Source: Nibribacter ruber
GTDB lineage: Bacteria > Bacteroidota > Bacteroidia > Cytophagales > Hymenobacteraceae
Length of the DNA stretch: 64,000 nt
NCBI RefSeq assembly: GCF_009913235.1
Contig: NZ_CP047897.1
Location: 3,471,001 to 3,535,000, forward strand
Direction of reading: 5' to 3'
Shown here: positions 1 to 64,000 of the stretch, piece by piece
Layout: each line of letters starts with the position of its first letter
Position numbering within the stretch: position 1 is the stretch's first letter
Translations under genes and position numbers: made by a program
Notes under the pieces: generated by a model
Seen by the model: the letters and a program-made list of their open reading frames with translations, nothing else
What the model was told of the DNA's origin: nothing
Databases searched by the model: none

Positions 1-1299
1 TAATCCGTCATTGTTGCTGCCTCCCAAAAAGGTAGAGGCCAGCAGGTTCTCTCCGTTCTGGCTCAGGCGCGTGATGACCAAATCAGAGCCATTGCTGTAA
101 ATAGGGTTTCCGCCGCCGCCCAGCGGTGAAGTAGATACGCCGCCGTTAAAGGAACGGTCATAGGCGGTGGCAGAAGTTGGGAAGTCAATAGAGCTGGACG
201 TGCCCAGTACCAGTAATTCATCCTGTGCGTTAACCACCAAACTATGCGGAGATTCTGTGTCGCCGCCGCCCAGGTAGGTTGCGTACAAACGGGCCGCAGG
301 GCCAGAGACAGAGGTTTTGTATTTGATGATGGCCATGTCCCAGGCGCCCATGTAAGTCTCCTGAAAGGCGCCCGGCGAGGTAGGATATCCCACAAAATCA
401 GCAATGCCCCCCGAATACATGTTGCCCTGACTGTCATAGGTAGCGGTGTAGCCCCAGTTGTCGGCGGTTGAGCCAGAGAAAGTAGAGAACTCCACCACCG
501 GGTCAATGACCAGCGGCAGGTTTTGGTCATAGCCGTCAGGGAAGCTGAACCGCAGGGTCTGGCCCTCCAGAACGTACTGACAGGAGACCGGAATGCGCTG
601 ATTGTTGGTTATTTGATAAGCCACCGGCTGATGTTCGGTTACCTGGCCCACAGTGGTGGCAATAACCAGGTTTCCGTTCTGCAAAGACAGCCGGGAGGCG
701 CCTTCGTATTTTACTTGTATGCTCTGGGACTTAGCGCCGGGGGCAAGCAGGAAATCGTACTTCAGTTGGCCGTCTTTCTCATACCAGGCCATGTCAATGC
801 CGGTGTACACGTTTTGGTAGGTGACCTTCCGGAAGTTTCTAGCGCCTTTTCCCCAGCGGGCGGGGTTGTTGCCCAGATAGAAGTTGCTCACGCCGGGCGC
901 CTGTTCCTGGCCTTGTACGTTGGGACCCACGGTGGCTCCTTGTAAGGTGACGGTATACGCGTGCCCCTTTCTCCTCTGGGGGGAGGCATCGCTTAAGGGA
1001 GCGTTGTCAGAAGTTGTTGGTTGGCCGTGGGTGTCAGGTAGCGGCTCCTGCAAGGCATACACAAACGCATTGCCCTGTAAAAACAGCCGCCCACCGGGCA
1101 CGGCCGCCGAAAAACGGACTTGCTTGGGCCACTGTCCCTTGTTTTCTGTAAACTCCAGTGCGCGCGCATCCTCTCCCTGAGAAGCCGGGGCCACCACAAA
1201 CGGCGTAGGCGCAATAGCAGGTGTCGTGTTTTTAGCGGGTGCCCAGGCAAGCGTTTGCCAAAGCAGGGAAAAGACAGAAAGGAGGGAGAGCAGATGCAT
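1..1299 (-). CDS. DUF7948/SBBP-repeat extracellular protein (C-terminus outside window)
   Basis: The frame is open from an ATG at 1299 down to base 1, so only the first 433 codons are present. The N-terminus is a signal peptide (MHLLSLLSVFSLLWQTLA). It is followed near residue 52 by ENKGQWP and then GGRLFLQGN, the signature that opens the Bacteroidota DUF7948 domain. That domain closes around residue 265 with IDPVVEFST. The last visible residues contain TFLGGSNNDG, typical of SBBP beta-propeller repeats. Proteins of this build are usually secreted, often through the type IX system with a C-terminal sorting or gliding-type domain, but that end is not visible here. No enzymatic role is evident; a surface or adhesive role is inference. 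Family assignment is confident, exact function is not. Confidence 0.85.
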   Translation of the reverse strand, partial: MHLLSLLSVFSLLWQTLAWAPAKNTTPAIAPTPFVVAPASQGEDARALEFTENKGQWPKQVRFSAAVPGGRLFLQGNAFVYALQEPLPDTHGQPTTSDNAPLSDASPQRRKGHAYTVTLQGATVGPNVQGQEQAPGVSNFYLGNNPARWGKGARNFRKVTYQNVYTGIDMAWYEKDGQLKYDFLLAPGAKSQSIQVKYEGASRLSLQNGNLVIATTVGQVTEHQPVAYQITNNQRIPVSCQYVLEGQTLRFSFPDGYDQNLPLVIDPVVEFSTFSGSTADNWGYTATYDSQGNMYSGGIADFVGYPTSPGAFQETYMGAWDMAIIKYKTSVSGPAARLYATYLGGGDTESPHSLVVNAQDELLVLGTSSSIDFPTSATAYDRSFNGGVSTSPLGGGGNPIYSNGSDLVITRLSQNGENLLASTFLGGSNNDGL

Positions 1300-1362
1300 A
1301 GCCAGCGTAAGGTCAGGCTAAAAATAATCTAATTTAAGGAGAGTTGATAGTTTTTAAGCCTT

Positions 1363-1400
1363 CGTTTTTGGCTTCTTTTCTGGAAAACAGGCTAAAAACG
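1363..1400. repeat. 38-bp palindromic repeat, copy 1
   Basis: Arms match at 15 of 18 positions around a TG centre. It lies 21 bases beyond the stop of the DinB-like gene. Confidence 0.9.
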
Positions 1401-1421
1401 AAGGCTTTCAGGAAGGAGGGC

Positions 1422-1967
1422 TTACCAGCCCAGTCGTTCTTTCAAGCTGGTGATGTGCGCTAAATGGTGCCGGCTGTGCCAGTCATACATGCCCACGGTC
1501 TGGAACAGGAACATCTCGCCGCCTTCTGGGTGCACAAAGGTGCGGTGCCACTGCGGGAACGTCATGGAACGCAACAGTAGGACCCAGCGCTGGTGCAGGG
1601 CGTCTAAGAGGTGCAAAGAGCTTTCAATGGGGGCCGTCTGGGCATCTGGTAGTTGGGCCCAGCCGTTCTCATCATAGGGTTTTATGACGGGGCGCTCCTC
1701 GGTTAAGGCCAGCCTGAAGCGGGTGTAGCTGTTCAGGTGGCTGTCTGGCAGGTGGTGCACCACTTGGCGTATGGTCCAGCCGCCGGGGCGGTAGGGCGTG
1801 TCTAACTGGGCCTCGGTGAGGCCTTCCACCGCGGCGCGCAGCTGGGCGGGCAGGGCGGCAATCACGTCAATGGATTGTTGGGTGAGCGTAGTCTGGTAAA
1901 CCGACGGTAATTCACAGCGTCCCACCGGGAAACGCAGTTGTTCAAGGGAAAGGGTAGGTGTTTCCAT
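1422..1967 (-). CDS. DinB superfamily protein, YfiT-like putative metal-dependent hydrolase/bacillithiol transferase
   Basis: The 181-residue protein starts METPTLSLEQLRFPVGR. I chose the ATG at 1967 because the frame upstream lacks family similarity and a TAATTTTG promoter box lies at 2007-2000, too close for the longer reading. The DinB four-helix fold is suggested by a first helix with QSIDVIAALP, then GGWTIRQVVHHLPDSH, and a C-terminal YDWHSRHHLAHI. Histidines in those two motifs are the usual metal ligands. YfiT relatives in Bacillus act in thiol (bacillithiol) transfer, but the substrate here is unknown. The gene stands alone, divergent from mutM. Confidence 0.82.
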   Translation of the reverse strand: METPTLSLEQLRFPVGRCELPSVYQTTLTQQSIDVIAALPAQLRAAVEGLTEAQLDTPYRPGGWTIRQVVHHLPDSHLNSYTRFRLALTEERPVIKPYDENGWAQLPDAQTAPIESSLHLLDALHQRWVLLLRSMTFPQWHRTFVHPEGGEMFLFQTVGMYDWHSRHHLAHITSLKERLGW

Positions 1968-1999
1968 ACTCGCTAAGCTTAAGGGTTTACCAAATCTAC

Positions 2000-2007
2000 C
2001 AAAATTA
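2000..2007 (-). promoter_or_regulatory. Bacteroidota -7 box upstream of DinB-like gene
   Basis: On the minus strand bases 2007-2000 read TAATTTTG, matching TAnnTTTG. The expected start point falls about 25 bases before the ATG at 1967. A clear -33 TTTG is not visible. Confidence 0.45.
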
Positions 2008-2138
2008 GAGGAGCATTCTGGCATAGTTTGCCTTTAATTTGCGTGCGTATTTCTACTGAATTTCACCCCGTGCGCTTTCTATAAAATTGCCGTTCCCTCA
2101 TAACCAATTGCCGTGTTCAGGGGTTAACAAGAGAAAGC

Positions 2139-2176
2139 CGTTTTTGGGTTGTTTTCCAGAAAACAGGCCAAAAACG
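2139..2176. repeat. 38-bp palindromic repeat, copy 2
   Basis: Arms match 16/18. It lies in a divergent intergenic region and ends 14 bases before the mutM ATG, so it is probably in the mutM leader. Confidence 0.92.
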
Positions 2177-2190
2177 ACACCCTCACCGCT

Positions 2191-3009
2191 ATGCCAGAAC
2201 TACCCGAAGTAGAGACCTATAGAAGATTTATTGAGGAGACCAGCCTGCACCAGCCCATTGCCGAGGTGGAGGTGCAAGACCCCAAGCGCCAGTTACAAGG
2301 AGATGTGGACGAGTTCAGACGCGCTTTGCGGGGCCACGCCTTCACGGGTACTCACCGCATTGGCAAGCAGCTGTTTCTTTTCACAGATCATGGCTGGGTG
2401 GTGACCATGCACTTTGGCATGACCGGCGATGTGGCCTATTACAAAGATGAAGCCGAGACTCCCCGGTTTGCCCGAGCCGTTTTTCATTTCCAGAATGGGT
2501 TCAGGCTGGCGTTCATAGATTCCAGGAAATTTGGCCGGATTGGCTTAACACCCAGCGTAGAAGCCTTCCAGAAACAGAAAAAGCTGGGCCCGGACGCCTT
2601 AACCATCACGGCAGAAGAGCTCGCTCAGGGCTTAGGCCAGAAGAAAGGCGTCCTCAAATCATTGCTCCTGGACCAGCGCATTGCGCCCGGCGTAGGCAAT
2701 TGGATAGCAGATGAAGTCCTGTTCCAGGCCAAGCTCCACCCAGAACGCCGCGCCGATACGCTTACCCCAGAAGAGATTGAACGGCTGGCCGCTTCCATTA
2801 GAGAAGTTCTGGAAACCGCCGTTCGCGCCGAAGCCATTTACCGCGACTTCCCGGCGCATTACCTCATTCACGCGCGGGAGTGGGACGAAAGCCCTTCGGG
2901 CGGAGCCCAGGACGCGCACTTGCACTGCCCGCACTGCCAAACCAAGATTGAGAAAGACTACGTGGGCGGCCGGGCCACGTACTTCTGCCCGCAGTGCCAG
3001 ATGTTGTAA
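2191..3009 (+). CDS. mutM: Formamidopyrimidine-DNA glycosylase (Fpg/MutM family)
   Basis: This is a base-excision-repair enzyme that removes oxidised purines and cuts the strand by beta/delta elimination. The start at 2191 gives MPELPEVET, with the catalytic Pro2 and Glu3 that must follow the initiator Met. An upstream in-frame ATG at 2149 lies inside a palindromic repeat and would destroy this N-terminus. A conserved Lys sits in HRIGKQL. The C-terminal zinc finger is C-x2-C-x16-C-x2-C (CPHC ... FCPQC), preceded by the catalytic Arg in GGRATYF. Length (272 aa) is normal for the family. It could be a plant/bacterial Fpg-like or Nei-like variant, but MutM fits best. Confidence 0.95.
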   Translation: MPELPEVETYRRFIEETSLHQPIAEVEVQDPKRQLQGDVDEFRRALRGHAFTGTHRIGKQLFLFTDHGWVVTMHFGMTGDVAYYKDEAETPRFARAVFHFQNGFRLAFIDSRKFGRIGLTPSVEAFQKQKKLGPDALTITAEELAQGLGQKKGVLKSLLLDQRIAPGVGNWIADEVLFQAKLHPERRADTLTPEEIERLAASIREVLETAVRAEAIYRDFPAHYLIHAREWDESPSGGAQDAHLHCPHCQTKIEKDYVGGRATYFCPQCQML

Positions 3010-3081
3010 CTTGGGTTTGTGTAAGTAGCTGGTTATAATGTGTTTTAATGGAATCCTTATTGCCAGGCTCAGACCATAAGG

Positions 3082-3537
3082 TTAGTTAGGCTTTTTAGTC
3101 TGAGACTTTAGCCAGGCCAGCAGTTGTTGTTTCTGCGGCTCTGTGAGCTTACTCTCTGGATGCATGAGCGTGTAAGAAGACAAGGGCATCTCGCCTTCCG
3201 TCACCATCTCATAGCTTTCGTCTAATTTGTGCGCGGCCTTCTTGGGCGTATAGTCTCCCCACTCAGAAAAGTTGAGTTCCTGGCGGCCTTCGGTGATGTG
3301 CCGTTTCACCCACCAGGACACCGGGGCCACGTTGGTGTACCAGGGATAAATGCTCTTGTTGGAATGGCAGTCATAGCAAGACGCCTTAAGCATGTTTGCC
3401 ACAGCCTGCGGCGGGTTCTTAAGCGCTATGAAATCCTTGGCCGGGTCTGCGGGCGGGTTGGTTTTGTCTATACGTATGAATTGGATAAGGACAAGCAGAC
3501 CTAGAATAGCCCAGAGAATCTTGGTTTTCTTTTTCAT
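3082..3537 (-). CDS. Haem-binding domain protein (single CxxCH)
   Basis: The 151-residue protein has an N-terminal membrane anchor or uncleaved signal (residues 7-22, ILWAILGLLVLIQFI). A single c-type haem motif, CYDCH, lies near residue 54, followed by SNKSIYPWYTNVAPVSWWV, as in the Bacteroidota haem-binding domain family (PF14376). It is predicted to be tethered in the membrane facing the periplasm, with haem attached by the Ccm machinery encoded later in this window. The redox partner is unknown. It is a lone gene between mutM and tamL. Confidence 0.88.
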   Translation of the reverse strand: MKKKTKILWAILGLLVLIQFIRIDKTNPPADPAKDFIALKNPPQAVANMLKASCYDCHSNKSIYPWYTNVAPVSWWVKRHITEGRQELNFSEWGDYTPKKAAHKLDESYEMVTEGEMPLSSYTLMHPESKLTEPQKQQLLAWLKSQTKKPN

Positions 3538-3602
3538 GCAGAGGAGGTTTTAGTCTGGCAAAATGTAATCAATTCCATTGAATCACTACAGATGATAGTT
3601 GT

Positions 3603-3640
3603 CATTTTTGGGCTGTTTTTCAGGAAACAAGCCAAAAACG
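3603..3640. repeat. 38-bp palindromic repeat, copy 3
   Basis: Arms match 13/18, and the usual opening CG is CA. It lies 17 bases beyond the tamL stop. Confidence 0.88.
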
Positions 3641-3657
3641 ACGTTGGCTCAGCAGTT

Positions 3658-5997
3658 TTAGAATGGATAGCCAATGGCCAGGTTCAGGACACCGGTGCCA
3701 AACAGGCCGCCGTTGCTGGGACGAGTGGTAGTGCGGTAGTTGGGGTCCCGCAGCGGGTAGGCCAGATCAAAGCGCACTACAAAAAACTGCACGTCTATGC
3801 GCACGCCGGCACCGGCGCCCACCGCCAGCTGGCTCATGAAATTGCCGCCAAACTCGCCGCCCGGGCGGTCTGGGTCTTGGTCATACAGCCACACGTTGCC
3901 GGCATCTACAAACAAAGCGCCTTTCAGGTAGGGGTCCAGCAGCGGGAACCTGAACTCGGCGTTGCCTTCCAGCCTGATGTCGCCGGTCTGGTCAAAGTAG
4001 GAGAAGGTACGGCTGGGGTCTTCGGGGTCAATGTCCTGGGTAGGGTCATACACGCCCGGGCCAATGCTGCGCGCCGGAAACGCCCGTATGCTGTTGGGCC
4101 CGCCAATGCCATATTGTTTGATGTAAGGCAGCACGCTGGAGTTGCCGTACGGGATGCCCACGCCGCCCAGCAGTCGCGTGGCCAGCACCAGCTTGTCTGT
4201 AATGTTAAAATAGTAGCGGGTTTCCAGGTCTGTCTTCACGTACTGTGAGATGGCCTGGCCCGCCAGCGTGTTCGGGAACTCAGGGTCTGCCGGCCGCTTG
4301 TTCTTGGCCCTGAAGATGAGGCCCCACAAACCGCCAGACAAATCAATGCCCGGACTGATGTAAAACTGGTGCGTACGGTTGGCAATGCCCTGGGTGTTGA
4401 ACACCAACCGGTAATTACCCCCAATAATGAACTGCTGGTCAAAGGAGCGGGCCAGAAAGGGGCGGGTTCTCAGAATCTCGGCGAAGGCGGCGCTGGTGTC
4501 TGACAATTGCGCAAACTGCACCTGCACCGGGTTTACCACAAATTCTGTGGTGGCAAACTGTTTCCAGGAGTAGCCATACTCAAAGTTAAAGGAGTTCTGC
4601 TTGAAGAAATCGCGCCGGTCAAAGAACCTGAAACCTGCCTTGAAACTGGTTCTGGGCTGGTACATGCTGGAAGAGATTCTGATGTCAAAAGGCGAGATGA
4701 TGCGCGGAACGTGCATCTCGGCATCGGCGCCCAGCTCATAAGAAGACAGGCCGGTTCTGGACGTTTGGCCGCTCACCTGCGACTCAAAGGAGCCCACCAG
4801 ATTAACCAGAAGCAACTCGGCCCCGCGCAAGGCGTTCCGGTTCCTGAAGCTGACGGTAATGCCCGGTCCGGCAAAGCCGTTGGATTTTTGTACGGTCAGA
4901 ACCTCGGCGCGCAGTGATTTCTTTTTGGCCTGCGTTAAGAGAATGGACGCGTTGAGCAGACCGCCGCGGCCCACAGAGTCCTGCGGGTCAAAGCGCAGCT
5001 CGGTGAATTTGAAGGTGCCCAGATCCATGAGGCGGTTAATGGTCTGGAGGTGCTTTTTGCGGCTGTATTTCTCGCCGTTCTTGATGAAGACTGCATTCAG
5101 GATGGCCCGGGCCTTGAACGTTTCTTCGTCTGGGTAGTATTTGTAGTCCTGGTACTGTACCGGCTTTTCATAGTGGAGGGTGTCACCCAGAGAGTAGTCT
5201 GAGAAGACAGACACAGACTGGTAGCGGTACGGAATGAGCGCTTTCTCTGGCGCCGTCTCTTTCACGCGCACGTAAATGTTGACCTTGTTGTTGAGCGTGC
5301 TGTCTACGTGAAAGATGAGATAGTCTTCGTCAAAAAAGAAAAAGCCTTCTTCTTTCATGATGCCGTCTATGCGCAGGCGTTCGGCTATCATGGTCTGCAG
5401 GTCATACGGGCCGTTGGGCTGCAGCAGGCTTTCTGGCTGGGTTTTCCTGATGGCCACAGAAAGGCTGTCTGTGCCCTGCGGGAACTGAATCTTCTCAATC
5501 AGGTACTGCCTGCCCACCGTGGCTGTGTAGTTAACGCTGGCCATTTTGCGCTTGCTGGTGCTGTCTACCTGGTGCGCCAACTCAGGCTTAAAATAACCTT
5601 TGTTGTACAGACGGTTGATCATCTGGCCCTGCACCTTGGTGGGGTCTGCCTCGCTTAACAGCACGGGCGGTTCTCCCAGGCGGGTTTTGATCCAGTTGGT
5701 GATGCCCTTGGTTTCCTTGTTTCCGCCAAAGGCGTTGTAAATCCAGAGCTTAGGCCGAAGACCCAGGAAAGAGGTGTTGGGCTGGGGCCGGATGGCGTCT
5801 GCCAGCTCTCCTTCCAGGGGCTTGGTGTCTGTGTCTGGGTTGTCTGACTTGACCGTGATGTCTCCGCCAATGTAGAGGTAGTCGCCCTGTGGTACGCTTT
5901 TGGTGCTGCTGCACCCCGTAGCCAGCGAGAGAGCCAGAAGAATCATCCCTGCCAGAAGAGAGGGTACGGAGGAGGTCTTGTGTGGAGGCGCTATCAT
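3658..5997 (-). CDS. tamL: TamL, BamA/TamA-type outer-membrane barrel lipoprotein
   Basis: The 779-residue protein has a lipoprotein signal peptide ending at Cys29 (LATGC). The N-terminal half resembles POTRA-like segments. The C-terminal half is a 16-stranded barrel of the Omp85 family, with YGIGGPNSIRAFPARSIGPG typical of the loop-6 region and a final strand LNLAIGYPF ending in Phe. In Bacteroidota the TamA equivalent is lipidated (TamL) and works with inner-membrane TamB to build or supply the outer membrane. Its ATG shares one base with the tamB stop (TAATG), so the two are translationally coupled. Confidence 0.93.
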   Translation of the reverse strand: MIAPPHKTSSVPSLLAGMILLALSLATGCSSTKSVPQGDYLYIGGDITVKSDNPDTDTKPLEGELADAIRPQPNTSFLGLRPKLWIYNAFGGNKETKGITNWIKTRLGEPPVLLSEADPTKVQGQMINRLYNKGYFKPELAHQVDSTSKRKMASVNYTATVGRQYLIEKIQFPQGTDSLSVAIRKTQPESLLQPNGPYDLQTMIAERLRIDGIMKEEGFFFFDEDYLIFHVDSTLNNKVNIYVRVKETAPEKALIPYRYQSVSVFSDYSLGDTLHYEKPVQYQDYKYYPDEETFKARAILNAVFIKNGEKYSRKKHLQTINRLMDLGTFKFTELRFDPQDSVGRGGLLNASILLTQAKKKSLRAEVLTVQKSNGFAGPGITVSFRNRNALRGAELLLVNLVGSFESQVSGQTSRTGLSSYELGADAEMHVPRIISPFDIRISSSMYQPRTSFKAGFRFFDRRDFFKQNSFNFEYGYSWKQFATTEFVVNPVQVQFAQLSDTSAAFAEILRTRPFLARSFDQQFIIGGNYRLVFNTQGIANRTHQFYISPGIDLSGGLWGLIFRAKNKRPADPEFPNTLAGQAISQYVKTDLETRYYFNITDKLVLATRLLGGVGIPYGNSSVLPYIKQYGIGGPNSIRAFPARSIGPGVYDPTQDIDPEDPSRTFSYFDQTGDIRLEGNAEFRFPLLDPYLKGALFVDAGNVWLYDQDPDRPGGEFGGNFMSQLAVGAGAGVRIDVQFFVVRFDLAYPLRDPNYRTTTRPSNGGLFGTGVLNLAIGYPF

Positions 5998-8900
5998 TAT
6001 TTTGCTTTGCCTGTGTTTTTGAAAAGTTCTGCGAGGCTGTCATACTCCCGCACAAAAATGAGAGACAGGCCGGTGCGTATCAGCTGTCCGTCTAAGAAAC
6101 CCTCATACGAGTTTTCCCTAAAGGCCCGCAGGCGCAGGCGCCCGTCCTGGGTAATGGAGTATTCTACAGAGACGTCTCCGGCGAAGCCGCTGGCCGTATT
6201 GCTGGCCTGGCTCTGGCTGCTGCCCTCTAGGTTCACGTTGGTGCCAAAGCGCACGGTTAGGCGGTCATTGATGAGCTGTTTCTGCATGGCAATGTTCAGG
6301 TCTGTGCGCGATTTGGCCTCTCCGGTAGAATAGTCGTCATAGGAGTTGAGTCCCAGTTCCAGGCCTAGTCCGCCCAGGTACTGGCCGGTTAAGTTGTTGA
6401 GTTGGTCTGTGAGCACCTGGCTGGCAGAGCCGCGCAAGGCGCTGTTGATGCCGCCCCCGCCCGAGGACGCCAATGGGTCCTGTGCCATGAACCGGCCCAG
6501 CACCAGCAAGGAGAAGACCTGTTTGGTGCGCTCAGATTCTTGGGTGGGTTGGCTCAGCTGGTCCAGACGGGCATCTACCTCGCCGCCAAAGGCACCCTTG
6601 CTTTTCTCATCCAGCTCAATGTTGAAAGAGATGGCAGGTTTCATGAGTTCACCGTCCAGGTTCAGTTTCACGTCAAAAGGCAATTTTTGCCGGTACTGTC
6701 CAGAACTAGAGGCATCTATCCCGGACACCTGGCTTTGGATGAGTTCTAGCGGGGAAGCCTCCACGTTGTATATGGCCGTGATATCTGCGTCTGCCGTGAA
6801 CGGGTCACCCGTCCACACCACCGAACTGCCGGGCTCAATTTCAAACCGGCGCTGCACCAGTTCATAAAGGCTCATCTCATAGGCGCCTTCGGTGACTTCA
6901 TAACGGCCAGTAAGGGTGATGTTCTCCGTCACGTCATAGCCTACGTTGAGAATGGCATTGCCCTGAATGGTGAGGTTATCGCCGGCGTTCTGGTCTACCA
7001 CCACGGTGATAGGCGTTTCATCAGTCACTTCCAAAGTCATGGCCATTTCCACGCCCTGCATCACGGCATCTGCCACGTCTGCCGTGTCCAGGGCCTTGCG
7101 ACGGGCAATGAACCGGTTTCTGGTGCTGTCCACGTCAATGAACTTGACGATGCCTTCGCGGTTAACCGAGACCGGCTCATCTGGAATGACATAGGTGAAG
7201 TTGGAGTTGGGTGCAATCTTCACGTTGGTGTTGATGATGGGCACGTTCAAATCGCCGGTGATGCGGGTGTCACTGTTGGCAAACACGCGGCCGTAGTAGA
7301 GCGCATTGTCGGCGGCGGTGCTGTTCATGACCAGGAAGTTCTCCGTGACGGCACGCAGGTCAAAGCGGTACTCCAGGAAGTTAGACGTTAAGATGGCTCC
7401 GTTGATGGTGGCCTCATTGTTCAGCGAATCAAGGAGGGTGAAGTCATTGAATTGGATGCCCTGGTTGTTCACACTCAAGCGCTCATCTGGTATGCGATAG
7501 GTAGAATTGAGAATGGCAGCGTTGAAAGTGGCATTTCTGAACTGTAAATCTCCGGCCACGCTGGGCTGTTCAAAGTTTCCTCTAATGGCCACCGAGCCCA
7601 GCAGGCCGCCCGTCATGTTTTTGAGCATTCCGTTGGTGAACGGCTGCACACTGGCCAGGTTGAGTTGGTCCAGGTTCACGTCAAACGACATGGGCTTGCC
7701 CGCCGAGGTGAGGTAATAGCCGGCCATGGTCACGTTGTTGCCGTTGCCTGTTAACCTGGCGGTTAGGTCATAGCGGTTGGCAGTGGAGTTTCTGGCCTGC
7801 AGAGCCAAGTCGCCTACCGGAGTATTGTAGTATTTAAGGTCCGTCAGGTTCATGTCTGCGGTAAAGCTCATGTTGCCGGCAATGTCATTCAAGGTAGCCT
7901 GTCCGTTCAGTTGTCCTGCCAGCAGACTGTCTGGTTGCATGGCGGCTCTGGCCAGATATCCTAAGTCCAAGTTGGTGAGGGTGACGTTCAAAGGCGAGTT
8001 AGGATTGGTAGGCGACTGGCTCTGCAGACTAATGGACTGCGGTCCGTTGGAGAGTTGCAGACCATTGGCCACCACCGCGCCAGAGGCCGTGTAGTAGCGC
8101 ACGAAATTGCCTGGGCTCACCGCCCATTTGTCTTTGTTCAGGACGAGGTCTGGACTGATGCTTATCTCAAAAGCGTTGGCCAATTGTTTGAGTTGAACGC
8201 CAATGGCGGTTTCTTCTTCGCCGGCGGCGCTCATGTTGGCGGCTCTGGCGTTCACCAGATTGTCCTGCACATTGCCGGCTAGTAAGATATTGTTGGCCTT
8301 AAAGGACGTGTCCTGCCGGACAGACTCAGCGCGGACCATGTAATTGAGTTGCTCTGGGTTGGAGTCTACCCGCAAGGTCAAGGAATCTAGGCGCACCCCA
8401 GAATACCGCACCCGCGGCGCATTGGCCTGAATCTGGAGGTTGGCGGTCTGGTTATTGTAAGAACCTTGTAACGTGTCTAAGCGCAGGCGCTGAAGACCCG
8501 GTACAAAGGCGGTGACCACTCTTGGTTTGTGCAAAGCCACCCCGAAGGTAAACTGCTTCACCCTGGCGCTGGGTTTGTAAGGGCCGTTGCCAATGTCATA
8601 ATAGCGGCTGATGTGGTTCATCAGCTCGGGGCCAATGTCACCCAGGCCAATGTTGCCGTCCAGGTTGGCGGTGGCCACGTCTGAGATGAGGCGCATCTGG
8701 GTAGTGCCCGGCTTCTGAGTCAGGTACAGTTTAAGCGAATCTAACTTGAGAGGCTGGTTGTTGGAGACAATGGTGGCCTGCCGGGCAATGATGCTGCCGT
8801 TCATGCTATTGGCATCTGAACCGCTCAAATCTGCCACAATATCGCCGCGCAGGCGTACGTCTTGCGATAATAGCTTAAGGGCCTGGAAGTCTATTCCCTT

Positions 8901-11024
8901 GATGTTGGCATTGAAGGCATACGTAGGCTGTGCGCCGCGCAAATTCACCAGACCATTAATGTTGAAGACCATGTTGCTGTCCTGGGCACTCACTGCTTTA
9001 ATGCCGTAGCGGTTGCGGTTGACGTCAACGTCCAGATCAATGCCTTTGTAGGTATAGCCCCCGTAATAGAGGCTCTGGATACGACCGTCAATCTTGGCCA
9101 CCATGGTCTCGGGCGTCATGCCGGTGCCGTTGATGTTGGCGGTCAAACTGGTGGGGCCCAAAGTGGTGTCGCGCATCAGCTTGCCCAGATCAAAATGCAG
9201 GAGTTGTACTTTTCCTTTCACCCGTTCCTGGCCTTTCACCCGGCCCGGTGTCATGTCAATGTCTGCTATAGCGTTTCCGAAAGAGGTTCTTATGGTAGCG
9301 TCCAGGTCAAAGGCGGTCATAGACCCGCTAATACGGCCTTCCACGTCCATGGACGGCGGTAGTTGGATATTGGCGGGAAGGGTGCCCGCTGGAAGAAGTG
9401 ATTTTACATCGGCGGCGGTGGTGTGCAGACGGTTCACCTGCAGGTTGGCCACCAGGTTGTCTGGATCAGGTAAGCCTTTGATTCTGCCGCTCACCGCCAA
9501 TTGGGTGTTGCGCCAGCCGCTTACCTTAAAGTTGCTCACCAGCAGGTTGTCCATGCGACCATTGATCTGCCCACTCAGGTGTACCGTCTCATTCAGGTTA
9601 CCCGCCAAGGGCGGTTGGTTGACCAAGGCAGGTTGTAGCAAGGCAATGTCTTTAAACCCGATGTGCGTGTTCTGGAAGTTGGCGCTGAGGGTCAGTTTAT
9701 TCAAATCCTCTGCCGCGGTTTCAAGGGAAGGATATCCTACCTTAATGCGGTCGGTGATGCGGCTGTTGCCGGTCTCCAGGACCAGGTCTGTGAGTTCGGT
9801 CTGGGTGGTGTCAAACAAAATGCCCGCGGTAAACTGCTTCACCACAAATCCACTTTGCTCCCGCAAACTCAATTGTTCTAACTGGGCGGTGGTTCGGTTG
9901 CTGCTGAAGTAGAGGTCTTGCAGTTGCAGGTTCAGATCTTGTGCGCGCAGGTGGTTGTAGTCCACGCCTTTGGCTAACTTGGGGGCCTCCACGTTGTCAA
10001 AGGCGGCGTCTACGCCGGTAATGTTGAGGTCATCCAGGGTGACAATCCAGTTCACGGGCTCACCGGTTTTGGAGACCGCTTCTTCAATGGCCTCAATAGC
10101 CTCTTTGGGGTTGATGACACGGTACTCCGTAGGAATGTCTGCGTTCTGGGCGTAGGCCATGACGCTGTTGTGCAGTTCAATGCTGGCCAGGTCAATGCGG
10201 GTGTTTTTTAAGTCAATGTTCTCTGCTTTGACAATGCCTTTGCCAATGTTGGTGTCTATGTACTGCCGGGACACGCCGTTGCGGTACTTCACGCGCACAT
10301 GGTCCAGGGTCACGGTCTTTAGGCCAAACTGCATGGTCAGGGGCTCTTGCTCACCCTCGGGCGGAACTTTGGTCTGCACCATGTCTACCCAGGTGTTGCG
10401 CAAGGCAATGTCTCCAATGCGGTAAATCTCCTTTTCCAGGTCCAGTTCGTCCATGTCTACCACCAGGCTGCCCACGCGGGTTTTCACGTTCTGGCCGTTC
10501 ACCTCGTCGCGGTAGGTGAGGTAGATGTTCTCTAAATCAAGGGTGCCAATGTCATACGTGAAGCCGGCGCCGGTCGTGTCTGCTGGCGCGGTAGCCGGCG
10601 TGGCGAAGGCTTTTAAGATGTAGTCAAAGTTGGTGGCGCTGTCTGGCAGGGTGCGATAAATATGGGCCGTGGCGTTGCGGAGTTCCAGGGATTTCAAGCC
10701 TACCTTAGATTTTAGGATGCCCAGAATGTCCAGGTTGGCGGCCATGTGTTGAGAGTACCAAAGGGTGTCGCCTTTCTGATCTTCCAGGTACACGTCTTCC
10801 AGGAGGATGTCGTTTCTGAAATCACTTCTAAACTTGCCAATGCGCACTTCGGTGCCAATTTTTCCTTCCAGGTAATTCTCTGCCTTGCGGGTGGCAAAGT
10901 CCTGCACCTTGGGCACTTGCAAGGCCACCAGCAACAAGACCACCAGCAACAACAAAGACCCAATGATCCAGAGAAGCACCGTCAGGGTCTTGAGCGTATA
11001 TTTCTTTACAGTATGGGTAGACAA
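5997..11024 (-). CDS. tamB: Translocation/assembly module protein TamB
   Basis: The 1675-residue AsmA-like/DUF490 protein has one N-terminal transmembrane helix (about residues 12-37, LTVLLWIIGSLLLLVVLLL). A very long repetitive beta region is expected to form a lipid-conducting groove across the periplasm. The conserved TamB C-terminal domain follows (ADITAIYNVEASPLEL, then FSLLVLGRF, and LELGLNSYDDYSTGEAKSR near the end). The only fitting start is TTG at 11024: no in-frame ATG occurs between the upstream stop at about 11069 and the membrane helix. It forms an operon with tamL. Length is typical for Bacteroidota TamB. Confidence 0.93.
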   Translation of the reverse strand: MSTHTVKKYTLKTLTVLLWIIGSLLLLVVLLLVALQVPKVQDFATRKAENYLEGKIGTEVRIGKFRSDFRNDILLEDVYLEDQKGDTLWYSQHMAANLDILGILKSKVGLKSLELRNATAHIYRTLPDSATNFDYILKAFATPATAPADTTGAGFTYDIGTLDLENIYLTYRDEVNGQNVKTRVGSLVVDMDELDLEKEIYRIGDIALRNTWVDMVQTKVPPEGEQEPLTMQFGLKTVTLDHVRVKYRNGVSRQYIDTNIGKGIVKAENIDLKNTRIDLASIELHNSVMAYAQNADIPTEYRVINPKEAIEAIEEAVSKTGEPVNWIVTLDDLNITGVDAAFDNVEAPKLAKGVDYNHLRAQDLNLQLQDLYFSSNRTTAQLEQLSLREQSGFVVKQFTAGILFDTTQTELTDLVLETGNSRITDRIKVGYPSLETAAEDLNKLTLSANFQNTHIGFKDIALLQPALVNQPPLAGNLNETVHLSGQINGRMDNLLVSNFKVSGWRNTQLAVSGRIKGLPDPDNLVANLQVNRLHTTAADVKSLLPAGTLPANIQLPPSMDVEGRISGSMTAFDLDATIRTSFGNAIADIDMTPGRVKGQERVKGKVQLLHFDLGKLMRDTTLGPTSLTANINGTGMTPETMVAKIDGRIQSLYYGGYTYKGIDLDVDVNRNRYGIKAVSAQDSNMVFNINGLVNLRGAQPTYAFNANIKGIDFQALKLLSQDVRLRGDIVADLSGSDANSMNGSIIARQATIVSNNQPLKLDSLKLYLTQKPGTTQMRLISDVATANLDGNIGLGDIGPELMNHISRYYDIGNGPYKPSARVKQFTFGVALHKPRVVTAFVPGLQRLRLDTLQGSYNNQTANLQIQANAPRVRYSGVRLDSLTLRVDSNPEQLNYMVRAESVRQDTSFKANNILLAGNVQDNLVNARAANMSAAGEEETAIGVQLKQLANAFEISISPDLVLNKDKWAVSPGNFVRYYTASGAVVANGLQLSNGPQSISLQSQSPTNPNSPLNVTLTNLDLGYLARAAMQPDSLLAGQLNGQATLNDIAGNMSFTADMNLTDLKYYNTPVGDLALQARNSTANRYDLTARLTGNGNNVTMAGYYLTSAGKPMSFDVNLDQLNLASVQPFTNGMLKNMTGGLLGSVAIRGNFEQPSVAGDLQFRNATFNAAILNSTYRIPDERLSVNNQGIQFNDFTLLDSLNNEATINGAILTSNFLEYRFDLRAVTENFLVMNSTAADNALYYGRVFANSDTRITGDLNVPIINTNVKIAPNSNFTYVIPDEPVSVNREGIVKFIDVDSTRNRFIARRKALDTADVADAVMQGVEMAMTLEVTDETPITVVVDQNAGDNLTIQGNAILNVGYDVTENITLTGRYEVTEGAYEMSLYELVQRRFEIEPGSSVVWTGDPFTADADITAIYNVEASPLELIQSQVSGIDASSSGQYRQKLPFDVKLNLDGELMKPAISFNIELDEKSKGAFGGEVDARLDQLSQPTQESERTKQVFSLLVLGRFMAQDPLASSGGGGINSALRGSASQVLTDQLNNLTGQYLGGLGLELGLNSYDDYSTGEAKSRTDLNIAMQKQLINDRLTVRFGTNVNLEGSSQSQASNTASGFAGDVSVEYSITQDGRLRLRAFRENSYEGFLDGQLIRTGLSLIFVREYDSLAELFKNTGKAK

Positions 11025-11118
11025 AGGCGTATAGATGGCTGATTTGATGGATGCTTCTTGTACTCTTTAGATATAGCTGTGGTTACATATTTAGCGCCAA
11101 TGAGAAAGCATTCTTTGT

Positions 11119-11156
11119 CGTTTTTGGCTTGTTTCTGAGAAAATAGGCCAAAAACG
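11119..11156. repeat. 38-bp palindromic repeat, copy 4
   Basis: Arms match 14/18. It sits in the divergent gap between tamB and the ion channel gene, 29 bases before the latter's first ATG. Confidence 0.9.
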
Positions 11157-11185
11157 GGAAGGTTTTTACTGCTGCCAGTTGCCGT

Positions 11186-12085
11186 ATGGGCCGTCTGCTG
11201 CGTAAGGGAGCAAAAACAACCACTGGAAAAATGGCCGTTGCACCTGTTCCTTCCTCCACTCAAAAAGCCGTTAACCGTGAACGCTCCAGACTGCTGGTGC
11301 GGGTACAACATGCCTTGGACGGGCCCATGATTTTTCTGGGTCTAGCCTGGCTGGTGCTGTTAGTGGTAGAGTTCATCCGGGGGCTGACGCCGGTTCTGGA
11401 AATGGCCAGTTATGTCATCTGGGCGCTGTTTGTGCTGGATTTTCTGCTTCGGTTTACCCTGGCTCCCGAGAAACTTCCCTTCCTGAAGAGCAACTGGCTC
11501 ACGGCCATCTCACTGGTAGTGCCGGCGCTGCGGGTGTTCAGGATTACCCGGTTTCTGCGCGTCTTCCGGACGGTGCGGGCCGTGCGGGGCATTCGGTTGG
11601 TGCGGGTATTGAGTTCCTTGAACCGAGGCATGAAAAGCCTGGCCGCCACCATGAACCGCCGGGGCTTCGGGTATCTGTTGGCGCTGTCTGTGGCGGTGCT
11701 TTTGGCGGGCGCTGCCGGAATGTTTGCGTTTGAGAAAGATCTCCCCGACGGGTTCGACTCTTACGGAGAGGCCCTCTGGTGGACGTCCATGCTGCTTATT
11801 TCCCTGGGCAGTGAGTATTGGCCGCAGTCAGGGGAGGGGCGTGCGCTGTGTTTTCTGCTGGCCTTGTATGGATTTGCGGTGCTGGGGTATTTTACTGCGC
11901 TCCTGGCCAGCTTCTTTCTGGACCGGGACGCCGCCAGCAACCACGCTGAAATAGCCGGTGCCAAACAGATAGCCGAGTTGCAAAAAGAGGTGCGGCAGTT
12001 GCGGGTGGTGCTGGAAGCGTATTTGCCACCCGCTTCTGGTGGTAAGAAGGAAGAGAGGGCTGACGATGGAGGGAAGGGCTTATAA
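11186..12085 (+). CDS. Voltage-gated-type ion channel/transporter
   Basis: The protein (299 aa from 11186, or 284 aa if it starts at the ATG at 11231) has the six-helix plan of the voltage-gated channel superfamily. Helices run at about residues 48-65 and 72-90. An arginine-rich S4 occupies about 115-140, with Arg every third residue (RVFRITRFLRVFRTVR). A pore helix and loop follow at about 198-215 (WWTSMLLISLGSEYWPQ), and then S6. The filter reads LGSEYW rather than the potassium signature TVGYG, so ion selectivity is uncertain. The C-terminal tail (about 245-285, EIAGAKQIAELQKEVRQLR) is a likely coiled coil for tetramer assembly. Confidence 0.85.
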   Translation: MGRLLRKGAKTTTGKMAVAPVPSSTQKAVNRERSRLLVRVQHALDGPMIFLGLAWLVLLVVEFIRGLTPVLEMASYVIWALFVLDFLLRFTLAPEKLPFLKSNWLTAISLVVPALRVFRITRFLRVFRTVRAVRGIRLVRVLSSLNRGMKSLAATMNRRGFGYLLALSVAVLLAGAAGMFAFEKDLPDGFDSYGEALWWTSMLLISLGSEYWPQSGEGRALCFLLALYGFAVLGYFTALLASFFLDRDAASNHAEIAGAKQIAELQKEVRQLRVVLEAYLPPASGGKKEERADDGGKGL

Positions 12086-12147
12086 TGGCCACTGTCCTTT
12101 TTATAACTCTGGTTCTGGTTTGAGATAGTTGATTGGTTGCGAATGAT

Positions 12148-12420
12148 GCCGCTGTTGTTGGTGTTGCATTGGGTCATCAACCGTCTACTGCTTCTCTTAC
12201 CTCTGTCTGTGTGCACTGGCTTTGGCTGTTCCTGAGTAATCCCTTTCTTCCGGTGCATTCTCACTTTCTTGTTTCATTTCTTCTGCTAAGCGCTCACGGC
12301 CGCGGGGCCTCGTCCTGGCCCTTCGCACTGCTGTTGTTTGTGGGACTTTGTCCCTGCCGCCGCTCGCGCAGCGCACAAACACCAGAGGCGCTCAGAGTCA
12401 GGACTGGTTTCGGTTCCAAT
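12148..12420 (+). repeat. GC-rich dispersed element, copy A
   Basis: It shares ordered blocks with the minus strand of 40030-40470: GTTGTTGGTGTT near 12154, TTGGCTGTTCCTGAG near 12222 followed by TTTCTTCCGGTGC, and GCTAAGCGCTC(A/G)CGGCCGCG near 12284. Between blocks the two copies have diverged. Boundaries are approximate. No coding function is apparent. Confidence 0.65.
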
Positions 12421-12528
12421 CCTGCTGGGGTTGATGGGTGGCATTGCTGTAAGCAGGCAAAACCTGTTTCTGTCGCTGCAGAGGCATGCGTGCTAAAGCA
12501 CGGTTTGCCTTCTTTCCCGTGTCTGGTT

Positions 12529-12573
12529 CAAGTTTATAACTTGGAGCCACCGTGGCGGGCAGTCTCAGACTGG
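12529..12573. repeat. Three consecutive short palindromes
   Basis: CAAGTTTATAACTTG (12529-12543), GCCACCGTGGC (12546-12556) and CAGTCTCAGACTG (12561-12573) follow each other with gaps of 2-4 bases. They resemble the palindromes at 21701-21748. Confidence 0.7.
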
Positions 12574-12780
12574 CCAGAGGCATCGGCCTCAAACTTGTTC
12601 TGCTGGGGGCACCTGCCGGAGATGTTCGCAGGCAGGATGGGTTTGGGAATTCGCGTAAGCAGAACCATGCGATCACAGTATAATGTGGGAAGAGGTGGAT
12701 AGTCCTCAAGCCTGTGGCGAGTCAACGTAATCTCACCTGAAATTACATCAACCTTAGGGGCCGTAAATTTGGATACAACT

Positions 12781-13215
12781 TTATAGGTGCTTGCGCATCT
12801 GGTAGTGTTGGATTTCGCCAAACAGTAGGTACGTCTCTTGTTCTAAGGTGAACCCGTTGCGTTTGTAGAAGTTGACGGCGTATTCGCGGGCTTGCACGAT
12901 CAAGTCTTGGGCGCCTAGCTGGCGGGCTTTCTCTTCAATGGCATGCAACAGGGCGCGGCCAATCTGTTTGTTCTGGTACTTGGGGCCCACGGCCAGGAAA
13001 CGCAACTGGGCTTCGGTGGCAGACTCCATGTGCACGCGGGCCACGCCCATTACCTCGCCGGTCTCTTCATTGATGGCCATGAGGTGGGTGGCGGTGGCAT
13101 CGTCTTCTACGCGCTCGCTGCCCATTGGCTGGTACCAGGGCATGCGCAGCATCTCATAACGCAGGCGGTAGTACTGCTCAAACTCATGAAAGGTAGAGGG
13201 TTGGGTAATTTGCAT
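12781..13215 (-). CDS. GNAT family N-acetyltransferase
   Basis: The 144-residue protein starts MQITQPSTFHEFEQYY. The frame extends further upstream but there runs antisense through yajQ, so the ATG at 13215 is the start. The GNAT fold is shown by LRFLAVGPKYQNKQIGRALL (the acetyl-CoA-binding V-x-P-x2-Q/R-x-x-G/A region, about residues 83-102) and by the C-terminal VNFYKRNGF motif (about 121-129). Small proteins of this type acetylate a small molecule or a protein amine; the substrate cannot be read from the sequence. It is divergent from yajQ. Confidence 0.88.
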   Translation of the reverse strand: MQITQPSTFHEFEQYYRLRYEMLRMPWYQPMGSERVEDDATATHLMAINEETGEVMGVARVHMESATEAQLRFLAVGPKYQNKQIGRALLHAIEEKARQLGAQDLIVQAREYAVNFYKRNGFTLEQETYLLFGEIQHYQMRKHL

Positions 13216-13219
13216 AAAG

Positions 13220-13257
13220 CGTTTTTGGGCTCTTTTCGGTAAAATCGCCTTAAATCT
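13220..13257. repeat. Decayed 38-bp palindromic repeat
   Basis: The left half matches the family well (CGTTTTTGGGCTCTTTTC) but the right half matches at only about 11 of 19 positions. It begins 4 bases upstream of the GNAT start codon. Confidence 0.55.
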
Positions 13258-13326
13258 ACTAAGTTTGTTTGGCATTAGGCAATCGTTTGCCGTACTAAGC
13301 AATTGTTTTACCATATACCGTATACC

Positions 13327-13818
13327 ATGCCATCTTTTGATATTGTAAGCAAAGTAGACCCGCAGACGCTGGAGAACGCCATCAACACGGTCAAAAAAGA
13401 AATTCAGAACCGCTATGACTTTAAAGACACCAAGGGCAGCGTGGAACTGGACAAGAAAAACAACCTGGTGCAAATCTCCACGGAGAATGACATGCGCCTG
13501 CGCCAGATAGAGGACATCATCCTCACCAAGATTGTCAAGCAGAACATAGACGCCACGGCCCTGGACTTCAGCAAGGACCATTATCCCAGCGGACCCATGG
13601 TCAAGAAAGAAGTAAAGGTGCGCGCCGGCATTGACAAAGAAGACGGCAAGAAGATCGTGAAAATGATCAAAGACAGCAAAATCAAAGTGACGCCCGCCAT
13701 CATGGATGACCAGGTACGCGTAACCGGCAAGAACATTGATGATCTGCAGGCGGTTATTGCGTTGCTGCGCCGTGCTGAGTTGGGCATTCCCTTGCAGTTC
13801 ATCAACATGAAGTCTTAA
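13327..13818 (+). CDS. yajQ: YajQ family nucleotide-binding protein
   Basis: The 163-residue protein begins MPSFDIVSKVDPQTLENAIN and contains YDFKDTKGSVELD and KLNDLQAVI-like KNIDDLQAVIALLR, the hallmarks of the YajQ family. Some members bind cyclic di-GMP and act with transcription factors; others were studied as nucleotide- or tRNA-binding proteins. Which applies here is unknown. The ATG at 13327 is preferred over 13303 because family members start with this MPSFD motif. It is divergent from the GNAT gene and followed 99 bases later by terC. Confidence 0.93.
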   Translation: MPSFDIVSKVDPQTLENAINTVKKEIQNRYDFKDTKGSVELDKKNNLVQISTENDMRLRQIEDIILTKIVKQNIDATALDFSKDHYPSGPMVKKEVKVRAGIDKEDGKKIVKMIKDSKIKVTPAIMDDQVRVTGKNIDDLQAVIALLRRAELGIPLQFINMKS

Positions 13819-13917
13819 GCGTCCAGCTCTTTTAGTTATTATCTAGCCAGAAGAAGCACGGGCTTATCTGCTGGGTTTAAATCTTTACCTTGCGGGGCAT
13901 TCACTTCCACTAAAACT

Positions 13918-14712
13918 ATGTTTGACGTTTTCTCTAATCCTGATGTCTGGCTAAGCCTGCTCACGCTAACCTTCATGGAGGTGGTTCTGGGTATAGACAA
14001 TATTGTGTTCATCTCCATTGTGGTGGGCCGCCTGCCCAAAGACCAGCAAGCCAAAGGACGCACCATTGGTCTGTTGTTGGCCCTGGTGTTCAGGATTATT
14101 CTCTTGATGTTCATAGGTACCATTGTGAGCGCCAAAGAGCCGCTATTTACCTGGAACCTGTTCTGGATGGATGAGCCGTTCAACGTGTCTTGGCGAGACA
14201 TCATTCTGTTTGGCGGCGGTTTGTTCCTGCTGGCCAAGAGTACCACAGAGATTCACAACAAACTGGAAGGCGAGGAAGAAGGCCACGGTTCCATTAAAGG
14301 CGGCACCGCCACCATGGGCAAAACCCTCATCCAGATCATCATGGTAGACATTGTCTTCTCCTTTGACTCCATCTTGACGGCGGTAGGCCTGGTAGACGAA
14401 ATCATTGTGATGGTGATAGCCGTGATCATCTCCATGGGTATTATGCTGGCCTTCGCCAAGTACGTGAGCGACTTTGTGAACGCCCACCCAACCGTGAAAA
14501 TGCTGGCCCTGTCCTTCCTGATCTTGATTGGGGTGATGCTGGTAGCCGAAGCGTTCCACGTGCATATACCTAAAGGCTACATCTACTTTGCCATGTTCTT
14601 CTCTCTAGTAGTAGAAATGCTGAACATGAAACTCAGAAAAGCCGCGCCGCCAGTGCAGTTGCGTCAGAGTGAGATTCTGGACAACGATGGCAACCCAGAG
14701 ACCTTGATGTAA
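13918..14712 (+). CDS. TerC family integral membrane protein
   Basis: The 264-residue protein has about seven membrane helices. The acidic TerC motifs are present: EVVLGIDNIVFIS near residues 21-33 and VDIVFSFDSILTAVG near 143-157, where the Asp residues probably bind metal. TerC proteins are linked to manganese export, metal loading of secreted proteins or tellurite resistance. No tellurite genes are nearby, so metal homeostasis is the likelier role. A long stem terminator follows. Confidence 0.92.
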   Translation: MFDVFSNPDVWLSLLTLTFMEVVLGIDNIVFISIVVGRLPKDQQAKGRTIGLLLALVFRIILLMFIGTIVSAKEPLFTWNLFWMDEPFNVSWRDIILFGGGLFLLAKSTTEIHNKLEGEEEGHGSIKGGTATMGKTLIQIIMVDIVFSFDSILTAVGLVDEIIVMVIAVIISMGIMLAFAKYVSDFVNAHPTVKMLALSFLILIGVMLVAEAFHVHIPKGYIYFAMFFSLVVEMLNMKLRKAAPPVQLRQSEILDNDGNPETLM

Positions 14713-14727
14713 GCTTCATGCATATTT

Positions 14728-14781
14728 GCTAAACGCAAAGAGCGGAAACCGTAAGTACGGTTTCCGCTCTTTGCGTTTAGC
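14728..14781. terminator. Long perfect hairpin after terC
   Basis: 25-base arms starting GCTAAACGCAAAGAGCGG pair perfectly around AAGT. It lies 16 bases beyond the terC stop and abuts palindromic repeat copy 5. There is no long T tract of its own, so a terminator role is inferred from position. Confidence 0.75.
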
Positions 14782-14819
14782 CGTTTTTGGCCTGTTTCCC
14801 AGAAAACAGGCCAAAAACG
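14782..14819. repeat. 38-bp palindromic repeat, copy 5
   Basis: Arms match 17/18. It touches the hairpin at 14728-14781 in a convergent gap. Confidence 0.93.
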
Positions 14820-14827
14820 GCCGGTAA

Positions 14828-14860
14828 ATAAAAATCCCCTTGCCAGGAACAAGGGGATTT
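14828..14860 (-). terminator. Terminator of the OmpA/TPR gene
   Basis: On the minus strand AAATCCCCTT pairs with AAGGGGATTT, followed by TTTAT. It lies 23 bases past the stop at 14884. Confidence 0.8.
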
Positions 14861-14883
14861 CAAACAAACCAAAATGAAAATTC

Positions 14884-16836
14884 TTATTTACTCTTATCGT
14901 CGTCAGCGGCCTTCTTAAAGGCGTCTACGCTGTGGAAGTTTCTGAATTCCAGGTCTTCTTGTGCAATGTCACTGAGGACTTTCTTACGTTGAATAGCCTT
15001 AGGAAGGTTTTCAGAAATTGTATTAATATCCCCGGAACGCGCTCCAGCTATCGCTAGGGCATAATATCCCATGGCATGGTCTGGCAGTAACTGGGTATGG
15101 CGCAGCAGGTCTGCTTTGGCACCGGCGCTGTCGCCGCCTAGTAGTTTGGCCAGACCTCTGTTGTAGTAGACGCCTTGCAGGTTGCCGGCCTGGTCAAAGT
15201 GCCGGATGGATTCTGCAAACTGCCCGGTCTGTGCATAGGCTAGCCCCAGGTTGTAGTGGGCCTGCGGGCTGTTCTTTTGCGCCAGAGACTGGGTCAGGTA
15301 CTGGATGGCCTTCGGATAATTCTCCACCACCATGTACGCAGCGCCCAAATTACTGAGCACGGCCCAGTCATTTCGGTTTAACTGGTACGCCAGCTCTAGC
15401 AGGTTAATACTTTCTGTAAAGGCGCCTTTGTACTTGAAGTCCACCACGGTTTCCTGCGGGTTGTCATACTTGATCTTGTACTTGTATTTGTAGGCGTTCA
15501 CGTCCTGCGGCTCTTTCTTGATGTCATTCTTGAACTTGCTATCAAAATCGCCGCCTACGCCCACAATGGCGTCATCACCGCCCACAATGGCAATGCCGTC
15601 GCTGGCCGGGGCGTCTGGCTCCCGCACCAGTTTCAAGATGGCCAGGTCATTGATGGCGCGGTAATCCTCGCGGTACACGTCATAGTAGGCCAGCAACAGA
15701 GACATCTTACCCGATGGGGCCTTGGTGCGCTGCGCGGCCTCCAGCCATTCCTCCTTGTCCAGGATTTCGCGGAGCTGGTATTTCTCCATGTTACCGGAGA
15801 TATAAGCCACGGCCACTGAGTCCAATTGTTTGTCATTGAGAGCGGGGCGCATGGCCTTGTTGGTTTCCACTACTACAATGGACCGGCGAAGGGGCTGCAA
15901 CAGCTCTTCTACCCGTTTTGACTTGCCGCCCAACAGCGCCATGACGTTCTTCTCGGTTTCGGCGGCCGGTTTGCCCGCGTTGATGGCGTCAATCACCTTC
16001 TGCTTGGTGGCATCTGGGTAGTCTGACGCCATGAGCGTTTCTTTAAAGCCTCTCCAGTCCTCAGCGGTAGTTTCGGTTTTAAAGGTGGCCTTGCCCAATG
16101 ATCCGCTGTAGCCCATCTCCTTCAGTTTGGCTTGCAACCAGTCGGCGGCTTGTTTAGAGCGTTCCTGCGAGAGTTGCACGTTGCGTTTCATGGTTCCCTC
16201 CGGCGACGCAAAGCCCCTGATGGTAATGGTGCTCTCGGGGTTTTTCTTCAGGAAATCGCCAATGGCTTTCACGTCGCGCTGGTAGGCGTCTTTGCTCAGC
16301 TTGGAAATGTCTACCGGAAAGTTGAACTGGGCCAGCAGCTTAAGGGGCTGGGTGTCTCTGGTGCGCACGGTGTCTACGGTGGCAAACTGGTATTGCGCGT
16401 TGTTGATGAACCACAGGCCCACGGTAGAGCAGCACTGGGCCACATCGTCTACTTCGCCGGCAATGCGGTCGCCGCCGGCATCATACACATAGGTAAAGTC
16501 AATGTCCTTACCAATCATGTCGGTGATAAAGGGCAGGGTGATGCTCACGTCGGCGTTTATACCGTTTTTCCGTACGTTGGTCAAGGGGCCGTACGTAGCG
16601 GTGAACTTGTCATACTTATAGTCGCCTAACCTGGGGATGATGGTGAGAGTGCCGCCGTCTTTGAGTTTGCGGTGGGCCGGGATAATAATTTTTGCTTTCA
16701 GACGAACACTGTCGCCGCGCACCTCCAATGGATTAGGCGTGACAGTGGCCGTTGCCTTGTTGGCGTCTTGCGCCTGTGCCGGGCTATACCACACGGCAGC
16801 GAGCAGCAGACCCAGGATTAAAATTGTTCTATTCAT
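14884..16836 (-). CDS. Secreted OmpA-like domain protein with TPR repeats
   Basis: The 650-residue protein has a signal peptide cleaved near AQAQ (residue 22). An N-terminal beta domain is followed at about residues 170-250 by an OmpA C-terminal-like peptidoglycan-binding segment (ITIRGFASPEGTMKRN ... LSQERSKQAADWL). The last third carries tetratricopeptide repeats (WAVLSNLGAAYMVVENYPKA, AHYNLGLAYAQTGQFAES, VYYNRGLAKLLGGDSAGA). It probably sits in the periplasm or outer membrane, linking peptidoglycan to a protein partner. It is transcribed alone. The exact role is unknown. Confidence 0.83.
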   Translation of the reverse strand: MNRTILILGLLLAAVWYSPAQAQDANKATATVTPNPLEVRGDSVRLKAKIIIPAHRKLKDGGTLTIIPRLGDYKYDKFTATYGPLTNVRKNGINADVSITLPFITDMIGKDIDFTYVYDAGGDRIAGEVDDVAQCCSTVGLWFINNAQYQFATVDTVRTRDTQPLKLLAQFNFPVDISKLSKDAYQRDVKAIGDFLKKNPESTITIRGFASPEGTMKRNVQLSQERSKQAADWLQAKLKEMGYSGSLGKATFKTETTAEDWRGFKETLMASDYPDATKQKVIDAINAGKPAAETEKNVMALLGGKSKRVEELLQPLRRSIVVVETNKAMRPALNDKQLDSVAVAYISGNMEKYQLREILDKEEWLEAAQRTKAPSGKMSLLLAYYDVYREDYRAINDLAILKLVREPDAPASDGIAIVGGDDAIVGVGGDFDSKFKNDIKKEPQDVNAYKYKYKIKYDNPQETVVDFKYKGAFTESINLLELAYQLNRNDWAVLSNLGAAYMVVENYPKAIQYLTQSLAQKNSPQAHYNLGLAYAQTGQFAESIRHFDQAGNLQGVYYNRGLAKLLGGDSAGAKADLLRHTQLLPDHAMGYYALAIAGARSGDINTISENLPKAIQRKKVLSDIAQEDLEFRNFHSVDAFKKAADDDKSK

Positions 16837-17464
16837 AGTTTCTTCATTTTAGTGGAAGAATGGTTTATTAAGGTTATAGTACCCTTTGTATCTTAATTAT
16901 GTTGCTTTTTGATTGTAAATGGCTGTATTATAGGTGCTTGAAGGTGTTTTTGTAAATGGGATGATTTGTGCTTTATTGATATTACGGCTTGTGTGAAAAG
17001 GATTGCCTAGTAAGGAATGGAAGCCAGTTTGACGTAATATCACACTAATAGAGTGCGGGTAGCCTGGCTCCTTGAGCAAGAGCGTAGAGCAGCCGTATCT
17101 GTTCAGTGTCAAGTAAGTGTCTGTGCTGAAGGTGGTTGCGGGATAGCCTTTCAGAAGATGTCAGAAGCAATGTCTCGGCTAAAACTGTCCAGATAGAAAT
17201 CCTGAATTGGATTTTTTGCGAGTCTTTATGCTTGTTTTAGTATTCCTTGCTTGTTTTCAACTATCTGATATAGAATCATTTGAATATCTTCTAGTTGTTG
17301 GGAATTATTTCTATTTAGTCTTGCTTTTGTATATAAGAATTTCATAAATTTGTTTAATTCTTATAAAACCATAGAAACTTTCTAAGTAGAGTGCTCCCCC
17401 TTCCACTGGTTTAGATTTGTTCGCCCCCGCATGTGAGTGAGTAAGCCATTTTTTCTAGCAGGTT
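16837..17464. other. AT-rich intergenic region, nothing identified
   Basis: The 628 bases lie between two divergent genes. I see no convincing small gene, no tRNA and no 38-bp palindrome. It probably contains both promoters. A local match GTGTGAA ... CACAC around 16993-17047 is weak. Confidence 0.5.
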
Positions 17465-18094
17465 ATGCAAAAGGTGAGAGTATTGTATATGTTGTTGTGT
17501 GCCTTAACGCTGTCTTTCAACGCGCAGGCCACCAAGAACGAAGGGGAAGTAGGCACGGCCATCGCCACTTCAAAGGAAACGGTAAGACAGTTGACACTTG
17601 AAATCAAGCAGAATCCGGCCAGCGCCCTAGCCTATGCCAACCGAGGCGTGGTGAGACTGGAACTAGGCGATACCTTTGGGGCCATCAAAGACTTCACGGC
17701 TTCTCTTAAACTAGACCCGCAAAGCGTAGCTGTGTTGCAAAGCCGCAGTCAGGCATTTTTGCAGATAGGAGCCTATAAGGAGGCGATGCAGGATATCACT
17801 TCGGCCATGGCCAGCGGGGCCAGCCCAGCGTTGCTGTATGACCGCGCCGTTCTCAAATACCACACAGATGATTACTTTGGCGCTCTGCAGGACCTGACAG
17901 ATGTCTTGGTGGCAACGCCAGACCATGGCAAAGCCTTGTACAACCGCGCCGTCATCTTGCTGGAACTAAACAAAACCCAGGAAGCCCTTACGGACCTGGA
18001 GTCTTATCTGAAGCTTCACCCAGAAGACCAGAACGGCCTTTACGCCCTGTCGCAAGCGCAGAAGGAAGCAGCCAGAAAAGGAGAGACTCGCTAA
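17465..18094 (+). CDS. Secreted tetratricopeptide-repeat protein
   Basis: The 209-residue protein has a signal peptide (MLLCALTLSFNAQA, cut near residue 22) and at least four TPR units (ALAYANRGVVRLELGDTFGA, VLQSRSQAFLQIGAYKEA, LLYDRAVLKYHTDDYFGA, ALYNRAVILLELNKTQEA). It is a periplasmic protein-protein interaction scaffold. No partner is evident: the next gene is convergent and unrelated. Confidence 0.83.
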   Translation: MQKVRVLYMLLCALTLSFNAQATKNEGEVGTAIATSKETVRQLTLEIKQNPASALAYANRGVVRLELGDTFGAIKDFTASLKLDPQSVAVLQSRSQAFLQIGAYKEAMQDITSAMASGASPALLYDRAVLKYHTDDYFGALQDLTDVLVATPDHGKALYNRAVILLELNKTQEALTDLESYLKLHPEDQNGLYALSQAQKEAARKGETR

Positions 18095-18122
18095 TAAACT
18101 GAGGTTATGGTAGGCCGAAACG

Positions 18123-18662
18123 TTATAGCTGTTTAGCTAGGCGCTTGCTCAACACGTCCCACACCACCACGCCCACGGTCACAGAAATATTCAACGAGTG
18201 CTTGGTGCCAAACTGCGGAATCTCCAATACGCCGTCTGCCGCGGCAATCACCTCTTCTACCACGCCAAACACCTCATTCCCAAACACAAAGGCATATTTT
18301 CCATCCTTCTCTGGGGCAAAGTTGGTGAGCATGGTGCTGTCCTGCGCCTGTTCCACCGCCCAGATGGCATAGCCCTCGGCTTTAAGCGTGTTTACGGCTT
18401 CTAGCGTGTTCTCCACGTGCACCCATTCTACTGAATCTGTTGCGCCCAAAGCGGTTTTGTGGATTTCTTTATTGGGAGGGGTGCCGGTAATTCCGCAGAG
18501 GTAGATTTTTTCTACGGCAAAGGCGTCGGCGGTTCTAAAGGTGGAGCCCACATTATGCAGACTGCGCACATTGTCCAGTACCAACACCAACGGATTTTTT
18601 TGCTTATTTTTGAAGTCCTCCACAGAATCACGCTGGAGTTCTTCCATGCTTAGCTTGCGCAT
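18123..18662 (-). CDS. TrmH/SpoU-family RNA 2'-O-methyltransferase
   Basis: The 179-residue protein carries the three SpoU motifs: LDNVRSLHNVGSTFRTADAF (motif 1, about residues 29-48), YAFVFGNEVFGV (motif 2, about 123-134) and IPQFGTKHSLNISVTVGVVVW (motif 3). These form the trefoil knot that binds S-adenosylmethionine. It modifies a tRNA or rRNA ribose; the target is not deducible. Transcription runs convergent to the TPR gene and divergent to mutS. Confidence 0.92.
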   Translation of the reverse strand: MRKLSMEELQRDSVEDFKNKQKNPLVLVLDNVRSLHNVGSTFRTADAFAVEKIYLCGITGTPPNKEIHKTALGATDSVEWVHVENTLEAVNTLKAEGYAIWAVEQAQDSTMLTNFAPEKDGKYAFVFGNEVFGVVEEVIAAADGVLEIPQFGTKHSLNISVTVGVVVWDVLSKRLAKQL

Positions 18663-18700
18663 AGAGAATCTAAATTTTGGGCTCGCCCTTAATGTTCTTG

Positions 18701-18708
18701 CAAAGGTA
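18701..18708 (-). promoter_or_regulatory. -7 box for the TrmH-type gene
   Basis: Minus-strand bases 18708-18701 read TACCTTTG, an exact TAnnTTTG box 38 bases before the ATG. No good -33 TTTG is seen. Confidence 0.5.
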
Positions 18709-18729
18709 ATGCTTAGGAAGCCACCAGCC

Positions 18730-18767
18730 CGTTTTTGGCTTGTTTTTCTGAAAACAAGCCAAAAACG
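18730..18767. repeat. 38-bp palindromic repeat, copy 6
   Basis: Arms match 17/18 and carry a paired change (GGCTTG with CAAGCC) relative to the consensus. Divergent gap before mutS. Confidence 0.93.
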
Positions 18768-18826
18768 ACATAAGTAGGAGAGACGGTATGCGCTACATTA
18801 GAGTTTGCAGGTTTTCCCACATTCTC

Positions 18827-18862
18827 AATTAGCACATCAGCACATTTGAAAATTAGCACATT
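18827..18862. repeat. ATTAGCAC repeat cluster upstream of mutS
   Basis: The 8-base unit ATTAGCAC occurs at both ends with a variant ATCAGCAC beside the first. The cluster ends 11 bases before the TTG start of mutS. Confidence 0.6.
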
Positions 18863-18873
18863 ATACCACCGCT

Positions 18874-21498
18874 TTGGCTAAGACGACAGGAGAGTTCAGC
18901 GCTACCCCGCTGATGAAACAATACAATGCCATTAAGGCCAAACATCCCGGCGCGCTCCTGCTTTTCAGGGTGGGGGACTTCTATGAAACGTTTGGCGAAG
19001 ATGCCATAAAGGCCAGCAAGATTCTGGGCATCATGCTCACCAAGCGCGGCAACGGATCTGCGTCAGAAACTGCTCTGGCCGGGTTTCCGCACCATTCCAT
19101 GGACACCTACTTGCCCAAACTGGTAAGAGCCGGGGAGCGCGTGGCCATCTGCGACCAGCTGGAAGACCCCAAAACCGTCAAAGGCATTGTCAAGCGCGGG
19201 GTCACTGAATTGGTAACCCCGGGCGTGTCATTCAATGACCAGGTGCTGGACCAGAAACGGAACAACTATTTGGCGTCCCTGCACTTCGGGAAGAACAATA
19301 TAGGGATTGCTCTATTAGACGCATCTACGGGTGATTTTATGCTGGCCGAAGGCGATATTGGCTACATGGGCAAGCTGTTGCAGAACTTCAGCCCCGCCGA
19401 GGTCTTGTTCTGTAAAGGCAAGAAAGAGGCGTTTTTTCAGAACTTCGGGCAGGATTTCTGCCATTACGGCCTGGACGAATGGGTGTATAGCTATGACTTT
19501 GCCGTAGAGAACCTCACTAAGCAGTTCAATACGCAATCGTTGAAAGGCTTCGGGGTAGAGGGTTTGACCGAAGGCATTACCGCCGCCGGAGCCATCCTGC
19601 ATTACCTGGCAGAAACCCAGCACCACGACCTGCGCCATATTTCTACCCTGGGTCGCTTGGAAGAAGACAACTACGTCTGGCTGGATAGATTCACAGTACG
19701 CAATTTGGAGCTGATTTATCCGCAACACCCAGAAGGCGTGCCTTTAATCAATGTGTTGGACAACACCGTCACGCCCATGGGCGCCCGCCTTTTGCGCAAA
19801 TGGCTGGTCTTGCCTTTGAAAGACGCCGCCCAGATTAGAAGACGCTTGGACACCGTGGAAGGTCTGCAAGCCCGGCCCGAACTGTTGCAGGACATCACGT
19901 ACTATCTCAAGCAGATGAGCGACCTGGAGCGCCTCATCTCCAAGGTAGCCGTGCGCCGGGTAAATCCCCGCGAGTTGTTGCAATTAGCCCGCGCGCTGGA
20001 AGCCACCTTGCCCATTAAAGAATTACTGTCGGTGAGCGGCGTGCCGGCCCTGCAAAAACTAGCCGACCAGTTATTGCCCTGCGCCAGCATCCGAGATGAG
20101 ATTCAAACTATCTTAAAACCGCAGGCCCCCATCTTGACCAATCAAGGCAACTTGGTGAATGACGGCATTGACCCAGAGCTGGACGAGCTACGCACCATCG
20201 CCTTCTCGGGCAAAGATTACCTGCTTCAGATTCAACAGCGCGAAATCCAGAACACCGGCATTTCTTCATTAAAGATTGCCTACAACAAGGTGTTCGGGTA
20301 TTACCTGGAGGTGACGCACGCGCACAAAGACAAAGTGCCTTCGTCCTGGATTAGAAAACAGACCTTGGTGAACGCTGAGCGCTATATAACGGAAGAGCTC
20401 AAAACCTACGAAGAGAAGATTTTGCATGCCGAGGACCGCCTGTACGTGATTGAACAGCGCATCTTCAATGAATTGATGCTGAGCACCGCCGAGTACGTGC
20501 CTCAGATTCAGCAGAACGCCAAGGCACTAGCGGTGCTGGACTGTCTAGCCAACTTCGCGCAACTGGCCACGCAGAACGGTTACGTAAAGCCCGAGGTAGA
20601 CGAAAGCACCGCCCTGAACATCACCCAAGGCCGACACCCGGTCATTGAGAAACAGTTGCCGCCCGGCGAGCGCTACGTGCCCAATGACATCAGGCTGGAC
20701 AATGACGAGCAGCAGGTGATCATTGTGACTGGTCCTAACATGGCCGGTAAAAGTGCTTTGCTGCGTCAAACGGCCCTCATTGTGCTCATGGCGCAGATTG
20801 GCTGTTTTGTGCCGGCAGAGGCCGCCCAGATTGGCGTGATAGACAAAATCTTCACCCGCGTGGGTGCTTCAGACAACCTGAGTAGGGGCGAGAGTACGTT
20901 CATGGTGGAAATGACCGAGACGGCCAGCATTCTCAACAACCTTTCTGACCGCAGTCTGGTCTTGATGGATGAGATTGGCCGCGGTACCAGCACCTATGAC
21001 GGTATTTCCATTGCCTGGGCTATTGTAGAGCACTTACATAACGCGCCTAAAGGTCGGGCCAAAACGCTTTTTGCCACGCACTACCATGAATTGAACCAGC
21101 TCACCGAGGATTTCCCGAGGGTGCGCAACTACAACGTGAGCGTAAAGGAGAGCAACGGCAAGATTCTGTTCATGCGCAAACTGGTGGAGGGGGGCAGTGC
21201 CCACAGCTTCGGGATACAGGTGGCCCAGATGGCCGGTATGCCCAACAGCGTGGTGATACGGGCCAATGAAATCATGCACCACCTGGAGCAGGAGAAAATC
21301 AGCCATCCGCACCAGGACAGCCAGGAGGTGATGAAGAGCCTACCCAAACAGCCGTACCAGCTCAGCATGTTTGAACTCAATGACCCGCAACTGGTGCGCA
21401 TCAAGGAGATTTTTGAGAAACTAGACATTAACACCATCACGCCGGTTGAGGCTTTGCTCAAACTGAATGAGCTGAAGATGCTGGTGGACAAAAAATAG
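18874..21498 (+). CDS. mutS: DNA mismatch repair protein MutS
   Basis: The 874-residue protein recognises mismatches and small loops. The mismatch-probing F-x-E is present as F36-Y-E38 (GDFYETFG). The ABC-type ATPase domain has Walker A GPNMAGKSALLRQ near residue 620, a signature segment DNLSRGESTFMVEM, Walker B LVLMDEIGRGTSTYD and a FATHYHEL switch. The C-terminal tail ends in a short dimer/tetramer helix. The start is TTG at 18874: an in-frame stop lies at about 18847 and no ATG intervenes, while the family N-terminus requires the residues from here. It lies alone, divergent from the methyltransferase gene. Confidence 0.96.
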   Translation: MAKTTGEFSATPLMKQYNAIKAKHPGALLLFRVGDFYETFGEDAIKASKILGIMLTKRGNGSASETALAGFPHHSMDTYLPKLVRAGERVAICDQLEDPKTVKGIVKRGVTELVTPGVSFNDQVLDQKRNNYLASLHFGKNNIGIALLDASTGDFMLAEGDIGYMGKLLQNFSPAEVLFCKGKKEAFFQNFGQDFCHYGLDEWVYSYDFAVENLTKQFNTQSLKGFGVEGLTEGITAAGAILHYLAETQHHDLRHISTLGRLEEDNYVWLDRFTVRNLELIYPQHPEGVPLINVLDNTVTPMGARLLRKWLVLPLKDAAQIRRRLDTVEGLQARPELLQDITYYLKQMSDLERLISKVAVRRVNPRELLQLARALEATLPIKELLSVSGVPALQKLADQLLPCASIRDEIQTILKPQAPILTNQGNLVNDGIDPELDELRTIAFSGKDYLLQIQQREIQNTGISSLKIAYNKVFGYYLEVTHAHKDKVPSSWIRKQTLVNAERYITEELKTYEEKILHAEDRLYVIEQRIFNELMLSTAEYVPQIQQNAKALAVLDCLANFAQLATQNGYVKPEVDESTALNITQGRHPVIEKQLPPGERYVPNDIRLDNDEQQVIIVTGPNMAGKSALLRQTALIVLMAQIGCFVPAEAAQIGVIDKIFTRVGASDNLSRGESTFMVEMTETASILNNLSDRSLVLMDEIGRGTSTYDGISIAWAIVEHLHNAPKGRAKTLFATHYHELNQLTEDFPRVRNYNVSVKESNGKILFMRKLVEGGSAHSFGIQVAQMAGMPNSVVIRANEIMHHLEQEKISHPHQDSQEVMKSLPKQPYQLSMFELNDPQLVRIKEIFEKLDINTITPVEALLKLNELKMLVDKK

Positions 21499-21503
21499 TT
21501 TTT

Positions 21504-21536
21504 AGTCGCGAGTCCTGAGTCTGGAGTCGCGAGTCC
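21504..21536. repeat. AGTC heptad block
   Basis: Four 7-base units and a partial fifth, all beginning AGTC (AGTCgcg, AGTCctg, AGTCtgg, AGTCgcg, AGTCc). It starts 5 bases past the mutS stop. The same unit recurs at 42809-42952. Confidence 0.8.
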
Positions 21537-21552
21537 GGGAATGCGTTTTTGG

Positions 21553-21585
21553 CGACACCCGCTTTCCTTAGGAGAGCGGGTGTCG
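21553..21585. terminator. Hairpin after mutS, likely terminator
   Basis: CGACACCCGCT pairs with AGCGGGTGTCG. It lies between a partial left arm of the 38-bp repeat (21544-21553) and the full copy 7. Confidence 0.6.
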
Positions 21586-21586
21586 T

Positions 21587-21624
21587 CGTTTTTGGCTTAT
21601 TTTATGGGAAACAAGCCAAAAACG
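21587..21624. repeat. 38-bp palindromic repeat, copy 7
   Basis: Arms match 15/18. It follows the mutS hairpin after one base. Confidence 0.9.
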
Positions 21625-21700
21625 ACAAAGTGAAGAGAGCTTCTTCAATTCCTTAAAGTAATAGCAGTTAGAAATAGCCAGTGGTCCAAATCAACTGGCG

Positions 21701-21748
21701 CGAGACTTTAGTCTCGTGACTGGGGATGAAGCGAGTCTCCAGACTCGC
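21701..21748. repeat. Two short perfect palindromes
   Basis: CGAGACTTTAGTCTCG (21701-21716) and GCGAGTCTCCAGACTCGC (21731-21748) stand 14 bases apart. They look like repetitive extragenic palindrome halves. Confidence 0.7.
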
Positions 21749-21949
21749 CGGGGACTACGAGCAGATATCTTCCAGTCTAAACCCAAATGCTTTTGGTTGT
21801 ATTTTACCGGTTTCCTTGTTTCGCGTCTTCAGCGTGTGGTATGGATACGACCCACATTCGTTGTCATGAGTCTGGAGATTCACGCCAGAAAATACCAAGA
21901 GACTGAGGAATTGGCCTAGAGTAATTAGGGTGGATGCCAAAAATTTCTA

Positions 21950-22014
21950 ACCAGCACCTCCTCGTTTTTTGGGTAGTTTTAGTGGAAGCCGACCAAAAAC
22001 CAGGTGGTGCTGGT
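21950..22014. repeat. Larger palindrome around a decayed 38-bp repeat
   Basis: The outer arms ACCAGCACCTCCT and AGGTGGTGCTGGT pair at 12 of 13 positions. They enclose a decayed, 39-base copy at 21963-22001. Confidence 0.7.
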
Positions 22015-22098
22015 GTGGGCGCAGAAAAACTTTGAAAAATTTGTGCCTGATTTTCAGAAAGATTCCTGTTTGGTGAAGATTTTTTTTTGGCCTAGTGC

Positions 22099-22128
22099 TT
22101 GACTCAAAAGATTTCTTGCTTACCTTTG
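22099..22128 (+). promoter_or_regulatory. Promoter of the tRNA-Gly/tRNA-Leu genes
   Basis: TTGAC at 22099-22103 and TACCTTTG at 22121-22128 fit the Bacteroidota -33/-7 consensus with normal spacing. The tRNA begins 34 bases downstream. Confidence 0.75.
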
Positions 22129-22162
22129 TATCACTAATTCAAACGGCAGAATTAGAAACAAC

Positions 22163-22235
22163 GCGAAAGTAGCTCAGTTGGTAGAGCGCGACCTTGCCAA
22201 GGTCGAGGTCGCGGGTTCGAACCCCGTCTTTCGCT
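22163..22235 (+). tRNA. tRNA-Gly (GCC)
   Basis: A 73-base cloverleaf: acceptor GCGAAAG pairs with CTTTCGC, the D arm is GCTC...GAGC, the anticodon stem CGACC/GGTCG carries TTGCCAA with anticodon GCC, and the T arm is GCGGG-TTCGAAC-CCCGT. The discriminator is T, as usual for bacterial tRNA-Gly. No CCA is encoded. Confidence 0.97.
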
Positions 22236-22240
22236 CAAAT

Positions 22241-22266
22241 AAAGACGTTGCTTCGGTAACGTCTTT
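22241..22266 (+). terminator. Hairpin between the two tRNAs
   Basis: AAAGACGTT pairs with AACGTCTTT around GCTTCGGT and is followed by TGTTT. It may terminate or act as a processing site between the tRNAs. Confidence 0.6.
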
Positions 22267-22307
22267 TGTTTATCTGCTCATTTTCATTTCTCCCGCAGAA
22301 ATGAAAG

Positions 22308-22391
22308 GCCGGGATGGTGGAACTGGTAGACACGCAAGACTTAAAATCTTGTTTCCATTAGGAAGTGCGGGTTCGATTCCCGCTCCTGGTA
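22308..22391 (+). tRNA. tRNA-Leu (TAA)
   Basis: An 84-base class II tRNA with a long variable arm (TTTCCATTAGGAAG region). Acceptor GCCGGGA pairs with TCCTGGT using G-T pairs. The anticodon loop CTTAAAA gives TAA. The T loop is TTCGATT and the discriminator is A. It is 72 bases after tRNA-Gly. Confidence 0.96.
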
Positions 22392-22396
22392 CTTCA

Positions 22397-22440
22397 AAAC
22401 AGAAAGGCCGCTCTTGGTTTCAAGGGCGGCCTTTCTGTTT
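22397..22440 (+). terminator. Terminator after tRNA-Leu
   Basis: AAACAGAAAGGCCGC pairs perfectly with GCGGCCTTTCTGTTT around a 14-base loop. Confidence 0.85.
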
Positions 22441-22560
22441 AGCCTCTCTCGCCATTCTTTAGTGGTGCTGGTTACCGAATTTGATTTTTCCAAGGTGTTG
22501 ATAATCAATGAATAAATACGTAAACCTTTGCGGGTTATACGAGTACATTACTCTAGATTC

Positions 22561-22833
22561 ATGTTCAACCTAACGGGTACGCGTATGAAAAGAGAGATTT
22601 ACTTAAGATGTCATTTGCCAGGTGTGAGAGAAGGAAACGTGAAGGAGACAGATGTACGGCAACTGCTGTTTGGTACCTTGACTCTTCTCAAAGAACCTGG
22701 GCTGTCTAATCTAAACCAACTCCAAAACCTGCAATGGGAGTTGGAAGACCAAACCGATAGGGGAGACTGGCTGCATTTCAACTGGGAGATGACCGACCTC
22801 CACCAACCGGTGGGTGCCCCCCAGATGGAGTAA
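22561..22833 (+). CDS. Small hypothetical protein
   Basis: I do not recognise this 90-residue protein (or 82 residues if it starts at the ATG at 22585, MKREIYLRCHLPGVREG). It is hydrophilic, with no signal peptide or membrane segment, and has a conserved-looking WELEDQTDRGDWLHFNWEMTD tail region rich in Trp. Support for a real gene comes from a TTTG-type -7 region at 22523-22530 and a well-formed terminator 8 bases past the stop. An upstream ATG at 22528 would lie at or before the start point of transcription. Confidence 0.5.
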   Translation: MFNLTGTRMKREIYLRCHLPGVREGNVKETDVRQLLFGTLTLLKEPGLSNLNQLQNLQWELEDQTDRGDWLHFNWEMTDLHQPVGAPQME

Positions 22834-22841
22834 CCGAAAAG

Positions 22842-22867
22842 AAGCCTTGGCCCAGCCAGGGCTTTTT
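22842..22867 (+). terminator. Terminator after the small hypothetical gene
   Basis: AAGCCTTGG pairs with CCAGGGCTT and is followed by TTTTT. Confidence 0.75.
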
Positions 22868-22969
22868 TGTGACCTTTTTTAGCGGTGAAAAGATCAACCC
22901 AAAGGCACTTCTTCTGGACCGGAAGCGTTGAAAATAGTAGCTTAGGGTGTTGAATAAGGGATATTAGTT

Positions 22970-23767
22970 ATGTCTGGGTTGGAGGCGGCTGCTGAGAAGC
23001 AGTTTTGGTTTTTTTATGCGGTATTAGCGGCCCGGTACGTGGTCATCGCGGGTTTGGCCTTTTGGGTGTTCTATGTGTTGGTGCCGCAAAAGTTTGCCCG
23101 GCGCAAGATTCAGGAACTGTTCCCTAAGCGCAAGGACTATGTGCGGGAGGTAGGCTATTCCTTTTGCACGTTTGTGATCTTCGCCTTGATTGGTGTTGTC
23201 CTGTCTTCTGATCAGGTGAAGCCCTATACCCAGATCTACTCCCATGTGTCTGAGTACGGCTGGGGCTACTTTGGCCTGAGTATAGTGCTGGCTCTTCTCA
23301 TCCATGACGCGTATTTCTACTGGACGCATCGGCTTATGCACCACCCCAGGTTATTCAAGCTGTTCCACCTTACCCATCACCGCTCAGTGAATCCTTCGCC
23401 GTGGGCGGCGTTTGCGTTTAGCCCCTTAGAAGCCGTGGTGGAGGGTTCTATAATTTTTGTGGTGGCTGTTCTCATTCCCATCCATCCGGTGGCCATTGTC
23501 CTTTTCCTGTTGCTCATGACCATTTATAATGTGTACGGGCACCTGGGCTATGAAATTTATCCAAAATGGCTGGTAAACAGCGCGGTGGGCAAGTGGCTCA
23601 ATACTTCTACCAACCACAACATGCACCACAAGTTCTTTAAGGGCAACTACGGACTCTATACCCGGCTGTGGGATGAGTGGCTGGGAACCACCCACGCTCA
23701 ATATGACCAAACTTTAGCCAAACTGGTAGAACCGGCCCCGCCAAAAGAACATTTGCAGGAAGCTTAA
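22970..23767 (+). CDS. Sterol desaturase / fatty acid hydroxylase family protein
   Basis: The 265-residue membrane di-iron enzyme has at least four helices. The histidine boxes are in order: HDAYFYWTHRLMHH (about residues 110-123), HLTHHRS (about 131-137) and NHNMHH (about 218-223). Such enzymes hydroxylate or desaturate lipids (sterols, carotenoids, sphingolipids or fatty acids) using oxygen. No carotenoid or sterol genes are adjacent, so the substrate is open. It lies convergent to the aldehyde dehydrogenase. Confidence 0.92.
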   Translation: MSGLEAAAEKQFWFFYAVLAARYVVIAGLAFWVFYVLVPQKFARRKIQELFPKRKDYVREVGYSFCTFVIFALIGVVLSSDQVKPYTQIYSHVSEYGWGYFGLSIVLALLIHDAYFYWTHRLMHHPRLFKLFHLTHHRSVNPSPWAAFAFSPLEAVVEGSIIFVVAVLIPIHPVAIVLFLLLMTIYNVYGHLGYEIYPKWLVNSAVGKWLNTSTNHNMHHKFFKGNYGLYTRLWDEWLGTTHAQYDQTLAKLVEPAPPKEHLQEA

Positions 23768-23793
23768 AGCCTTATTCACAATTCCTGTTCTCC

Positions 23794-23831
23794 CGTTTTT
23801 GGCCTCTTTTCCAGAAAAGAGGCCAAAAACG
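23794..23831. repeat. 38-bp palindromic repeat, copy 8 (perfect arms)
   Basis: All 18 arm positions pair. Both arms carry the CTC/GAG variant instead of CTG/CAG. It lies 26 bases past one stop and 28 bases from the other in a convergent gap. Confidence 0.95.
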
Positions 23832-23859
23832 GGTTTCTCGTTTAATACACTTCCAAAGG

Positions 23860-25248
23860 TTACAACCAGTCGAAGGCTTTTTTCATCCAGTTCAGTTTGT
23901 CCTGGTAGGGTGGGTAGCGGAAATTTACTTCGGGCCAGAAGGATTTCTTTAGGACGCTTTTGTGGTGAGAAAAGGCATCGAAGCTGGCTTTGCCATGGTA
24001 ATTTCCTTGTCCGCTGGGGCCCACACCGCCAAACGGCAGGTGGGGATTGGCCAGGTGGGAGACCGTGTCATTGATGCAGGCCCCGCCCGAAGAGGTTTGC
24101 TCCAGCACCAGCTCCTGGGCGGCCTTGTCTTCAGAGAAAAAATAGAGCGCCAGCGGCTTGCCCTGCCGGTTGATCTGGTCAATGGCCTCTGGCAGGGTTT
24201 TGAAAGGCAGCACCGGTAGCAGCGGCCCGAAGATCTCTTCCTGCATGAGCGGGTGCTGCCAGGTAACATCCGTGAGGACCGTGGGCTCAATGAAGCGTTG
24301 GCTGGCATCGGTGTGGCCGCCATAATACACGGTTGCGTCTTGCATGAGCCTGGACAGGCGCTCAAAATGACGGTCATTGATGATGCGGGCGTAGTCGGGG
24401 CTGTCTTGTGGGTGGTCTGTGTAAAATGTCTGAATGGTTTTTTTGAGCTGTTCTAGGAGCGCAGGGAGCACGGTTTCCTGTACCAGAAGATAGTCTGGCG
24501 CTACGCAGGTTTGGCCGGCGTTGATGAACTTGCCCCAGATAATGCGGTTGGCTGCTACGGGCAGGTTGGCGGAGGCATCTACCACGCAGGGGCTCTTTCC
24601 GCCCAGTTCCAGGGTGACGGGTATGAGTTGGCTGGCGGCGGCCTGCGCTACCATCTTGCCCACGGCGGTGCTTCCGGTAAAGAAAATCTTATCAAAAGGC
24701 AGTTGCAGCAATTCCTGGCTTACCTCGGGCCCGCCCTGCGCCACCGCAATGTATTCTTGGGGAAAATGCTTTTCTATGAGAGTGGCAATCAGGTGACTGG
24801 TAGCAGGGGTGAGTTCAGAAGGCTTTAGGAGGGTGCATCCGCCCGCGGCCATGGAGCCCACCAGCGGCGAAAGCGTAAGCTGGAACGGATAGTTCCAGGC
24901 GCCTATCACCAAGGATATGCCGTAGGGCTCTGCGTAGATGTAGTCTTTGGACGGGAAGTTGAGAAAGCTGGACTTCACCTTCTGGGGTTTCATCCACTTG
25001 TGCAGGTGCTTGAGAGTGAATTTGATTTCGGCCAGCAGAATGGCAATCTCAGTGGCATAGGTTTCAAAGGCCGGTTTCCCGAAGTCATCGGCCAAAGCTG
25101 TAATGATATCTTCCTGTTCCTGCTCAACGGCCCGCGCCAGGCGCCGGAGCATCTCTTTCCTGAAGTCTAAGCTTCTGGTCTGTCCAGTGGCAAAAAAGGA
25201 TTTCTGCTGGTGTAATTGTTGAGCGAGCGAAGTAGCAAGTGCGGTCAT
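23860..25248 (-). CDS. Aldehyde dehydrogenase family protein (class 3-like)
   Basis: The 462-residue NAD(P)-dependent enzyme oxidises aldehydes to acids. The catalytic Glu is in ELGGKSP (about residue 211) and the catalytic Cys in GQTC (about residue 245). EEIFGPLLPVL and HLPFGGVGPSGQGNYHG complete the family motifs. The length and the C-terminal hydrophobic region resemble fatty aldehyde (class 3) dehydrogenases. The neighbouring hydroxylase-family gene makes a lipid link conceivable, but the two are convergent, so no operon supports this. Confidence 0.95.
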   Translation of the reverse strand: MTALATSLAQQLHQQKSFFATGQTRSLDFRKEMLRRLARAVEQEQEDIITALADDFGKPAFETYATEIAILLAEIKFTLKHLHKWMKPQKVKSSFLNFPSKDYIYAEPYGISLVIGAWNYPFQLTLSPLVGSMAAGGCTLLKPSELTPATSHLIATLIEKHFPQEYIAVAQGGPEVSQELLQLPFDKIFFTGSTAVGKMVAQAAASQLIPVTLELGGKSPCVVDASANLPVAANRIIWGKFINAGQTCVAPDYLLVQETVLPALLEQLKKTIQTFYTDHPQDSPDYARIINDRHFERLSRLMQDATVYYGGHTDASQRFIEPTVLTDVTWQHPLMQEEIFGPLLPVLPFKTLPEAIDQINRQGKPLALYFFSEDKAAQELVLEQTSSGGACINDTVSHLANPHLPFGGVGPSGQGNYHGKASFDAFSHHKSVLKKSFWPEVNFRYPPYQDKLNWMKKAFDWL

Positions 25249-25360
25249 GGGGGGCAGAGGTGTAAAGAAACAATATACGCAAACGGGCCTTGCCGCAGCG
25301 CAAAAAGCGGGCCTTGGTGCGCCTTAACGCATGAAAATAGGGTCTTTGCGGGCAATGTGT

Positions 25361-25398
25361 CGTTTTTCGGCTATTTTTGCGGAAACAGGCCAAAAACG
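25361..25398. repeat. 38-bp palindromic repeat, copy 9
   Basis: Arms match 13/18. Divergent gap between the aldehyde dehydrogenase and the acidic protein. Confidence 0.87.
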
Positions 25399-25486
25399 AC
25401 GGCGCGCCGGTAGATTTTTTGGCGAACTTAGTCTCTTTTTCCGGGCTAGGTTCGTAAGAAAGAAACCGCCTTGGGTAGAGTTGTTG

Positions 25487-25494
25487 TATTTTTG
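25487..25494 (+). promoter_or_regulatory. -7 box for the acidic protein gene
   Basis: TATTTTTG fits TAnnTTTG and lies 22 bases before the ATG at 25517, which supports that start. The -33 element is not clear. Confidence 0.5.
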
Positions 25495-25516
25495 GAGCGA
25501 TTAAATTTGAAAAGGC

Positions 25517-25990
25517 ATGGCACCACGCAGTAATTACGATGATGAGTATGGCTATGATGAAGATGACTTCAACAACAGCCATTTTGATGATGAGTTTTCC
25601 TTTGACGATGACGACGAAGTAGGCGGCAAGGGCAGGATTGGTTTTGCCGGAGACGAGGACGAGGAGGTGAACCTTCCCTATGAGGGAGAGCTGTTCAATG
25701 AGATGCTGAGCAAGCTGCATGGCACCCTCATCATGTTTGGCGAAGATGACGCTGCCATGATGGACCTGCAGGCCGAGCTCCTGAAAATGGACACGGACAA
25801 AGGAGTGGAGATAGACGAGATGTTCTATCTGGAAGAAGCCAGCCTTATCTCTAAAGTCTTGAAAAAGCATGCGTCCACCTCGCCCAGGATTCAGGAAATC
25901 TATACCAACTATATGAAAGACATTGTCCGGTTCAGTGATGAGTCTGACGCCGGCTATCCCGGTGACTATTACCTGGAAGAACAGGAGTAG
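25517..25990 (+). CDS. Acidic hypothetical protein
   Basis: I do not recognise a named family. The 157-residue protein has an extremely acidic, tyrosine-containing N-terminus (residues 7-35: YDDEYGYDEDDFNNSHFDDE then DDDD), likely disordered. A more ordered acidic helical part follows (ELFNEMLSKLHGTLIMFGEDD, LISKVLKKHAS). There is no signal peptide and no membrane segment, so it is cytoplasmic. Strong base-pairing terminators and a -7 box mark it as a real single-gene unit. A DNA mimic or chaperone-like role is speculation only. Confidence 0.75.
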   Translation: MAPRSNYDDEYGYDEDDFNNSHFDDEFSFDDDDEVGGKGRIGFAGDEDEEVNLPYEGELFNEMLSKLHGTLIMFGEDDAAMMDLQAELLKMDTDKGVEIDEMFYLEEASLISKVLKKHASTSPRIQEIYTNYMKDIVRFSDESDAGYPGDYYLEEQE

Positions 25991-26012
25991 CGGACTATTT
26001 TAAAATATCCCT

Positions 26013-26052
26013 AAAACAGAAGAGGCGCCCAACTGGGCGCCTCTTCTGTTTT
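26013..26052. terminator. Bidirectional terminator
   Basis: AAAACAGAAGAGGCGCCC pairs perfectly with its complement around AACT. Flanking A and T runs serve both convergent genes. Confidence 0.9.
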
Positions 26053-26067
26053 GATAGTGGGTGCAGT

Positions 26068-29000
26068 TTAGTGCTTCACAATTCTCTTCATGATGGTCAC
26101 CTCTGGGGTGCTTACTTTGAGAAGGTAGGTACCTACTGCCAAAGAGCCCAGGTCTACCTGCTGGTTGCCACCGCCTTGCACTTGCGTTGTTTTCACCAGT
26201 CGGCCGTCCATGCTGTATACCAGAATGGTGACGGTGCTGTTGTTCAGGCTGCTCAAATCCAGGTTTACTACACCTGTGGTTGGGTTAGGATAGGCATTTA
26301 GTTTCACTGCCTTGGTAGCTTCTGTCTTGGTTTTTACAGAGATGACCTTGCTGTGCTCAAACTTGCCGTCAAAGTCTACTTGCTTCAGGCGGTAGTAGAT
26401 AGTGCCGGCCGGGCTGTTGGTATCCAGGAAGCCGTAGTTGCGTACCTGGCTGCTGTTGCCAGCCCCTTTCACCTCACCCACCGTCTGGAACGTTTTGCCA
26501 TTGGTGCTGCGCTCTACCAAGAACTTCTCATTGTTGATCTCAGTGGCCGTGGTCCAGGTCAGTTGCACGCCATTTGCTACCGCCTTGCCATTGAAGTTTA
26601 CCAATGTTACTGGCAATGGGTTCATCAGGCTTATGGTACTTGTTTGGCTGTTGTTAGCCATGGCATTGTCAAACTGCCCTGCAGAGTTTACAGCTGCCTC
26701 TGTGGTTAGAAGAGCATATGCTACAGGTTTAAGAATAACCTGCATGGTTTGCATTTCTGAAGGTGCCAAGTCTCTATTCAGAGTCCAGATTCCGGTAGTG
26801 GCGTCAAAAGTACCCACAGACGGCTTGGCGCTCACGAACTCAAACTCTTTTGACAATGTGTAGGCTACTTTCACATCAGAGGCCGCATCAACCGTACCTT
26901 TATTTTGCACGGTAACTGTGTAGATGATTGGTTCTCCTAGCGAATAAGGGCCTTCAGATGCAATATTTGTGACAGCTAAGTCAGCTACAGCTTGCACGTT
27001 TATTGACGCAAAGGCACTGTTATTGGTGCTTTCCAGGTCAATGGCACCTTCTTGGCTAAGTTTAGTGGCGCTCAACGTTATGCGGCCGGTTGTGTTCGGG
27101 TAACCAGTTACCACCAATGTTTTAGATTCGCCTGGCGCAAGTGACGCAATAAAGCCTTCACCCGTAGCTGGATCATAAGTTACCCCCTCACCAGGATATA
27201 CACCTGTAAAGTTAATAGCGCCTGTACGGCTATCCATAAACTTGAGGTTGGTGGCGGCATCTGGACCTGTATTGGTTACAGTCACCGTAAAGGTTGCTAA
27301 GGAAACATTGCGGTAAAATTCTGTTCCAGTGCTGCTGCTTACAGTCATGGCTACTTTTACCTCAGCTTTTCCAGTAATCACCACTTCTTCGGTATCAGAA
27401 TTGTTGGCGCTGTTCTGATCGGTTTCAGTACTGGAAGTGTAAGAAGAGTTTAACGTATAGGTACCAGCTTGTGTGGCTTTTCCTATCAACTTCATCGTGG
27501 CAGAACCATTTAAGGCTAAGTCGCCTACAGACCAGATGCCAGAACTTGCATTGTAGGATCCCTGTTGCGGAGCAGCACTCACAAAAGTGAAGTCGTTAGG
27601 CAGGGCAGTGGCCAATGATATGTTTGATGCACTGTTAGGGCCATTGTTTATAGCACTGATGGTGAATTCAACTTCATCACCGTTGTAGTAAGTTTTAGCT
27701 ACTACACTGTTGCTTACAGCAATATCAACCACAGGATTTACTTCTAAGGTAACCACAGATGTGTTGTTAGAACTTACTACATCTGTCTGTGTGCTGGCAT
27801 TGCGGCTTGCTGAGGTGGTTAGCGTTCCTACTTTGTTGATTTTGGCTAACACGGTCAATACCTTGGTTGTGTTTGCTGGCATGTCTCCAATGTTCCAAAT
27901 TCCATCATTGCTGGTGTAAGTTGTGCCATCTGGAGCTGTAAAGCTCACTACGTTGAAGCCGGCCGCAGTGGTATATCTATTTAGGACTTTCACTCCCGTG
28001 GCATCATCTGGTCCGTTGTTAGTGGCTGTAATTGTAAAGACAGCGTTTCCGCCAACATAATAAGGCCCATCCGCAACAGTATTAAGAACTGCAATGTCAA
28101 TGGCTGGCAGCACTTCAAAAGTGTTATTTACCGTATTGTTGGCGGTATTTGCATCTGGTTCGGCGCTATAAACCTTAGTTGCTGTGTTGGTAAAGCTACC
28201 TGCTTTAGTTGGTACTACCGTAATGGTCAAGGTTCTAGCAGCAGAAGTACCAATAGCCAAAGGCCCTATGTTCCAAATACCAGTTTGATTATCATAGCTT
28301 CCTGCGGTAACAGTTGAGCTTACATAGGTTAAACCTTCAGGCAGTAAATCTTGCAATGAGACATCAGTTGCCGGGCTTGGACCGTTGTTCTGTGCTTTTA
28401 CAGTGATGGTAAAAGGTTGTCCGTTGTATTTATTACCTGAGAATACTGTATTTGTAACGGCAATGTCTGCAGCTGGATCCACGTCAAGTACAACAGAGGA
28501 AGTATTGTTGGCTGTTACAAGGTCAGTTTCTGTAGCAGATTTTCTACTGGCCGTTTGAGTAAGGGTTCCCGCTTTGGTTGGCTTAGCTATCACGGTTAGG
28601 GTTACACTTTCACCAATTCCAAGTTCGCCAATTGCCCATTCGCCGGCGGCATAGCTTCCTTTTTCTGGGTTGGTGCTAACTACAGAGAAGTTTGAAGTAG
28701 AGAAGACATCAGAGATGAGAAGCGAAGAAGCAGTGTTAGGGCCATTATTAGTTACAGTAGTGGTAAATGTCAGCTCTTCACCCGCAAGGTAAGTTGGGCC
28801 GCCGGTTACTGTTTTTACCACTGCTATGTCTGCAGATGAATTTACGGTAACTGTATTGGAAGCCATGTCATTTGCCGCGTTCGCGTCTTGCTCATTGCTG
28901 CTTACTCTGGTGGCAGTAGTTGTAAAGTCTCCAACAGTAGTAGGCTGAGCCACAAGGGTAAGTGTTCTTGTTGTATTCACTGCTAAGGTTGGGATTTCCC

Positions 29001-32000
29001 ATATTCCGGTTGTTGGATCGTAAGTGCCTACTGTTGGGTTGGCAGAGACAAACGACATGCCTGCCGGTAAAACATCAGATATGACAACTCCAGAAGAGGC
29101 ATTAGGGCCTAAGTTTCGGGCACTAATGGTATAGGTAATATTCTTTCCTACATAATAAGGGCCGGCAGCAACAGTGTTTGTTACTTGAATGTCGGTCGCC
29201 AAAGCAGCACCAGCACTAATTGAGGTAGAAGCGGTATTGTTGCTGGTATTGATGTCATACAAAGACCCAGTTACAGTAGCCGTGGTTGTAAGGGCGTTAG
29301 AAGTGGTTGGTTTTGCTACAATTGTTAAAGTTTGTGAGCTCCCTGCAGCTAAGTTATCAATGGTCCAGACTCCTGTGGAGGATACATAGGTTCCTTGGGT
29401 GGCCGTTGCACTAACAAAAGAAAGACCGGTAGGGAGCTTGTCTGTGGCCGTTACACCAGTTGCGTTGTCGGGTCCATTGTTGGTGACAACTACTGTGTAG
29501 GTAACGTTAGAGTTGACAAAATAAGGGCCTTCTGATACTTGATTGGAAATAGCTAGGTTGGACGCCTGTCCTACAGTTATGGTTGTAGCAGCCGTGTTGT
29601 TATCGCTGTTATTATCATAGCTAGAAGAAGTTTTGGAGGCCGTAGTTGTAAACGTACCAGCAGTTGTTGGGGTCGCTACTAATGTAAGTGTTTGGGTTAC
29701 GCCACTGCTCATGTTGCCAATTGTCCACAGGCCCGTGCCCGGGTCATAGGAGCCTAGTGTTACACTGCTGCTTTTTAACGTTAAGCCTGCAGGTAACATG
29801 TCTGTTACAGAAACACCAGAGCTTGTTCCTGGACCATTGTTTCTTACTACAACGGTATAGGTAACGTCTTTTCCGTTATAATAAGGTCCTGCCGCTACTG
29901 AGTTGGTTACTTGGATGTCTCCAGACGCTTCCACATTGATAGTGGTAGCAGCAGAGTTATTAGAAGCAACCGCGTCAAACTGGTCACTGGCCGAGCGAGA
30001 GGCTGTGGTTGTAATGCTACCAGTAACTCTTGGTTTAGCAATTAATACCAAGGTCTCTGTTGTACCTTTTGGTAAGGTGGCTATGTCCCAGATTCCTGTT
30101 GAAGCGTCATATGATCCTGCAGTAGGAGTGGCACTTACAAAGGTGAATGAACCTGTAGAAAGCAAATCTTTGATTTTAACACCAGTAGCAGCATCTGGAC
30201 CATTGTTAGTGGCTGTAACTGTATAAGTAACGGGTTCTCCTTGATAATAAGGACCATCTGAAACAATATTGGTCACTGCAATATCCACTGCAGGCAAAGC
30301 CGTAATTGTAACATTGGAGTTGTTGTTGGCAGAATTTATGTCAATTTCGTTTTGAGCAGTTTTGGTTGCCGTTGTGGTGAAAGTGCCAGAAGTATTAGGT
30401 GCTGCTATTATTTTGATAACAGCAGATGCACCACTTGCTAAATTGGGAATGGACCATTTCCGGTTTTCCACTACGGTACCATCTGGGGCTGTGAAACTCA
30501 CAACAGTCAAGCCATCAGGGATTCCTGCATCAATCACAATACCCGTGGCAGCACCAGGGCCATTGTTCTTGATGGTGACTGTATAGGTAGCATTTACTCC
30601 ATTATAGTACGGACCGGCGGTTACAGTTTGTGTTACCGCTACTTCTGCGGTAGGCTCTACGGTAAGGACGTTGGTGCTGGAATTGTTTGAGCTTACCAAA
30701 TCCGTTTCTGTTTGACCAGATTTAGACGCTACTGTTGTGTAAGAACCTGTAGCGGTTGTCTTGGCCACTAACGTTAACGTCTGAGGGGTTCCGGGCTCAA
30801 TGGTTCCAACCGTCCAAACGCCAGTTGATGATGTATAAGTACCCGTTGAAGGATTAGCGCTTACAAACGTTAACCCCGTAGGAAGTTTATCTGTGAGTAC
30901 AACTCCAGTAGCAGTAACAGGGCCATTATTTATGGCTGTTACAGTATAGGTGATGTTTTCTCCAATATAGTAAGGGCCTTGCGTAGTGATAACATTGGTG
31001 ACGGCAACGTCAGCTGCGGCTGTGACCGTTATGCTGTTAGTAGCGCTATTGTTACTGCTCACTACATCATATTCATTTCCGGCAGTACGCGAAGCAGTTG
31101 TAGTAAATGTGCCCGCCGAAGTAGGAATAGCGGTAATGGTGAGGGTTTGGGTGGCTCCTATTGCAATAGGCAGAGTCCAGACACCAGTAGAGTTGGAATA
31201 AGTACCTGAGGTAGCAGAAACATTTGAGATTGTCATTCCTGCCGGCAGCTGATCTGTGATAGAAACACTGGTGGCATTGTTAGGGCCGTTGTTCTTGGCC
31301 GTAACTGTATAGGTAACCGCCTGCCCGGCATAATATGGACCTGCGCTTACTGTGTTGGTAACAGCAATATCAGTAGACGGGCTAACCGTGATGGAAGTCG
31401 ACTGGCTGTTATTAGCAGCTACATTGTCTACTTCTGTGTGGGTTTGTGTTGCTGTGGCTAAAATGCTTCCGGTAACAAGCGGCTTCGCCGTGATGGTTAA
31501 GGTTTTGGAGGCACCAACAGCCAGCGTACCCACGTTCCACACTCCAGTGCTAGCAACATAGTTTACATCTGAGGAGCTTACAAATTCAAGCTTGGTAGCG
31601 TCTAGCTTATCTGTCACCTGTATGTTGGTAGCTGGAATGGGACCGTTGTTTGTAACCGTAACGCTATAAGTGAAAGGCTGACCAATATAGTATGGAGCGG
31701 TAGCAGCTGTGTTTGTAACAGCCACATCAGCGCTGCAGTCATAGTTAAACGTAGTGGATTGAGTAGAAGAGCCTGTGTAGCCATACGTCCAGGTGTTAAC
31801 GGTTTTCAAGTCACCCCCTGTTGCTGTGGTAGAACCAGAAGTAGCGGTCCAAGTATGCGCGCCAGTTGTAGAGGCTGCGCCAAACAGCTCTGATTGAGGA
31901 GAAGGAAAGGCAGCAGTAGGAAGGTTAGAATCATCCCAGAAAAGAAGGCCATTGTAATTAGTACCGGCCACTGGACGTACGTCCTCTACTCTAAAACCGC

Positions 32001-33324
32001 CTACATTAGATTCTGCATCCCATACCGGGAAATGGACCGCCGCACTGTTGTTTCTGAAGAAATAGTTGAGCGTGGTGCCTTTGGCCACTGCCTGTCCCAA
32101 ACCGTTCAAACCATTCCATTCTACGGTGCGTGTTCCTTTGGCGCCTGTAGATTCCAATAAGACGTCAGCGCTGCCTGGTTGATAGCCCGCCACGCCGTTT
32201 AAGTTGATTAATACAATGAACGTGCTGCTCTCAGTCGTGTTCAGGGTGAAGATAGACTTGCCTCCGTTGGTGGTTGTGTTACAGACAGAAGCTATGCCTA
32301 CTGTAAATTCAGGAGCAGTCGCAGACGGCCAAATAGAAATATCTGGGTTGTTTACAAAGTTGAACAGCTCTGGATAGTCTGTCTGGCTGGTCTGGCTTTT
32401 TCTACGGTCTGTGTAAGATGCTCCGGCTGCGGTAGTTGAACCAAATTTGTTGGTAACAAACCGGAAGAAGTTCTGAGGGGCAATACCTGCTAATTCAATC
32501 TTCTTAACGAAGAAGGCGTTGGCCTGGTCTTCGCTGGGAATGAGCGGGTACATGTTAAAGTTCTTGGAAAAGACGTTGGAAGTCCCGCCGGCAGAGAAAG
32601 ACCAAAGTTTACTGCGCATACGACCAGGCTTCTCCACGCCACTACCGTCCACTACTGTAAAATCCCATAAATCATACACAGAGAATCTGCGGCCGTCATC
32701 TGTCCAGCTAGATTCACCCACCTGCTCAAATTCCACCCAGTAGTCTTGGTCTGCGCCGGTGTTGTTAAGAAAACCCAGCGAGTTGTAGCCGTTGCTGTTA
32801 TAGGTAGTAGTGTTGATGGTGAATTTTGGACCTACATTTACCTGAGTTGCATTGCCTATGACGCCCGGTTGAGCGGCCAGAAGCATATGTCTGGTAGAGT
32901 TCTGATCACGCAACAAGGTGGTTTGCTGTACAATGGTGCCCACTTGGTCTGTACTGCTGGCTGCTCTTCTAATGGTGATAGTCAAATCTCCCTGATTGGC
33001 GGTAGTTTGATCATGGATAGCTCTGCGCACCCCATAGTAAAGACGTTCGCCATTCTTTACTCTAATCAAGAGTCTATGGTCTGCAGAAAAAGTAGCTCCG
33101 TTTCGGCTGAAGCCGCTGGGTTTCAAAAAGCTAAGCGATGTAATAGCTACCCCACTTGCACTGGGAAAGTTGGCGTCATGCGCCAAATAGCCAGCTTTGT
33201 CATTGGCAGGGTCTGTAAGCGCCGCTGTTGACTGGTTGGGTGTGAGCTGTTTTGATCCTTCGCCATACATGGTGAGGGGTAAGAGAAACAAAACAAGCAG
33301 TGCTAAGAGTAAGGGGTTTTTCAT
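26068..33324 (-). CDS. Giant DUF11-repeat surface protein with T9SS type A sorting domain
   Basis: The 2418-residue protein has a signal peptide (LLLALLVLFLLPLTMYGEG, residues 4-22), an N-terminal region of about 530 residues, 14 tandem DUF11-type immunoglobulin-like repeats, and a C-terminal sorting tail. Each repeat opens like DIAVTNTV..GPYY.G and contains YTVTATNNGP, then a TG(I/V)W and a TLT segment; spacing is about 125 residues. The tail (LNAYPNPTTGVVNLDL ... LLKVSTPEVTIMKRIVKH) is the type A signal recognised by the type IX system, whose PorZ part is encoded at 49 kb. It is probably displayed on the surface as a stalk or adhesin. It is monocistronic, with a terminator at 26013-26052. 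Confidence 0.93.
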   Translation of the reverse strand: MKNPLLLALLVLFLLPLTMYGEGSKQLTPNQSTAALTDPANDKAGYLAHDANFPSASGVAITSLSFLKPSGFSRNGATFSADHRLLIRVKNGERLYYGVRRAIHDQTTANQGDLTITIRRAASSTDQVGTIVQQTTLLRDQNSTRHMLLAAQPGVIGNATQVNVGPKFTINTTTYNSNGYNSLGFLNNTGADQDYWVEFEQVGESSWTDDGRRFSVYDLWDFTVVDGSGVEKPGRMRSKLWSFSAGGTSNVFSKNFNMYPLIPSEDQANAFFVKKIELAGIAPQNFFRFVTNKFGSTTAAGASYTDRRKSQTSQTDYPELFNFVNNPDISIWPSATAPEFTVGIASVCNTTTNGGKSIFTLNTTESSTFIVLINLNGVAGYQPGSADVLLESTGAKGTRTVEWNGLNGLGQAVAKGTTLNYFFRNNSAAVHFPVWDAESNVGGFRVEDVRPVAGTNYNGLLFWDDSNLPTAAFPSPQSELFGAASTTGAHTWTATSGSTTATGGDLKTVNTWTYGYTGSSTQSTTFNYDCSADVAVTNTAATAPYYIGQPFTYSVTVTNNGPIPATNIQVTDKLDATKLEFVSSSDVNYVASTGVWNVGTLAVGASKTLTITAKPLVTGSILATATQTHTEVDNVAANNSQSTSITVSPSTDIAVTNTVSAGPYYAGQAVTYTVTAKNNGPNNATSVSITDQLPAGMTISNVSATSGTYSNSTGVWTLPIAIGATQTLTITAIPTSAGTFTTTASRTAGNEYDVVSSNNSATNSITVTAAADVAVTNVITTQGPYYIGENITYTVTAINNGPVTATGVVLTDKLPTGLTFVSANPSTGTYTSSTGVWTVGTIEPGTPQTLTLVAKTTATGSYTTVASKSGQTETDLVSSNNSSTNVLTVEPTAEVAVTQTVTAGPYYNGVNATYTVTIKNNGPGAATGIVIDAGIPDGLTVVSFTAPDGTVVENRKWSIPNLASGASAVIKIIAAPNTSGTFTTTATKTAQNEIDINSANNNSNVTITALPAVDIAVTNIVSDGPYYQGEPVTYTVTATNNGPDAATGVKIKDLLSTGSFTFVSATPTAGSYDASTGIWDIATLPKGTTETLVLIAKPRVTGSITTTASRSASDQFDAVASNNSAATTINVEASGDIQVTNSVAAGPYYNGKDVTYTVVVRNNGPGTSSGVSVTDMLPAGLTLKSSSVTLGSYDPGTGLWTIGNMSSGVTQTLTLVATPTTAGTFTTTASKTSSSYDNNSDNNTAATTITVGQASNLAISNQVSEGPYFVNSNVTYTVVVTNNGPDNATGVTATDKLPTGLSFVSATATQGTYVSSTGVWTIDNLAAGSSQTLTIVAKPTTSNALTTTATVTGSLYDINTSNNTASTSISAGAALATDIQVTNTVAAGPYYVGKNITYTISARNLGPNASSGVVISDVLPAGMSFVSANPTVGTYDPTTGIWEIPTLAVNTTRTLTLVAQPTTVGDFTTTATRVSSNEQDANAANDMASNTVTVNSSADIAVVKTVTGGPTYLAGEELTFTTTVTNNGPNTASSLLISDVFSTSNFSVVSTNPEKGSYAAGEWAIGELGIGESVTLTVIAKPTKAGTLTQTASRKSATETDLVTANNTSSVVLDVDPAADIAVTNTVFSGNKYNGQPFTITVKAQNNGPSPATDVSLQDLLPEGLTYVSSTVTAGSYDNQTGIWNIGPLAIGTSAARTLTITVVPTKAGSFTNTATKVYSAEPDANTANNTVNNTFEVLPAIDIAVLNTVADGPYYVGGNAVFTITATNNGPDDATGVKVLNRYTTAAGFNVVSFTAPDGTTYTSNDGIWNIGDMPANTTKVLTVLAKINKVGTLTTSASRNASTQTDVVSSNNTSVVTLEVNPVVDIAVSNSVVAKTYYNGDEVEFTISAINNGPNSASNISLATALPNDFTFVSAAPQQGSYNASSGIWSVGDLALNGSATMKLIGKATQAGTYTLNSSYTSSTETDQNSANNSDTEEVVITGKAEVKVAMTVSSSTGTEFYRNVSLATFTVTVTNTGPDAATNLKFMDSRTGAINFTGVYPGEGVTYDPATGEGFIASLAPGESKTLVVTGYPNTTGRITLSATKLSQEGAIDLESTNNSAFASINVQAVADLAVTNIASEGPYSLGEPIIYTVTVQNKGTVDAASDVKVAYTLSKEFEFVSAKPSVGTFDATTGIWTLNRDLAPSEMQTMQVILKPVAYALLTTEAAVNSAGQFDNAMANNSQTSTISLMNPLPVTLVNFNGKAVANGVQLTWTTATEINNEKFLVERSTNGKTFQTVGEVKGAGNSSQVRNYGFLDTNSPAGTIYYRLKQVDFDGKFEHSKVISVKTKTEATKAVKLNAYPNPTTGVVNLDLSSLNNSTVTILVYSMDGRLVKTTQVQGGGNQQVDLGSLAVGTYLLKVSTPEVTIMKRIVKH

Positions 33325-34003
33325 GCTTATGCAACTAAGGTTTCAATAATTCTGCCTTCTAAAGAGTGTGCAGGATCTGTAAATTGAAGTTTTGCTATTT
33401 CAATAAGTCCAGATTTCCAGCTCTTCTGGTAAGACAGTCCAAAATTGGATAATTAGTTCCAGTAGCATTTTGATAATTCGCCGAACCATGAGAAAAACAC
33501 GGTGAATGAAAGGGTGGCAGGGATGCGTATTAGTACGCTTAAGTTTTAAGTTTAATGCTGAAATAAGAGCTAGGAAAGTCAATTGCCAATTTAAGCCGAC
33601 AATAAGGCTAGCAAATTGAAAGAGGAAAGGAGTATGAATAATAGCCGATAATTGAAATCGTGATTAATCTATATAATTGGATGTTAATATTATAGATTGA
33701 TTTTATAATGGTAATATTTTTTACCAATCTATTGAAAATTAGACTTTTATATAAATTTTCTTTATGCCGTCAACTGCATCAGTCCAATGTATGTGTACAT
33801 GCTGACTTTCTCATTCCCCAAAAGATTAAAAGGGAAACACCTATCATGAGTGCAATGCGACGGTGTTTCAGGTCTTTCAAGAGCGCATTCCTGCGTTCTC
33901 CTTCAAAGTGCAGCCTGTTAGGTGCACTCACTTAACTTGGAAAGAGCAGCACCGTGAAACCAATAGAATTAGGTATCTTGCGTTTTAGTCAATAAAATCA
34001 TCA
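33325..34003. other. AT-rich intergenic region with possible folded segment
   Basis: No gene is supported in the 679 bases between two divergent genes. It is AT-rich to about 33780. From 33834 it contains inverted repeats: GAAACACC (33834-33841) with GGTGTTTC (33862-33869), and TGAGTGCA (33847-33854) with TGCACTCA (33923-33930). These two pairs cannot all form at once. Confidence 0.5.
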
Positions 34004-34996
34004 ATGCAAACGGACGAACTCTTATTCCAGGAACGGATTCGAGAGCATCAGCTGAAGATAAAGCAGGTGTTCAAAGAAGTGGGCAAGGTTGTGGTGGGGC
34101 AGCAGTACATGGTGAACCGGCTGCTCATAGGCTTGTTCACCAACGGCCATATTTTGCTGGAGGGGGTGCCGGGTTTAGCAAAGACGTTGACGATCAATAC
34201 CCTGGCCAAGGTGCTCCACCTGAATTTCTCCCGCATCCAGTTCACGCCAGATCTGCTGCCTTCTGACTTGATAGGCACCATGATTTATAACCAGAGCTCC
34301 TCGGCGTTTGAGGTGAAGAAAGGACCCATCTTCGCGAATTTGATTTTGGCAGATGAGGTGAACCGCTCGCCGGCCAAGGTGCAGTCTGCCTTGTTGGAGG
34401 CCATGCAAGAGAAGCAGGTGACCATTGGTGATAAAACCTATCGGCTGGATCTGCCTTTCTTGGTGCTGGCCACCCAGAACCCGGTAGAGCAGGAGGGAAC
34501 CTACCCGCTGCCCGAAGCCCAGGTAGACCGTTTCATGATGAAGGTGTACGTGGATTACCTTTCCAAGGCAGATGAGCTGGAAGTGATGCGCCGCATGGCC
34601 AACCTGTCCTACAGCAGCACCGTGAACACCGTCCTGACCAAGCAAGACATCTTCGACATTAGAAACGCCATCAACCAGGTACAGATTTCTGAGACCTTGG
34701 AGCGATACATCATTGAACTGGTGTTTGCCTCGCGCCGACCCGCCGACTATGACCTGAATGACTTCGCGCAGTACCTGCAATTTGGCGTGTCGCCTAGAGC
34801 CAGCATCGCCTTGAACCTGGCAGCCAAGGCCGTGGCCTTTTTTGACGAGCGCGACTACGTACTCCCTGAAGACATCAAAGAAATTGCCACAGACGTCCTC
34901 AGCCACCGCATCATCCTCAACTATGAGGCCGAGGCCGACAACGTGCAGACCAAGGACTTCGTGGAATCCATTTTGCGTAAAGTACCCATCAGTTAA
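34004..34996 (+). CDS. MoxR family AAA+ ATPase
   Basis: The 330-residue protein has Walker A GVPGLAKT (about residues 55-62), Walker B LILADEVNR (about 114-122), sensor 1 ATQNPVEQEGTYPLPEAQ (about 154-171) and the C-terminal lid with VSPRAS. MoxR ATPases act as chaperones that help load metal or mature a partner, usually with DUF58 and von Willebrand factor A proteins encoded next door. None is present here: a palindromic repeat follows after 30 bases and then unrelated genes. Confidence 0.93.
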   Translation: MQTDELLFQERIREHQLKIKQVFKEVGKVVVGQQYMVNRLLIGLFTNGHILLEGVPGLAKTLTINTLAKVLHLNFSRIQFTPDLLPSDLIGTMIYNQSSSAFEVKKGPIFANLILADEVNRSPAKVQSALLEAMQEKQVTIGDKTYRLDLPFLVLATQNPVEQEGTYPLPEAQVDRFMMKVYVDYLSKADELEVMRRMANLSYSSTVNTVLTKQDIFDIRNAINQVQISETLERYIIELVFASRRPADYDLNDFAQYLQFGVSPRASIALNLAAKAVAFFDERDYVLPEDIKEIATDVLSHRIILNYEAEADNVQTKDFVESILRKVPIS

Positions 34997-35016
34997 GATA
35001 CCCATTTATGTATTAT

Positions 35017-35074
35017 CCTCAGAGGCCGTTTTTGGCCTGTTTTCCAGGAAACAGGCCAAAAACGGCCTCTGAGG
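35017..35074. repeat. 58-bp palindrome containing 38-bp repeat, copy 10
   Basis: The core copy is at 35027-35064 with arms matching 17/18. The arms extend outward by 10 more paired bases (CCTCAGAGGC with GCCTCTGAGG). It is 20 bases past the MoxR stop and could stop transcription. Confidence 0.93.
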
Positions 35075-35347
35075 TTTAAAGCTAGTCTCAAGGGTTTTGA
35101 CGGGTTTGCTCCAAACTGGCACTAGGTCATAACGGGTAAACTCTCTTTGTTAATGTACAACTCTTAAAACATTCTGGTCCATCGTACAGGTGGTAACGTC
35201 TAGTGAAGAAGCATTGCTGCGGTGGTAGGTGAGAAGGAAACAATTCAAAGGCTAACTGGTAAAGCCCTATTTTTTAGCCTGCTGCATATCTCAAACTTTG
35301 TGTATTACGTGCCAGCTAATCGAATTCTTCTTTTGCTTCTTGAAAAC

Positions 35348-35385
35348 CGTTTTTGGGCTGTTTTCTAAAAAATAAGCCAAAAACG
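35348..35385. repeat. 38-bp palindromic repeat, copy 11
   Basis: Arms match 14/18. It stands alone in the gap, 284 bases after copy 10. Confidence 0.88.
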
Positions 35386-35403
35386 ACAGGCTTTTCTTCC
35401 GTG

Positions 35404-35435
35404 GTAAAAGAAAAAGCCTGCCATTGCTGGCAGGC
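35404..35435 (-). terminator. Terminator of the receptor/beta-helix operon
   Basis: On the minus strand GCCTGCCA pairs with TGGCAGGC and is followed by TTTTTCTTTT. It lies about 109 bases past the stop of the beta-helix gene. Confidence 0.82.
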
Positions 35436-35543
35436 CCCTGCGCCATGAGAGACTACTTCATGGGCAAGTGGCGGTGTCTCTTCGTATCTCACCCTTCAGA
35501 GGCACCACCGTATTTTGAAATGGGTTTAGTAGCTGGGTAAGGG

Positions 35544-36875
35544 TTAGTAGTCTGTATTCTGCGGATCCCAGTTGGTCCAGCCGGTGGTCCAGTTGGTTGT
35601 CCCGAAGGCACCTAGGTGGGCAACATTCTCAAAACCGGTCATGCCGGTGAAAGACGCGCCAGAAAGGGCCATGGAACCGGTGTTAGGCATGTAGGGAGCA
35701 TTGGTGTTCAGGCCTAATTCTGCGGTGGTTTTTACGCTGTTGGCAAAGCTGTTAGTGCCAAACCAATCTGCGGCATTAAAAGCAGAGGTAGAAGAAGAGG
35801 CCTTGTTGATGGTGGTAGAAGTTCCTGCGCCTGCCACCACTGTGTTCATGATGTTAATGCTGTTGTTTTGCGCATAACCTTCTACCAGGCTTCCGTCTAA
35901 GGTAATGCCTTTGGCAAACCCCGTGATGAGCGAGTTTCTGATAGATAAGCTGGTTCCTTTCTTTAGGTGGGCACCTTGACCAAACTGTGCACCGCTGGGT
36001 AAGTTGGCGCCTGGGCCTATGATGGTCACGTTGGAGAAGGTGGCCGTAGTCAAAGGCGTCAAGGTAGAGCCAGAACCGTCGTTGTCAGACTCAAAGCCGT
36101 TGGAGGCGCCGCCAGAAGCCACGTCCCAAAGGTTAGGATCACTCACGCCCAACGCAAACTGCACGCGACCGCTGTAGCCAAAGTCAGTGTCAAACATATC
36201 ATCGGTGTTTTTGTAGGCTACCAGGTGCGTAGCGTTTACCGTGCCACCAAACCATTCAAAGGCATCATCGCCGCCAAAAGACACTTGCACGTGGTCTATC
36301 TTGGTGCCAGAACCTACTGCGCCCATGGTCAGGCCGTTCAGTTCTTTGTTGGGCTGCAGCGGGTAACCGGCAAACTCAATGCGCACGTAGCTGAACACAC
36401 CTGAGTTGTCGGCGTCATTGGTGCCGCCGTAGTACGCATCTGGGCCGCCCTCTACCACTGGGTCTGAGGTTTGGTTTTGTCTGGCTTTGCCCAGGATCAC
36501 TACCCCGCCCCAATCACCCGGCGCGCGCTGGCCTTTGGCTTGGTTAGACGTGAACACGATGGGTTTCTCTGCGGTGCCCTGCGCCATGATCTTGGCGCCT
36601 CTCTTCACAATCAAAGTCCCTTGTGACGCTTTCTCGCCTTTGATGATGGTTCCTGGCTCAATGGTAAGCGTAGCGTTGTTGTCTACATATACAAACCCTT
36701 TGAGCGTGTAGATGGTGTCTGCGTCCAGGGTTCTGTTGGCAGTGATGGAGCCTTGCAAGATGCCTTGTCCTTTGGTTACCACTAGCGGCGAGTCATCCTC
36801 ATCATCTGTGCAGGCGGTAAACGTGACCACTAGTAACAAGTAAAATAGCAGTCCTAATTTTCTTAACTCTTTCAT
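35544..36875 (-). CDS. Surface lipoprotein with parallel beta-helix
   Basis: The 443-residue protein has a lipoprotein signal ending at Cys22 (TFTAC), followed at once by TDDEDD, an acidic stretch like the Bacteroidota lipoprotein export signal that sends lipoproteins to the cell surface. The body has right-handed beta-helix features: LTIEPGTIIKG, LIVKRGAKIMAQG, then IEFAGYPLQPN, HVQVSFGGDDAFEWFGG and NATHLVAYKNTDDMFD. It starts 46 bases after the TonB receptor stop, so the two are probably one operon. By analogy with SusC/SusD pairs it may be the substrate-binding partner of the receptor, but it has no SusD fold. Ligand unknown. Confidence 0.85.
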   Translation of the reverse strand: MKELRKLGLLFYLLLVVTFTACTDDEDDSPLVVTKGQGILQGSITANRTLDADTIYTLKGFVYVDNNATLTIEPGTIIKGEKASQGTLIVKRGAKIMAQGTAEKPIVFTSNQAKGQRAPGDWGGVVILGKARQNQTSDPVVEGGPDAYYGGTNDADNSGVFSYVRIEFAGYPLQPNKELNGLTMGAVGSGTKIDHVQVSFGGDDAFEWFGGTVNATHLVAYKNTDDMFDTDFGYSGRVQFALGVSDPNLWDVASGGASNGFESDNDGSGSTLTPLTTATFSNVTIIGPGANLPSGAQFGQGAHLKKGTSLSIRNSLITGFAKGITLDGSLVEGYAQNNSINIMNTVVAGAGTSTTINKASSSTSAFNAADWFGTNSFANSVKTTAELGLNTNAPYMPNTGSMALSGASFTGMTGFENVAHLGAFGTTNWTTGWTNWDPQNTDY

Positions 36876-36921
36876 AATTCTGGTTTTAGGTAAATAGGGT
36901 GGGTAAATGGTTTATATAGAT

Positions 36922-39738
36922 TTAGAAAGTGTAGCCTAAGCCAAGGGTGGTGTACATGCCACGGGTGTAGGTTCTGGAGGTAAGGTCAGTCTTCTCCACG
37001 TGGCCGTCCTGGTCTGTGTCTTCCACAAACTTGTATTTCTGGTTCAGGAGGTCCTGGATGCCCGCCTTCACCTGCAGGCCGTTCTTGAAGTTTTTGGTAA
37101 GCGTGAAGTCCAGCACGTGACGGGGCATTTCATAGATGGAGGGGTTCTCATCATTGCCCACGCGGTAGATTCGTTCGCCTAATACATTATATAAGAGGGA
37201 ATACTGCCAGCCGGTCTCCTCATTCTGGTAATACAAGCCCGTGTTCACGATGTAAGGAGACTGACCCATCATGGGGCGTTTGCGCTCGGCCTGTGTAGCC
37301 CCATCGCCTAGGTTTACTTCACTGTGAATGACAGAGGCGTTCAACACCAGAGAGTGGCCCTGGATGAAGCTATTAGAAGACCATTCCTGAAAAGATTTTC
37401 TGGCTTCCACTTCCACGCCCAGGCTGTTGGCAAAGTCTCCGTTGGCGAAGGTGAGGTTGCGGCCTGCGCCGGTTTCTATGCGAGTCTCAATGGGGTCTAT
37501 GAAATGCTTGTAGAACACACCCACAGAAAGCAGCTCATTGGCGGTGGGGTAGAACTCATAGCGCAGGTCTGCATTGTGCACCATGGCTGTCTTTAAGTCT
37601 GGATTACCGCGCACCGAGGCATTCTCATTGAAGTCATAGAAGCTGAAACGGGCCTGCTCCCTGAACTCTGGTCTATTCACGGTCATGCCATATGCAAGCC
37701 GCACCAGAGACCTGATGCTGAAATTGTAGGTGGTGTTCAGGGAAGGAAGAATGTACAGCTTTTTCTGGTCCACGTTAGAAGGCCCGGCTTGGTCTGCGGT
37801 CTTCACTTTCCTCATGTTGTACTCGGCGCGCACGCCGCCATAAAAGTTGACCCGGTCAAAAAACGTCTTGGAAAAGGCAAGGTAACCGGCGCCCAGCGTG
37901 TTGGCCGCTTGGTACTTGTCAGCAATGGACGTGCTTTCATCAAAGAGTAAACCCGTGGAGGTGTTCAAATTCTCTGGCCTGAAGATTTGGTGCAGGGGAA
38001 GGTTGAGAATGGCTTCGTCTGTGCGGCCACCGTCAATACCGGCATTGCGCTTATAGGTAAGCGTGCGGGCTTTGAAACCACGGTCTTTTCGTTCCACATA
38101 AAAACCAGCTTTGAACTTGGGAGCCGTCTCCAGGTCCGCTGAGTCGGTGGCTTGGAAGAGGTGCTGGAATTGTCCTTCCGCTATAAAGGCGGTTTCGTCT
38201 AAGTGAGAGAAGAAGCGCCCGGCGTCATAGGGGGTGGAGTTGGTAGAAATCTGCACTTTGTAGGGTGCCTCTGAGCCGGCATCCCGCTGGGTGCGGACGC
38301 GTCTCAGGTCTGGCTCTTGCCTGTTCAGGAAATTGAAGCCGGTGGTCCAGGTATAGGTGTTCAGCTGGTTCTGGCTGGTGTGCGTGCCTTGCAACTGGCC
38401 TGTGTAAATGGTGCGGCTCTCATAGCGCAGGGCAAAGTTCTGCTCTTCCTGGGTGGTGCCGGTCTCCATGTTCAAGCCTTCGCGCACGGTGGCCTCATTG
38501 ATGCCAATCTGGTTGAACAGGTTCCTGAACTCAAGCTTGTTGTTTTCATTCAGTCTAAGGCTGAAGTTCTGCAAAGCGCCCAGGCGCACGGTGTTGCTGG
38601 ACACGGCATCTTGGTAAGCCCAGTTGGTTTCAACGGCCTGGCCGGTGCGGGCCTCCTGGTAATCCCAGCGCGAGATGTTCTGGAACTGGCGGGTATTGGA
38701 GTACGTGAGCGCAGACACGCTGGAGAGTTTAAAGTCGGCTAGGTCTATGAGTCTGTTCAGGCCCAGGTTAAACCGCATGTCTGGCGAAGCCGTGGTGTTT
38801 TCTGGCGTCCAGACGTTGCGGAGCCCCAGTTGCTGGCCGTATTGCGCTTTGGTGGTATAAGGCAGGCTCTGGAATTGGCTTGTAGCCGGAAGCCCGCCGG
38901 GTAAACTGCGCTTGCCACTTCCCAGTCCCCAGAAATCCAGGGGGCTGCCTTTGTCTGTCTGAAAGTCCTGAAACGTGGTGCCGTTTCTAAAGGAAGTGGA
39001 GAAGTTAAAGCTGGTGCTGTTTTCACTCACCGTATTCTTGGTGCCTACCTTGATAGCCCCACCAGCAAAATCACCGGGTAATTCGGGGGCCGGAGACTTA
39101 TAGATCAGGATTCTGTCTATGACGCTGGTGGGCAATACATCAAAGGAAAAGGCTCTTACGTCTACTTCAGAGCTGGGGGTGAGCGCGTTGTTCAACAACA
39201 CTGAATTGTAGCGCTCACTTAAACCACGCACAATGATAAAGCGGTTGTCCTGGATGGTCACTCCCGGAATTCTGCGCACGGCCTCGGCGGCATCTCTGTC
39301 CTGCGCCTTTACAATCTGCTCACTAGACATGCCGCTCACCACTACTTCGCTCTGTCTTAAGTCTTTGATGAGCGCCATCTCTGAGTTGGTCTGCCGTTCT
39401 ACCACCACCGTTACCTCCTGCAGGCTCTTGGAGTCTTCTGCCATGCTAATAGTTAAGGGAGTGGTCTGGCCTGCCATGATGGTAAGATTGCCTTGCGTGA
39501 AAGGGGTATAGGAAACGTAGGTGGCGGTAATGCTGTACACGCCGGCCTTTAACGGAAGCGTGAAATTGCCCTCGGCGTCTGTAGGGGTGGCTACGCTGGA
39601 ACCAGTTACAGCAACCACGGCACCAATCAGAGGCTCGCCGGTCTTGGCATCCTGCACTTTGCCGGTTAGTGTGCCTTGTTGCGCAACGGCCACCCAGGCG
39701 GTGTTGAGAAGGAGGAGGGTGAGTAGAAATGTTCTCAT
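36922..39738 (-). CDS. TonB-dependent outer-membrane receptor
   Basis: The 938-residue protein has a signal peptide (cut near AVAQ, residue 19) and a carboxypeptidase-regulatory-like domain at about residues 22-98 (GTLTGKVQDAKTGEPLIGAVV ...). A plug domain follows, with DAAEAVRRIPGVTIQDNRFIIVRGLSERYNSVLLNN at about 148-185. The C-terminal 22-stranded barrel ends YTTLGLGYTF. It imports a ligand using TonB energy. It differs from SusC proteins in length and in lacking the SusC box, and its partner gene is a beta-helix lipoprotein. The ligand (metal, vitamin, phosphate compound or glycan) cannot be read from the sequence. Confidence 0.93.
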   Translation of the reverse strand: MRTFLLTLLLLNTAWVAVAQQGTLTGKVQDAKTGEPLIGAVVAVTGSSVATPTDAEGNFTLPLKAGVYSITATYVSYTPFTQGNLTIMAGQTTPLTISMAEDSKSLQEVTVVVERQTNSEMALIKDLRQSEVVVSGMSSEQIVKAQDRDAAEAVRRIPGVTIQDNRFIIVRGLSERYNSVLLNNALTPSSEVDVRAFSFDVLPTSVIDRILIYKSPAPELPGDFAGGAIKVGTKNTVSENSTSFNFSTSFRNGTTFQDFQTDKGSPLDFWGLGSGKRSLPGGLPATSQFQSLPYTTKAQYGQQLGLRNVWTPENTTASPDMRFNLGLNRLIDLADFKLSSVSALTYSNTRQFQNISRWDYQEARTGQAVETNWAYQDAVSSNTVRLGALQNFSLRLNENNKLEFRNLFNQIGINEATVREGLNMETGTTQEEQNFALRYESRTIYTGQLQGTHTSQNQLNTYTWTTGFNFLNRQEPDLRRVRTQRDAGSEAPYKVQISTNSTPYDAGRFFSHLDETAFIAEGQFQHLFQATDSADLETAPKFKAGFYVERKDRGFKARTLTYKRNAGIDGGRTDEAILNLPLHQIFRPENLNTSTGLLFDESTSIADKYQAANTLGAGYLAFSKTFFDRVNFYGGVRAEYNMRKVKTADQAGPSNVDQKKLYILPSLNTTYNFSIRSLVRLAYGMTVNRPEFREQARFSFYDFNENASVRGNPDLKTAMVHNADLRYEFYPTANELLSVGVFYKHFIDPIETRIETGAGRNLTFANGDFANSLGVEVEARKSFQEWSSNSFIQGHSLVLNASVIHSEVNLGDGATQAERKRPMMGQSPYIVNTGLYYQNEETGWQYSLLYNVLGERIYRVGNDENPSIYEMPRHVLDFTLTKNFKNGLQVKAGIQDLLNQKYKFVEDTDQDGHVEKTDLTSRTYTRGMYTTLGLGYTF

Positions 39739-39763
39739 GGCATCTTGATGATTAGTCTCGATG

Positions 39764-39771
39764 CAAAACTA
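39764..39771 (-). promoter_or_regulatory. -7 box of the TonB receptor operon
   Basis: Minus-strand bases 39771-39764 read TAGTTTTG, 25 bases before the receptor ATG. Confidence 0.5.
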
Positions 39772-39878
39772 GAGAGAGGGGTTTACCTGAAGATTAAGGG
39801 CCTATTATGCTATTGTTAAAAGCACTCTTCCAGTATTAAGGAACCGTTACCAAAACCTTTCCCAGAACAGGAGCGCCT

Positions 39879-39916
39879 CGTTTTTGGCCTGTTTTCTGGG
39901 AAACAGGCCAAAAACG
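39879..39916. repeat. 38-bp palindromic repeat, copy 12
   Basis: Arms match 17/18. It lies 140 bases upstream of the TonB receptor start. Confidence 0.93.
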
Positions 39917-40029
39917 GGAGAATTGTTGATCGTCCATTGTTGATTGATTTTATCTGCTGATGTAAACACCCCCCCTTCGCCCCCCTCAAGGGGGGAATCT
40001 TCGTTTACCAAAGGCTTCTACTAAACGCA

Positions 40030-40470
40030 CCGATTCCAGTCTTTCCGGCGAGTCGCCTAAGCAGGTTGCCGCCTCAGGTTGGAACGGCGATCACCACAAG
40101 GTAGAAGCAGCTTGACCACCAAAGGAGCATCTCCGCAGAAGAGGCAAGCTGGTACAGCGCGAGGAGGGAAGACGGGGCCCCGCGGCCGCGAGCGCTTAGC
40201 GGAGACAATACAACAAGGAAGCATAAGGGCACCGGAGCAAGCGGCATTGCTCGGGGATAGCCAACGGAGGCGCACGGCAGAAAAGCATTATGAGTCGAAT
40301 AAGCGGCATATGGCACCGGAAGAAAGAACCTGCTCAGGAATAGCCAACGGAAAAGCAAGTCACGGATTTAACATTCACACCATAGAAAGGCATGAGCCTC
40401 TAAAGAAAGTAACGGCAGTTGAAAAGCAGCAGATAGTCGTTGGTAAGAACACCAACAACGGCAGCAAAAA
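40030..40470 (-). repeat. GC-rich dispersed element, copy B
   Basis: Read on the minus strand it repeats the block order of copy A. GTTGTTGGTGTT lies near 40456; TTGGCTATTCCTGAG is followed by CTTTCTTCCGGTGCC near 40350-40310; a second TTGGCTATCCCCGAG...CCGGTGCCC unit lies near 40265-40230; and GCTAAGCGCTCGCGGCCGCG lies near 40200. The extra internal unit suggests tandem duplication inside the element. Edges are approximate. Confidence 0.65.
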
Positions 40471-40588
40471 ACAAAAAAGGCAACTAGCCATTGGCCATCA
40501 ACCATCATCCACCTCCATTTTTACTCTGCTTTCCCGAAAGTAACCTTGAAAACAACCCAACCCCTCGGGATTAATGACAGAAATCATC

Positions 40589-40617
40589 TTGCGCCATGGT
40601 TTTGTGTTGTACCTTTG
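40589..40617 (+). promoter_or_regulatory. Promoter of the ccm cluster
   Basis: TTG at 40589-40591 and TACCTTTG at 40610-40617 match the Bacteroidota consensus. Transcription should start near 40624. This rules out an upstream ATG at 40596 and points to GTG at 40635 for ccmB, leaving a very short leader. Confidence 0.7.
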
Positions 40618-40634
40618 CTCCAAAGAAGAAAAAC

Positions 40635-41303
40635 GTGCTCCTGAAAGAGGTTATCTACTTGATGCAAAAGGATTTTGTGCTGGAATGGCGGCAGAAGTAT
40701 GCGTTCAATGGCATGCTGTTGTACGTGGGCAGCACTGTTTTCATCTGTTACCTCAGTTTCAGTCTGCAGTTTGGAGGCTTGCAGGTGCCGGTCTGGAACG
40801 CCTTGTACTGGGTGATTCTGCTGTTCACCGCCGTGAACGCCATCGCCAAAGGGTTTGCCCAGGAGAGCAGGGGCCGCTTACTCTATTATTACAGCGTGGT
40901 GAGTCCGCAGGGCGTGATTCTGGCCAAGATAGTGTACAATACGGCGCTCATGCTGGTGCTGGCGTTGTTGTGCTTTGTGTTTTACGCGGTAGTCATAGGC
41001 AACCCGGTGCAAGACATGGCTATGTTTCTGGCGGCCATTGTGCTGGGAGCGGTGGGGTTTGCCACGTCCCTGACCATGATTTCTGCCATTGCGGCCAAAG
41101 CAGCGAACACGGGCACGCTCATGGCGGTTTTGAGTTTCCCGGTGATGGTGCCCATGCTGCTCATGCTGATTAGAATGTCTAAAAACGCCATTGACGGACT
41201 AGACCGCTCCCTGAGTGTGGATGAGGCCGTGACCGTGTTGGCCATTAATATGATTGTTGTCACTGTTTCCTATATCCTGTTCCCCTATTTGTGGCGCAGC
41301 TGA
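40635..41303 (+). CDS. ccmB: Haem exporter membrane subunit CcmB
   Basis: The 222-residue protein from GTG at 40635 reads VLLKEVIYLMQKDFVLEWRQ, the family N-terminus. Six membrane helices follow (YVGSTVFICYLSF, ALYWVILLFTAVNAIAKG, ILAKIVYNTALMLVLAL, ...). CcmB pairs with CcmC and the ATPase CcmA to move or release haem for cytochrome c maturation. The cognate ATPase gene is not upstream, where it often lies, so it must be elsewhere. This gene opens the ccmBCDEF cluster. Confidence 0.93.
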   Translation: MLLKEVIYLMQKDFVLEWRQKYAFNGMLLYVGSTVFICYLSFSLQFGGLQVPVWNALYWVILLFTAVNAIAKGFAQESRGRLLYYYSVVSPQGVILAKIVYNTALMLVLALLCFVFYAVVIGNPVQDMAMFLAAIVLGAVGFATSLTMISAIAAKAANTGTLMAVLSFPVMVPMLLMLIRMSKNAIDGLDRSLSVDEAVTVLAINMIVVTVSYILFPYLWRS

Positions 41304-41325
41304 GGAACGGTTTAAGTAAAGAAGA

Positions 41326-41991
41326 ATGAAACTAACCTGGTGGAAGTGGCTGACCGTAGCCTTGCTCCTGTATACGGTGATTGGGGGCCTGCTCAGCGAT
41401 GTGCCCAGACTGGCCATCCTCAATGAGACCATCCGTAACCTGTTCTTTCACGTGCCCATGTGGTTTGGCATGATCCTCATTCTGCTCATCTCAGTGGTGT
41501 ACTCCATTAAGTACCTGCGCACGCCTTCGTTGAGGAACGATGTGCTGGCGGTAGAGTCTGCCAAGGTGGGCATCTTGTTTGGCGTGCTAGGCATTGTGAC
41601 GGGCATGGAGTGGGCACGTTTCACGTGGGGCGAATTCTGGAGCAATGACCCCAAGCAAAATGCCTCGGCCATTGGCCTTCTCATTTACTTTGCCTACCTG
41701 ATCTTGCGCGGGTCTTTCCAGGACCATCAGCAGCGGGCCCGCATTGGCGCCGTCTACAACATCTTCGCGTTTGCGGCCTTGATTCCCTTGCTCTTTATCT
41801 TGCCCAGGCTCACAGATTCATTGCACCCGGGCAACGGGGGCAATCCAGGTTTCAACTCCTATGACCTGGACAGTCGCCTGAGAGCTGTTTTCTATCCGGC
41901 GGTGCTGGGTTGGGCGCTCCTGGGAATCTGGGTAGTGAACGTGAAAGCCAGATTTGAACTTTTGAAGCAACAAGTATATGAAAATGTATAA
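41326..41991 (+). CDS. ccmC: Haem delivery protein CcmC (CcsA family)
   Basis: The 221-residue protein has six membrane helices. The tryptophan-rich haem-handling loop is WARFTWGEFWSNDPKQ near residues 95-110. Flanking periplasmic histidines are in FFHVP (about residue 42) and LHPGNGG (about 168). CcmC presents haem to CcmE. It begins 22 bases after ccmB and overlaps ccmD by 14 bases, a tight operon. Confidence 0.94.
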   Translation: MKLTWWKWLTVALLLYTVIGGLLSDVPRLAILNETIRNLFFHVPMWFGMILILLISVVYSIKYLRTPSLRNDVLAVESAKVGILFGVLGIVTGMEWARFTWGEFWSNDPKQNASAIGLLIYFAYLILRGSFQDHQQRARIGAVYNIFAFAALIPLLFILPRLTDSLHPGNGGNPGFNSYDLDSRLRAVFYPAVLGWALLGIWVVNVKARFELLKQQVYENV

Positions 41992-42238
41992 ATGGATTTT
42001 GGTGCTGCTCCTGTCATGGGTGGCCACTTCTACTGCTCCGGCGCTTGCCCAGTCTCAGTCAGAAACCACCACGGCGGCGGCCTCTTCTTCACAGGTTGAA
42101 ATGGCCGACGTAATGCGTCAGGACGGCAAGATTTACATTGTAGTGGCGGTGTTGGTGACGGTGTTGATAGGCCTTCTGATTTACCTGATTTCCATTGACA
42201 AGAAAGTTGCCAGACTGGAGCGGGAGATAAGGCAATAA
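41978..42238 (+). CDS. ccmD: CcmD-like small membrane protein
   Basis: The 86-residue protein has an N-terminal hydrophobic signal segment (WILVLLLSWVATSTAPALAQ) and one C-terminal helix (IYIVVAVLVTVLIGLLIYLI, about residues 52-71). A charged tail follows (DKKVARLEREIRQ). It overlaps ccmC by 14 bases. CcmD stabilises the CcmABC-CcmE complex. An alternative start is the ATG two codons later. Bacteroidota CcmD proteins are longer than those of Proteobacteria, as here. Confidence 0.85.
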   Translation: MKMYKWILVLLLSWVATSTAPALAQSQSETTTAAASSSQVEMADVMRQDGKIYIVVAVLVTVLIGLLIYLISIDKKVARLEREIRQ

Positions 42239-42241
42239 AAT

Positions 42242-42279
42242 CGTTTTTAGGCAGTTTTTAGAGAAACAGCCCAAAAACG
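42242..42279. repeat. 38-bp palindromic repeat, copy 13
   Basis: Arms match 15/18 and show a swapped pair (GGC with GCC). It starts 3 bases past the ccmD stop, within the ccm gene cluster. Confidence 0.88.
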
Positions 42280-42370
42280 AAATCCGGCCTCATAAATTAT
42301 GCCCCCGTGGATTTAATTTAAAGTTAGTGTTGTTAGAAAGGCGGAAAACACCGTCCATGCTTTTACAAAC

Positions 42371-42805
42371 ATGAAAAAGATACACATCATCGGAATTCTC
42401 ATCATTGCTGCGGCCATCACCATCATCATGTCTACGGCGTCAGACGCGAGCGTGTACGTGCCATTCTCTGAGGCCCAGGCCCGCGCCCAGGACGGCGATG
42501 ACACAAAAGTGCACGTAGTGGGCAGGCTGAAGAAAGACCCCCAAGGCCATATTGTTGGGATGAAATATGACCCCATGATTGACCCTAACTACTTCTCCTT
42601 TGTGCTGGTAGATACCAACCGCGTAGAGCAGACGGTGGTGTATTACAATCCCAAACCACAAGACTTTGACCGCTCTGAGCAAGTAGTGATCACCGGCAAC
42701 ATGCAGGGCCAGATGTTTGTGGCAGACAAGATCCTGCTCAAGTGTCCTTCAAAATACACAGAGAACGAGGTGAAAGCCGAAGACGGAAAAACGGCAAGCC
42801 TTTAG
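42371..42805 (+). CDS. ccmE: Haem chaperone CcmE, CxxxY type
   Basis: The 144-residue protein has an N-terminal anchor (IIGILIIAAAITIIMST, residues 5-22) and the beta-barrel (OB) domain with VHVVGRLKKD and YFSFVLVDTN. The haem-attachment site in most CcmE proteins is His in a H-x3-Y motif. Here it reads CPSKY, with Cys in place of His (C-x3-Y). Such CcmE forms are known from archaea and some bacteria with a variant (System I-star type) maturation pathway. It lies between ccmD and ccmF, separated by a palindrome and a heptad-repeat inverted pair. Confidence 0.92.
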   Translation: MKKIHIIGILIIAAAITIIMSTASDASVYVPFSEAQARAQDGDDTKVHVVGRLKKDPQGHIVGMKYDPMIDPNYFSFVLVDTNRVEQTVVYYNPKPQDFDRSEQVVITGNMQGQMFVADKILLKCPSKYTENEVKAEDGKTASL

Positions 42806-42808
42806 CAT

Positions 42809-42952
42809 AGTCCTGAGTCTTGAGTCCTGAGTCTTGAGTCATCAAGCAAGGTTTCAATACTCATTATAGATAGTATACAAACACAATTAGCGATTACAGT
42901 CCTGCGGCTGAGTTTTAAAGACTCAAGACTCAGGACTCGCGACTCAGAACTC
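42809..42952. repeat. Inverted pair of AGTC/GACT heptad blocks
   Basis: The left block 42809-42841 is built of 7-base units starting AGTC (ctg, ttg, ctg, ttg). The right block 42920-42952 is built of units starting GACTC. The blocks are largely complementary (19 consecutive bases pair) and enclose a 78-base spacer. The pair fills the gap between ccmE and ccmF. Confidence 0.85.
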
Positions 42953-42959
42953 TTTTATA

Positions 42960-45566
42960 ATGGTTAACACGCTTATTGGTGATGTAGGGCATATTAGTGT
43001 GATTGTCGCGTTTGTGGCAGCATTGGTGTCTTCTTTTTCCTTCTTCTTCGCCTCCAGGGCAAACTCTTTAGAAAGTGACCAGGCCGCCTGGCGCAAAATG
43101 GCCCGCGGGGCTTTCTTTGTGCATGCCCTGGCCGTGGTGGGTATTATCTTCGCGCTGTTCAACATCATTCACGAGCACCGCTACGAGTACCATTACGCCT
43201 GGAGTCATTCCTCCAACCACCTGCCGGTGCATTTCATGATCTCCTGCTTCTGGGAAGGCCAGGAAGGGTCTTTCCTGCTCTGGATTTTCTGGCACGCAGT
43301 GTTGGGCTTGATTCTGATCAAATACGCTAAGAAGTGGGAAAGCCCGGTGATGGCAGTTTTCTCCTTCGTGCAGCTATTCTTGACGTCCATGATTCTGGGC
43401 GTGGTGATAGGTGACTTCAAGCTGGGTAGCTCTCCGTTCATCCTCATGCGTGATTTCATGACAGATGCGCCGGTGTTCCAGATGGACCCTAACTTCATAC
43501 CAAAAGACGGCACGGGTCTGAACCCGCTGTTGCAGAACTACTGGATGGTGATTCACCCGCCGGTGTTGTTCCTGGGCTTCGCGGCTACCCTGGTGCCGTT
43601 TGCGTTTGCCATTGCCGGTCTCTGGAAAAAAGACTTCTCTTCCTGGACCAGACCAGCCTTGCCTTGGGCCCTGTTTGCCGCCGGTATCTTAGGTTTGGGG
43701 ATCATGATGGGAGCCTACTGGGCCTATGAAACCCTCAACTTTGGCGGGTACTGGAACTGGGATCCGGTAGAAAACGCGGTGTACATTCCTTGGTTGGTCC
43801 TGGTAGGTGCTATCCATACCTTGTTGGCCTACCGCAAGAGCAAGACCGCCTTGCGTGCCACCTTTATTCTGTTCATCACCTCGTTCGTACTTATTCTGTA
43901 CGCTACTTTCTTGACGCGTAGCGGTATCCTGGGTAATGCCTCTGTGCACTCCTTTACAGATTTAGGGATGTCTGGTCAGCTATTCACGTACTTGGCAGCG
44001 TTCCTGGTATTATCCATAGCTCTGTTGGTGTACCGCTGGAAATACATTCCAACCACAGAAAAAGAAGTGGCCACCTACAACGGCGAGTTCTGGGTGTTTA
44101 TTGGAGCAGCGGTGCTGTGCCTAGGCGCGTTCCAGGTGTTGGTGACTACCTCCATTCCGGTGTACAACTCGTTCATGGGCTTCATTGGCGTGAAAACCAA
44201 CATGGCCCTGCCCGCAGACCAGATTGCGCACTATACTAAGTTCCAGCTGTGGATGGGCGTAGGCATCGCCTTGCTTTCTGGTACGGGTCAATTGCTGTGG
44301 TGGCGAAAGCAGAACAACGGCGAGAGCATTTCAGATGTGTTCACCCTGCCTTTCATCTTCACGGGCCTTTTCACTGCCCTTCTGCTTTTATTGAGCAAAA
44401 CGGGCAACATGGGCCTCGCCGACAAAATCAACAACCCGGTGTATATTGTGGTATTAATTTCGGGCTTGTTCGCCTTCTTCAGCAACCTGCGCGTGCTCTT
44501 TACGCTGTTGCAGTCTAAAGTAGCCATTGCCGGCGGTGCGGTAGCGCACATTGGAGTGGCCCTCATGCTACTGGGTATTCTCTTTTCTTCGGGGTATTCC
44601 AACATCATTTCCAAGAACATGTCTGGGTTGGTATATGCCCGTGAGTTTGGCGATGATATTAACCGTGACAACGTATTGCTGTGGCGCAATGATGCCACAG
44701 ACATGGGCCCGTACAAGGTAACTTACAAAGGCCAGTACCTGGAGGTAGAAAACCTTCCAGAGTATGTGAACAAGCAGATGCTGTTCAGGCTGGCAGATGA
44801 ATACAAGGCAGTGGCCCGTGGTCCGTTGAAAGACGGCGATGAGGTGATTTATAATGCCGGAGATACCATCAACCTTACTTCACCGGAAAACACTTATTAC
44901 CAGGTAGAGTACAAGCACCGTGAAAGCGGTGATACGTTTACCTTGTACCCACGCGCGCAGGTGAATAAAGAGATGGGCCTTTTGGCTTCGCCAGACGTGA
45001 AAATGATGGGCACCAAAGACCTGTACACACACGTTTCTACCATTCCAGACCCCAATGAGGCCAAGGAGTGGGGCGAGATGAAAGAGTATGAGGTGAAGAT
45101 AGGCGACACCCTGTTCATCAATGACTACGTAGCGGTCTTGAAAGGCATTGAAGCCGCCAAAGACACCCTGATGTTGCAACTGAAACCCGGCGATGTGGCT
45201 GTGCAGGCGGACATGCAGATTCTGGGTGAGCGCCGCACGTACCATGCGCACCCCATCTATGCCATCAAAGACCGTATGGTGGGCCGCGTGCCAGAAGAGA
45301 TTGAAGACCTGGGCATGCGCATCATGCTGCTGGAGATCAACCCAGACAAAGGCCGCTTCATCATTGGTATCAACACCACCCAGAAGGACTACATCATCCT
45401 GAAGGCTATGGAGAAACCCTTCATCAGTATTCTCTGGATTGGTACCATCATCATGACCATTGGCTTTACCATGGCCATTGTACGCCATTACAATGACGGC
45501 AAGACCAAAGGTGGCAAAGCAGTGTCTAACAAGAAAACCACCGTCCGGGAAAAGCAGATTGCCTAA
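42960..45566 (+). CDS. ccmF: Cytochrome c haem lyase subunit CcmF (CcsA-like)
   Basis: The 868-residue protein has many membrane helices. The haem-handling WWD motif reads WAYETLNFGGYWNWDPVENA near residues 252-271. Conserved His residues lie around HPPVLFLGF (about 197) and HTLLAYRK. A long periplasmic C-terminal part (about 560-820) precedes a last helix (ISILWIGTIIMTIGFTMAIV). CcmF attaches haem to apocytochromes. A CcmH-like partner is not encoded in this cluster. The start ATG lies 8 bases after the heptad-repeat pair. Confidence 0.94.
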   Translation: MVNTLIGDVGHISVIVAFVAALVSSFSFFFASRANSLESDQAAWRKMARGAFFVHALAVVGIIFALFNIIHEHRYEYHYAWSHSSNHLPVHFMISCFWEGQEGSFLLWIFWHAVLGLILIKYAKKWESPVMAVFSFVQLFLTSMILGVVIGDFKLGSSPFILMRDFMTDAPVFQMDPNFIPKDGTGLNPLLQNYWMVIHPPVLFLGFAATLVPFAFAIAGLWKKDFSSWTRPALPWALFAAGILGLGIMMGAYWAYETLNFGGYWNWDPVENAVYIPWLVLVGAIHTLLAYRKSKTALRATFILFITSFVLILYATFLTRSGILGNASVHSFTDLGMSGQLFTYLAAFLVLSIALLVYRWKYIPTTEKEVATYNGEFWVFIGAAVLCLGAFQVLVTTSIPVYNSFMGFIGVKTNMALPADQIAHYTKFQLWMGVGIALLSGTGQLLWWRKQNNGESISDVFTLPFIFTGLFTALLLLLSKTGNMGLADKINNPVYIVVLISGLFAFFSNLRVLFTLLQSKVAIAGGAVAHIGVALMLLGILFSSGYSNIISKNMSGLVYAREFGDDINRDNVLLWRNDATDMGPYKVTYKGQYLEVENLPEYVNKQMLFRLADEYKAVARGPLKDGDEVIYNAGDTINLTSPENTYYQVEYKHRESGDTFTLYPRAQVNKEMGLLASPDVKMMGTKDLYTHVSTIPDPNEAKEWGEMKEYEVKIGDTLFINDYVAVLKGIEAAKDTLMLQLKPGDVAVQADMQILGERRTYHAHPIYAIKDRMVGRVPEEIEDLGMRIMLLEINPDKGRFIIGINTTQKDYIILKAMEKPFISILWIGTIIMTIGFTMAIVRHYNDGKTKGGKAVSNKKTTVREKQIA

Positions 45567-45585
45567 CCAGATTGCAAACAGATAG

Positions 45586-45622
45586 GAGAGGGAGAACGGG
45601 AAACCGTACTCCCTCTTTTTTT
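45586..45622 (+). terminator. Terminator after ccmF
   Basis: AGAGGGA pairs with TCCCTCT, with an inner ACGG/CCGT pair, followed by seven T residues. Confidence 0.85.
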
Positions 45623-45630
45623 ACCCGTCC

Positions 45631-45668
45631 TGTTTTTGACGAGTTTCCAAGAAAAGAGGCTAAATTCC
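45631..45668. repeat. Decayed 38-bp palindromic repeat
   Basis: The length is kept and both arms are recognisable (TGTTTTTGACGAG ... AAGAGGCTAAATTCC), but many positions differ. It ends 3 bases before the ATG of the next gene. Confidence 0.6.
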
Positions 45669-45671
45669 GGC

Positions 45672-46526
45672 ATGTTACCAGAAACCCAACGCCAGGAAGT
45701 CTCCATCGCTTCACCCAGAGTGGCCCTGATAGGGGCGGGCAACGTTGCCACGCACTTGGCCCAGGGCCTGAAGGCCGCCGGCGTAGACTTAGCCTGGATG
45801 TATAGCCGCACGCAGGCCCACGCCCAGGAGCTGGCGCAAAATGTGGGAGTGCAGGCCATCTCGCACCCAGACTTCACCCAGGCCCCACCCGCAGATGTCT
45901 ATGTGCTGGCAATTCCAGACCAGGCGTTGGCGCAACTAGCGCAGCTGGCCAAATTTCCAGAGCAGACTTTGGTGGTGCATACCTCAGGCGCGCAGCCTTT
46001 GCAGGTGCTAAATGCTCTTGCAGGGGTGAGGAAAGGCGTGTTTTATCCAGTGCAGACGTTCAGCAAGGAGAAGGCCGTGAATTGGAAGAGCATTCCCATT
46101 TGCGTGGAGGCAGAACTGGCTGAAGATGAACAACTGTTAAAGCGCCTGGGCTGCCTTTTGTCTGATCAGGTAGAAGTGCTGCGCGGCGAAGACCGAAAAC
46201 AACTGCACCTGGCCGCCGTCTTTGCCTGTAATTTTACCAACCATTTGTGGGGCATTGCGCAGGAATTGTTGCAGAAGGCGCAGCTGCCTGCTCATTTATT
46301 GGAACCGCTCATGCAGGAGACGCTGGAGAAGGCGCGTCAGTTTCCGCCGTTCACGGTACAGACCGGACCCGCCCAGCGTGGGGATGACAACACCATTCAA
46401 GCACATTTGCAACTGCTGCAAGACGCGCCTCAATACCAGGAGTTGTACCGCGTTCTCACGCACAGCATCCAGACCACCGCCTCTGATTTTGGCTTGTTTT
46501 CTGGAAAACAGGCCAAAAACGACTGA
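45672..46526 (+). CDS. Rossmann-like/DUF2520 domain protein
   Basis: The 284-residue protein from ATG 45672 (MLPETQRQEV) has an N-terminal dinucleotide-binding motif VALIGAGNVATHLAQGL and an F420/NADP-oxidoreductase-like fold (VYVLAIPDQAL, VVHTSGAQPL). A C-terminal helical DUF2520 domain follows (DRKQLHLAAVFACNFTNHLWGIA). It is probably an NAD(P)-dependent reductase of unknown substrate. The longer frame from 45636 starts inside a decayed palindrome and is rejected. The last residues (FGLFSGKQAKND) are encoded by a palindromic repeat, so the native C-terminus has been replaced or extended. Confidence 0.87.
   Translation: MLPETQRQEVSIASPRVALIGAGNVATHLAQGLKAAGVDLAWMYSRTQAHAQELAQNVGVQAISHPDFTQAPPADVYVLAIPDQALAQLAQLAKFPEQTLVVHTSGAQPLQVLNALAGVRKGVFYPVQTFSKEKAVNWKSIPICVEAELAEDEQLLKRLGCLLSDQVEVLRGEDRKQLHLAAVFACNFTNHLWGIAQELLQKAQLPAHLLEPLMQETLEKARQFPPFTVQTGPAQRGDDNTIQAHLQLLQDAPQYQELYRVLTHSIQTTASDFGLFSGKQAKND
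46484..46521. repeat. 38-bp palindromic repeat, copy 14, inside a coding end
   Basis: Arms match 15/18; the left end is changed to TGA. It encodes the C-terminal 12 residues of the DUF2520 protein, and the stop codon TGA follows 2 bases later. Confidence 0.92.
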
Positions 46527-46562
46527 TTCCCTTTTGGATAGGGAAGACAAACCCCGCTTGGT

Positions 46563-46593
46563 TTTGATGGGGGCCGTAGGTTGCCTACCTTTG
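46563..46593 (+). promoter_or_regulatory. Promoter of the ferredoxin gene
   Basis: TTG at 46563-46565 and TACCTTTG at 46586-46593 with about 20 bases between. The ATG at 46618 lies 25 bases downstream. Confidence 0.7.
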
Positions 46594-46617
46594 CACCCTT
46601 AATGAACATTGCCCCAG

Positions 46618-46947
46618 ATGAAAGTCGTCAATATAATATATAAGTTCGAAGACGGTACCCCAGATGAAACCCATCTGGGCGCCGAAGGAGAGTCTGTGCT
46701 GGATGTAGCCCTCAACAACGGAGTACAATTGCAGCATAACTGCGGCGGCGTGTGCGGCTGCAGCACCTGCCATGTCTACATTGAAAGCGGCATGGATGAC
46801 CTGCCCGAAATCACGGACAAGGAAGAGGACTTCATTGACCGCGCGGTGAACCCGCGCATCAACTCCAGGCTTGCGTGCCAGTGCGTGGTGCAAGGTGGCC
46901 AGGACCTGGTGGTTACCATTCCCAAGCAAGATTTCCTAGGACACTAA
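46618..46947 (+). CDS. [2Fe-2S] ferredoxin (adrenodoxin-type)
   Basis: The 109-residue ferredoxin has cluster ligands in NCGGVCGCSTC (C-x5-C-x2-C, first Cys about residue 42) and a fourth Cys in LACQC. VLDVALNNGV and RAVNPRINSRLACQC are typical of the ISC-type adrenodoxin-like family. It delivers electrons in iron-sulfur cluster assembly or to oxygenases. I chose ATG 46618 (MKVVNIIYKF) over an upstream TTG. The IscX gene downstream supports an iron-sulfur role. Confidence 0.93.
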   Translation: MKVVNIIYKFEDGTPDETHLGAEGESVLDVALNNGVQLQHNCGGVCGCSTCHVYIESGMDDLPEITDKEEDFIDRAVNPRINSRLACQCVVQGGQDLVVTIPKQDFLGH

Positions 46948-46950
46948 TTT

Positions 46951-47041
46951 ACAGTGTGCGGTTAACAGTGATTAGTAAACATCGAAAATGATAACTAGTC
47001 ACTCCTTGCTGTTAACTGTTTACTACTAACTGATAACTGTT
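46951..47041. repeat. Inverted pair of ACT heptad blocks (TAACT type)
   Basis: The right block 47011-47041 reads GTTAACT GTTTACT ACTAACT GATAACT GTT, with ACT every 7 bases. The complement of the left block (46951-46980) reads GTTTACT AATCACT GTTAACC GCACACT. They face each other across 30 bases between the ferredoxin and iscX genes; the right block ends at the base before the iscX start codon. Confidence 0.8.
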
Positions 47042-47281
47042 ATGAATACATCATATGAACCGCCTATCAACTGGGCAGACCATGAGGATATTGCCATGGC
47101 GCTTTATGAGAAGTTTGGCGATGAGTTCGGCGAAAGCAAAATCTACCGCATCAGGTTCACAGATCTGCTGGAGTGGATCTTGACCCTGCCTAATTTTGAA
47201 GGAACCCGTGAGCAGGCCAATGAAGGCCACCTGGAGCAGATTCAGGCCGCCTGGGTGTATGAGTGGAGAGACAATCAATAG
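47042..47281 (+). CDS. iscX: Fe-S assembly protein IscX
   Basis: The 79-residue acidic protein contains INWADHEDIAMALYEKFGDE and FTDLLEWILTLPNFEG, the IscX (YfhJ) family pattern. IscX binds IscS and modulates iron supply for cluster assembly. It lies 94 bases after the ferredoxin gene, as in isc operons, though the rest of an isc operon is absent here. Confidence 0.9.
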   Translation: MNTSYEPPINWADHEDIAMALYEKFGDEFGESKIYRIRFTDLLEWILTLPNFEGTREQANEGHLEQIQAAWVYEWRDNQ

Positions 47282-47302
47282 ACTGTTGTAACCCCATTTG
47301 CC

Positions 47303-47797
47303 ATGCAAGCGCTTCCAGACTTCCGGAACATTTCCACCTTCATCTTTGACGTGGACGGCGTGCTCACAGACGGTACCCTCATGTGTTTTTCTACGGGAGA
47401 GCAGGCGCGGTCCTTCAACATCAAGGACGGCTACGCCATCAAGCACGCGCTTAAAAAAGGCTATCGGGTGGCCATCATCTCGGGACGCAATGAGCCGGGC
47501 GTTCGCAAGCGCTTGGAGCAACTGGACATCAAGGACATTTACCTGGGCGTGGAGAACAAACTGGACACCTGCCAGAACTACCTCTACTTCCATGGCATTG
47601 AGCCAGACACGGTGGTGTTCATGGGAGATGACATGCCTGACCTGGAAGTGATGGAATACTGTGGCATTTCGGCGTGCCCGGCAGACGCCGCCATTGACAT
47701 CTGTGACATAAGCCAGTACGTGGCCGCGGCAGAAGGTGGCAAGGGCGCCGCCCGCGAATTGATTGAGATGGTGATGAAATTACAGAAGCGCTGGTAA
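47303..47797 (+). CDS. kdsC: HAD phosphatase, KdsC-like (KDO 8-phosphate phosphatase)
   Basis: The 164-residue HAD enzyme of the C0 type has motif I FDVDGVLTDGTL (about residues 15-26), motif II ISGRNEPG, and motif III/IV FMGDDMPDLEVM. It lacks a cap domain, as tetrameric KdsC does. It removes phosphate from 3-deoxy-manno-octulosonate 8-phosphate for lipopolysaccharide. It starts 21 bases after iscX, so it is probably co-transcribed although the pathways are unrelated. Confidence 0.9.
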   Translation: MQALPDFRNISTFIFDVDGVLTDGTLMCFSTGEQARSFNIKDGYAIKHALKKGYRVAIISGRNEPGVRKRLEQLDIKDIYLGVENKLDTCQNYLYFHGIEPDTVVFMGDDMPDLEVMEYCGISACPADAAIDICDISQYVAAAEGGKGAARELIEMVMKLQKRW

Positions 47798-47908
47798 GAA
47801 ATTTTAGCCGGTTTTCTTTGGTTTTCAAATTATTGTATTGAAAGTTGGTTTTTTTCTAAGAAATCATATATTTACAGTATCATTCATTCTTTCAATTTTT
47901 AATTTCTT

Positions 47909-48103
47909 ATGAAAACAGGAACGGTTAAATTCTTCAACGAATCCAAAGGCTACGGCTTTATCACCGAAGAAGGCACCAATGAGGATTTCTTTGTACACGT
48001 GACAGGCCTCAACGGAATCCAGATCCAACAGCATGACAAAGTGGAATTCGACACCAAAGAAGGTAAAAAAGGCATTAACGCGGTAAACGTAAAAAAACTC
48101 TAA
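47909..48103 (+). CDS. Cold-shock domain protein
   Basis: The 64-residue protein is a single cold-shock domain with RNP1 KGYGFI (about residues 13-18) and RNP2 FFVHV (about 27-31). It binds single-stranded RNA or DNA as an RNA chaperone. The 111-base gap before it is AT-rich and probably includes a leader. A strong terminator follows. Confidence 0.95.
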   Translation: MKTGTVKFFNESKGYGFITEEGTNEDFFVHVTGLNGIQIQQHDKVEFDTKEGKKGINAVNVKKL

Positions 48104-48139
48104 TTACCGCTTTCGCATACCCATTTTGTGAACTCTTCT

Positions 48140-48166
48140 AAAAGCCCCTGCTCTAGGGGCTTTTTT
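48140..48166 (+). terminator. Terminator after the cold-shock gene
   Basis: AAAAGCCCC pairs with GGGGCTTTT and is followed by TT. It lies 36 bases past the stop. Confidence 0.85.
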
Positions 48167-48221
48167 CATTTGTGCCGCCTTTGCCGTACCTTTCCCGCGT
48201 CTATCTGCGTTTGTCTGCACG

Positions 48222-49067
48222 GTGAAAAATCTCCTGTCTCTAATTCGGTTTCCCAATCTGATGATCATGCTGCTCACGCAGGTGCTGGTGCGGTTGTGTT
48301 TGGTATTTCCAGAACGGAGCCTGGCCAAGTCGTTTACCTGGCCGTTTGGGGTGCTGCTGCTGGCTACCTTCTGCATTGGCGCGGCTGGCTATATCATCAA
48401 TGACTACTATGACCTTAAGATAGACCGCATCAACAAGCCAGAGCGCATTGTGGTGGGCAAGGGCCTTACCCGCAGAAAAGCCATGATGCTGCACCTGTAC
48501 CTCTCCCTGGTCAGCGTGACGCTGGGTGCCTTGCTGGGCTGGCGCATTGGCCTGGTCTACCTGGGCACGGGACTGTTGTTGTGGGGGTATTCGGCGCAGT
48601 TGAAGAAGCGCCCGCTGGTGGGCAATATAACCGTGGCCTTGCTAGCGGGCGCCATGGTGCTGGTGGTGCCCTTGCAGGCGGGCCAGCCGTCCCTGGCTGC
48701 GTGGGCGTACGGCGTGTTTGCCTTTTTGGTGACGTTGATTAGGGAAATCATCAAAGACATGGAAGACGTGCAGGGCGATGCCTCTTTCAGGTGTGAGACG
48801 CTGCCTATCCTGCTGGGACTACCCAAGACCAAGTGGGTGCTGTACTTTCTGCTGGTGTGTTTCTGGGTCTTTACCGCGGCCGTGATGGTGCATGAGTGGG
48901 AATCCAGACTGCTGGTGGTTTATCTGTTCATTGGCGTGGTATTGCCGTCTCTGGTGCTTCTGCGCCAACTCTTCTACGCTGACCGGAAGCGCGACTTTGC
49001 GCAGTTAAGCTGGCTCTGCAAGGGCATCATGGTAACGGGCATCTTGTCTATGCTAGTGTGGCACTAG
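48222..49067 (+). CDS. UbiA-type prenyltransferase (geranylgeranylglycerol-phosphate geranylgeranyltransferase-like)
   Basis: The 281-residue membrane enzyme has about eight helices. The two Asp-rich motifs are NDYYDLKID (about residues 61-69) and DMEDVQGD (about 184-191), which bind magnesium and the prenyl diphosphate. The family includes digeranylgeranylglyceryl phosphate synthase, which is how Bacteroidota homologues are usually named, but the true acceptor is unknown. The start is GTG at 48222 (GTG AAA AAT CTC). The stop codon is immediately followed by palindrome copy 15. Confidence 0.88.
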   Translation: MKNLLSLIRFPNLMIMLLTQVLVRLCLVFPERSLAKSFTWPFGVLLLATFCIGAAGYIINDYYDLKIDRINKPERIVVGKGLTRRKAMMLHLYLSLVSVTLGALLGWRIGLVYLGTGLLLWGYSAQLKKRPLVGNITVALLAGAMVLVVPLQAGQPSLAAWAYGVFAFLVTLIREIIKDMEDVQGDASFRCETLPILLGLPKTKWVLYFLLVCFWVFTAAVMVHEWESRLLVVYLFIGVVLPSLVLLRQLFYADRKRDFAQLSWLCKGIMVTGILSMLVWH

Positions 49068-49105
49068 CGTTTTTGGCCTGGTTTCCTGAAAAGAGGCCAA
49101 AAACG
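49068..49105. repeat. 38-bp palindromic repeat, copy 15
   Basis: Arms match 16/18. It begins at the base after the prenyltransferase stop and ends 24 bases before the porZ ATG. Confidence 0.92.
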
Positions 49106-49129
49106 GCTGTAAACTGTGTATCTTTACAT

Positions 49130-51436
49130 ATGGCGCTTTCTTCTGCAAAGTTCTGGGCGAGTCTATTCTGGGTTTGGCTGCTGGCGTTGGGAGCCCAGGC
49201 CCAAACCTCCACGCTGCCCATCGGCTCTTGGCAGCTGCATGTGCCCAACAACCGCGCCAAGGCCCTCACAGAAACGCCCAATTCCGTTTATGTAGCCACC
49301 GAAGACGGTTTCTTCCGGCTGGCCAAGGAAGACAACCACCTGCAAATCTTAACCCGCACCGATGGCTTCAGTGATGTGAATCTGAGCAGCGTGCGGTATG
49401 ACTCGGCGGCGGCTACGCTGGTGGTGGCCTATGAGAACACCAACCTGGACCTGGTGCAGGACGGCAAAATCAAGAACCTCACAGACCTGCTGCGCAAGCA
49501 ACTACCTGGCATAAAAACCATCTACCATCTATACACGCACCAGAAGAAAGCCTACCTCTCCACGTCGTTCGGGTTGGTGGTGATTGACCTGGTGAAGCTG
49601 GAAGTGAAAGACACCTATGCCAACCTGGGTCCGCAGGGCGAAGGTGTTCAGGTCTACAGTTCCACCATCCTTCAAGACAGCTTGTTTATTGCCTCTTCCT
49701 CTGGGGTCATGGTCGCGGCTTTGCAAAATGCTAACCTGCTGGACTACAGAAACTGGCGGCGGTTTGGCCCCGCGCAAGGCTTGCCTGCCCAAGGTACAAG
49801 TAACGCCAGAACCTTAGCGGCTTTTCAGGGGAAGGTGTACGTGGGCATGAATGGCAGCGGGCTCTATCAATACCAGAACAATGCCTGGCAGAAGGCCCCT
49901 TTCTCTACACCAGACAACCAGTTTGCCTCTCTAGAAACCAACGGCGTGAAGCTGGTGCTGGCCAGCGGTATCGCCGTTCTGGAAGTCAATGCTAATAATG
50001 AGGCCATTATCTATACAAATTCTTCCCTTGCCTCGGTGCGCATGGCTATTCCGGCCAAAGATGGGGGCATTTGGGTAGCGGATTATGTGAACGGGTTGGT
50101 GCAGCTTAAGAATAACACGGTACAAGTGTTTGCGCCCAACGGCCCCGCGTTTGTAGATGTGTTCAGCTTGTACGCAGATAAGGACACGCTCACGGTGCTG
50201 GGCGGGGGCTTTAATCAATCCTATTTACAGGCCGGTTCCAACGCAGGATTCTACCAGTACCAGAACGGCCAGTGGACCAGCTACAACCGGTTCAGCGGCG
50301 GCGCTTTCCCTGGCCATGTGCGGGATTTGGTGGCTGCCGTGCGTAACCCGGTGACCGGCAAGTTCTATCTGGCCAGCTACGGCGGCGGCCTGCTGGAATG
50401 GGACGGCTTGAACAAAGTGACTCTTTACAATGAAACCAACAGCCCACTGCGCAGCGCCATTCCCGGTAACCAGGATTTCGTGCGCATAACCAGTCTGGCG
50501 GTAGATTCAGAGGGCCACGTGTGGGTGGTGAACAGAAACCAACAGGCCAACGCGCCCGGCTTGTTTGAGCTGCTGCCAGACGGCACCTGGAAATCCCATC
50601 CCTTCAATTTCCCTTTCAGCAACGCCTTAGATAAGATCCTGATTGACAACGAAGGCTACAAATGGCTCACCGTGAGCACCAACGCCCCCGGCGCCGGCCT
50701 GGTGGTGTACAATGACCTTGACAAAACCTACCGGTACATTGGTGGCCCCGGCGAAGGCGGCCTGCCCGGAGCGCAGGTGTACAGCATGGCCCTGGACAAC
50801 AAAGGCGAAATCTGGGTGGGTACCGGAGCGGGCGTAGCCGTGTTTAGCAGTGGGGCAGAGGTGTTTTCTTCTGGCGGTTCTGCGGCTTATCTTCCCATTT
50901 ATGAACGCCGGCCCTTGCTGCAAGGCCAGGTGGTGCGCAGCATTGCCGTAGACGGGGCCAACCGCAAATGGATGGGCACTGACAACGGCGTATGGCTCTT
51001 CAGTGAGACCGGCGAGGAGCTGGTTGCCAACTTTACCACCAAGAACAGCCCGCTGCCTTCAGACAAGATCAGAGACATTGCCATCAACCATGGCACCGGC
51101 GAGGTGTTCATAGGGACGGAGGCCGGCGTGGCCGCCTACAGAGGCACTGCCACCAAGACCGAGACCATTAACAAAGACTGTCTGCAGGTGTTTCCTAATC
51201 CGGTGAGGGCGGGCTATACGGGCTCCATTGGCATCTCAGGGCTGCCCAACAACGGCTGGGTAAAGATCACAGACACAAGCGGCAAACTGGTCTTTGAAGG
51301 GCGCTCCAACGGCGGAACCTTCGTCTGGAACGGCCGCGACTACAACGGCAGCAAGGCCAAGCCCGGGGTCTACCTGGTACTGGCGGGCTCTGAAGACGGC
51401 AGTGAGACCTGTTCTGCCAAAATTGCCGTACAATAA
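49130..51436 (+). CDS. porZ: Type IX secretion system protein PorZ
   Basis: The 768-residue protein has a signal peptide (cut near GAQAQ, residue 25). Two seven-bladed beta-propellers are made of two-component-regulator-propeller repeats (AKALTETPNSVYVATEDGFFRL, YSMALDNKGEIWVGTGAGVAVF, RSIAVDGANRKWMGTDNGVWLF). The C-terminal domain is of type A (LQVFPNPVRAGYTGSIGISG ... GVYLVLAG). PorZ is part of the surface attachment complex of the type IX system and handles the anionic LPS substrate. The start at 49130 is chosen over 49058, which would put a palindrome in the signal peptide. recO downstream matches the usual porZ-recO order. Confidence 0.9.
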   Translation: MALSSAKFWASLFWVWLLALGAQAQTSTLPIGSWQLHVPNNRAKALTETPNSVYVATEDGFFRLAKEDNHLQILTRTDGFSDVNLSSVRYDSAAATLVVAYENTNLDLVQDGKIKNLTDLLRKQLPGIKTIYHLYTHQKKAYLSTSFGLVVIDLVKLEVKDTYANLGPQGEGVQVYSSTILQDSLFIASSSGVMVAALQNANLLDYRNWRRFGPAQGLPAQGTSNARTLAAFQGKVYVGMNGSGLYQYQNNAWQKAPFSTPDNQFASLETNGVKLVLASGIAVLEVNANNEAIIYTNSSLASVRMAIPAKDGGIWVADYVNGLVQLKNNTVQVFAPNGPAFVDVFSLYADKDTLTVLGGGFNQSYLQAGSNAGFYQYQNGQWTSYNRFSGGAFPGHVRDLVAAVRNPVTGKFYLASYGGGLLEWDGLNKVTLYNETNSPLRSAIPGNQDFVRITSLAVDSEGHVWVVNRNQQANAPGLFELLPDGTWKSHPFNFPFSNALDKILIDNEGYKWLTVSTNAPGAGLVVYNDLDKTYRYIGGPGEGGLPGAQVYSMALDNKGEIWVGTGAGVAVFSSGAEVFSSGGSAAYLPIYERRPLLQGQVVRSIAVDGANRKWMGTDNGVWLFSETGEELVANFTTKNSPLPSDKIRDIAINHGTGEVFIGTEAGVAAYRGTATKTETINKDCLQVFPNPVRAGYTGSIGISGLPNNGWVKITDTSGKLVFEGRSNGGTFVWNGRDYNGSKAKPGVYLVLAGSEDGSETCSAKIAVQ

Positions 51437-51479
51437 CCATTGTCAGAGCCAGCTGAAGAAGGGGACTAACAGATGCTCT

Positions 51480-51517
51480 CGTTTTTGGCTTGTTTCCTGG
51501 AAAATAGCCTAAAAACG
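51480..51517. repeat. 38-bp palindromic repeat, copy 16
   Basis: Arms match 13/18. It lies 43 bases after porZ and 68 bases before recO. Confidence 0.9.
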
Positions 51518-51585
51518 GTTTAACGCAGAAAACAGAAACCTGACAACCAACCCAAACGCAGTTTAGATTCTATACCGCCTACCAC

Positions 51586-52299
51586 ATGTTGATAAAGACC
51601 CGGGGCATTGTTTTAAACTTCATCAAGTTCAAGGAATCCTCCATCATTGTGCGCATTTACACAGAGGAACTGGGCCTGCAAAGCTACATAGTGAACAGTG
51701 TGCGCAAGAAAGGGAGCGCCTCCCGCATTGCCTTGTTTCAACCGTTCACGCTGCTGGACATGGTGGTGTACCCTTCGACCAAGGGAGGCTTGACGCGCAT
51801 CTCAGAATACAAGTGCAATCATCCGTTCTCCTCAGTGCCCTATGACATCAGGAAGAGTAGCATACTCATGTTCTTGTCTGAGATGGTGGCCCGCACCGTG
51901 CGGGAAGAAGAAGAGAACCGCGCCTTGTTTGAGTTCCTGCATGAATCCATCATTGCCTTTGACGAGGCCAAGGACGGGTTTGAGAACTTCCATCTGGCCT
52001 TTTTGTTGCAGTTGGCGGGCTATCTGGGGTTTGGCGTCTCTTCGGCTGAGGAGGTGATCAGTCAGGTGGCCTTTGAGGCGGGCGGGTCTGCCATGCTGGG
52101 AAATAGCGTGATGCAACTACAGCGCCTGGAACCATACCTCACCGAACTGCTCCACCACGGAATGGCCGCGCACATACCAAATGGCCGCGCCCGGCGGGAG
52201 CTGTTACAGTTGCTGGTACAATACTTTCAATTGCACGTGGAACAGCTAGGCGAGATTAAGTCTCTGGCAGTGCTTTCTGAAGTGCTGAGCGTAGAATAA
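51586..52299 (+). CDS. recO: DNA repair protein RecO
   Basis: The 237-residue protein has the RecO N-terminal OB fold (MLIKTRGIVLNFIKFKESSIIVRIYTEELG) and a C-terminal helical domain. RecO works with RecR/RecF to load RecA onto SSB-coated DNA. Zinc-binding Cys residues present in some RecO proteins are absent, as in other Bacteroidota. It is co-directional with porZ. Confidence 0.94.
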   Translation: MLIKTRGIVLNFIKFKESSIIVRIYTEELGLQSYIVNSVRKKGSASRIALFQPFTLLDMVVYPSTKGGLTRISEYKCNHPFSSVPYDIRKSSILMFLSEMVARTVREEEENRALFEFLHESIIAFDEAKDGFENFHLAFLLQLAGYLGFGVSSAEEVISQVAFEAGGSAMLGNSVMQLQRLEPYLTELLHHGMAAHIPNGRARRELLQLLVQYFQLHVEQLGEIKSLAVLSEVLSVE

Positions 52300-52338
52300 G
52301 CCACTGGTTTCTAATGGTAGGTACTTGCCCATGGGCAT

Positions 52339-52376
52339 CGTTTTTGGGCTGTTTTCTGAGAAATAGGCCAAAAACA
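52339..52376. repeat. 38-bp palindromic repeat, copy 17
   Basis: Arms match 13/18; the closing CG is CA. It lies 39 bases after recO. Confidence 0.88.
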
Positions 52377-52503
52377 AAGAAACCACTGCTCTGGTGAGAA
52401 TTTCCATCAATCAGGAGAAGGTAGGAGGTTGCCCTCATGGACCCGCTGTAAACCTTGCCCAATCAATTACAAAGGAGAAAGTCAAACTGAAGTAGCAAAC
52501 GCA

Positions 52504-52544
52504 TAAAAAAAAGAGGCCACCTACTGTAGGCGGCCTCTTTTTTT
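52504..52544. terminator. Bidirectional terminator between recO and the FKBP genes
   Basis: AAAAAAAGAGGCC pairs with GGCCTCTTTTTTT around a short loop. Confidence 0.88.
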
Positions 52545-52561
52545 AAGTGAAAGTGGTTTGA

Positions 52562-53101
52562 TTAGAAATCGATTAATTCTACATCAAACATGATGGGCGT
52601 ATTGCCAGGGACGGCACCGTAACCATAACGGCCGTACCCTAATTGTGAAGGTATAATCAACTGCGCTTTTTCGCCTCTGCTCATTAATAGAACACCTTCT
52701 TCCCAGCCTTTGATGACTCTTCCCTGGCCCAACGTAAACTTGAAGGTCTGCGCCCGGTCATAAGATGAATCAAACTTTTGGCCGTCGCTTACAAACTTGC
52801 CCACGTAGTGCATCTCCACCTGCTGGCCTTTCACGGGCTTTTCGCCGGTGCCAGGAGTTTTTACCACGTAGTACAAACCAGAAGCCGTGCGGGTGTAATC
52901 AGCGGGGGTTAGATTAAGAAAGCCTTCTAAATACGCCTTGATTGCCTTGTCTTCTTTTTCGGCTTGCGCCACTGCGTCAAAGTTGTCATATGGGTTTACT
53001 TTGTCATCCTTGCAGCCCGCTGAGGTTGTAAGGAGACAGATAGCCAACACTAACTGCCACAGCACGCTTTTTCTTACCAACTGTTGCATAGTCGTATGCA
53101 T
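52562..53101 (-). CDS. FKBP-type peptidyl-prolyl isomerase lipoprotein
   Basis: The 179-residue lipoprotein has its lipobox at TSAGC (Cys30), followed by KDD, a possible surface-export acidic signal. The FKBP domain covers about residues 70-179: VEMHYVGKFVSDGQKFDSSYD, FTLGQGRVIKGWEEGVLLM, IPSQLGYGRYGYG, IMFDVELIDF. It catalyses proline isomerisation during folding of exported proteins. Its ATG shares one base with the stop of the upstream FKBP gene (TAATG), showing coupled translation. Related FKBP lipoproteins include GldI in gliding flavobacteria, but I do not claim that function. Confidence 0.92.
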   Translation of the reverse strand: MHTTMQQLVRKSVLWQLVLAICLLTTSAGCKDDKVNPYDNFDAVAQAEKEDKAIKAYLEGFLNLTPADYTRTASGLYYVVKTPGTGEKPVKGQQVEMHYVGKFVSDGQKFDSSYDRAQTFKFTLGQGRVIKGWEEGVLLMSRGEKAQLIIPSQLGYGRYGYGAVPGNTPIMFDVELIDF

Positions 53102-54084
53102 TATAAACCTGGTACTGCCGGACCGGCAGGGGCCGCAGGCGTGTTCTTGATGTCTACTATCTCAATGTCAAAACGCAGGATAGAGTTGGCCGGCATGTCG
53201 GCGCCGCGGGCCATGGCTCCGTAGCCCATTGGCGAAGGAATCAACAAGATACCCTTGCTGCCTTTGTTGAACTGCTGAATGCCTTCTTCCCAGCCCTTGA
53301 TCACTTGGCCTTGGCCTAGTGGGAACTCAATAGGGTTGCCGCCATTAGACTTGGCAGAAGAGTCAAACTCTTTGCCGTTCAACAAAGTGCCTTTGTACTG
53401 CACGCTCACGGTGTTACCCACAGAAGCGTTGGCACCGGTGCCTGGCTGCGTGATGATGTAATACACACCGTTGGCCGTCTTCTGCGCCGTCAGGTTGTTT
53501 TTCTTTAGGTATTCCTGGATCATTTTGTCATCCAGAGGAGCCTGCTTGGCGGCTTTCTCTTCCATGGCCTTCTGCTGGCGTTCCATCAACTTAGGATAGT
53601 CTGCCATGGCCTCTTGTTCTGTCTGCAGGTTGGTGGCCTTTACAAAGAACGTCAGGAAGCTTCCTTTTTTGATGAACGGAGGAAGAGGAGCCTTGAAGGT
53701 TTTGGCGAACAAGGTGTCTGCGTTGATTTTGAACACGGCGCTGTCACCTTTGTCCAGCATTAAGAATGCTTCTTCAATGCTGCCTTTGTTAGGCGTCTCT
53801 ACCAGCTTGATCTGAACAGGCATGGCGTTGTCTTTGGTGCTATACAGCAAAGAGTCTTTCTCGGTGCGGTACTCCATCTCAAAGGTCATCACTTTGCCTA
53901 GTTTGGTAGAATCTACCTTGGCAACGTCTTTCACGTCATACTCACCGTCTTTGCCTGCGGCATACAGTTTATATTCTAAGCCAGAGGCCGTTTTCTGAAA
54001 GGAATCATTGCCCATGTTCTTGCACGAAGGGGCAAAAAGGGTCACTGCCAGTGCAGGCAGCAAATAGATTGATTTTTTCAACAT
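53101..54084 (-). CDS. Two-domain FKBP-type peptidyl-prolyl isomerase lipoprotein
   Basis: The 327-residue lipoprotein has its lipobox at FAPSC (Cys21). The first half (about residues 30-155) has FKBP-like spacing but lacks the usual active-site aromatics. The second half (about 195-315) is a good FKBP domain: VSVQYKGTLLNGKEFDSSA, FPLGQGQVIKGWEEGIQQF, IPSPMGYGAMARG, LRFDIEIVDI. A charged helix (EQEAMADYPKLMERQQKAME) links them. It is first gene of the pair and overlaps the next by one base. Confidence 0.91.
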   Translation of the reverse strand: MLKKSIYLLPALAVTLFAPSCKNMGNDSFQKTASGLEYKLYAAGKDGEYDVKDVAKVDSTKLGKVMTFEMEYRTEKDSLLYSTKDNAMPVQIKLVETPNKGSIEEAFLMLDKGDSAVFKINADTLFAKTFKAPLPPFIKKGSFLTFFVKATNLQTEQEAMADYPKLMERQQKAMEEKAAKQAPLDDKMIQEYLKKNNLTAQKTANGVYYIITQPGTGANASVGNTVSVQYKGTLLNGKEFDSSAKSNGGNPIEFPLGQGQVIKGWEEGIQQFNKGSKGILLIPSPMGYGAMARGADMPANSILRFDIEIVDIKNTPAAPAGPAVPGL

Positions 54085-54118
54085 TGGTTTAAAAGTATAA
54101 TAGATCTTGTTTGGTTTG

Positions 54119-55129
54119 TTACTTGGCTAATTGTTCTGTGTAGAGCGGCAACAGGCTCTTGAACTTCTCCACGGTTTCTTCCAGCGAAAGATAAGAAATT
54201 CCGCCCGAAGCGTTCTTATGGCCGCCGCCGCTAAAGTGGCTTCTGGCAAACTCGTTCACAGAGATGTCGCCCACTGACCGGAAGGAGATTTTCACGGCCT
54301 CTGTGCGGTCAATGAACAAGGCGGCAAAGCGCACGCCCTCAATGGAAAGCGCAAAGTTCACCAGGCCTTCGGTGTCACCGGTCTGCGAGTTGTATTGTTT
54401 CAATTCTTCAGAGGTAACGGCAATAAAGGCGGTGTTGTATTCCCGCACCACCGTTAGCTTGTCTTTGAGCACATAGCCCAAAAAGCGCAGGCGGCTTTCT
54501 GAGTAGCTGTCATAGATGTTGCGGTGCACCTTGCAGATGTCTACGCCCTTGTGCAACAGATCTGCTATGATCAAGTGCACGTTGCGCGTAGTGCTGGCGT
54601 GCCTGAAAGAGCCTGTGTCGGTCATGATGCCCGCGTACAGGCACTCGCCAATGGCATTGTCAATGAGGTCTTCATCGCCTAGGTCTCTGATCAATTCATA
54701 AACCAGTTCTGCGGTGGCCGCGGCGCTGGTGTTGGAGAACATGATCTCGGCGAAGGGCTCTGGCTCCAGGTGGTGGTCAATGAGCACGCGGGTGCCTTTG
54801 GCCTGCCGTATGTAGCCACCCAGCTCATTGATGCGACTTAGGGCGCTGAAGTCCAGACAGAAGAGCACATCGGCTTCCTGAATGATGGCCTGGGCCTGTG
54901 CGTCTGTGCGATGGCTGTAAATAAGAACCTCCTCGTTGCCGCTCATCCAGTTCAGGAAAGAGGGGTAGTCCGTGGGGGTGATCACCGTTACCTGGTGACC
55001 CTTTTTTTTAAGATAGCCTGCCAGCCCTAAAGAAGATCCAAGCGCATCCGCATCCGGTTTATGGTGCGTGGTGATCATGATCTTCCTGGGTGTTCGCAGA
55101 AGCTCTTGTAGCTCGTTGATTTGCTGCAT
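54119..55129 (-). CDS. DHH family phosphoesterase (NrnA-like nanoRNase/pAp phosphatase)
   Basis: The 336-residue protein starts MQQINELQELLRTPRK; the frame extends upstream to 55261, but those residues lack family features. DHH motifs are TTHHKPDADALGSSLGL (about residues 20-36), CLDFSALSR, LIDHHLEPEPF and GIMTDTGSFRH. The DHHA1 domain with GGGHKNASGG is near residue 305. These Mn-dependent enzymes degrade short RNA, pAp or cyclic dinucleotide products. The gene is divergent from ndk. Confidence 0.92.
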   Translation of the reverse strand: MQQINELQELLRTPRKIMITTHHKPDADALGSSLGLAGYLKKKGHQVTVITPTDYPSFLNWMSGNEEVLIYSHRTDAQAQAIIQEADVLFCLDFSALSRINELGGYIRQAKGTRVLIDHHLEPEPFAEIMFSNTSAAATAELVYELIRDLGDEDLIDNAIGECLYAGIMTDTGSFRHASTTRNVHLIIADLLHKGVDICKVHRNIYDSYSESRLRFLGYVLKDKLTVVREYNTAFIAVTSEELKQYNSQTGDTEGLVNFALSIEGVRFAALFIDRTEAVKISFRSVGDISVNEFARSHFSGGGHKNASGGISYLSLEETVEKFKSLLPLYTEQLAK

Positions 55130-55278
55130 TGTATACGCTCCACCCGCGTCAGAAAAAGTGCGGGTATAAGCTGCAAAATTCAGAAGAATAAAAGTACAAA
55201 CCAAATAAATGGGCAAGGGAAACAGGCGGCCCGGCCGGGGTATTTTCTGGCAGAGCACCATCTTTTAGCAATTTGTGC

Positions 55279-55286
55279 TAATTTTG
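55279..55286 (+). promoter_or_regulatory. -7 box of ndk
   Basis: TAATTTTG matches TAnnTTTG, 38 bases before the ndk ATG. The palindrome TAGCAATTTGTGCTA just upstream (55266-55280) may be an operator. Confidence 0.5.
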
Positions 55287-55324
55287 CAGCTCAATAAGTC
55301 AATCACTGTTAAACAATAAGAAAA

Positions 55325-55744
55325 ATGGCTGGAAACGTAACGTTCACCATGATCAAACCAGATGCCGTGCAGGACAACCACATTGGCGGTATCACTAAAA
55401 TGATGGAAGAGGCTGGCTTTAGAGTTGTGGCCATGAAAAAGACGCGCCTGACTGAGGAGCGTGCCGGTAAATTCTACGAGGTGCACAAGGAGCGTCCGTT
55501 CTACGGCGACCTGGTAAAATACATGAGCTCTGGCCCAATCGTGGCTATGATTCTGGAGAAAGACAACGCCGTGTTGGATTTCCGTACGTTGATTGGCGCC
55601 ACCAACCCAGCGCAGGCTGAGGAAGGAACCATCAGAAAGCAATATGCCAAGTCTGTAGAGGCCAACGCCGTGCACGGTTCTGACTCTGATGAGAACGCCC
55701 AGATTGAAGGAGACTTCTTCTTCTCTGCCGACGAGCGTTTCTAG
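55325..55744 (+). CDS. ndk: Nucleoside-diphosphate kinase
   Basis: The 139-residue enzyme transfers phosphate between nucleoside di- and triphosphates. The phospho-accepting His is residue 117 in [18 protein letters not shown] at the start and [15 protein letters not shown] complete the family. The last two codons and stop (CGT TTC TAG) are part of a palindromic repeat that begins at 55736. Confidence 0.97.
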
Positions 55745-55773
55745 TCTGTTTTCTGGAAAATAACCCAAAAACG
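55736..55773. repeat. 38-bp palindromic repeat, copy 18, overlapping the ndk stop
   Basis: Arms match 13/18. Its first 9 bases are the ndk codons Arg, Phe and stop. Its right end is reused as the left arm of the terminator at 55767-55800. Confidence 0.85.
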
Positions 55774-55800
55774 CCTGATGCTCACGTGTCAGGCGTTTTT
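55767..55800 (+). terminator. Terminator of ndk
   Basis: AAAAACGCCTGA pairs with TCAGGCGTTTTT; T residues continue. It is nearly identical in sequence to the terminator at 57033-57062. Confidence 0.88.
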
Positions 55801-55810
55801 TTGTGCCCGC

Positions 55811-55848
55811 CGTTTTTGGGCTGTTTTCGGGGAAAATGGCCAAAAACG
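55811..55848. repeat. 38-bp palindromic repeat, copy 19
   Basis: Arms match 14/18. It follows the ndk terminator by 10 bases. Confidence 0.9.
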
Positions 55849-55896
55849 AGAAAGCCTTGCTATCTTTAAGCTATCTATTCAAAATTATATCCTATC

Positions 55897-57030
55897 ATGA
55901 ATCTTCGTTTTGTGTGGGCGCTTGCGTTGCTGCTTTTGCTTGGCAGTAAAGCTTTTGCCCAGGAAGTAAATCCGCATGTAGTGCCGGTCACTGTTTTCTA
56001 TGACCAGGAATGGCAGGTGACCGTCAAAGAGAAGGCATCTTTTATACGAGTGGGTAGCTTGGACACCGTTCGGCAGAAATTCATGGGCAAGGTCACTGAT
56101 TTTTACGCCAACGGCACACCGCTACTGCAAGTGAATTACTTAGAGGCGGGCAAAGACGGAGCCTTCCAAACCAGTTACTCCAACAAGAAATTAGAGCAGC
56201 GCGGCATTTTCCTGAAAGACAAGCCTGTGGGTATATGGGAATACTATTACGCCTCGGGCAAGCCTTGGCAGACCGTTGAATACCTGGATAATGGAGACTT
56301 TAAGGTACTCGCTTTCTATGATACTACCGGGCAACAACTGGTGAAGGATGGTACGGGTCCTTGGTACTCCAAGATGCGGGCTCAGATAAGAGGCATAGAC
56401 TTTACAGTAAACATTACCGGTAACTGGAAAGAAGGCAAGAGAATTGGTCAATGGAAGGCTACTCAGAAAAATGGAAAACCTGTGTTTAGAGAACTCTTTG
56501 AAGAAGGTGTACTCAAGCAAGGAGTCATACATGGAGTTTTTAATGATGAGGTCATTAGCACCTACACAGAAAGAGAGAATCCCAAGATAAGCACCTATGA
56601 CTTTGTCTACCATGCCGAAGCCCTTCACCCAAGTTCTTCCTTTGTCACCAAAGAGCGTGCGTTGGAGTACATTCTCAGAAAGGAGCATCTGCTGCCACCT
56701 TCTTCGCCCGGCGTGGTTTATACAGACAGGATAGAGCAAATGCCAGAGTTTCCGGGCGGACAGGCAGCCATGTTCAAGTTTCTGCAATCCAATTTCAGGA
56801 TGCCCAGTGACGTCATGAGAAGGGAAGTAAACGGCGCGTTAGTGATTTCAATAGTGATAGACGCCACTGGCAAGGTTACCGATATGAAAGTTGTAAAGGG
56901 CCTCACGAGTAGCCTAAACCAGGAAGCCATGAGGGTCATAGCCTTAATGCCTCGTTGGAAACCCGGCAGAATAGACGGCAAACCAGTGAGTGTGCAATAC
57001 AACATCCCCTATATGATTAGGAACAAATAA
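55897..57030 (+). CDS. Secreted MORN-like protein with TonB C-terminal-like domain
   Basis: The 377-residue protein has a signal peptide (cut near AFAQ, residue 22). A central part has toxin-antitoxin-like MORN variant repeats (GIFLKDKPVGIWEYYYASGK, GNWKEGKRIGQWKATQKNGK). A C-terminal TonB-C-like domain at about residues 285-375 includes MPEFPGGQAAMFKFL, GALVISIVIDATGKVTDM and EAMRVIALMPRWKPG. Unlike real TonB it has no membrane anchor or proline-rich arm, so it is likely a periplasmic protein that uses the fold for binding. Function unknown. Confidence 0.85.
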   Translation: MNLRFVWALALLLLLGSKAFAQEVNPHVVPVTVFYDQEWQVTVKEKASFIRVGSLDTVRQKFMGKVTDFYANGTPLLQVNYLEAGKDGAFQTSYSNKKLEQRGIFLKDKPVGIWEYYYASGKPWQTVEYLDNGDFKVLAFYDTTGQQLVKDGTGPWYSKMRAQIRGIDFTVNITGNWKEGKRIGQWKATQKNGKPVFRELFEEGVLKQGVIHGVFNDEVISTYTERENPKISTYDFVYHAEALHPSSSFVTKERALEYILRKEHLLPPSSPGVVYTDRIEQMPEFPGGQAAMFKFLQSNFRMPSDVMRREVNGALVISIVIDATGKVTDMKVVKGLTSSLNQEAMRVIALMPRWKPGRIDGKPVSVQYNIPYMIRNK

Positions 57031-57032
57031 AT

Positions 57033-57062
57033 AAAAGCCTGACGCTAACGTGTCAGGCTTTT
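57033..57062 (+). terminator. Terminator after the MORN/TonB-C gene
   Basis: AAAAGCCTGA pairs with TCAGGCTTTT around CGCTAACGTG and is followed by ATTTT. Confidence 0.85.
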
Positions 57063-57076
57063 ATTTTGCGCCTTGC

Positions 57077-57114
57077 CGTTTTTAGGCTGGTTTAGTGAAA
57101 AGAGGCCAAAAACG
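57077..57114. repeat. 38-bp palindromic repeat, copy 20
   Basis: Arms match 13/18. It follows the terminator by 14 bases. Confidence 0.88.
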
Positions 57115-57171
57115 CAAGAGGGCAGATGACTATTGATTTTGTAACTTTGGATAGGTTCCAAAAGCGTTTTT

Positions 57172-58125
57172 ATGAAAAGATATTTCCCCCTGCTACTATT
57201 GGTGCTTCTGCCGTTCTGGGTACAAGCGCAAACATCCTCTACCTACCATCAAGAAATCTTAAAACACCGCGCCCAAGAGGACAGCGTCTTTAAGTACGGT
57301 GAAAAATCGCCGCTTACGCCAGAAGCCAAGGACACCTTCCAAGCCTTGGAGTATTTCCCGGTGAAGGAGGCCTACCGCGTGAAAGCCAAATTTGTGCGCA
57401 CCGCCAACGAAGGCGTTTTCAAGATGCCCACCACCGGCGCACGCACGCCAGAATACGTCAAGTACGGCGAGCTGCACTTTAACCTGAACGGCCAGAAGCT
57501 GCAACTCAACGCCTACCAGAACCAGGAGTTGATGAAACAGGTGCAGTATGCCAATTACCTGTTCATACCGTTCACAGACGCCACCACCGGGCAAGAGACC
57601 TACGCTACCGGCCGGTACCTGGACTTCAGCATTCCCATGGGAGCAGACAGCGTGTGGGTAGATTTCAACAAAGCCTACAACCCATATTGCGCCTACAGCG
57701 ACGGCTATTCCTGCCCCATTCCGCCCAAGGAAAACAAACTCCCGGTACGCATTGAGGCCGGGGTGAAGAACTACGGCAAAGGAGAAGCCGGCGAATTGGT
57801 AAAGGCTTTGGCCAAGTATCCCGGGGGCGATCAGGTGTTGGAAGACTTCCTGTACAGAAACTTCGTGATGCCGCTACCCGCCCGGAAAGCGCACCTCTCA
57901 GGGGCGGTGGTTTTTTCTTTTGTAGTAAAGCCAGACGGCACGTTGACAGACTTTGAGATACTGCAGTCTGTACGAAGTGACGTGGACAGCGCCGTCTTGA
58001 AAGCAGCCCGGAAAATGCCCAACTGGGAGCCCCTGGAATCTGCCGAGGAAGTGAAAATGACCTTGTCTTTGCAAGTGCCCAGAGGAAAGCCACATCAGCA
58101 GAACCTCACCAAAGCGGCGTACTAA
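57172..58125 (+). CDS. DUF1684 protein fused to TonB C-terminal-like domain
   Basis: The 317-residue protein has a signal peptide (cut near WVQAQ, residue 20). A DUF1684 domain covers about residues 60-205: GELHFNLNGQKLQLNAYQN, YATGRYLDFSIP, DFNKAYNPYCAYSDGYSCP and PPKENKLPVRIEAGVKNY. The C-terminal 100 residues resemble TonB-C (GGDQVLEDFLYRNFVMP, GAVVFSFVVKPDGTLTDFEIL, AARKMPNWEPLES). It is therefore a domain fusion. It lies in the same direction as the preceding TonB-C protein, but a terminator and a palindrome separate them. Function unknown; likely periplasmic. Confidence 0.87.
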   Translation: MKRYFPLLLLVLLPFWVQAQTSSTYHQEILKHRAQEDSVFKYGEKSPLTPEAKDTFQALEYFPVKEAYRVKAKFVRTANEGVFKMPTTGARTPEYVKYGELHFNLNGQKLQLNAYQNQELMKQVQYANYLFIPFTDATTGQETYATGRYLDFSIPMGADSVWVDFNKAYNPYCAYSDGYSCPIPPKENKLPVRIEAGVKNYGKGEAGELVKALAKYPGGDQVLEDFLYRNFVMPLPARKAHLSGAVVFSFVVKPDGTLTDFEILQSVRSDVDSAVLKAARKMPNWEPLESAEEVKMTLSLQVPRGKPHQQNLTKAAY

Positions 58126-58155
58126 GCACTCTGACGGGTTAGAAGAGAAGAAAGC

Positions 58156-58200
58156 AAAGCCTACTGCAGGGAGACATACCAGCTCCCTGCAGTAGGCTTT
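58156..58200. terminator. Bidirectional terminator
   Basis: AAAGCCTACTGCAGGGAG pairs with CTCCCTGCAGTAGGCTTT between convergent genes. Confidence 0.88.
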
Positions 58201-58225
58201 TAAGATACTATGCGGTAGAAACTGC

Positions 58226-58263
58226 CGTTTTTAGCCTGTTTTATAGGAAACGGCCCAAAAACG
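58226..58263. repeat. 38-bp palindromic repeat, copy 21
   Basis: Arms match 13/18. It is 25 bases from the terminator and 30 bases from the DUF4199-like stop. Confidence 0.88.
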
Positions 58264-58293
58264 GACCCAGAAGCCAAATAGATAATAATTTCC

Positions 58294-58776
58294 TTAGCGA
58301 TACCTTCCGCCTGAATTGTCAAAGGCCATCATAAGCACATACCCCGACATGGCTCCTACTATAGTGCCCAGAAGCACAATGGAGGCAACCACCATCATGA
58401 GTGGCAAGTGAATGCCGTAGTAGGTTTGCTCAACTAGGCCGCCGGCCGCTTCGGGCTGCAGAATCATGCCATAGAACAATATGAACGCTGCATAAATCAC
58501 AGACCCCACCAAGCCCACCAGAAAGCCAATGGCCAGACCGGGTAGGTAAGGAGTTTGTCTGTTGCGGTTTTCATAGCTTTTCTTGAGCGACCGAATAGCC
58601 ATCACCACCGCCCCTATGATAAAGAGGTTGCTTGCAAACCGAAGCACTTCTTCGTCTTGCTGCCCAATCATGTTAATGATGATGAAATAGACAATCATGG
58701 CCACCGCAGAAAGCACGCCGTACCGGATGCCTATTCGCTGGGTGGGAGCATTTGATCTGTTTACTGAAGTTTCCAT
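58294..58776 (-). CDS. DUF4199-like membrane protein
   Basis: The 160-residue protein from ATG 58776 (METSVNRSNAPTQRIGIRYG) has four predicted membrane helices (AVAMIVYFIIINMIG, FASNLFIIGAVVMAI, LAIGFLVGLVGSVIYAAFILFY, LPLMMVVASIVLLGTIVGAM). The layout and the KSYENRNRQTPYLPGLAIGF loop resemble DUF4199 proteins of Bacteroidota. No function is known. The frame continues upstream to 58830, but the added residues look unlike the family. Confidence 0.72.
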   Translation of the reverse strand: METSVNRSNAPTQRIGIRYGVLSAVAMIVYFIIINMIGQQDEEVLRFASNLFIIGAVVMAIRSLKKSYENRNRQTPYLPGLAIGFLVGLVGSVIYAAFILFYGMILQPEAAGGLVEQTYYGIHLPLMMVVASIVLLGTIVGAMSGYVLMMAFDNSGGRYR

Positions 58777-59143
58777 GGTAATAAGTTTGGATGACAAAGA
58801 CTCTGAACAGGAGGGCGTTAGGAAGTACACCCTCTTTGGATACGTAAGAAATTGAGCTTTGTCTATCTGCCTACGGCAAACCTATCCCATCAAAAAGAAA
58901 AACGCGCCTACGCAGATTGGGTCAGCACCCGCACCCAAATCTAACAGCCTTGAAAGAAGCCATGCCCCATCCCTGCCATGAAAAGAGCGCGCTACACAAC
59001 GCTTTTAAGAAAGCCCTAAAATAGTCTTGCCCATGACCGGAAAAGAAAGTGAATGGCCAGAAGAAGCCTAGCCGATGCCGCCAAAAGAAAGGAGCGTTTT
59101 TGGCCTGTTTTCATCAAAACAGGCCAAAAACGAAAGAAACGGG
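58777..59143. other. Intergenic region upstream of the DUF4199-like gene
   Basis: The 367 bases show no gene. They hold the promoter region of the DUF4199-like gene and palindrome copy 22 near the flippase stop. Confidence 0.5.
59095..59132. repeat. 38-bp palindromic repeat, copy 22
   Basis: Arms match 17/18. It is 11 bases beyond the flippase-like stop. Confidence 0.94.
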
Positions 59144-60208
59144 TTAGGCTTCGTCCTCGTCATCCTGCGGATGCTCGCCAAAGACGCGCAACACCCAGCG
59201 GGGTAGAAAGAAAGAACCCAGAATCAGGTACAGATAATACGTCACCATGCGGTACAGCAATACAATTACCGTAGTGAACCTGCCCAAAAACTGCCCGAAG
59301 AACGTAGGAAAGGCCACTTCGGCTATACCGGCACCACCCGGCGTCACGGCTACCAATAGCACAATCTTGTAGACCATGTTTCTGGAGAAGATGAGCACGT
59401 GGTCATGGAACCCTATGTCTGTGAAGGCGGCAATGAGGCAGTTGATGACAAAGTAGCGGGCGGTCCAGACAAAGGCGGTGCTCAACGCGGCGTTCACCCA
59501 GTAACTGACCGTGCTGCCCTTCAGGTGCTGCGAGGCCCATACCAGTTCATTGCCGTGCTTGTAGGCGCCCGGTCTCCAGCGGCGCGTGAATTTGAAAGAC
59601 GTAGCGCGCAGGAAAATACGTTTCACGGCCTTCGGGTTGATGAGGAGGCCATACGCCATCAAGAACGCATAGAAGGCAATGAGTAGGTAACTGATGATGA
59701 AGGCAATCTCCAGGCTTTGCGTCACCGAGAACTCCATGGCAGAAACCTCGGGGAAGATGTCACCGGCAGTGATCAAAAACACCAGCGGCACGGCCACAAT
59801 GAAGTACAGGTTGTCCAGCATGGCCGTCACCATCACATAGGCCAGTGACTTGCCCAGGCTCAGACCTTCCTTGTTCAAAATAAAGGCCGCCACGGTAGAA
59901 CCGCCCACCACAGAGGGCATCACGCAGGAGGCAAACTCCCAGAGCATGATCACGTCCACGCTTTTTCGCCAGCTCAAGAATTTCTCCGTCACGTACCTAA
60001 TGCGGTAAATATACCCGAAGTCCCGCACCACCAGCACCACAAAGGTCATGACCAACCAGAACGGCTTGGCGTTGTAGAGGGGCGTAAAGTCCATCTGAGC
60101 GCTGTCGCGGTAAAACATGTAGCCAATCACGCTCAAGCCAATGACCACGGGTATGAGAATGCGCTGCGGCGTGAAGTAGGAGAGGAGTTTCTTTCTATTC
60201 AGATCCAT
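59144..60208 (-). CDS. Lysylphosphatidylglycerol synthase transmembrane-region (flippase-like) protein
   Basis: The 354-residue membrane protein has about eight helices and the motif set of the LPG synthase TM/UPF0104 family: EFASCVMPSVVGGSTVAAFIL near residues 91-111, and VAVTPGGAGIAEVAFP near 294-309. The soluble aminoacyl-transferase domain of MprF is missing, so it probably moves a lipid or glycolipid across the inner membrane rather than making it. The tail is acidic (EHPQDDEDEA). It overlaps the upstream scpA gene by 14 bases. Confidence 0.88.
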   Translation of the reverse strand: MDLNRKKLLSYFTPQRILIPVVIGLSVIGYMFYRDSAQMDFTPLYNAKPFWLVMTFVVLVVRDFGYIYRIRYVTEKFLSWRKSVDVIMLWEFASCVMPSVVGGSTVAAFILNKEGLSLGKSLAYVMVTAMLDNLYFIVAVPLVFLITAGDIFPEVSAMEFSVTQSLEIAFIISYLLIAFYAFLMAYGLLINPKAVKRIFLRATSFKFTRRWRPGAYKHGNELVWASQHLKGSTVSYWVNAALSTAFVWTARYFVINCLIAAFTDIGFHDHVLIFSRNMVYKIVLLVAVTPGGAGIAEVAFPTFFGQFLGRFTTVIVLLYRMVTYYLYLILGSFFLPRWVLRVFGEHPQDDEDEA

Positions 60209-60971
60209 TGGTGTCAGAAACGGTCAGGTGCTGGGTTTCAGAATAAGGCACAATGCGGAAGTTGTTGAATCCGTCGCCAATCTCCAGACCAATCTCATTG
60301 AGCTGGAGCAAATCTAAAATCGCCAGAAAGTTAAAAATAAGGCCAATCTTGTCTGGAAAGGCCTCCAGCAGGTCTGTGAACTGCACCACGCCCTGGGCGC
60401 TCACCCGGTGCTTGATGTAGGTACGTTGCTGGTCTATGGTGTAGGGATAGGTGTAAACCGTGTGCTTGGGCCGGTTCTGCTCTTCCTCATACCGCTGCAT
60501 GGCCTTATGGAAAGACTGCATGAGGTGGTAGAGGTTCAGGTCCTTAAGTTCGTACTCCAGCTGATGCTTGGCGGCAATCTTGCCTAGTTCCTCGTCGGTA
60601 TTGCCGCGGCGCTCCTGTTGCAGGCGCACGTCCTCCAACAAGCTTAATTCACCAAGAACTTCTTTGTAGCGCTTGTATTCCAAGAGGTGCTGGACCAGTT
60701 CCTGGCGCGGGTCAATCTCATTGCCCTGCTCGTCTTTCTCAAAACGCGGCAACAGCATCTTAGCCTTGATGCGCATGAGCGTGGCGGCCGTGAGGATGAA
60801 CTCACTGGCCACTTCCATGTTCATGGTCTCCAGCTGGCGTATGTAGCCCACAAAGTCATTGGTGATCTGCGAGATGGGAATGTCATGAATGTCCAGCTCA
60901 TCGCGTTCAATAAAGAACAGCAATAAGTCAAAAGGGCCCTCAAACAGTGATAATTTTATCTCGAAACTCAC
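60195..60971 (-). CDS. scpA: Segregation and condensation protein A
   Basis: The 258-residue kleisin binds SMC and ScpB in the chromosome condensation complex. It has FEIKLSLFEGPFDLLLFFIE at the N-terminus, DIHDIPISQITNDFVGYI, FILTAATLMRIKAKMLLP and a C-terminal winged-helix part. The start is GTG at 60971: VSFEIKL is the family N-terminus, while an upstream TTG at 61022 would add an unrelated basic stretch. It overlaps the flippase-like gene. scpB and smc are not in the window. Confidence 0.92.
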   Translation of the reverse strand: MSFEIKLSLFEGPFDLLLFFIERDELDIHDIPISQITNDFVGYIRQLETMNMEVASEFILTAATLMRIKAKMLLPRFEKDEQGNEIDPRQELVQHLLEYKRYKEVLGELSLLEDVRLQQERRGNTDEELGKIAAKHQLEYELKDLNLYHLMQSFHKAMQRYEEEQNRPKHTVYTYPYTIDQQRTYIKHRVSAQGVVQFTDLLEAFPDKIGLIFNFLAILDLLQLNEIGLEIGDGFNNFRIVPYSETQHLTVSDTNGSE

Positions 60972-61051
60972 GAATTCTTTTCTGCTACGTCTTACGGTGA
61001 AAGTTCCTCTAGAAGCAGCCAACTGCCCGAAGGCTTTTCTCCCGGGGCGGC

Positions 61052-61089
61052 CGTTTTTGGGCTGTTTTCTGGGAAACAGGCCAAAAACG
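61052..61089. repeat. 38-bp palindromic repeat, copy 23
   Basis: Arms match 16/18. Divergent gap, 80 bases upstream of the scpA start. Confidence 0.93.
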
Positions 61090-61229
61090 AGGCCCTCCCG
61101 TCCAGGAAAGCCCTTGCTTCTGAGGCTTCAAGACCTAAAATTAGGCAAAAAAAAGAAGTATGCCTGAGAAAACCGGAGACTGCCCAATTCTGGCTACCTT
61201 GCTTTCTGGTTCCTTATCCTGCCGTTGCC

Positions 61230-62570
61230 GTGCCTAAAACCTCTGCTTCTTTCTTAGTGGTGAAGAACCGCTCCCATGCCTGGGCGTGGTGGGCCTTGAT
61301 GCTCTTGCACGCAGCGGGCTTTCTCTGGCAACTGCACCACCAGGCCTACCGCCTCACCGATTCCCAGCAGTACCTGAACGTGGCCCAAAACCTGCATGAG
61401 CACGGAGAAATCTACAGTGCTGTCTGGAAACAACCCTTCATTCTGGAAGGCTTCACGCTGCGTCCGCCGGTATACCCGCTGTTTATCTTGCTTTGGCAGA
61501 TGGTGACGGGCAGCATCTGGGGTGTGCTGCTGGCGCAGGCGGTTTTGAGTCTGGCTACCTTGTACACGGTGCAGCGGCTGTGGTTGGCCAGTGCTTTGCA
61601 GCGGAAGTTTCCAGTGCTCTTGTTAGTGGCCGTGGTACTGTACCCGGCGCAGATCATCTATGCCAACATGGTCATGTCTGAAATACTGGTGCAGGCGCTG
61701 GTGCTAGGGTTCTTTGTAGTGATGCGGATGTATTGGGAAGAGAGACAGACGAAGTGGGTGCTGTGTGTGGCCTTGTTTTTAATAGCCGCCATGCTCACTA
61801 AGCCCTTGTTTTATCCCTTTACCTTTCTGTTTCTGATTTGGGGTATCTTTAAAGCTGTTCAGCAGAAGAAGGTGCTCTTATTGGTGTATGCCATTTTGCC
61901 ACTGGTCGTGGCTTTTGGCTACCAGGCATACAACCAGCAGCGCACGGGCTACTTTCATTTTTCCAGCATTCAAGAAATTAACCTGCGGCAATACAACGCG
62001 TTTGGGGTTTGGGAAAAGGAGCATGGCTATGCGTATGCAGATAGCGCCTTGGCCAGCCTGGAGGCGCAGGCAAACAAGCAACCTTCCTTTGCAGAGCGGC
62101 AGAAATTCCTCCGGAATGCCAGCCTGCAAGTACTCCTTCAATCACCAGTCACGTATGCGCAAAACCACCTCCTGGGCATGGTGCATTTTTTTCTGGACCC
62201 GGGCCGTTATGATTTGGTGCATTTTTTTGGGGTGGATGGCAAGCAGGGCCCCGGTTTGAGCAGCCACCTACAGACCGAAGGCTACGCTGGACTCTGGGCA
62301 TATCTCAGGGAGTACAATTTCTTTTTCCTGCTGGCGTTGGGAACCTTGGTGCTGGCCAACCTAGTAAAGCTGGCGGCCTTGGTTTTGTATGCCTTCAATA
62401 GGCAAGTGGCGTTGGCAGAGCGTGTCTTGCTGCTGGGCATCATCTTGTTGGTGGCGGGGCTTACGGGGCCGGTGGGCGTGTCCAGGTACACGGTGCCCGT
62501 CTTTCCATTGGTATTGTACACGCTGCCTTTTGCGTGGCAGCAGGCCTGGCGCTTTGTTCAAAACCGCTGA
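61230..62570 (+). CDS. GT39-like multi-pass membrane glycosyltransferase
   Basis: The 446-residue protein has about 10-11 helices. The first loop carries LTDSQQYLNVAQNLHEHGEIY, similar to the acidic lipid-sugar site of ArnT/PMT-family transferases, followed by FTLRPPVYPLFILLW. Such enzymes move a sugar from a polyprenyl-phosphate carrier to an acceptor outside the inner membrane. The acceptor is unknown. The start is GTG at 61230. It is divergent from scpA and precedes dxs by 134 bases. Confidence 0.8.
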   Translation: MPKTSASFLVVKNRSHAWAWWALMLLHAAGFLWQLHHQAYRLTDSQQYLNVAQNLHEHGEIYSAVWKQPFILEGFTLRPPVYPLFILLWQMVTGSIWGVLLAQAVLSLATLYTVQRLWLASALQRKFPVLLLVAVVLYPAQIIYANMVMSEILVQALVLGFFVVMRMYWEERQTKWVLCVALFLIAAMLTKPLFYPFTFLFLIWGIFKAVQQKKVLLLVYAILPLVVAFGYQAYNQQRTGYFHFSSIQEINLRQYNAFGVWEKEHGYAYADSALASLEAQANKQPSFAERQKFLRNASLQVLLQSPVTYAQNHLLGMVHFFLDPGRYDLVHFFGVDGKQGPGLSSHLQTEGYAGLWAYLREYNFFFLLALGTLVLANLVKLAALVLYAFNRQVALAERVLLLGIILLVAGLTGPVGVSRYTVPVFPLVLYTLPFAWQQAWRFVQNR

Positions 62571-62704
62571 ATTTTCGTAGAGGTAAAAGAACCAGCGCAG
62601 TTGCCTGGCGGCAGGGATAATATTTTTTGCTATTTTTACATTTTTTGGGGAATCCATAACTTTTGGATGCCTCATTGGTTTAGATTTTGCTAAGTAGAAG
62701 ACAT

Positions 62705-64000
62705 ATGATCATTGAACCCGGAGAATTACTGTCCAAGATTGACTCGCCCGCCGATTTGCGGAAGCTGTCTGAGGACCAGTTGTTACAGGTCTGCCAGGAG
62801 CTGCGACAGTTCATCATTGATAATGTGTCTATCTACGGAGGCCACTTTGGCGCTAGCTTAGGCGTGGTGGAAATGACCGTGGCCCTGCATTATGTGTTCA
62901 ATACGCCCTATGACCAACTGGTCTGGGACGTGGGGCACCAGGCCTACGGCCACAAAATCCTGACCGGCAGAAGAGACGTTTTTCACACCAACCGCAAGCT
63001 CAACGGCATCTCGGGTTTCCCGAAGCGCAAGGAAAGCGAGTATGACGCCTTTGGCGTAGGCCACTCCAGTACCTCTATTTCGGCGGCGCTGGGTATGGCC
63101 GTGGCTTCCCAGATTAAGAAAGAGTTTGACCGTCATCATATTGCCGTGATTGGCGATGGTTCCATGACGGCCGGTATGGCTTTTGAAGCCCTCAACCACG
63201 GCGGCGCCTCAGATGCTGACCTGCTGGTAGTTTTGAACGACAACTGTATGAGCATTGACCCCAACGTGGGCGCGCTCAAAGAATATTTAACCGATATAAC
63301 CACGTCTCGCACCTATAACAAAGTGCGTGACGAGCTTTGGAACATCCTGGGCAAAATCAGCAAGTTCGGCCCAAATGCCCAGCAGATTGCCTCTAAGGTA
63401 GAAAGCGGCATCAAAGCTACTTTATTGAAGCAGAGCAATCTGTTTGAAAGCCTCAAGTTCCGGTACTTTGGACCAATTGACGGGCATGATGTCAATCATC
63501 TGGCCAGCGTCTTGCAAGACCTGAAGAAGATTCCCGGACCTAAAATACTTCACTGTGTGACCGTCAAAGGCAAGGGCTTTGCTTTAGCAGAGAAAGAGCA
63601 GACGAAGTGGCATGCGCCCGGTTTATTTGACAAACTTACCGGCGAAATCTACAAAGTACACCACACCACGCCGCAGCCGCCTAAGTACCAGGATGTGTTT
63701 GGGCACACGCTGTTGGAGATGGCCGAGCAGAACCCCAAAATCATGGGCGTGACGCCGGCTATGCCCAGTGGTTCTTCTATGAACATCATGATGGCCGCCA
63801 TGCCAGACCGCGCCATTGACGTGGGCATTGCCGAGCAACATGCGGTGACTTTCTCGGCGGGATTGGCTACGCAGGGCATGGTGCCGTTCTGTAACATCTA
63901 TTCCAGCTTCATGCAACGCGGCTATGACCAAGTAGTGCATGATGTGTGTTTGCAGAACCTGCACGTGGTCTTCACGCTAGACAGGGCCGGTTTTGCTGGC
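62705..64000 (+). CDS. dxs: 1-deoxy-D-xylulose-5-phosphate synthase (C-terminus outside window)
   Basis: The first 432 residues are present. The thiamine-diphosphate enzyme joins pyruvate and glyceraldehyde 3-phosphate to start the MEP isoprenoid pathway. Visible motifs are [18 protein letters not shown] (about residues 76-93), [15 protein letters not shown] (about 118-132), [17 protein letters not shown] (about 149-165; the GDG motif with the magnesium ligand) and the catalytic Glu in [15 protein letters not shown] (about 376-390). It may supply the prenyl units used by the UbiA-type enzyme at 48 kb. The start ATG at 62705 gives [13 protein letters not shown]. Confidence 0.96.

Follow-up and report, generated by a model that had tools for sequence, protein, structure and literature searches.

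The 58-bp palindrome at positions 35017-35074 of the window, the term used here for the whole 64-kb stretch of DNA analyzed, probably acts as the intrinsic transcription terminator of a MoxR-type gene, and it would have been built by selection around a resident copy of a dispersed 38-bp palindrome. In the proposed hairpin, a site-specific 10-bp outer stem would form the lower part and the 38-bp repeat the upper stem; the outer pairs would have been gained around the resident copy, which would explain why they extend the helix of the element and have exactly its axis, and they would then have been kept through selection for an RNA hairpin. The copy would thereby be older than its outer arms, and transcription would end at 35017-35074; about one copy of the family in ten would have been recruited as a terminator in this manner, the rest lying beside a separate terminator or without any.

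As for the site itself, the palindrome has 26 perfect pairs and a 6-nt centre. All 10 bases of its left outer arm (35017-35026; CCTCAGAGGC) pair with the right outer arm (35065-35074; GCCTCTGAGG), which is followed by TTT at 35075-35077, and between the two arms lies the 38-bp copy (35027-35064; consensus CGTTTTTGGCCTGTTTTCYRGAAAACAGGCCAAAAACG), with a counterpart at this position in both G017 and G048, two other species. The sequence-only reading had described a nested palindrome of 58 bp and an extension that is site-specific and centred on the copy; the former proved real, with a 38-bp copy and perfectly paired 10-bp flanks, and the latter was borne out. The plus-strand gene that precedes it (34004-34996; 330 aa), whose product we take to be a MoxR-type AAA ATPase, has a stop codon ending 20 nt 5′ of the outer stem; the palindrome thus provides the stable RNA hairpin soon after a stop that is expected of a terminator, and the predicted RNA fold of 35005-35086 has an energy of -52.7 kcal/mol (z -10.4). 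The T tail after the stem is TTT in the window, a run of only three bases, CTTTT in G017, and TTATTT in G048; the nested hairpins of these three species have stems of 24-27 bp. The 3′ neighbor across the gap is a convergent minus-strand gene (35544-36875; 443 aa), with an N-terminus that is presumably lipoprotein-like. The same gap contains a second copy of the element (35348-35385) and, adjoining it, a separate minus-strand hairpin with a T run (35406-35435; read from the gap sequence, L101), which is terminator-like and would serve the convergent gene.

The region 3′ of the MoxR gene was compared over 15 species, the sixteenth (G060, L116) being left out because of a contig end. A hairpin over the score limit follows the gene in 13 of the 15, and shorter hairpins are present in the sequences of the other two, G051 and G037. 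The nested element is the hairpin in G000 (the genome of the window), G017, and G048, with outer stems CCTCAGAGGC, CTGAAGC, and AATAGTCC, respectively; the copy of G048 is in another spelling than those of G000 and G017. Ten of the 12 other species have a different hairpin at this site, and in most other species, as read from the printed sequences, the element, intact or decayed, comes after an ordinary stem. In G006 (L103) and G022 (L112), facing half-elements, AAACAGCCCCAAAAC...GTTTTGGGGCTGTTT, extend an ordinary terminator stem, a layout that reads as the inverse of the nested arrangement. The position of the MoxR 3′ hairpin is conserved across species, and its letters are not. Since the MoxR 3′ sequences of L104 and L107 are identical to those of the named records L001 and L002, the genus can be identified as Rufibacter.

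Regarding the family, the pattern of the element (at most 2 mismatches) gave 1548 copies on the G000 chromosome (one contig of 4,352,178 bases, on which the window spans 3,471,001-3,535,000) and 24 to 1192 in each of 15 other genomes of the genus, the 1192 being those of G017; in five other genera (134 genomes), the same spelling had 1-2 matches in 9 genomes, a frequency not above that of the reversed control, and the plasmids had no match to the 38-mer. Four spellings were counted over 16 genomes, with reversed controls of zero for all four. GTTTTTGGCCTG occurs 858 times in G000, 604 in G017, and 604 in G060, and GTTTTGGGCCTG 470 times in G060, 403 in G012, and 168 in G000, many sites being counted twice since the two patterns are two letters apart in total; GTTTTCGGGCTCA has 922 sites in G048 and at most 3 in any other genome, and GTTTAGGGGCTG has 784 in G045 and at most 171 in any other, while G006 has at most 7 for each of the four. 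On these counts, the 38-base palindromic site is peculiar to one genus and is spelled differently by species. The copies are mostly intergenic, at a median of 47 nt past stop codons, and 32 of 324 G000 copies lie inside called ORFs; with genes called by a simple ORF-length rule here and in the flank counts below, the G000 sample has 0.67 copies per convergent gap, 0.33 per tandem gap, and 0.29 per divergent gap, or 3.7, 2.5, and 1.4 copies per kb, respectively. Read in the sense direction, the edge of the element is also where a hairpin ends in 38 of 306 cases, versus 30 of 1223 control places. Over the 43 stretches of 20 kb in this sample, the mean is 7.5 copies per 20 kb; three stretches have none and may be acquired islands.

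The sequence-only reading would have been refuted by flank pairing no commoner than chance; over about one fifth of the genome, the pairing proved commoner, and the reading was not refuted. In 464 kb with 162 copies (at most 2 mismatches), perfect outer runs of at least 6 were found at 17 copies, against 0.3 expected from shuffled flanks; in 864 kb (∼20% of the genome; at most 3 mismatches), an outer score of at least 5 was reached by 32 of 323 copies (a further copy, with a cut flank, was dropped from the 324) against 1.7 expected, and a score of at least 3 by 55 against 14. The pairing begins at the very edge of the element: perfect runs of at least 6 with no unpaired base there (offset 0,0) occur at 26 copies, with 0.3 expected, and the 35 other offsets gave 4 altogether, split evenly between 1,1 and 3,3. 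An excess was also present in G017 (36 of 258 copies vs 1.5 expected) and G012 (18 of 122 vs 1.7), and a smaller one in G048 (19 of 154 vs 8.1).

The flank-paired copies are found close behind genes. Those of them that occupy tandem or convergent gaps (n = 27) lie at a median of 28 nt from the nearest upstream stop (10-90% limits 12-63 nt), and the 202 unpaired copies at a median of 39.5 nt (limits 2-204). The 3′ end of the stem has a T fraction of 0.51 in the tandem flank-paired copies (n = 14), several of which have no T run, compared to 0.30 in the control. A separate hairpin within ∼60 nt upstream accompanies 1 of the 27 flank-paired and 54 of the 202 unpaired copies (p 0.007), a count that leaves out 22 copies of middling score (4 with a hairpin) and that is biased toward scarcity in flank-paired copies, whose left outer arm occupies part of the searched stretch. 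Convergent gaps hold 13 of 28 flank-paired copies and 62 of 235 others, a weak enrichment (p 0.044). As for the inner arms, 15.2 of 17 positions pair in flank-paired copies and 13.3 of 17 in the others; their variable positions covary at outer scores of at least 5 (0.774 vs 0.720 expected) and of 3-4.5 (0.758 vs 0.673), and in the remaining copies, with pairing of 0.605 vs 0.625 expected, there is no covariation.

G017 is the single relative near enough for a site-by-site comparison, with orthology taken from anchors and flank similarity. Its intervals hold a copy for 164 of the 190 anchored G000 copies (29 more G000 copies have no anchor), and an earlier, looser pass had found a copy in 37 of 39 intervals; nine of the 164 mappings are double, and these are included in the 164/190 and in the counts of compensatory changes and excluded from the counts over the 155 distinct G017 copies. 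Over the 155 sites, the flanks are paired at 12 in G000 and G017 alike, at 5 and 6 in just one of the two, and at 132 in neither (p 4e-10), pairing therefore being discordant at 11 sites around a copy common to both; for the 106 sites with similar flanks, the respective numbers are 7, 2 and 5, and 92. The simplest reading would be that of a resident copy whose outer pairs come and go. Double compensatory changes in the inner arms amount to 22 in 32 flank-paired sites and 15 in 115 unpaired ones (Fisher p 1e-7), two groups that leave out 17 of the 164 sites, those with middling outer runs. At the 14 sites paired in both species (run of at least 4), 24 of 87 outer pairs differ at both bases and have kept their pairing; changes on one side alone are excluded at these sites by construction. 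Over the 106 similar-flank sites, identity is 0.75-1.00 at the pattern positions (a range inflated by the fact that both copies were called by those positions), 0.59-0.92 at the other positions of the element, and 0.47-0.68 in the flanks. Selection for the RNA hairpin is favored because of the location at gene ends, the T bias, and this persistence of pairing with changed letters.

It is very improbable that the element is a mobile palindrome that entered palindromes or terminator loops already present, at their axis, as the sequence-only reading had suggested. The dispersal of the copies would suit such insertion, as would those outer stems that by themselves resemble A-stem-T terminators, for example AAAAGCCCCGGCT/AGCCGGGGCTTTT; however, insertion is unsupported because the orthologous intervals mostly carry copies, and the 26 G017 intervals without a called copy (11 alignable, 12 with poorly aligned flanks, and 3 too long) gave no clean empty site among the 11 that could be aligned. 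Nine of these hold a decayed or near-threshold copy, and one (big 32796) is a hairpin in which the motif is eroded; the interval at L093:8709 lacks a copy, its letters differ, and it is not a precise empty site. The outer stems have no remnant of an unpaired loop except in 4 symmetric cases, and no link to a transposase was found. What stood of the suggestion is the involvement of terminators; the insertion at their axis was not supported. Target-site inversion, also put forward from the sequence, is not general: among the 155 orthologous copies, the forward alignment matches better in 106, the reversed one in 24, and 25 are ties. On the same 106 of 155, inversion of the whole element was rejected.

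Template switching at the replication fork, by which the nascent strand would fold back at the element and copy past its edge so that, without selection, the second flank is made as an inverted copy of the first, is an unlikely explanation. It is described for RNA hairpins in an excerpt of PMC8794818, and it suits outer arms that are perfect over 9-15 bp and start exactly at the edge of the element; alone, however, it does not predict the closeness to stop codons, the T tails, the few separate hairpins, and the recurrence at identical sites in another species, and unpaired copies lack homogenized inner arms. Being able to create and mend arms, it could supply the mutations that first make long perfect ones, and the hairpin-mediated copying at a fork that had been proposed for this DNA is in this respect a possible source of mutation; the location, the T bias, and the kept pairing point instead to selection on RNA. 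A wider claim, somewhat unlikely, is that the whole family consists of RNA hairpins, either REP-like stabilizers of mRNA 3′ ends or terminators, beyond the flank-paired tenth. The placement of the copies (intergenic, a median of 47 nt past stops, and 0.67 per convergent gap) agrees with it, as do the covariation of arm positions 7/32 in G017, G048, and G012 (z 5.0-5.5) and the paired changes by which listed G037 copies often differ: among the 17 two-mismatch copies listed there for the spelling GTTTAGGGGCTG, 12 carry changes that form a symmetric pair, so that the G037 sites look more like covarying hairpins and would favor an RNA role in that species. In G000, however, the two arms vary independently over the 324 copies, positions 9/30 alone covarying weakly (z 2.7), and orthologs of unpaired copies seldom show double compensatory changes (the 15 in 115 given above). 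An excess of sense-strand GT over AC mismatches is not clear for all tandem copies (174/148 in G000, 58/45 in G048, 49/51 in G012, and 128/132 in G017), and because these counts are near equal, no strand-specific RNA selection is visible in the whole family.

A published description of the 38-bp repeat was not found in the open-licence literature. The excerpts of PMC1852404 and PMC3630211 report that USS/DUS of Neisseria and Pasteurellaceae are recruited into terminators; these sequences resemble the repeat in their copy numbers of roughly a thousand and upward per genome, in being co-opted in part into terminator hairpins, richest tail-to-tail, and in their species "dialects" (Neisseriaceae), and they differ from it in that their unit is single, of ∼9-12 nt, and the hairpin is a pair of units, whereas the unit of the repeat is a 38-bp dyad. 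A unit for DNA uptake would occur singly, which is not what the repeat does: half-sites without a partner number 7 of 570, versus 8 in the reversed control. As for REP elements, the excerpts of PMC3733652 and PMC12306157 describe them as 20-40 bp long, palindromic, intergenic, high in copy number, and located chiefly in convergent or tandem gaps near 3′ ends, with CGTC-type REPs reported from Bacteroidetes too; the repeat is likewise short, palindromic, and intergenic, with more than 100 copies. The unpaired GTAG or CGTC tag is absent from the consensus ends and the 8-nt flanks in four species. Matches to PF01797 (RAYT) occur in 15 of 16 genomes; G017 has none yet contains 1192 copies, and a RAYT-like gene, the one examined among three G000 matches, is flanked by a different palindrome. 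A RAYT/REP system is unsupported: the tag is lacking, and a RAYT link was not found where it was looked for. Near L098:5523-6068 of G000, a RAYT-like Y1 transposase gene has several copies of a palindrome of the type cggggattt..aaatccccg upstream, and soon after it, at L098:6348-6385, is a copy of the repeat similar to the G048 spelling (TTCATTT..AAATGAG). With intrinsic (Rho-independent) terminators, the recruited copies share the hairpin soon after the stop, a tail that is T-biased on average, and the pairing retained as letters change; the difference is that the upper stem is here a dispersed repeat, hence the 24-27 bp stems at the MoxR site.

Turning to the unrecruited majority, since its arms vary independently and its half-sites are yet rarely found alone, a symmetric protein-binding site is expected rather than an RNA hairpin, and these copies are perhaps, with less confidence than the terminator reading, dyad-symmetric protein-binding DNA sites. 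The centre of the G000 element avoids pairing (z -7.8). In a tentative and broader proposal, the repeat might be the site of a genus-specific symmetric protein that marks the ends of transcription units, with ∼1,550 sites per chromosome at most, respelled genome-wide between species, reworked in place (as seen at one orthologous site, the MoxR gap), and recruited in about a tenth of cases as a ready-made terminator stem. In raw sequence, an RNA hairpin looks like a conserved dyad site in DNA, and the two are told apart here; the comparison suggests the recruitment of the DNA site into the hairpin, with covariation that can be measured. With the species spellings, looking for a trans-acting factor becomes directly testable: a single genus includes G000 and G048, with ∼900 sites of one spelling each, and G006, with at most 7 of any of the four. 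Regarding the two central bases, they are CA or TG in most copies of G000, G017, and G048, and not so in G012; between G000 and G017 orthologs, compared with loop inversion in view, the CA/TG centre is unchanged at 58 sites, flipped at 11, and changed to or from another centre at one base in 32 cases and at both in 11. In a G000 sample inspected by eye, no link was visible between the CA/TG polarity and gene strand or chromosome position.

The 64-kb window contains other copies with neighboring or surrounding hairpins, and the Rfam search at the gathering threshold returned two tRNAs and nothing else in it. A decayed 39-nt copy nested in the palindrome 21950-22014 has flanks of 13 bases, 12 of which pair, the same count that the sequence-only reading had given; this number comes from the printed sequence, and the palindrome listing gives 20-nt arms at 90%. 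It sits within 21628-22018, a segment of ∼390 bp upstream of a tRNA-Gly/tRNA-Leu pair in place of which the collinear G017 interval has ∼15 bp, and G017 accordingly has no counterpart to compare. In the third nested case (1356-1407), the copy at 1363-1400 has 7-bp paired flanks, AAGCCTT/AAGGCTT; its G017 ortholog has paired flanks of 5 bp with different letters. Elsewhere the hairpin is beside the element and not around it, as for the perfect palindrome with 26-bp arms at 14728-14781, which abuts the copy at 14782-14819, and for the hairpin at 21553-21585, next to the copy at 21587-21624. Finally, 55736-55848 contains two copies separated by 37 nt, between which lies a short palindrome.
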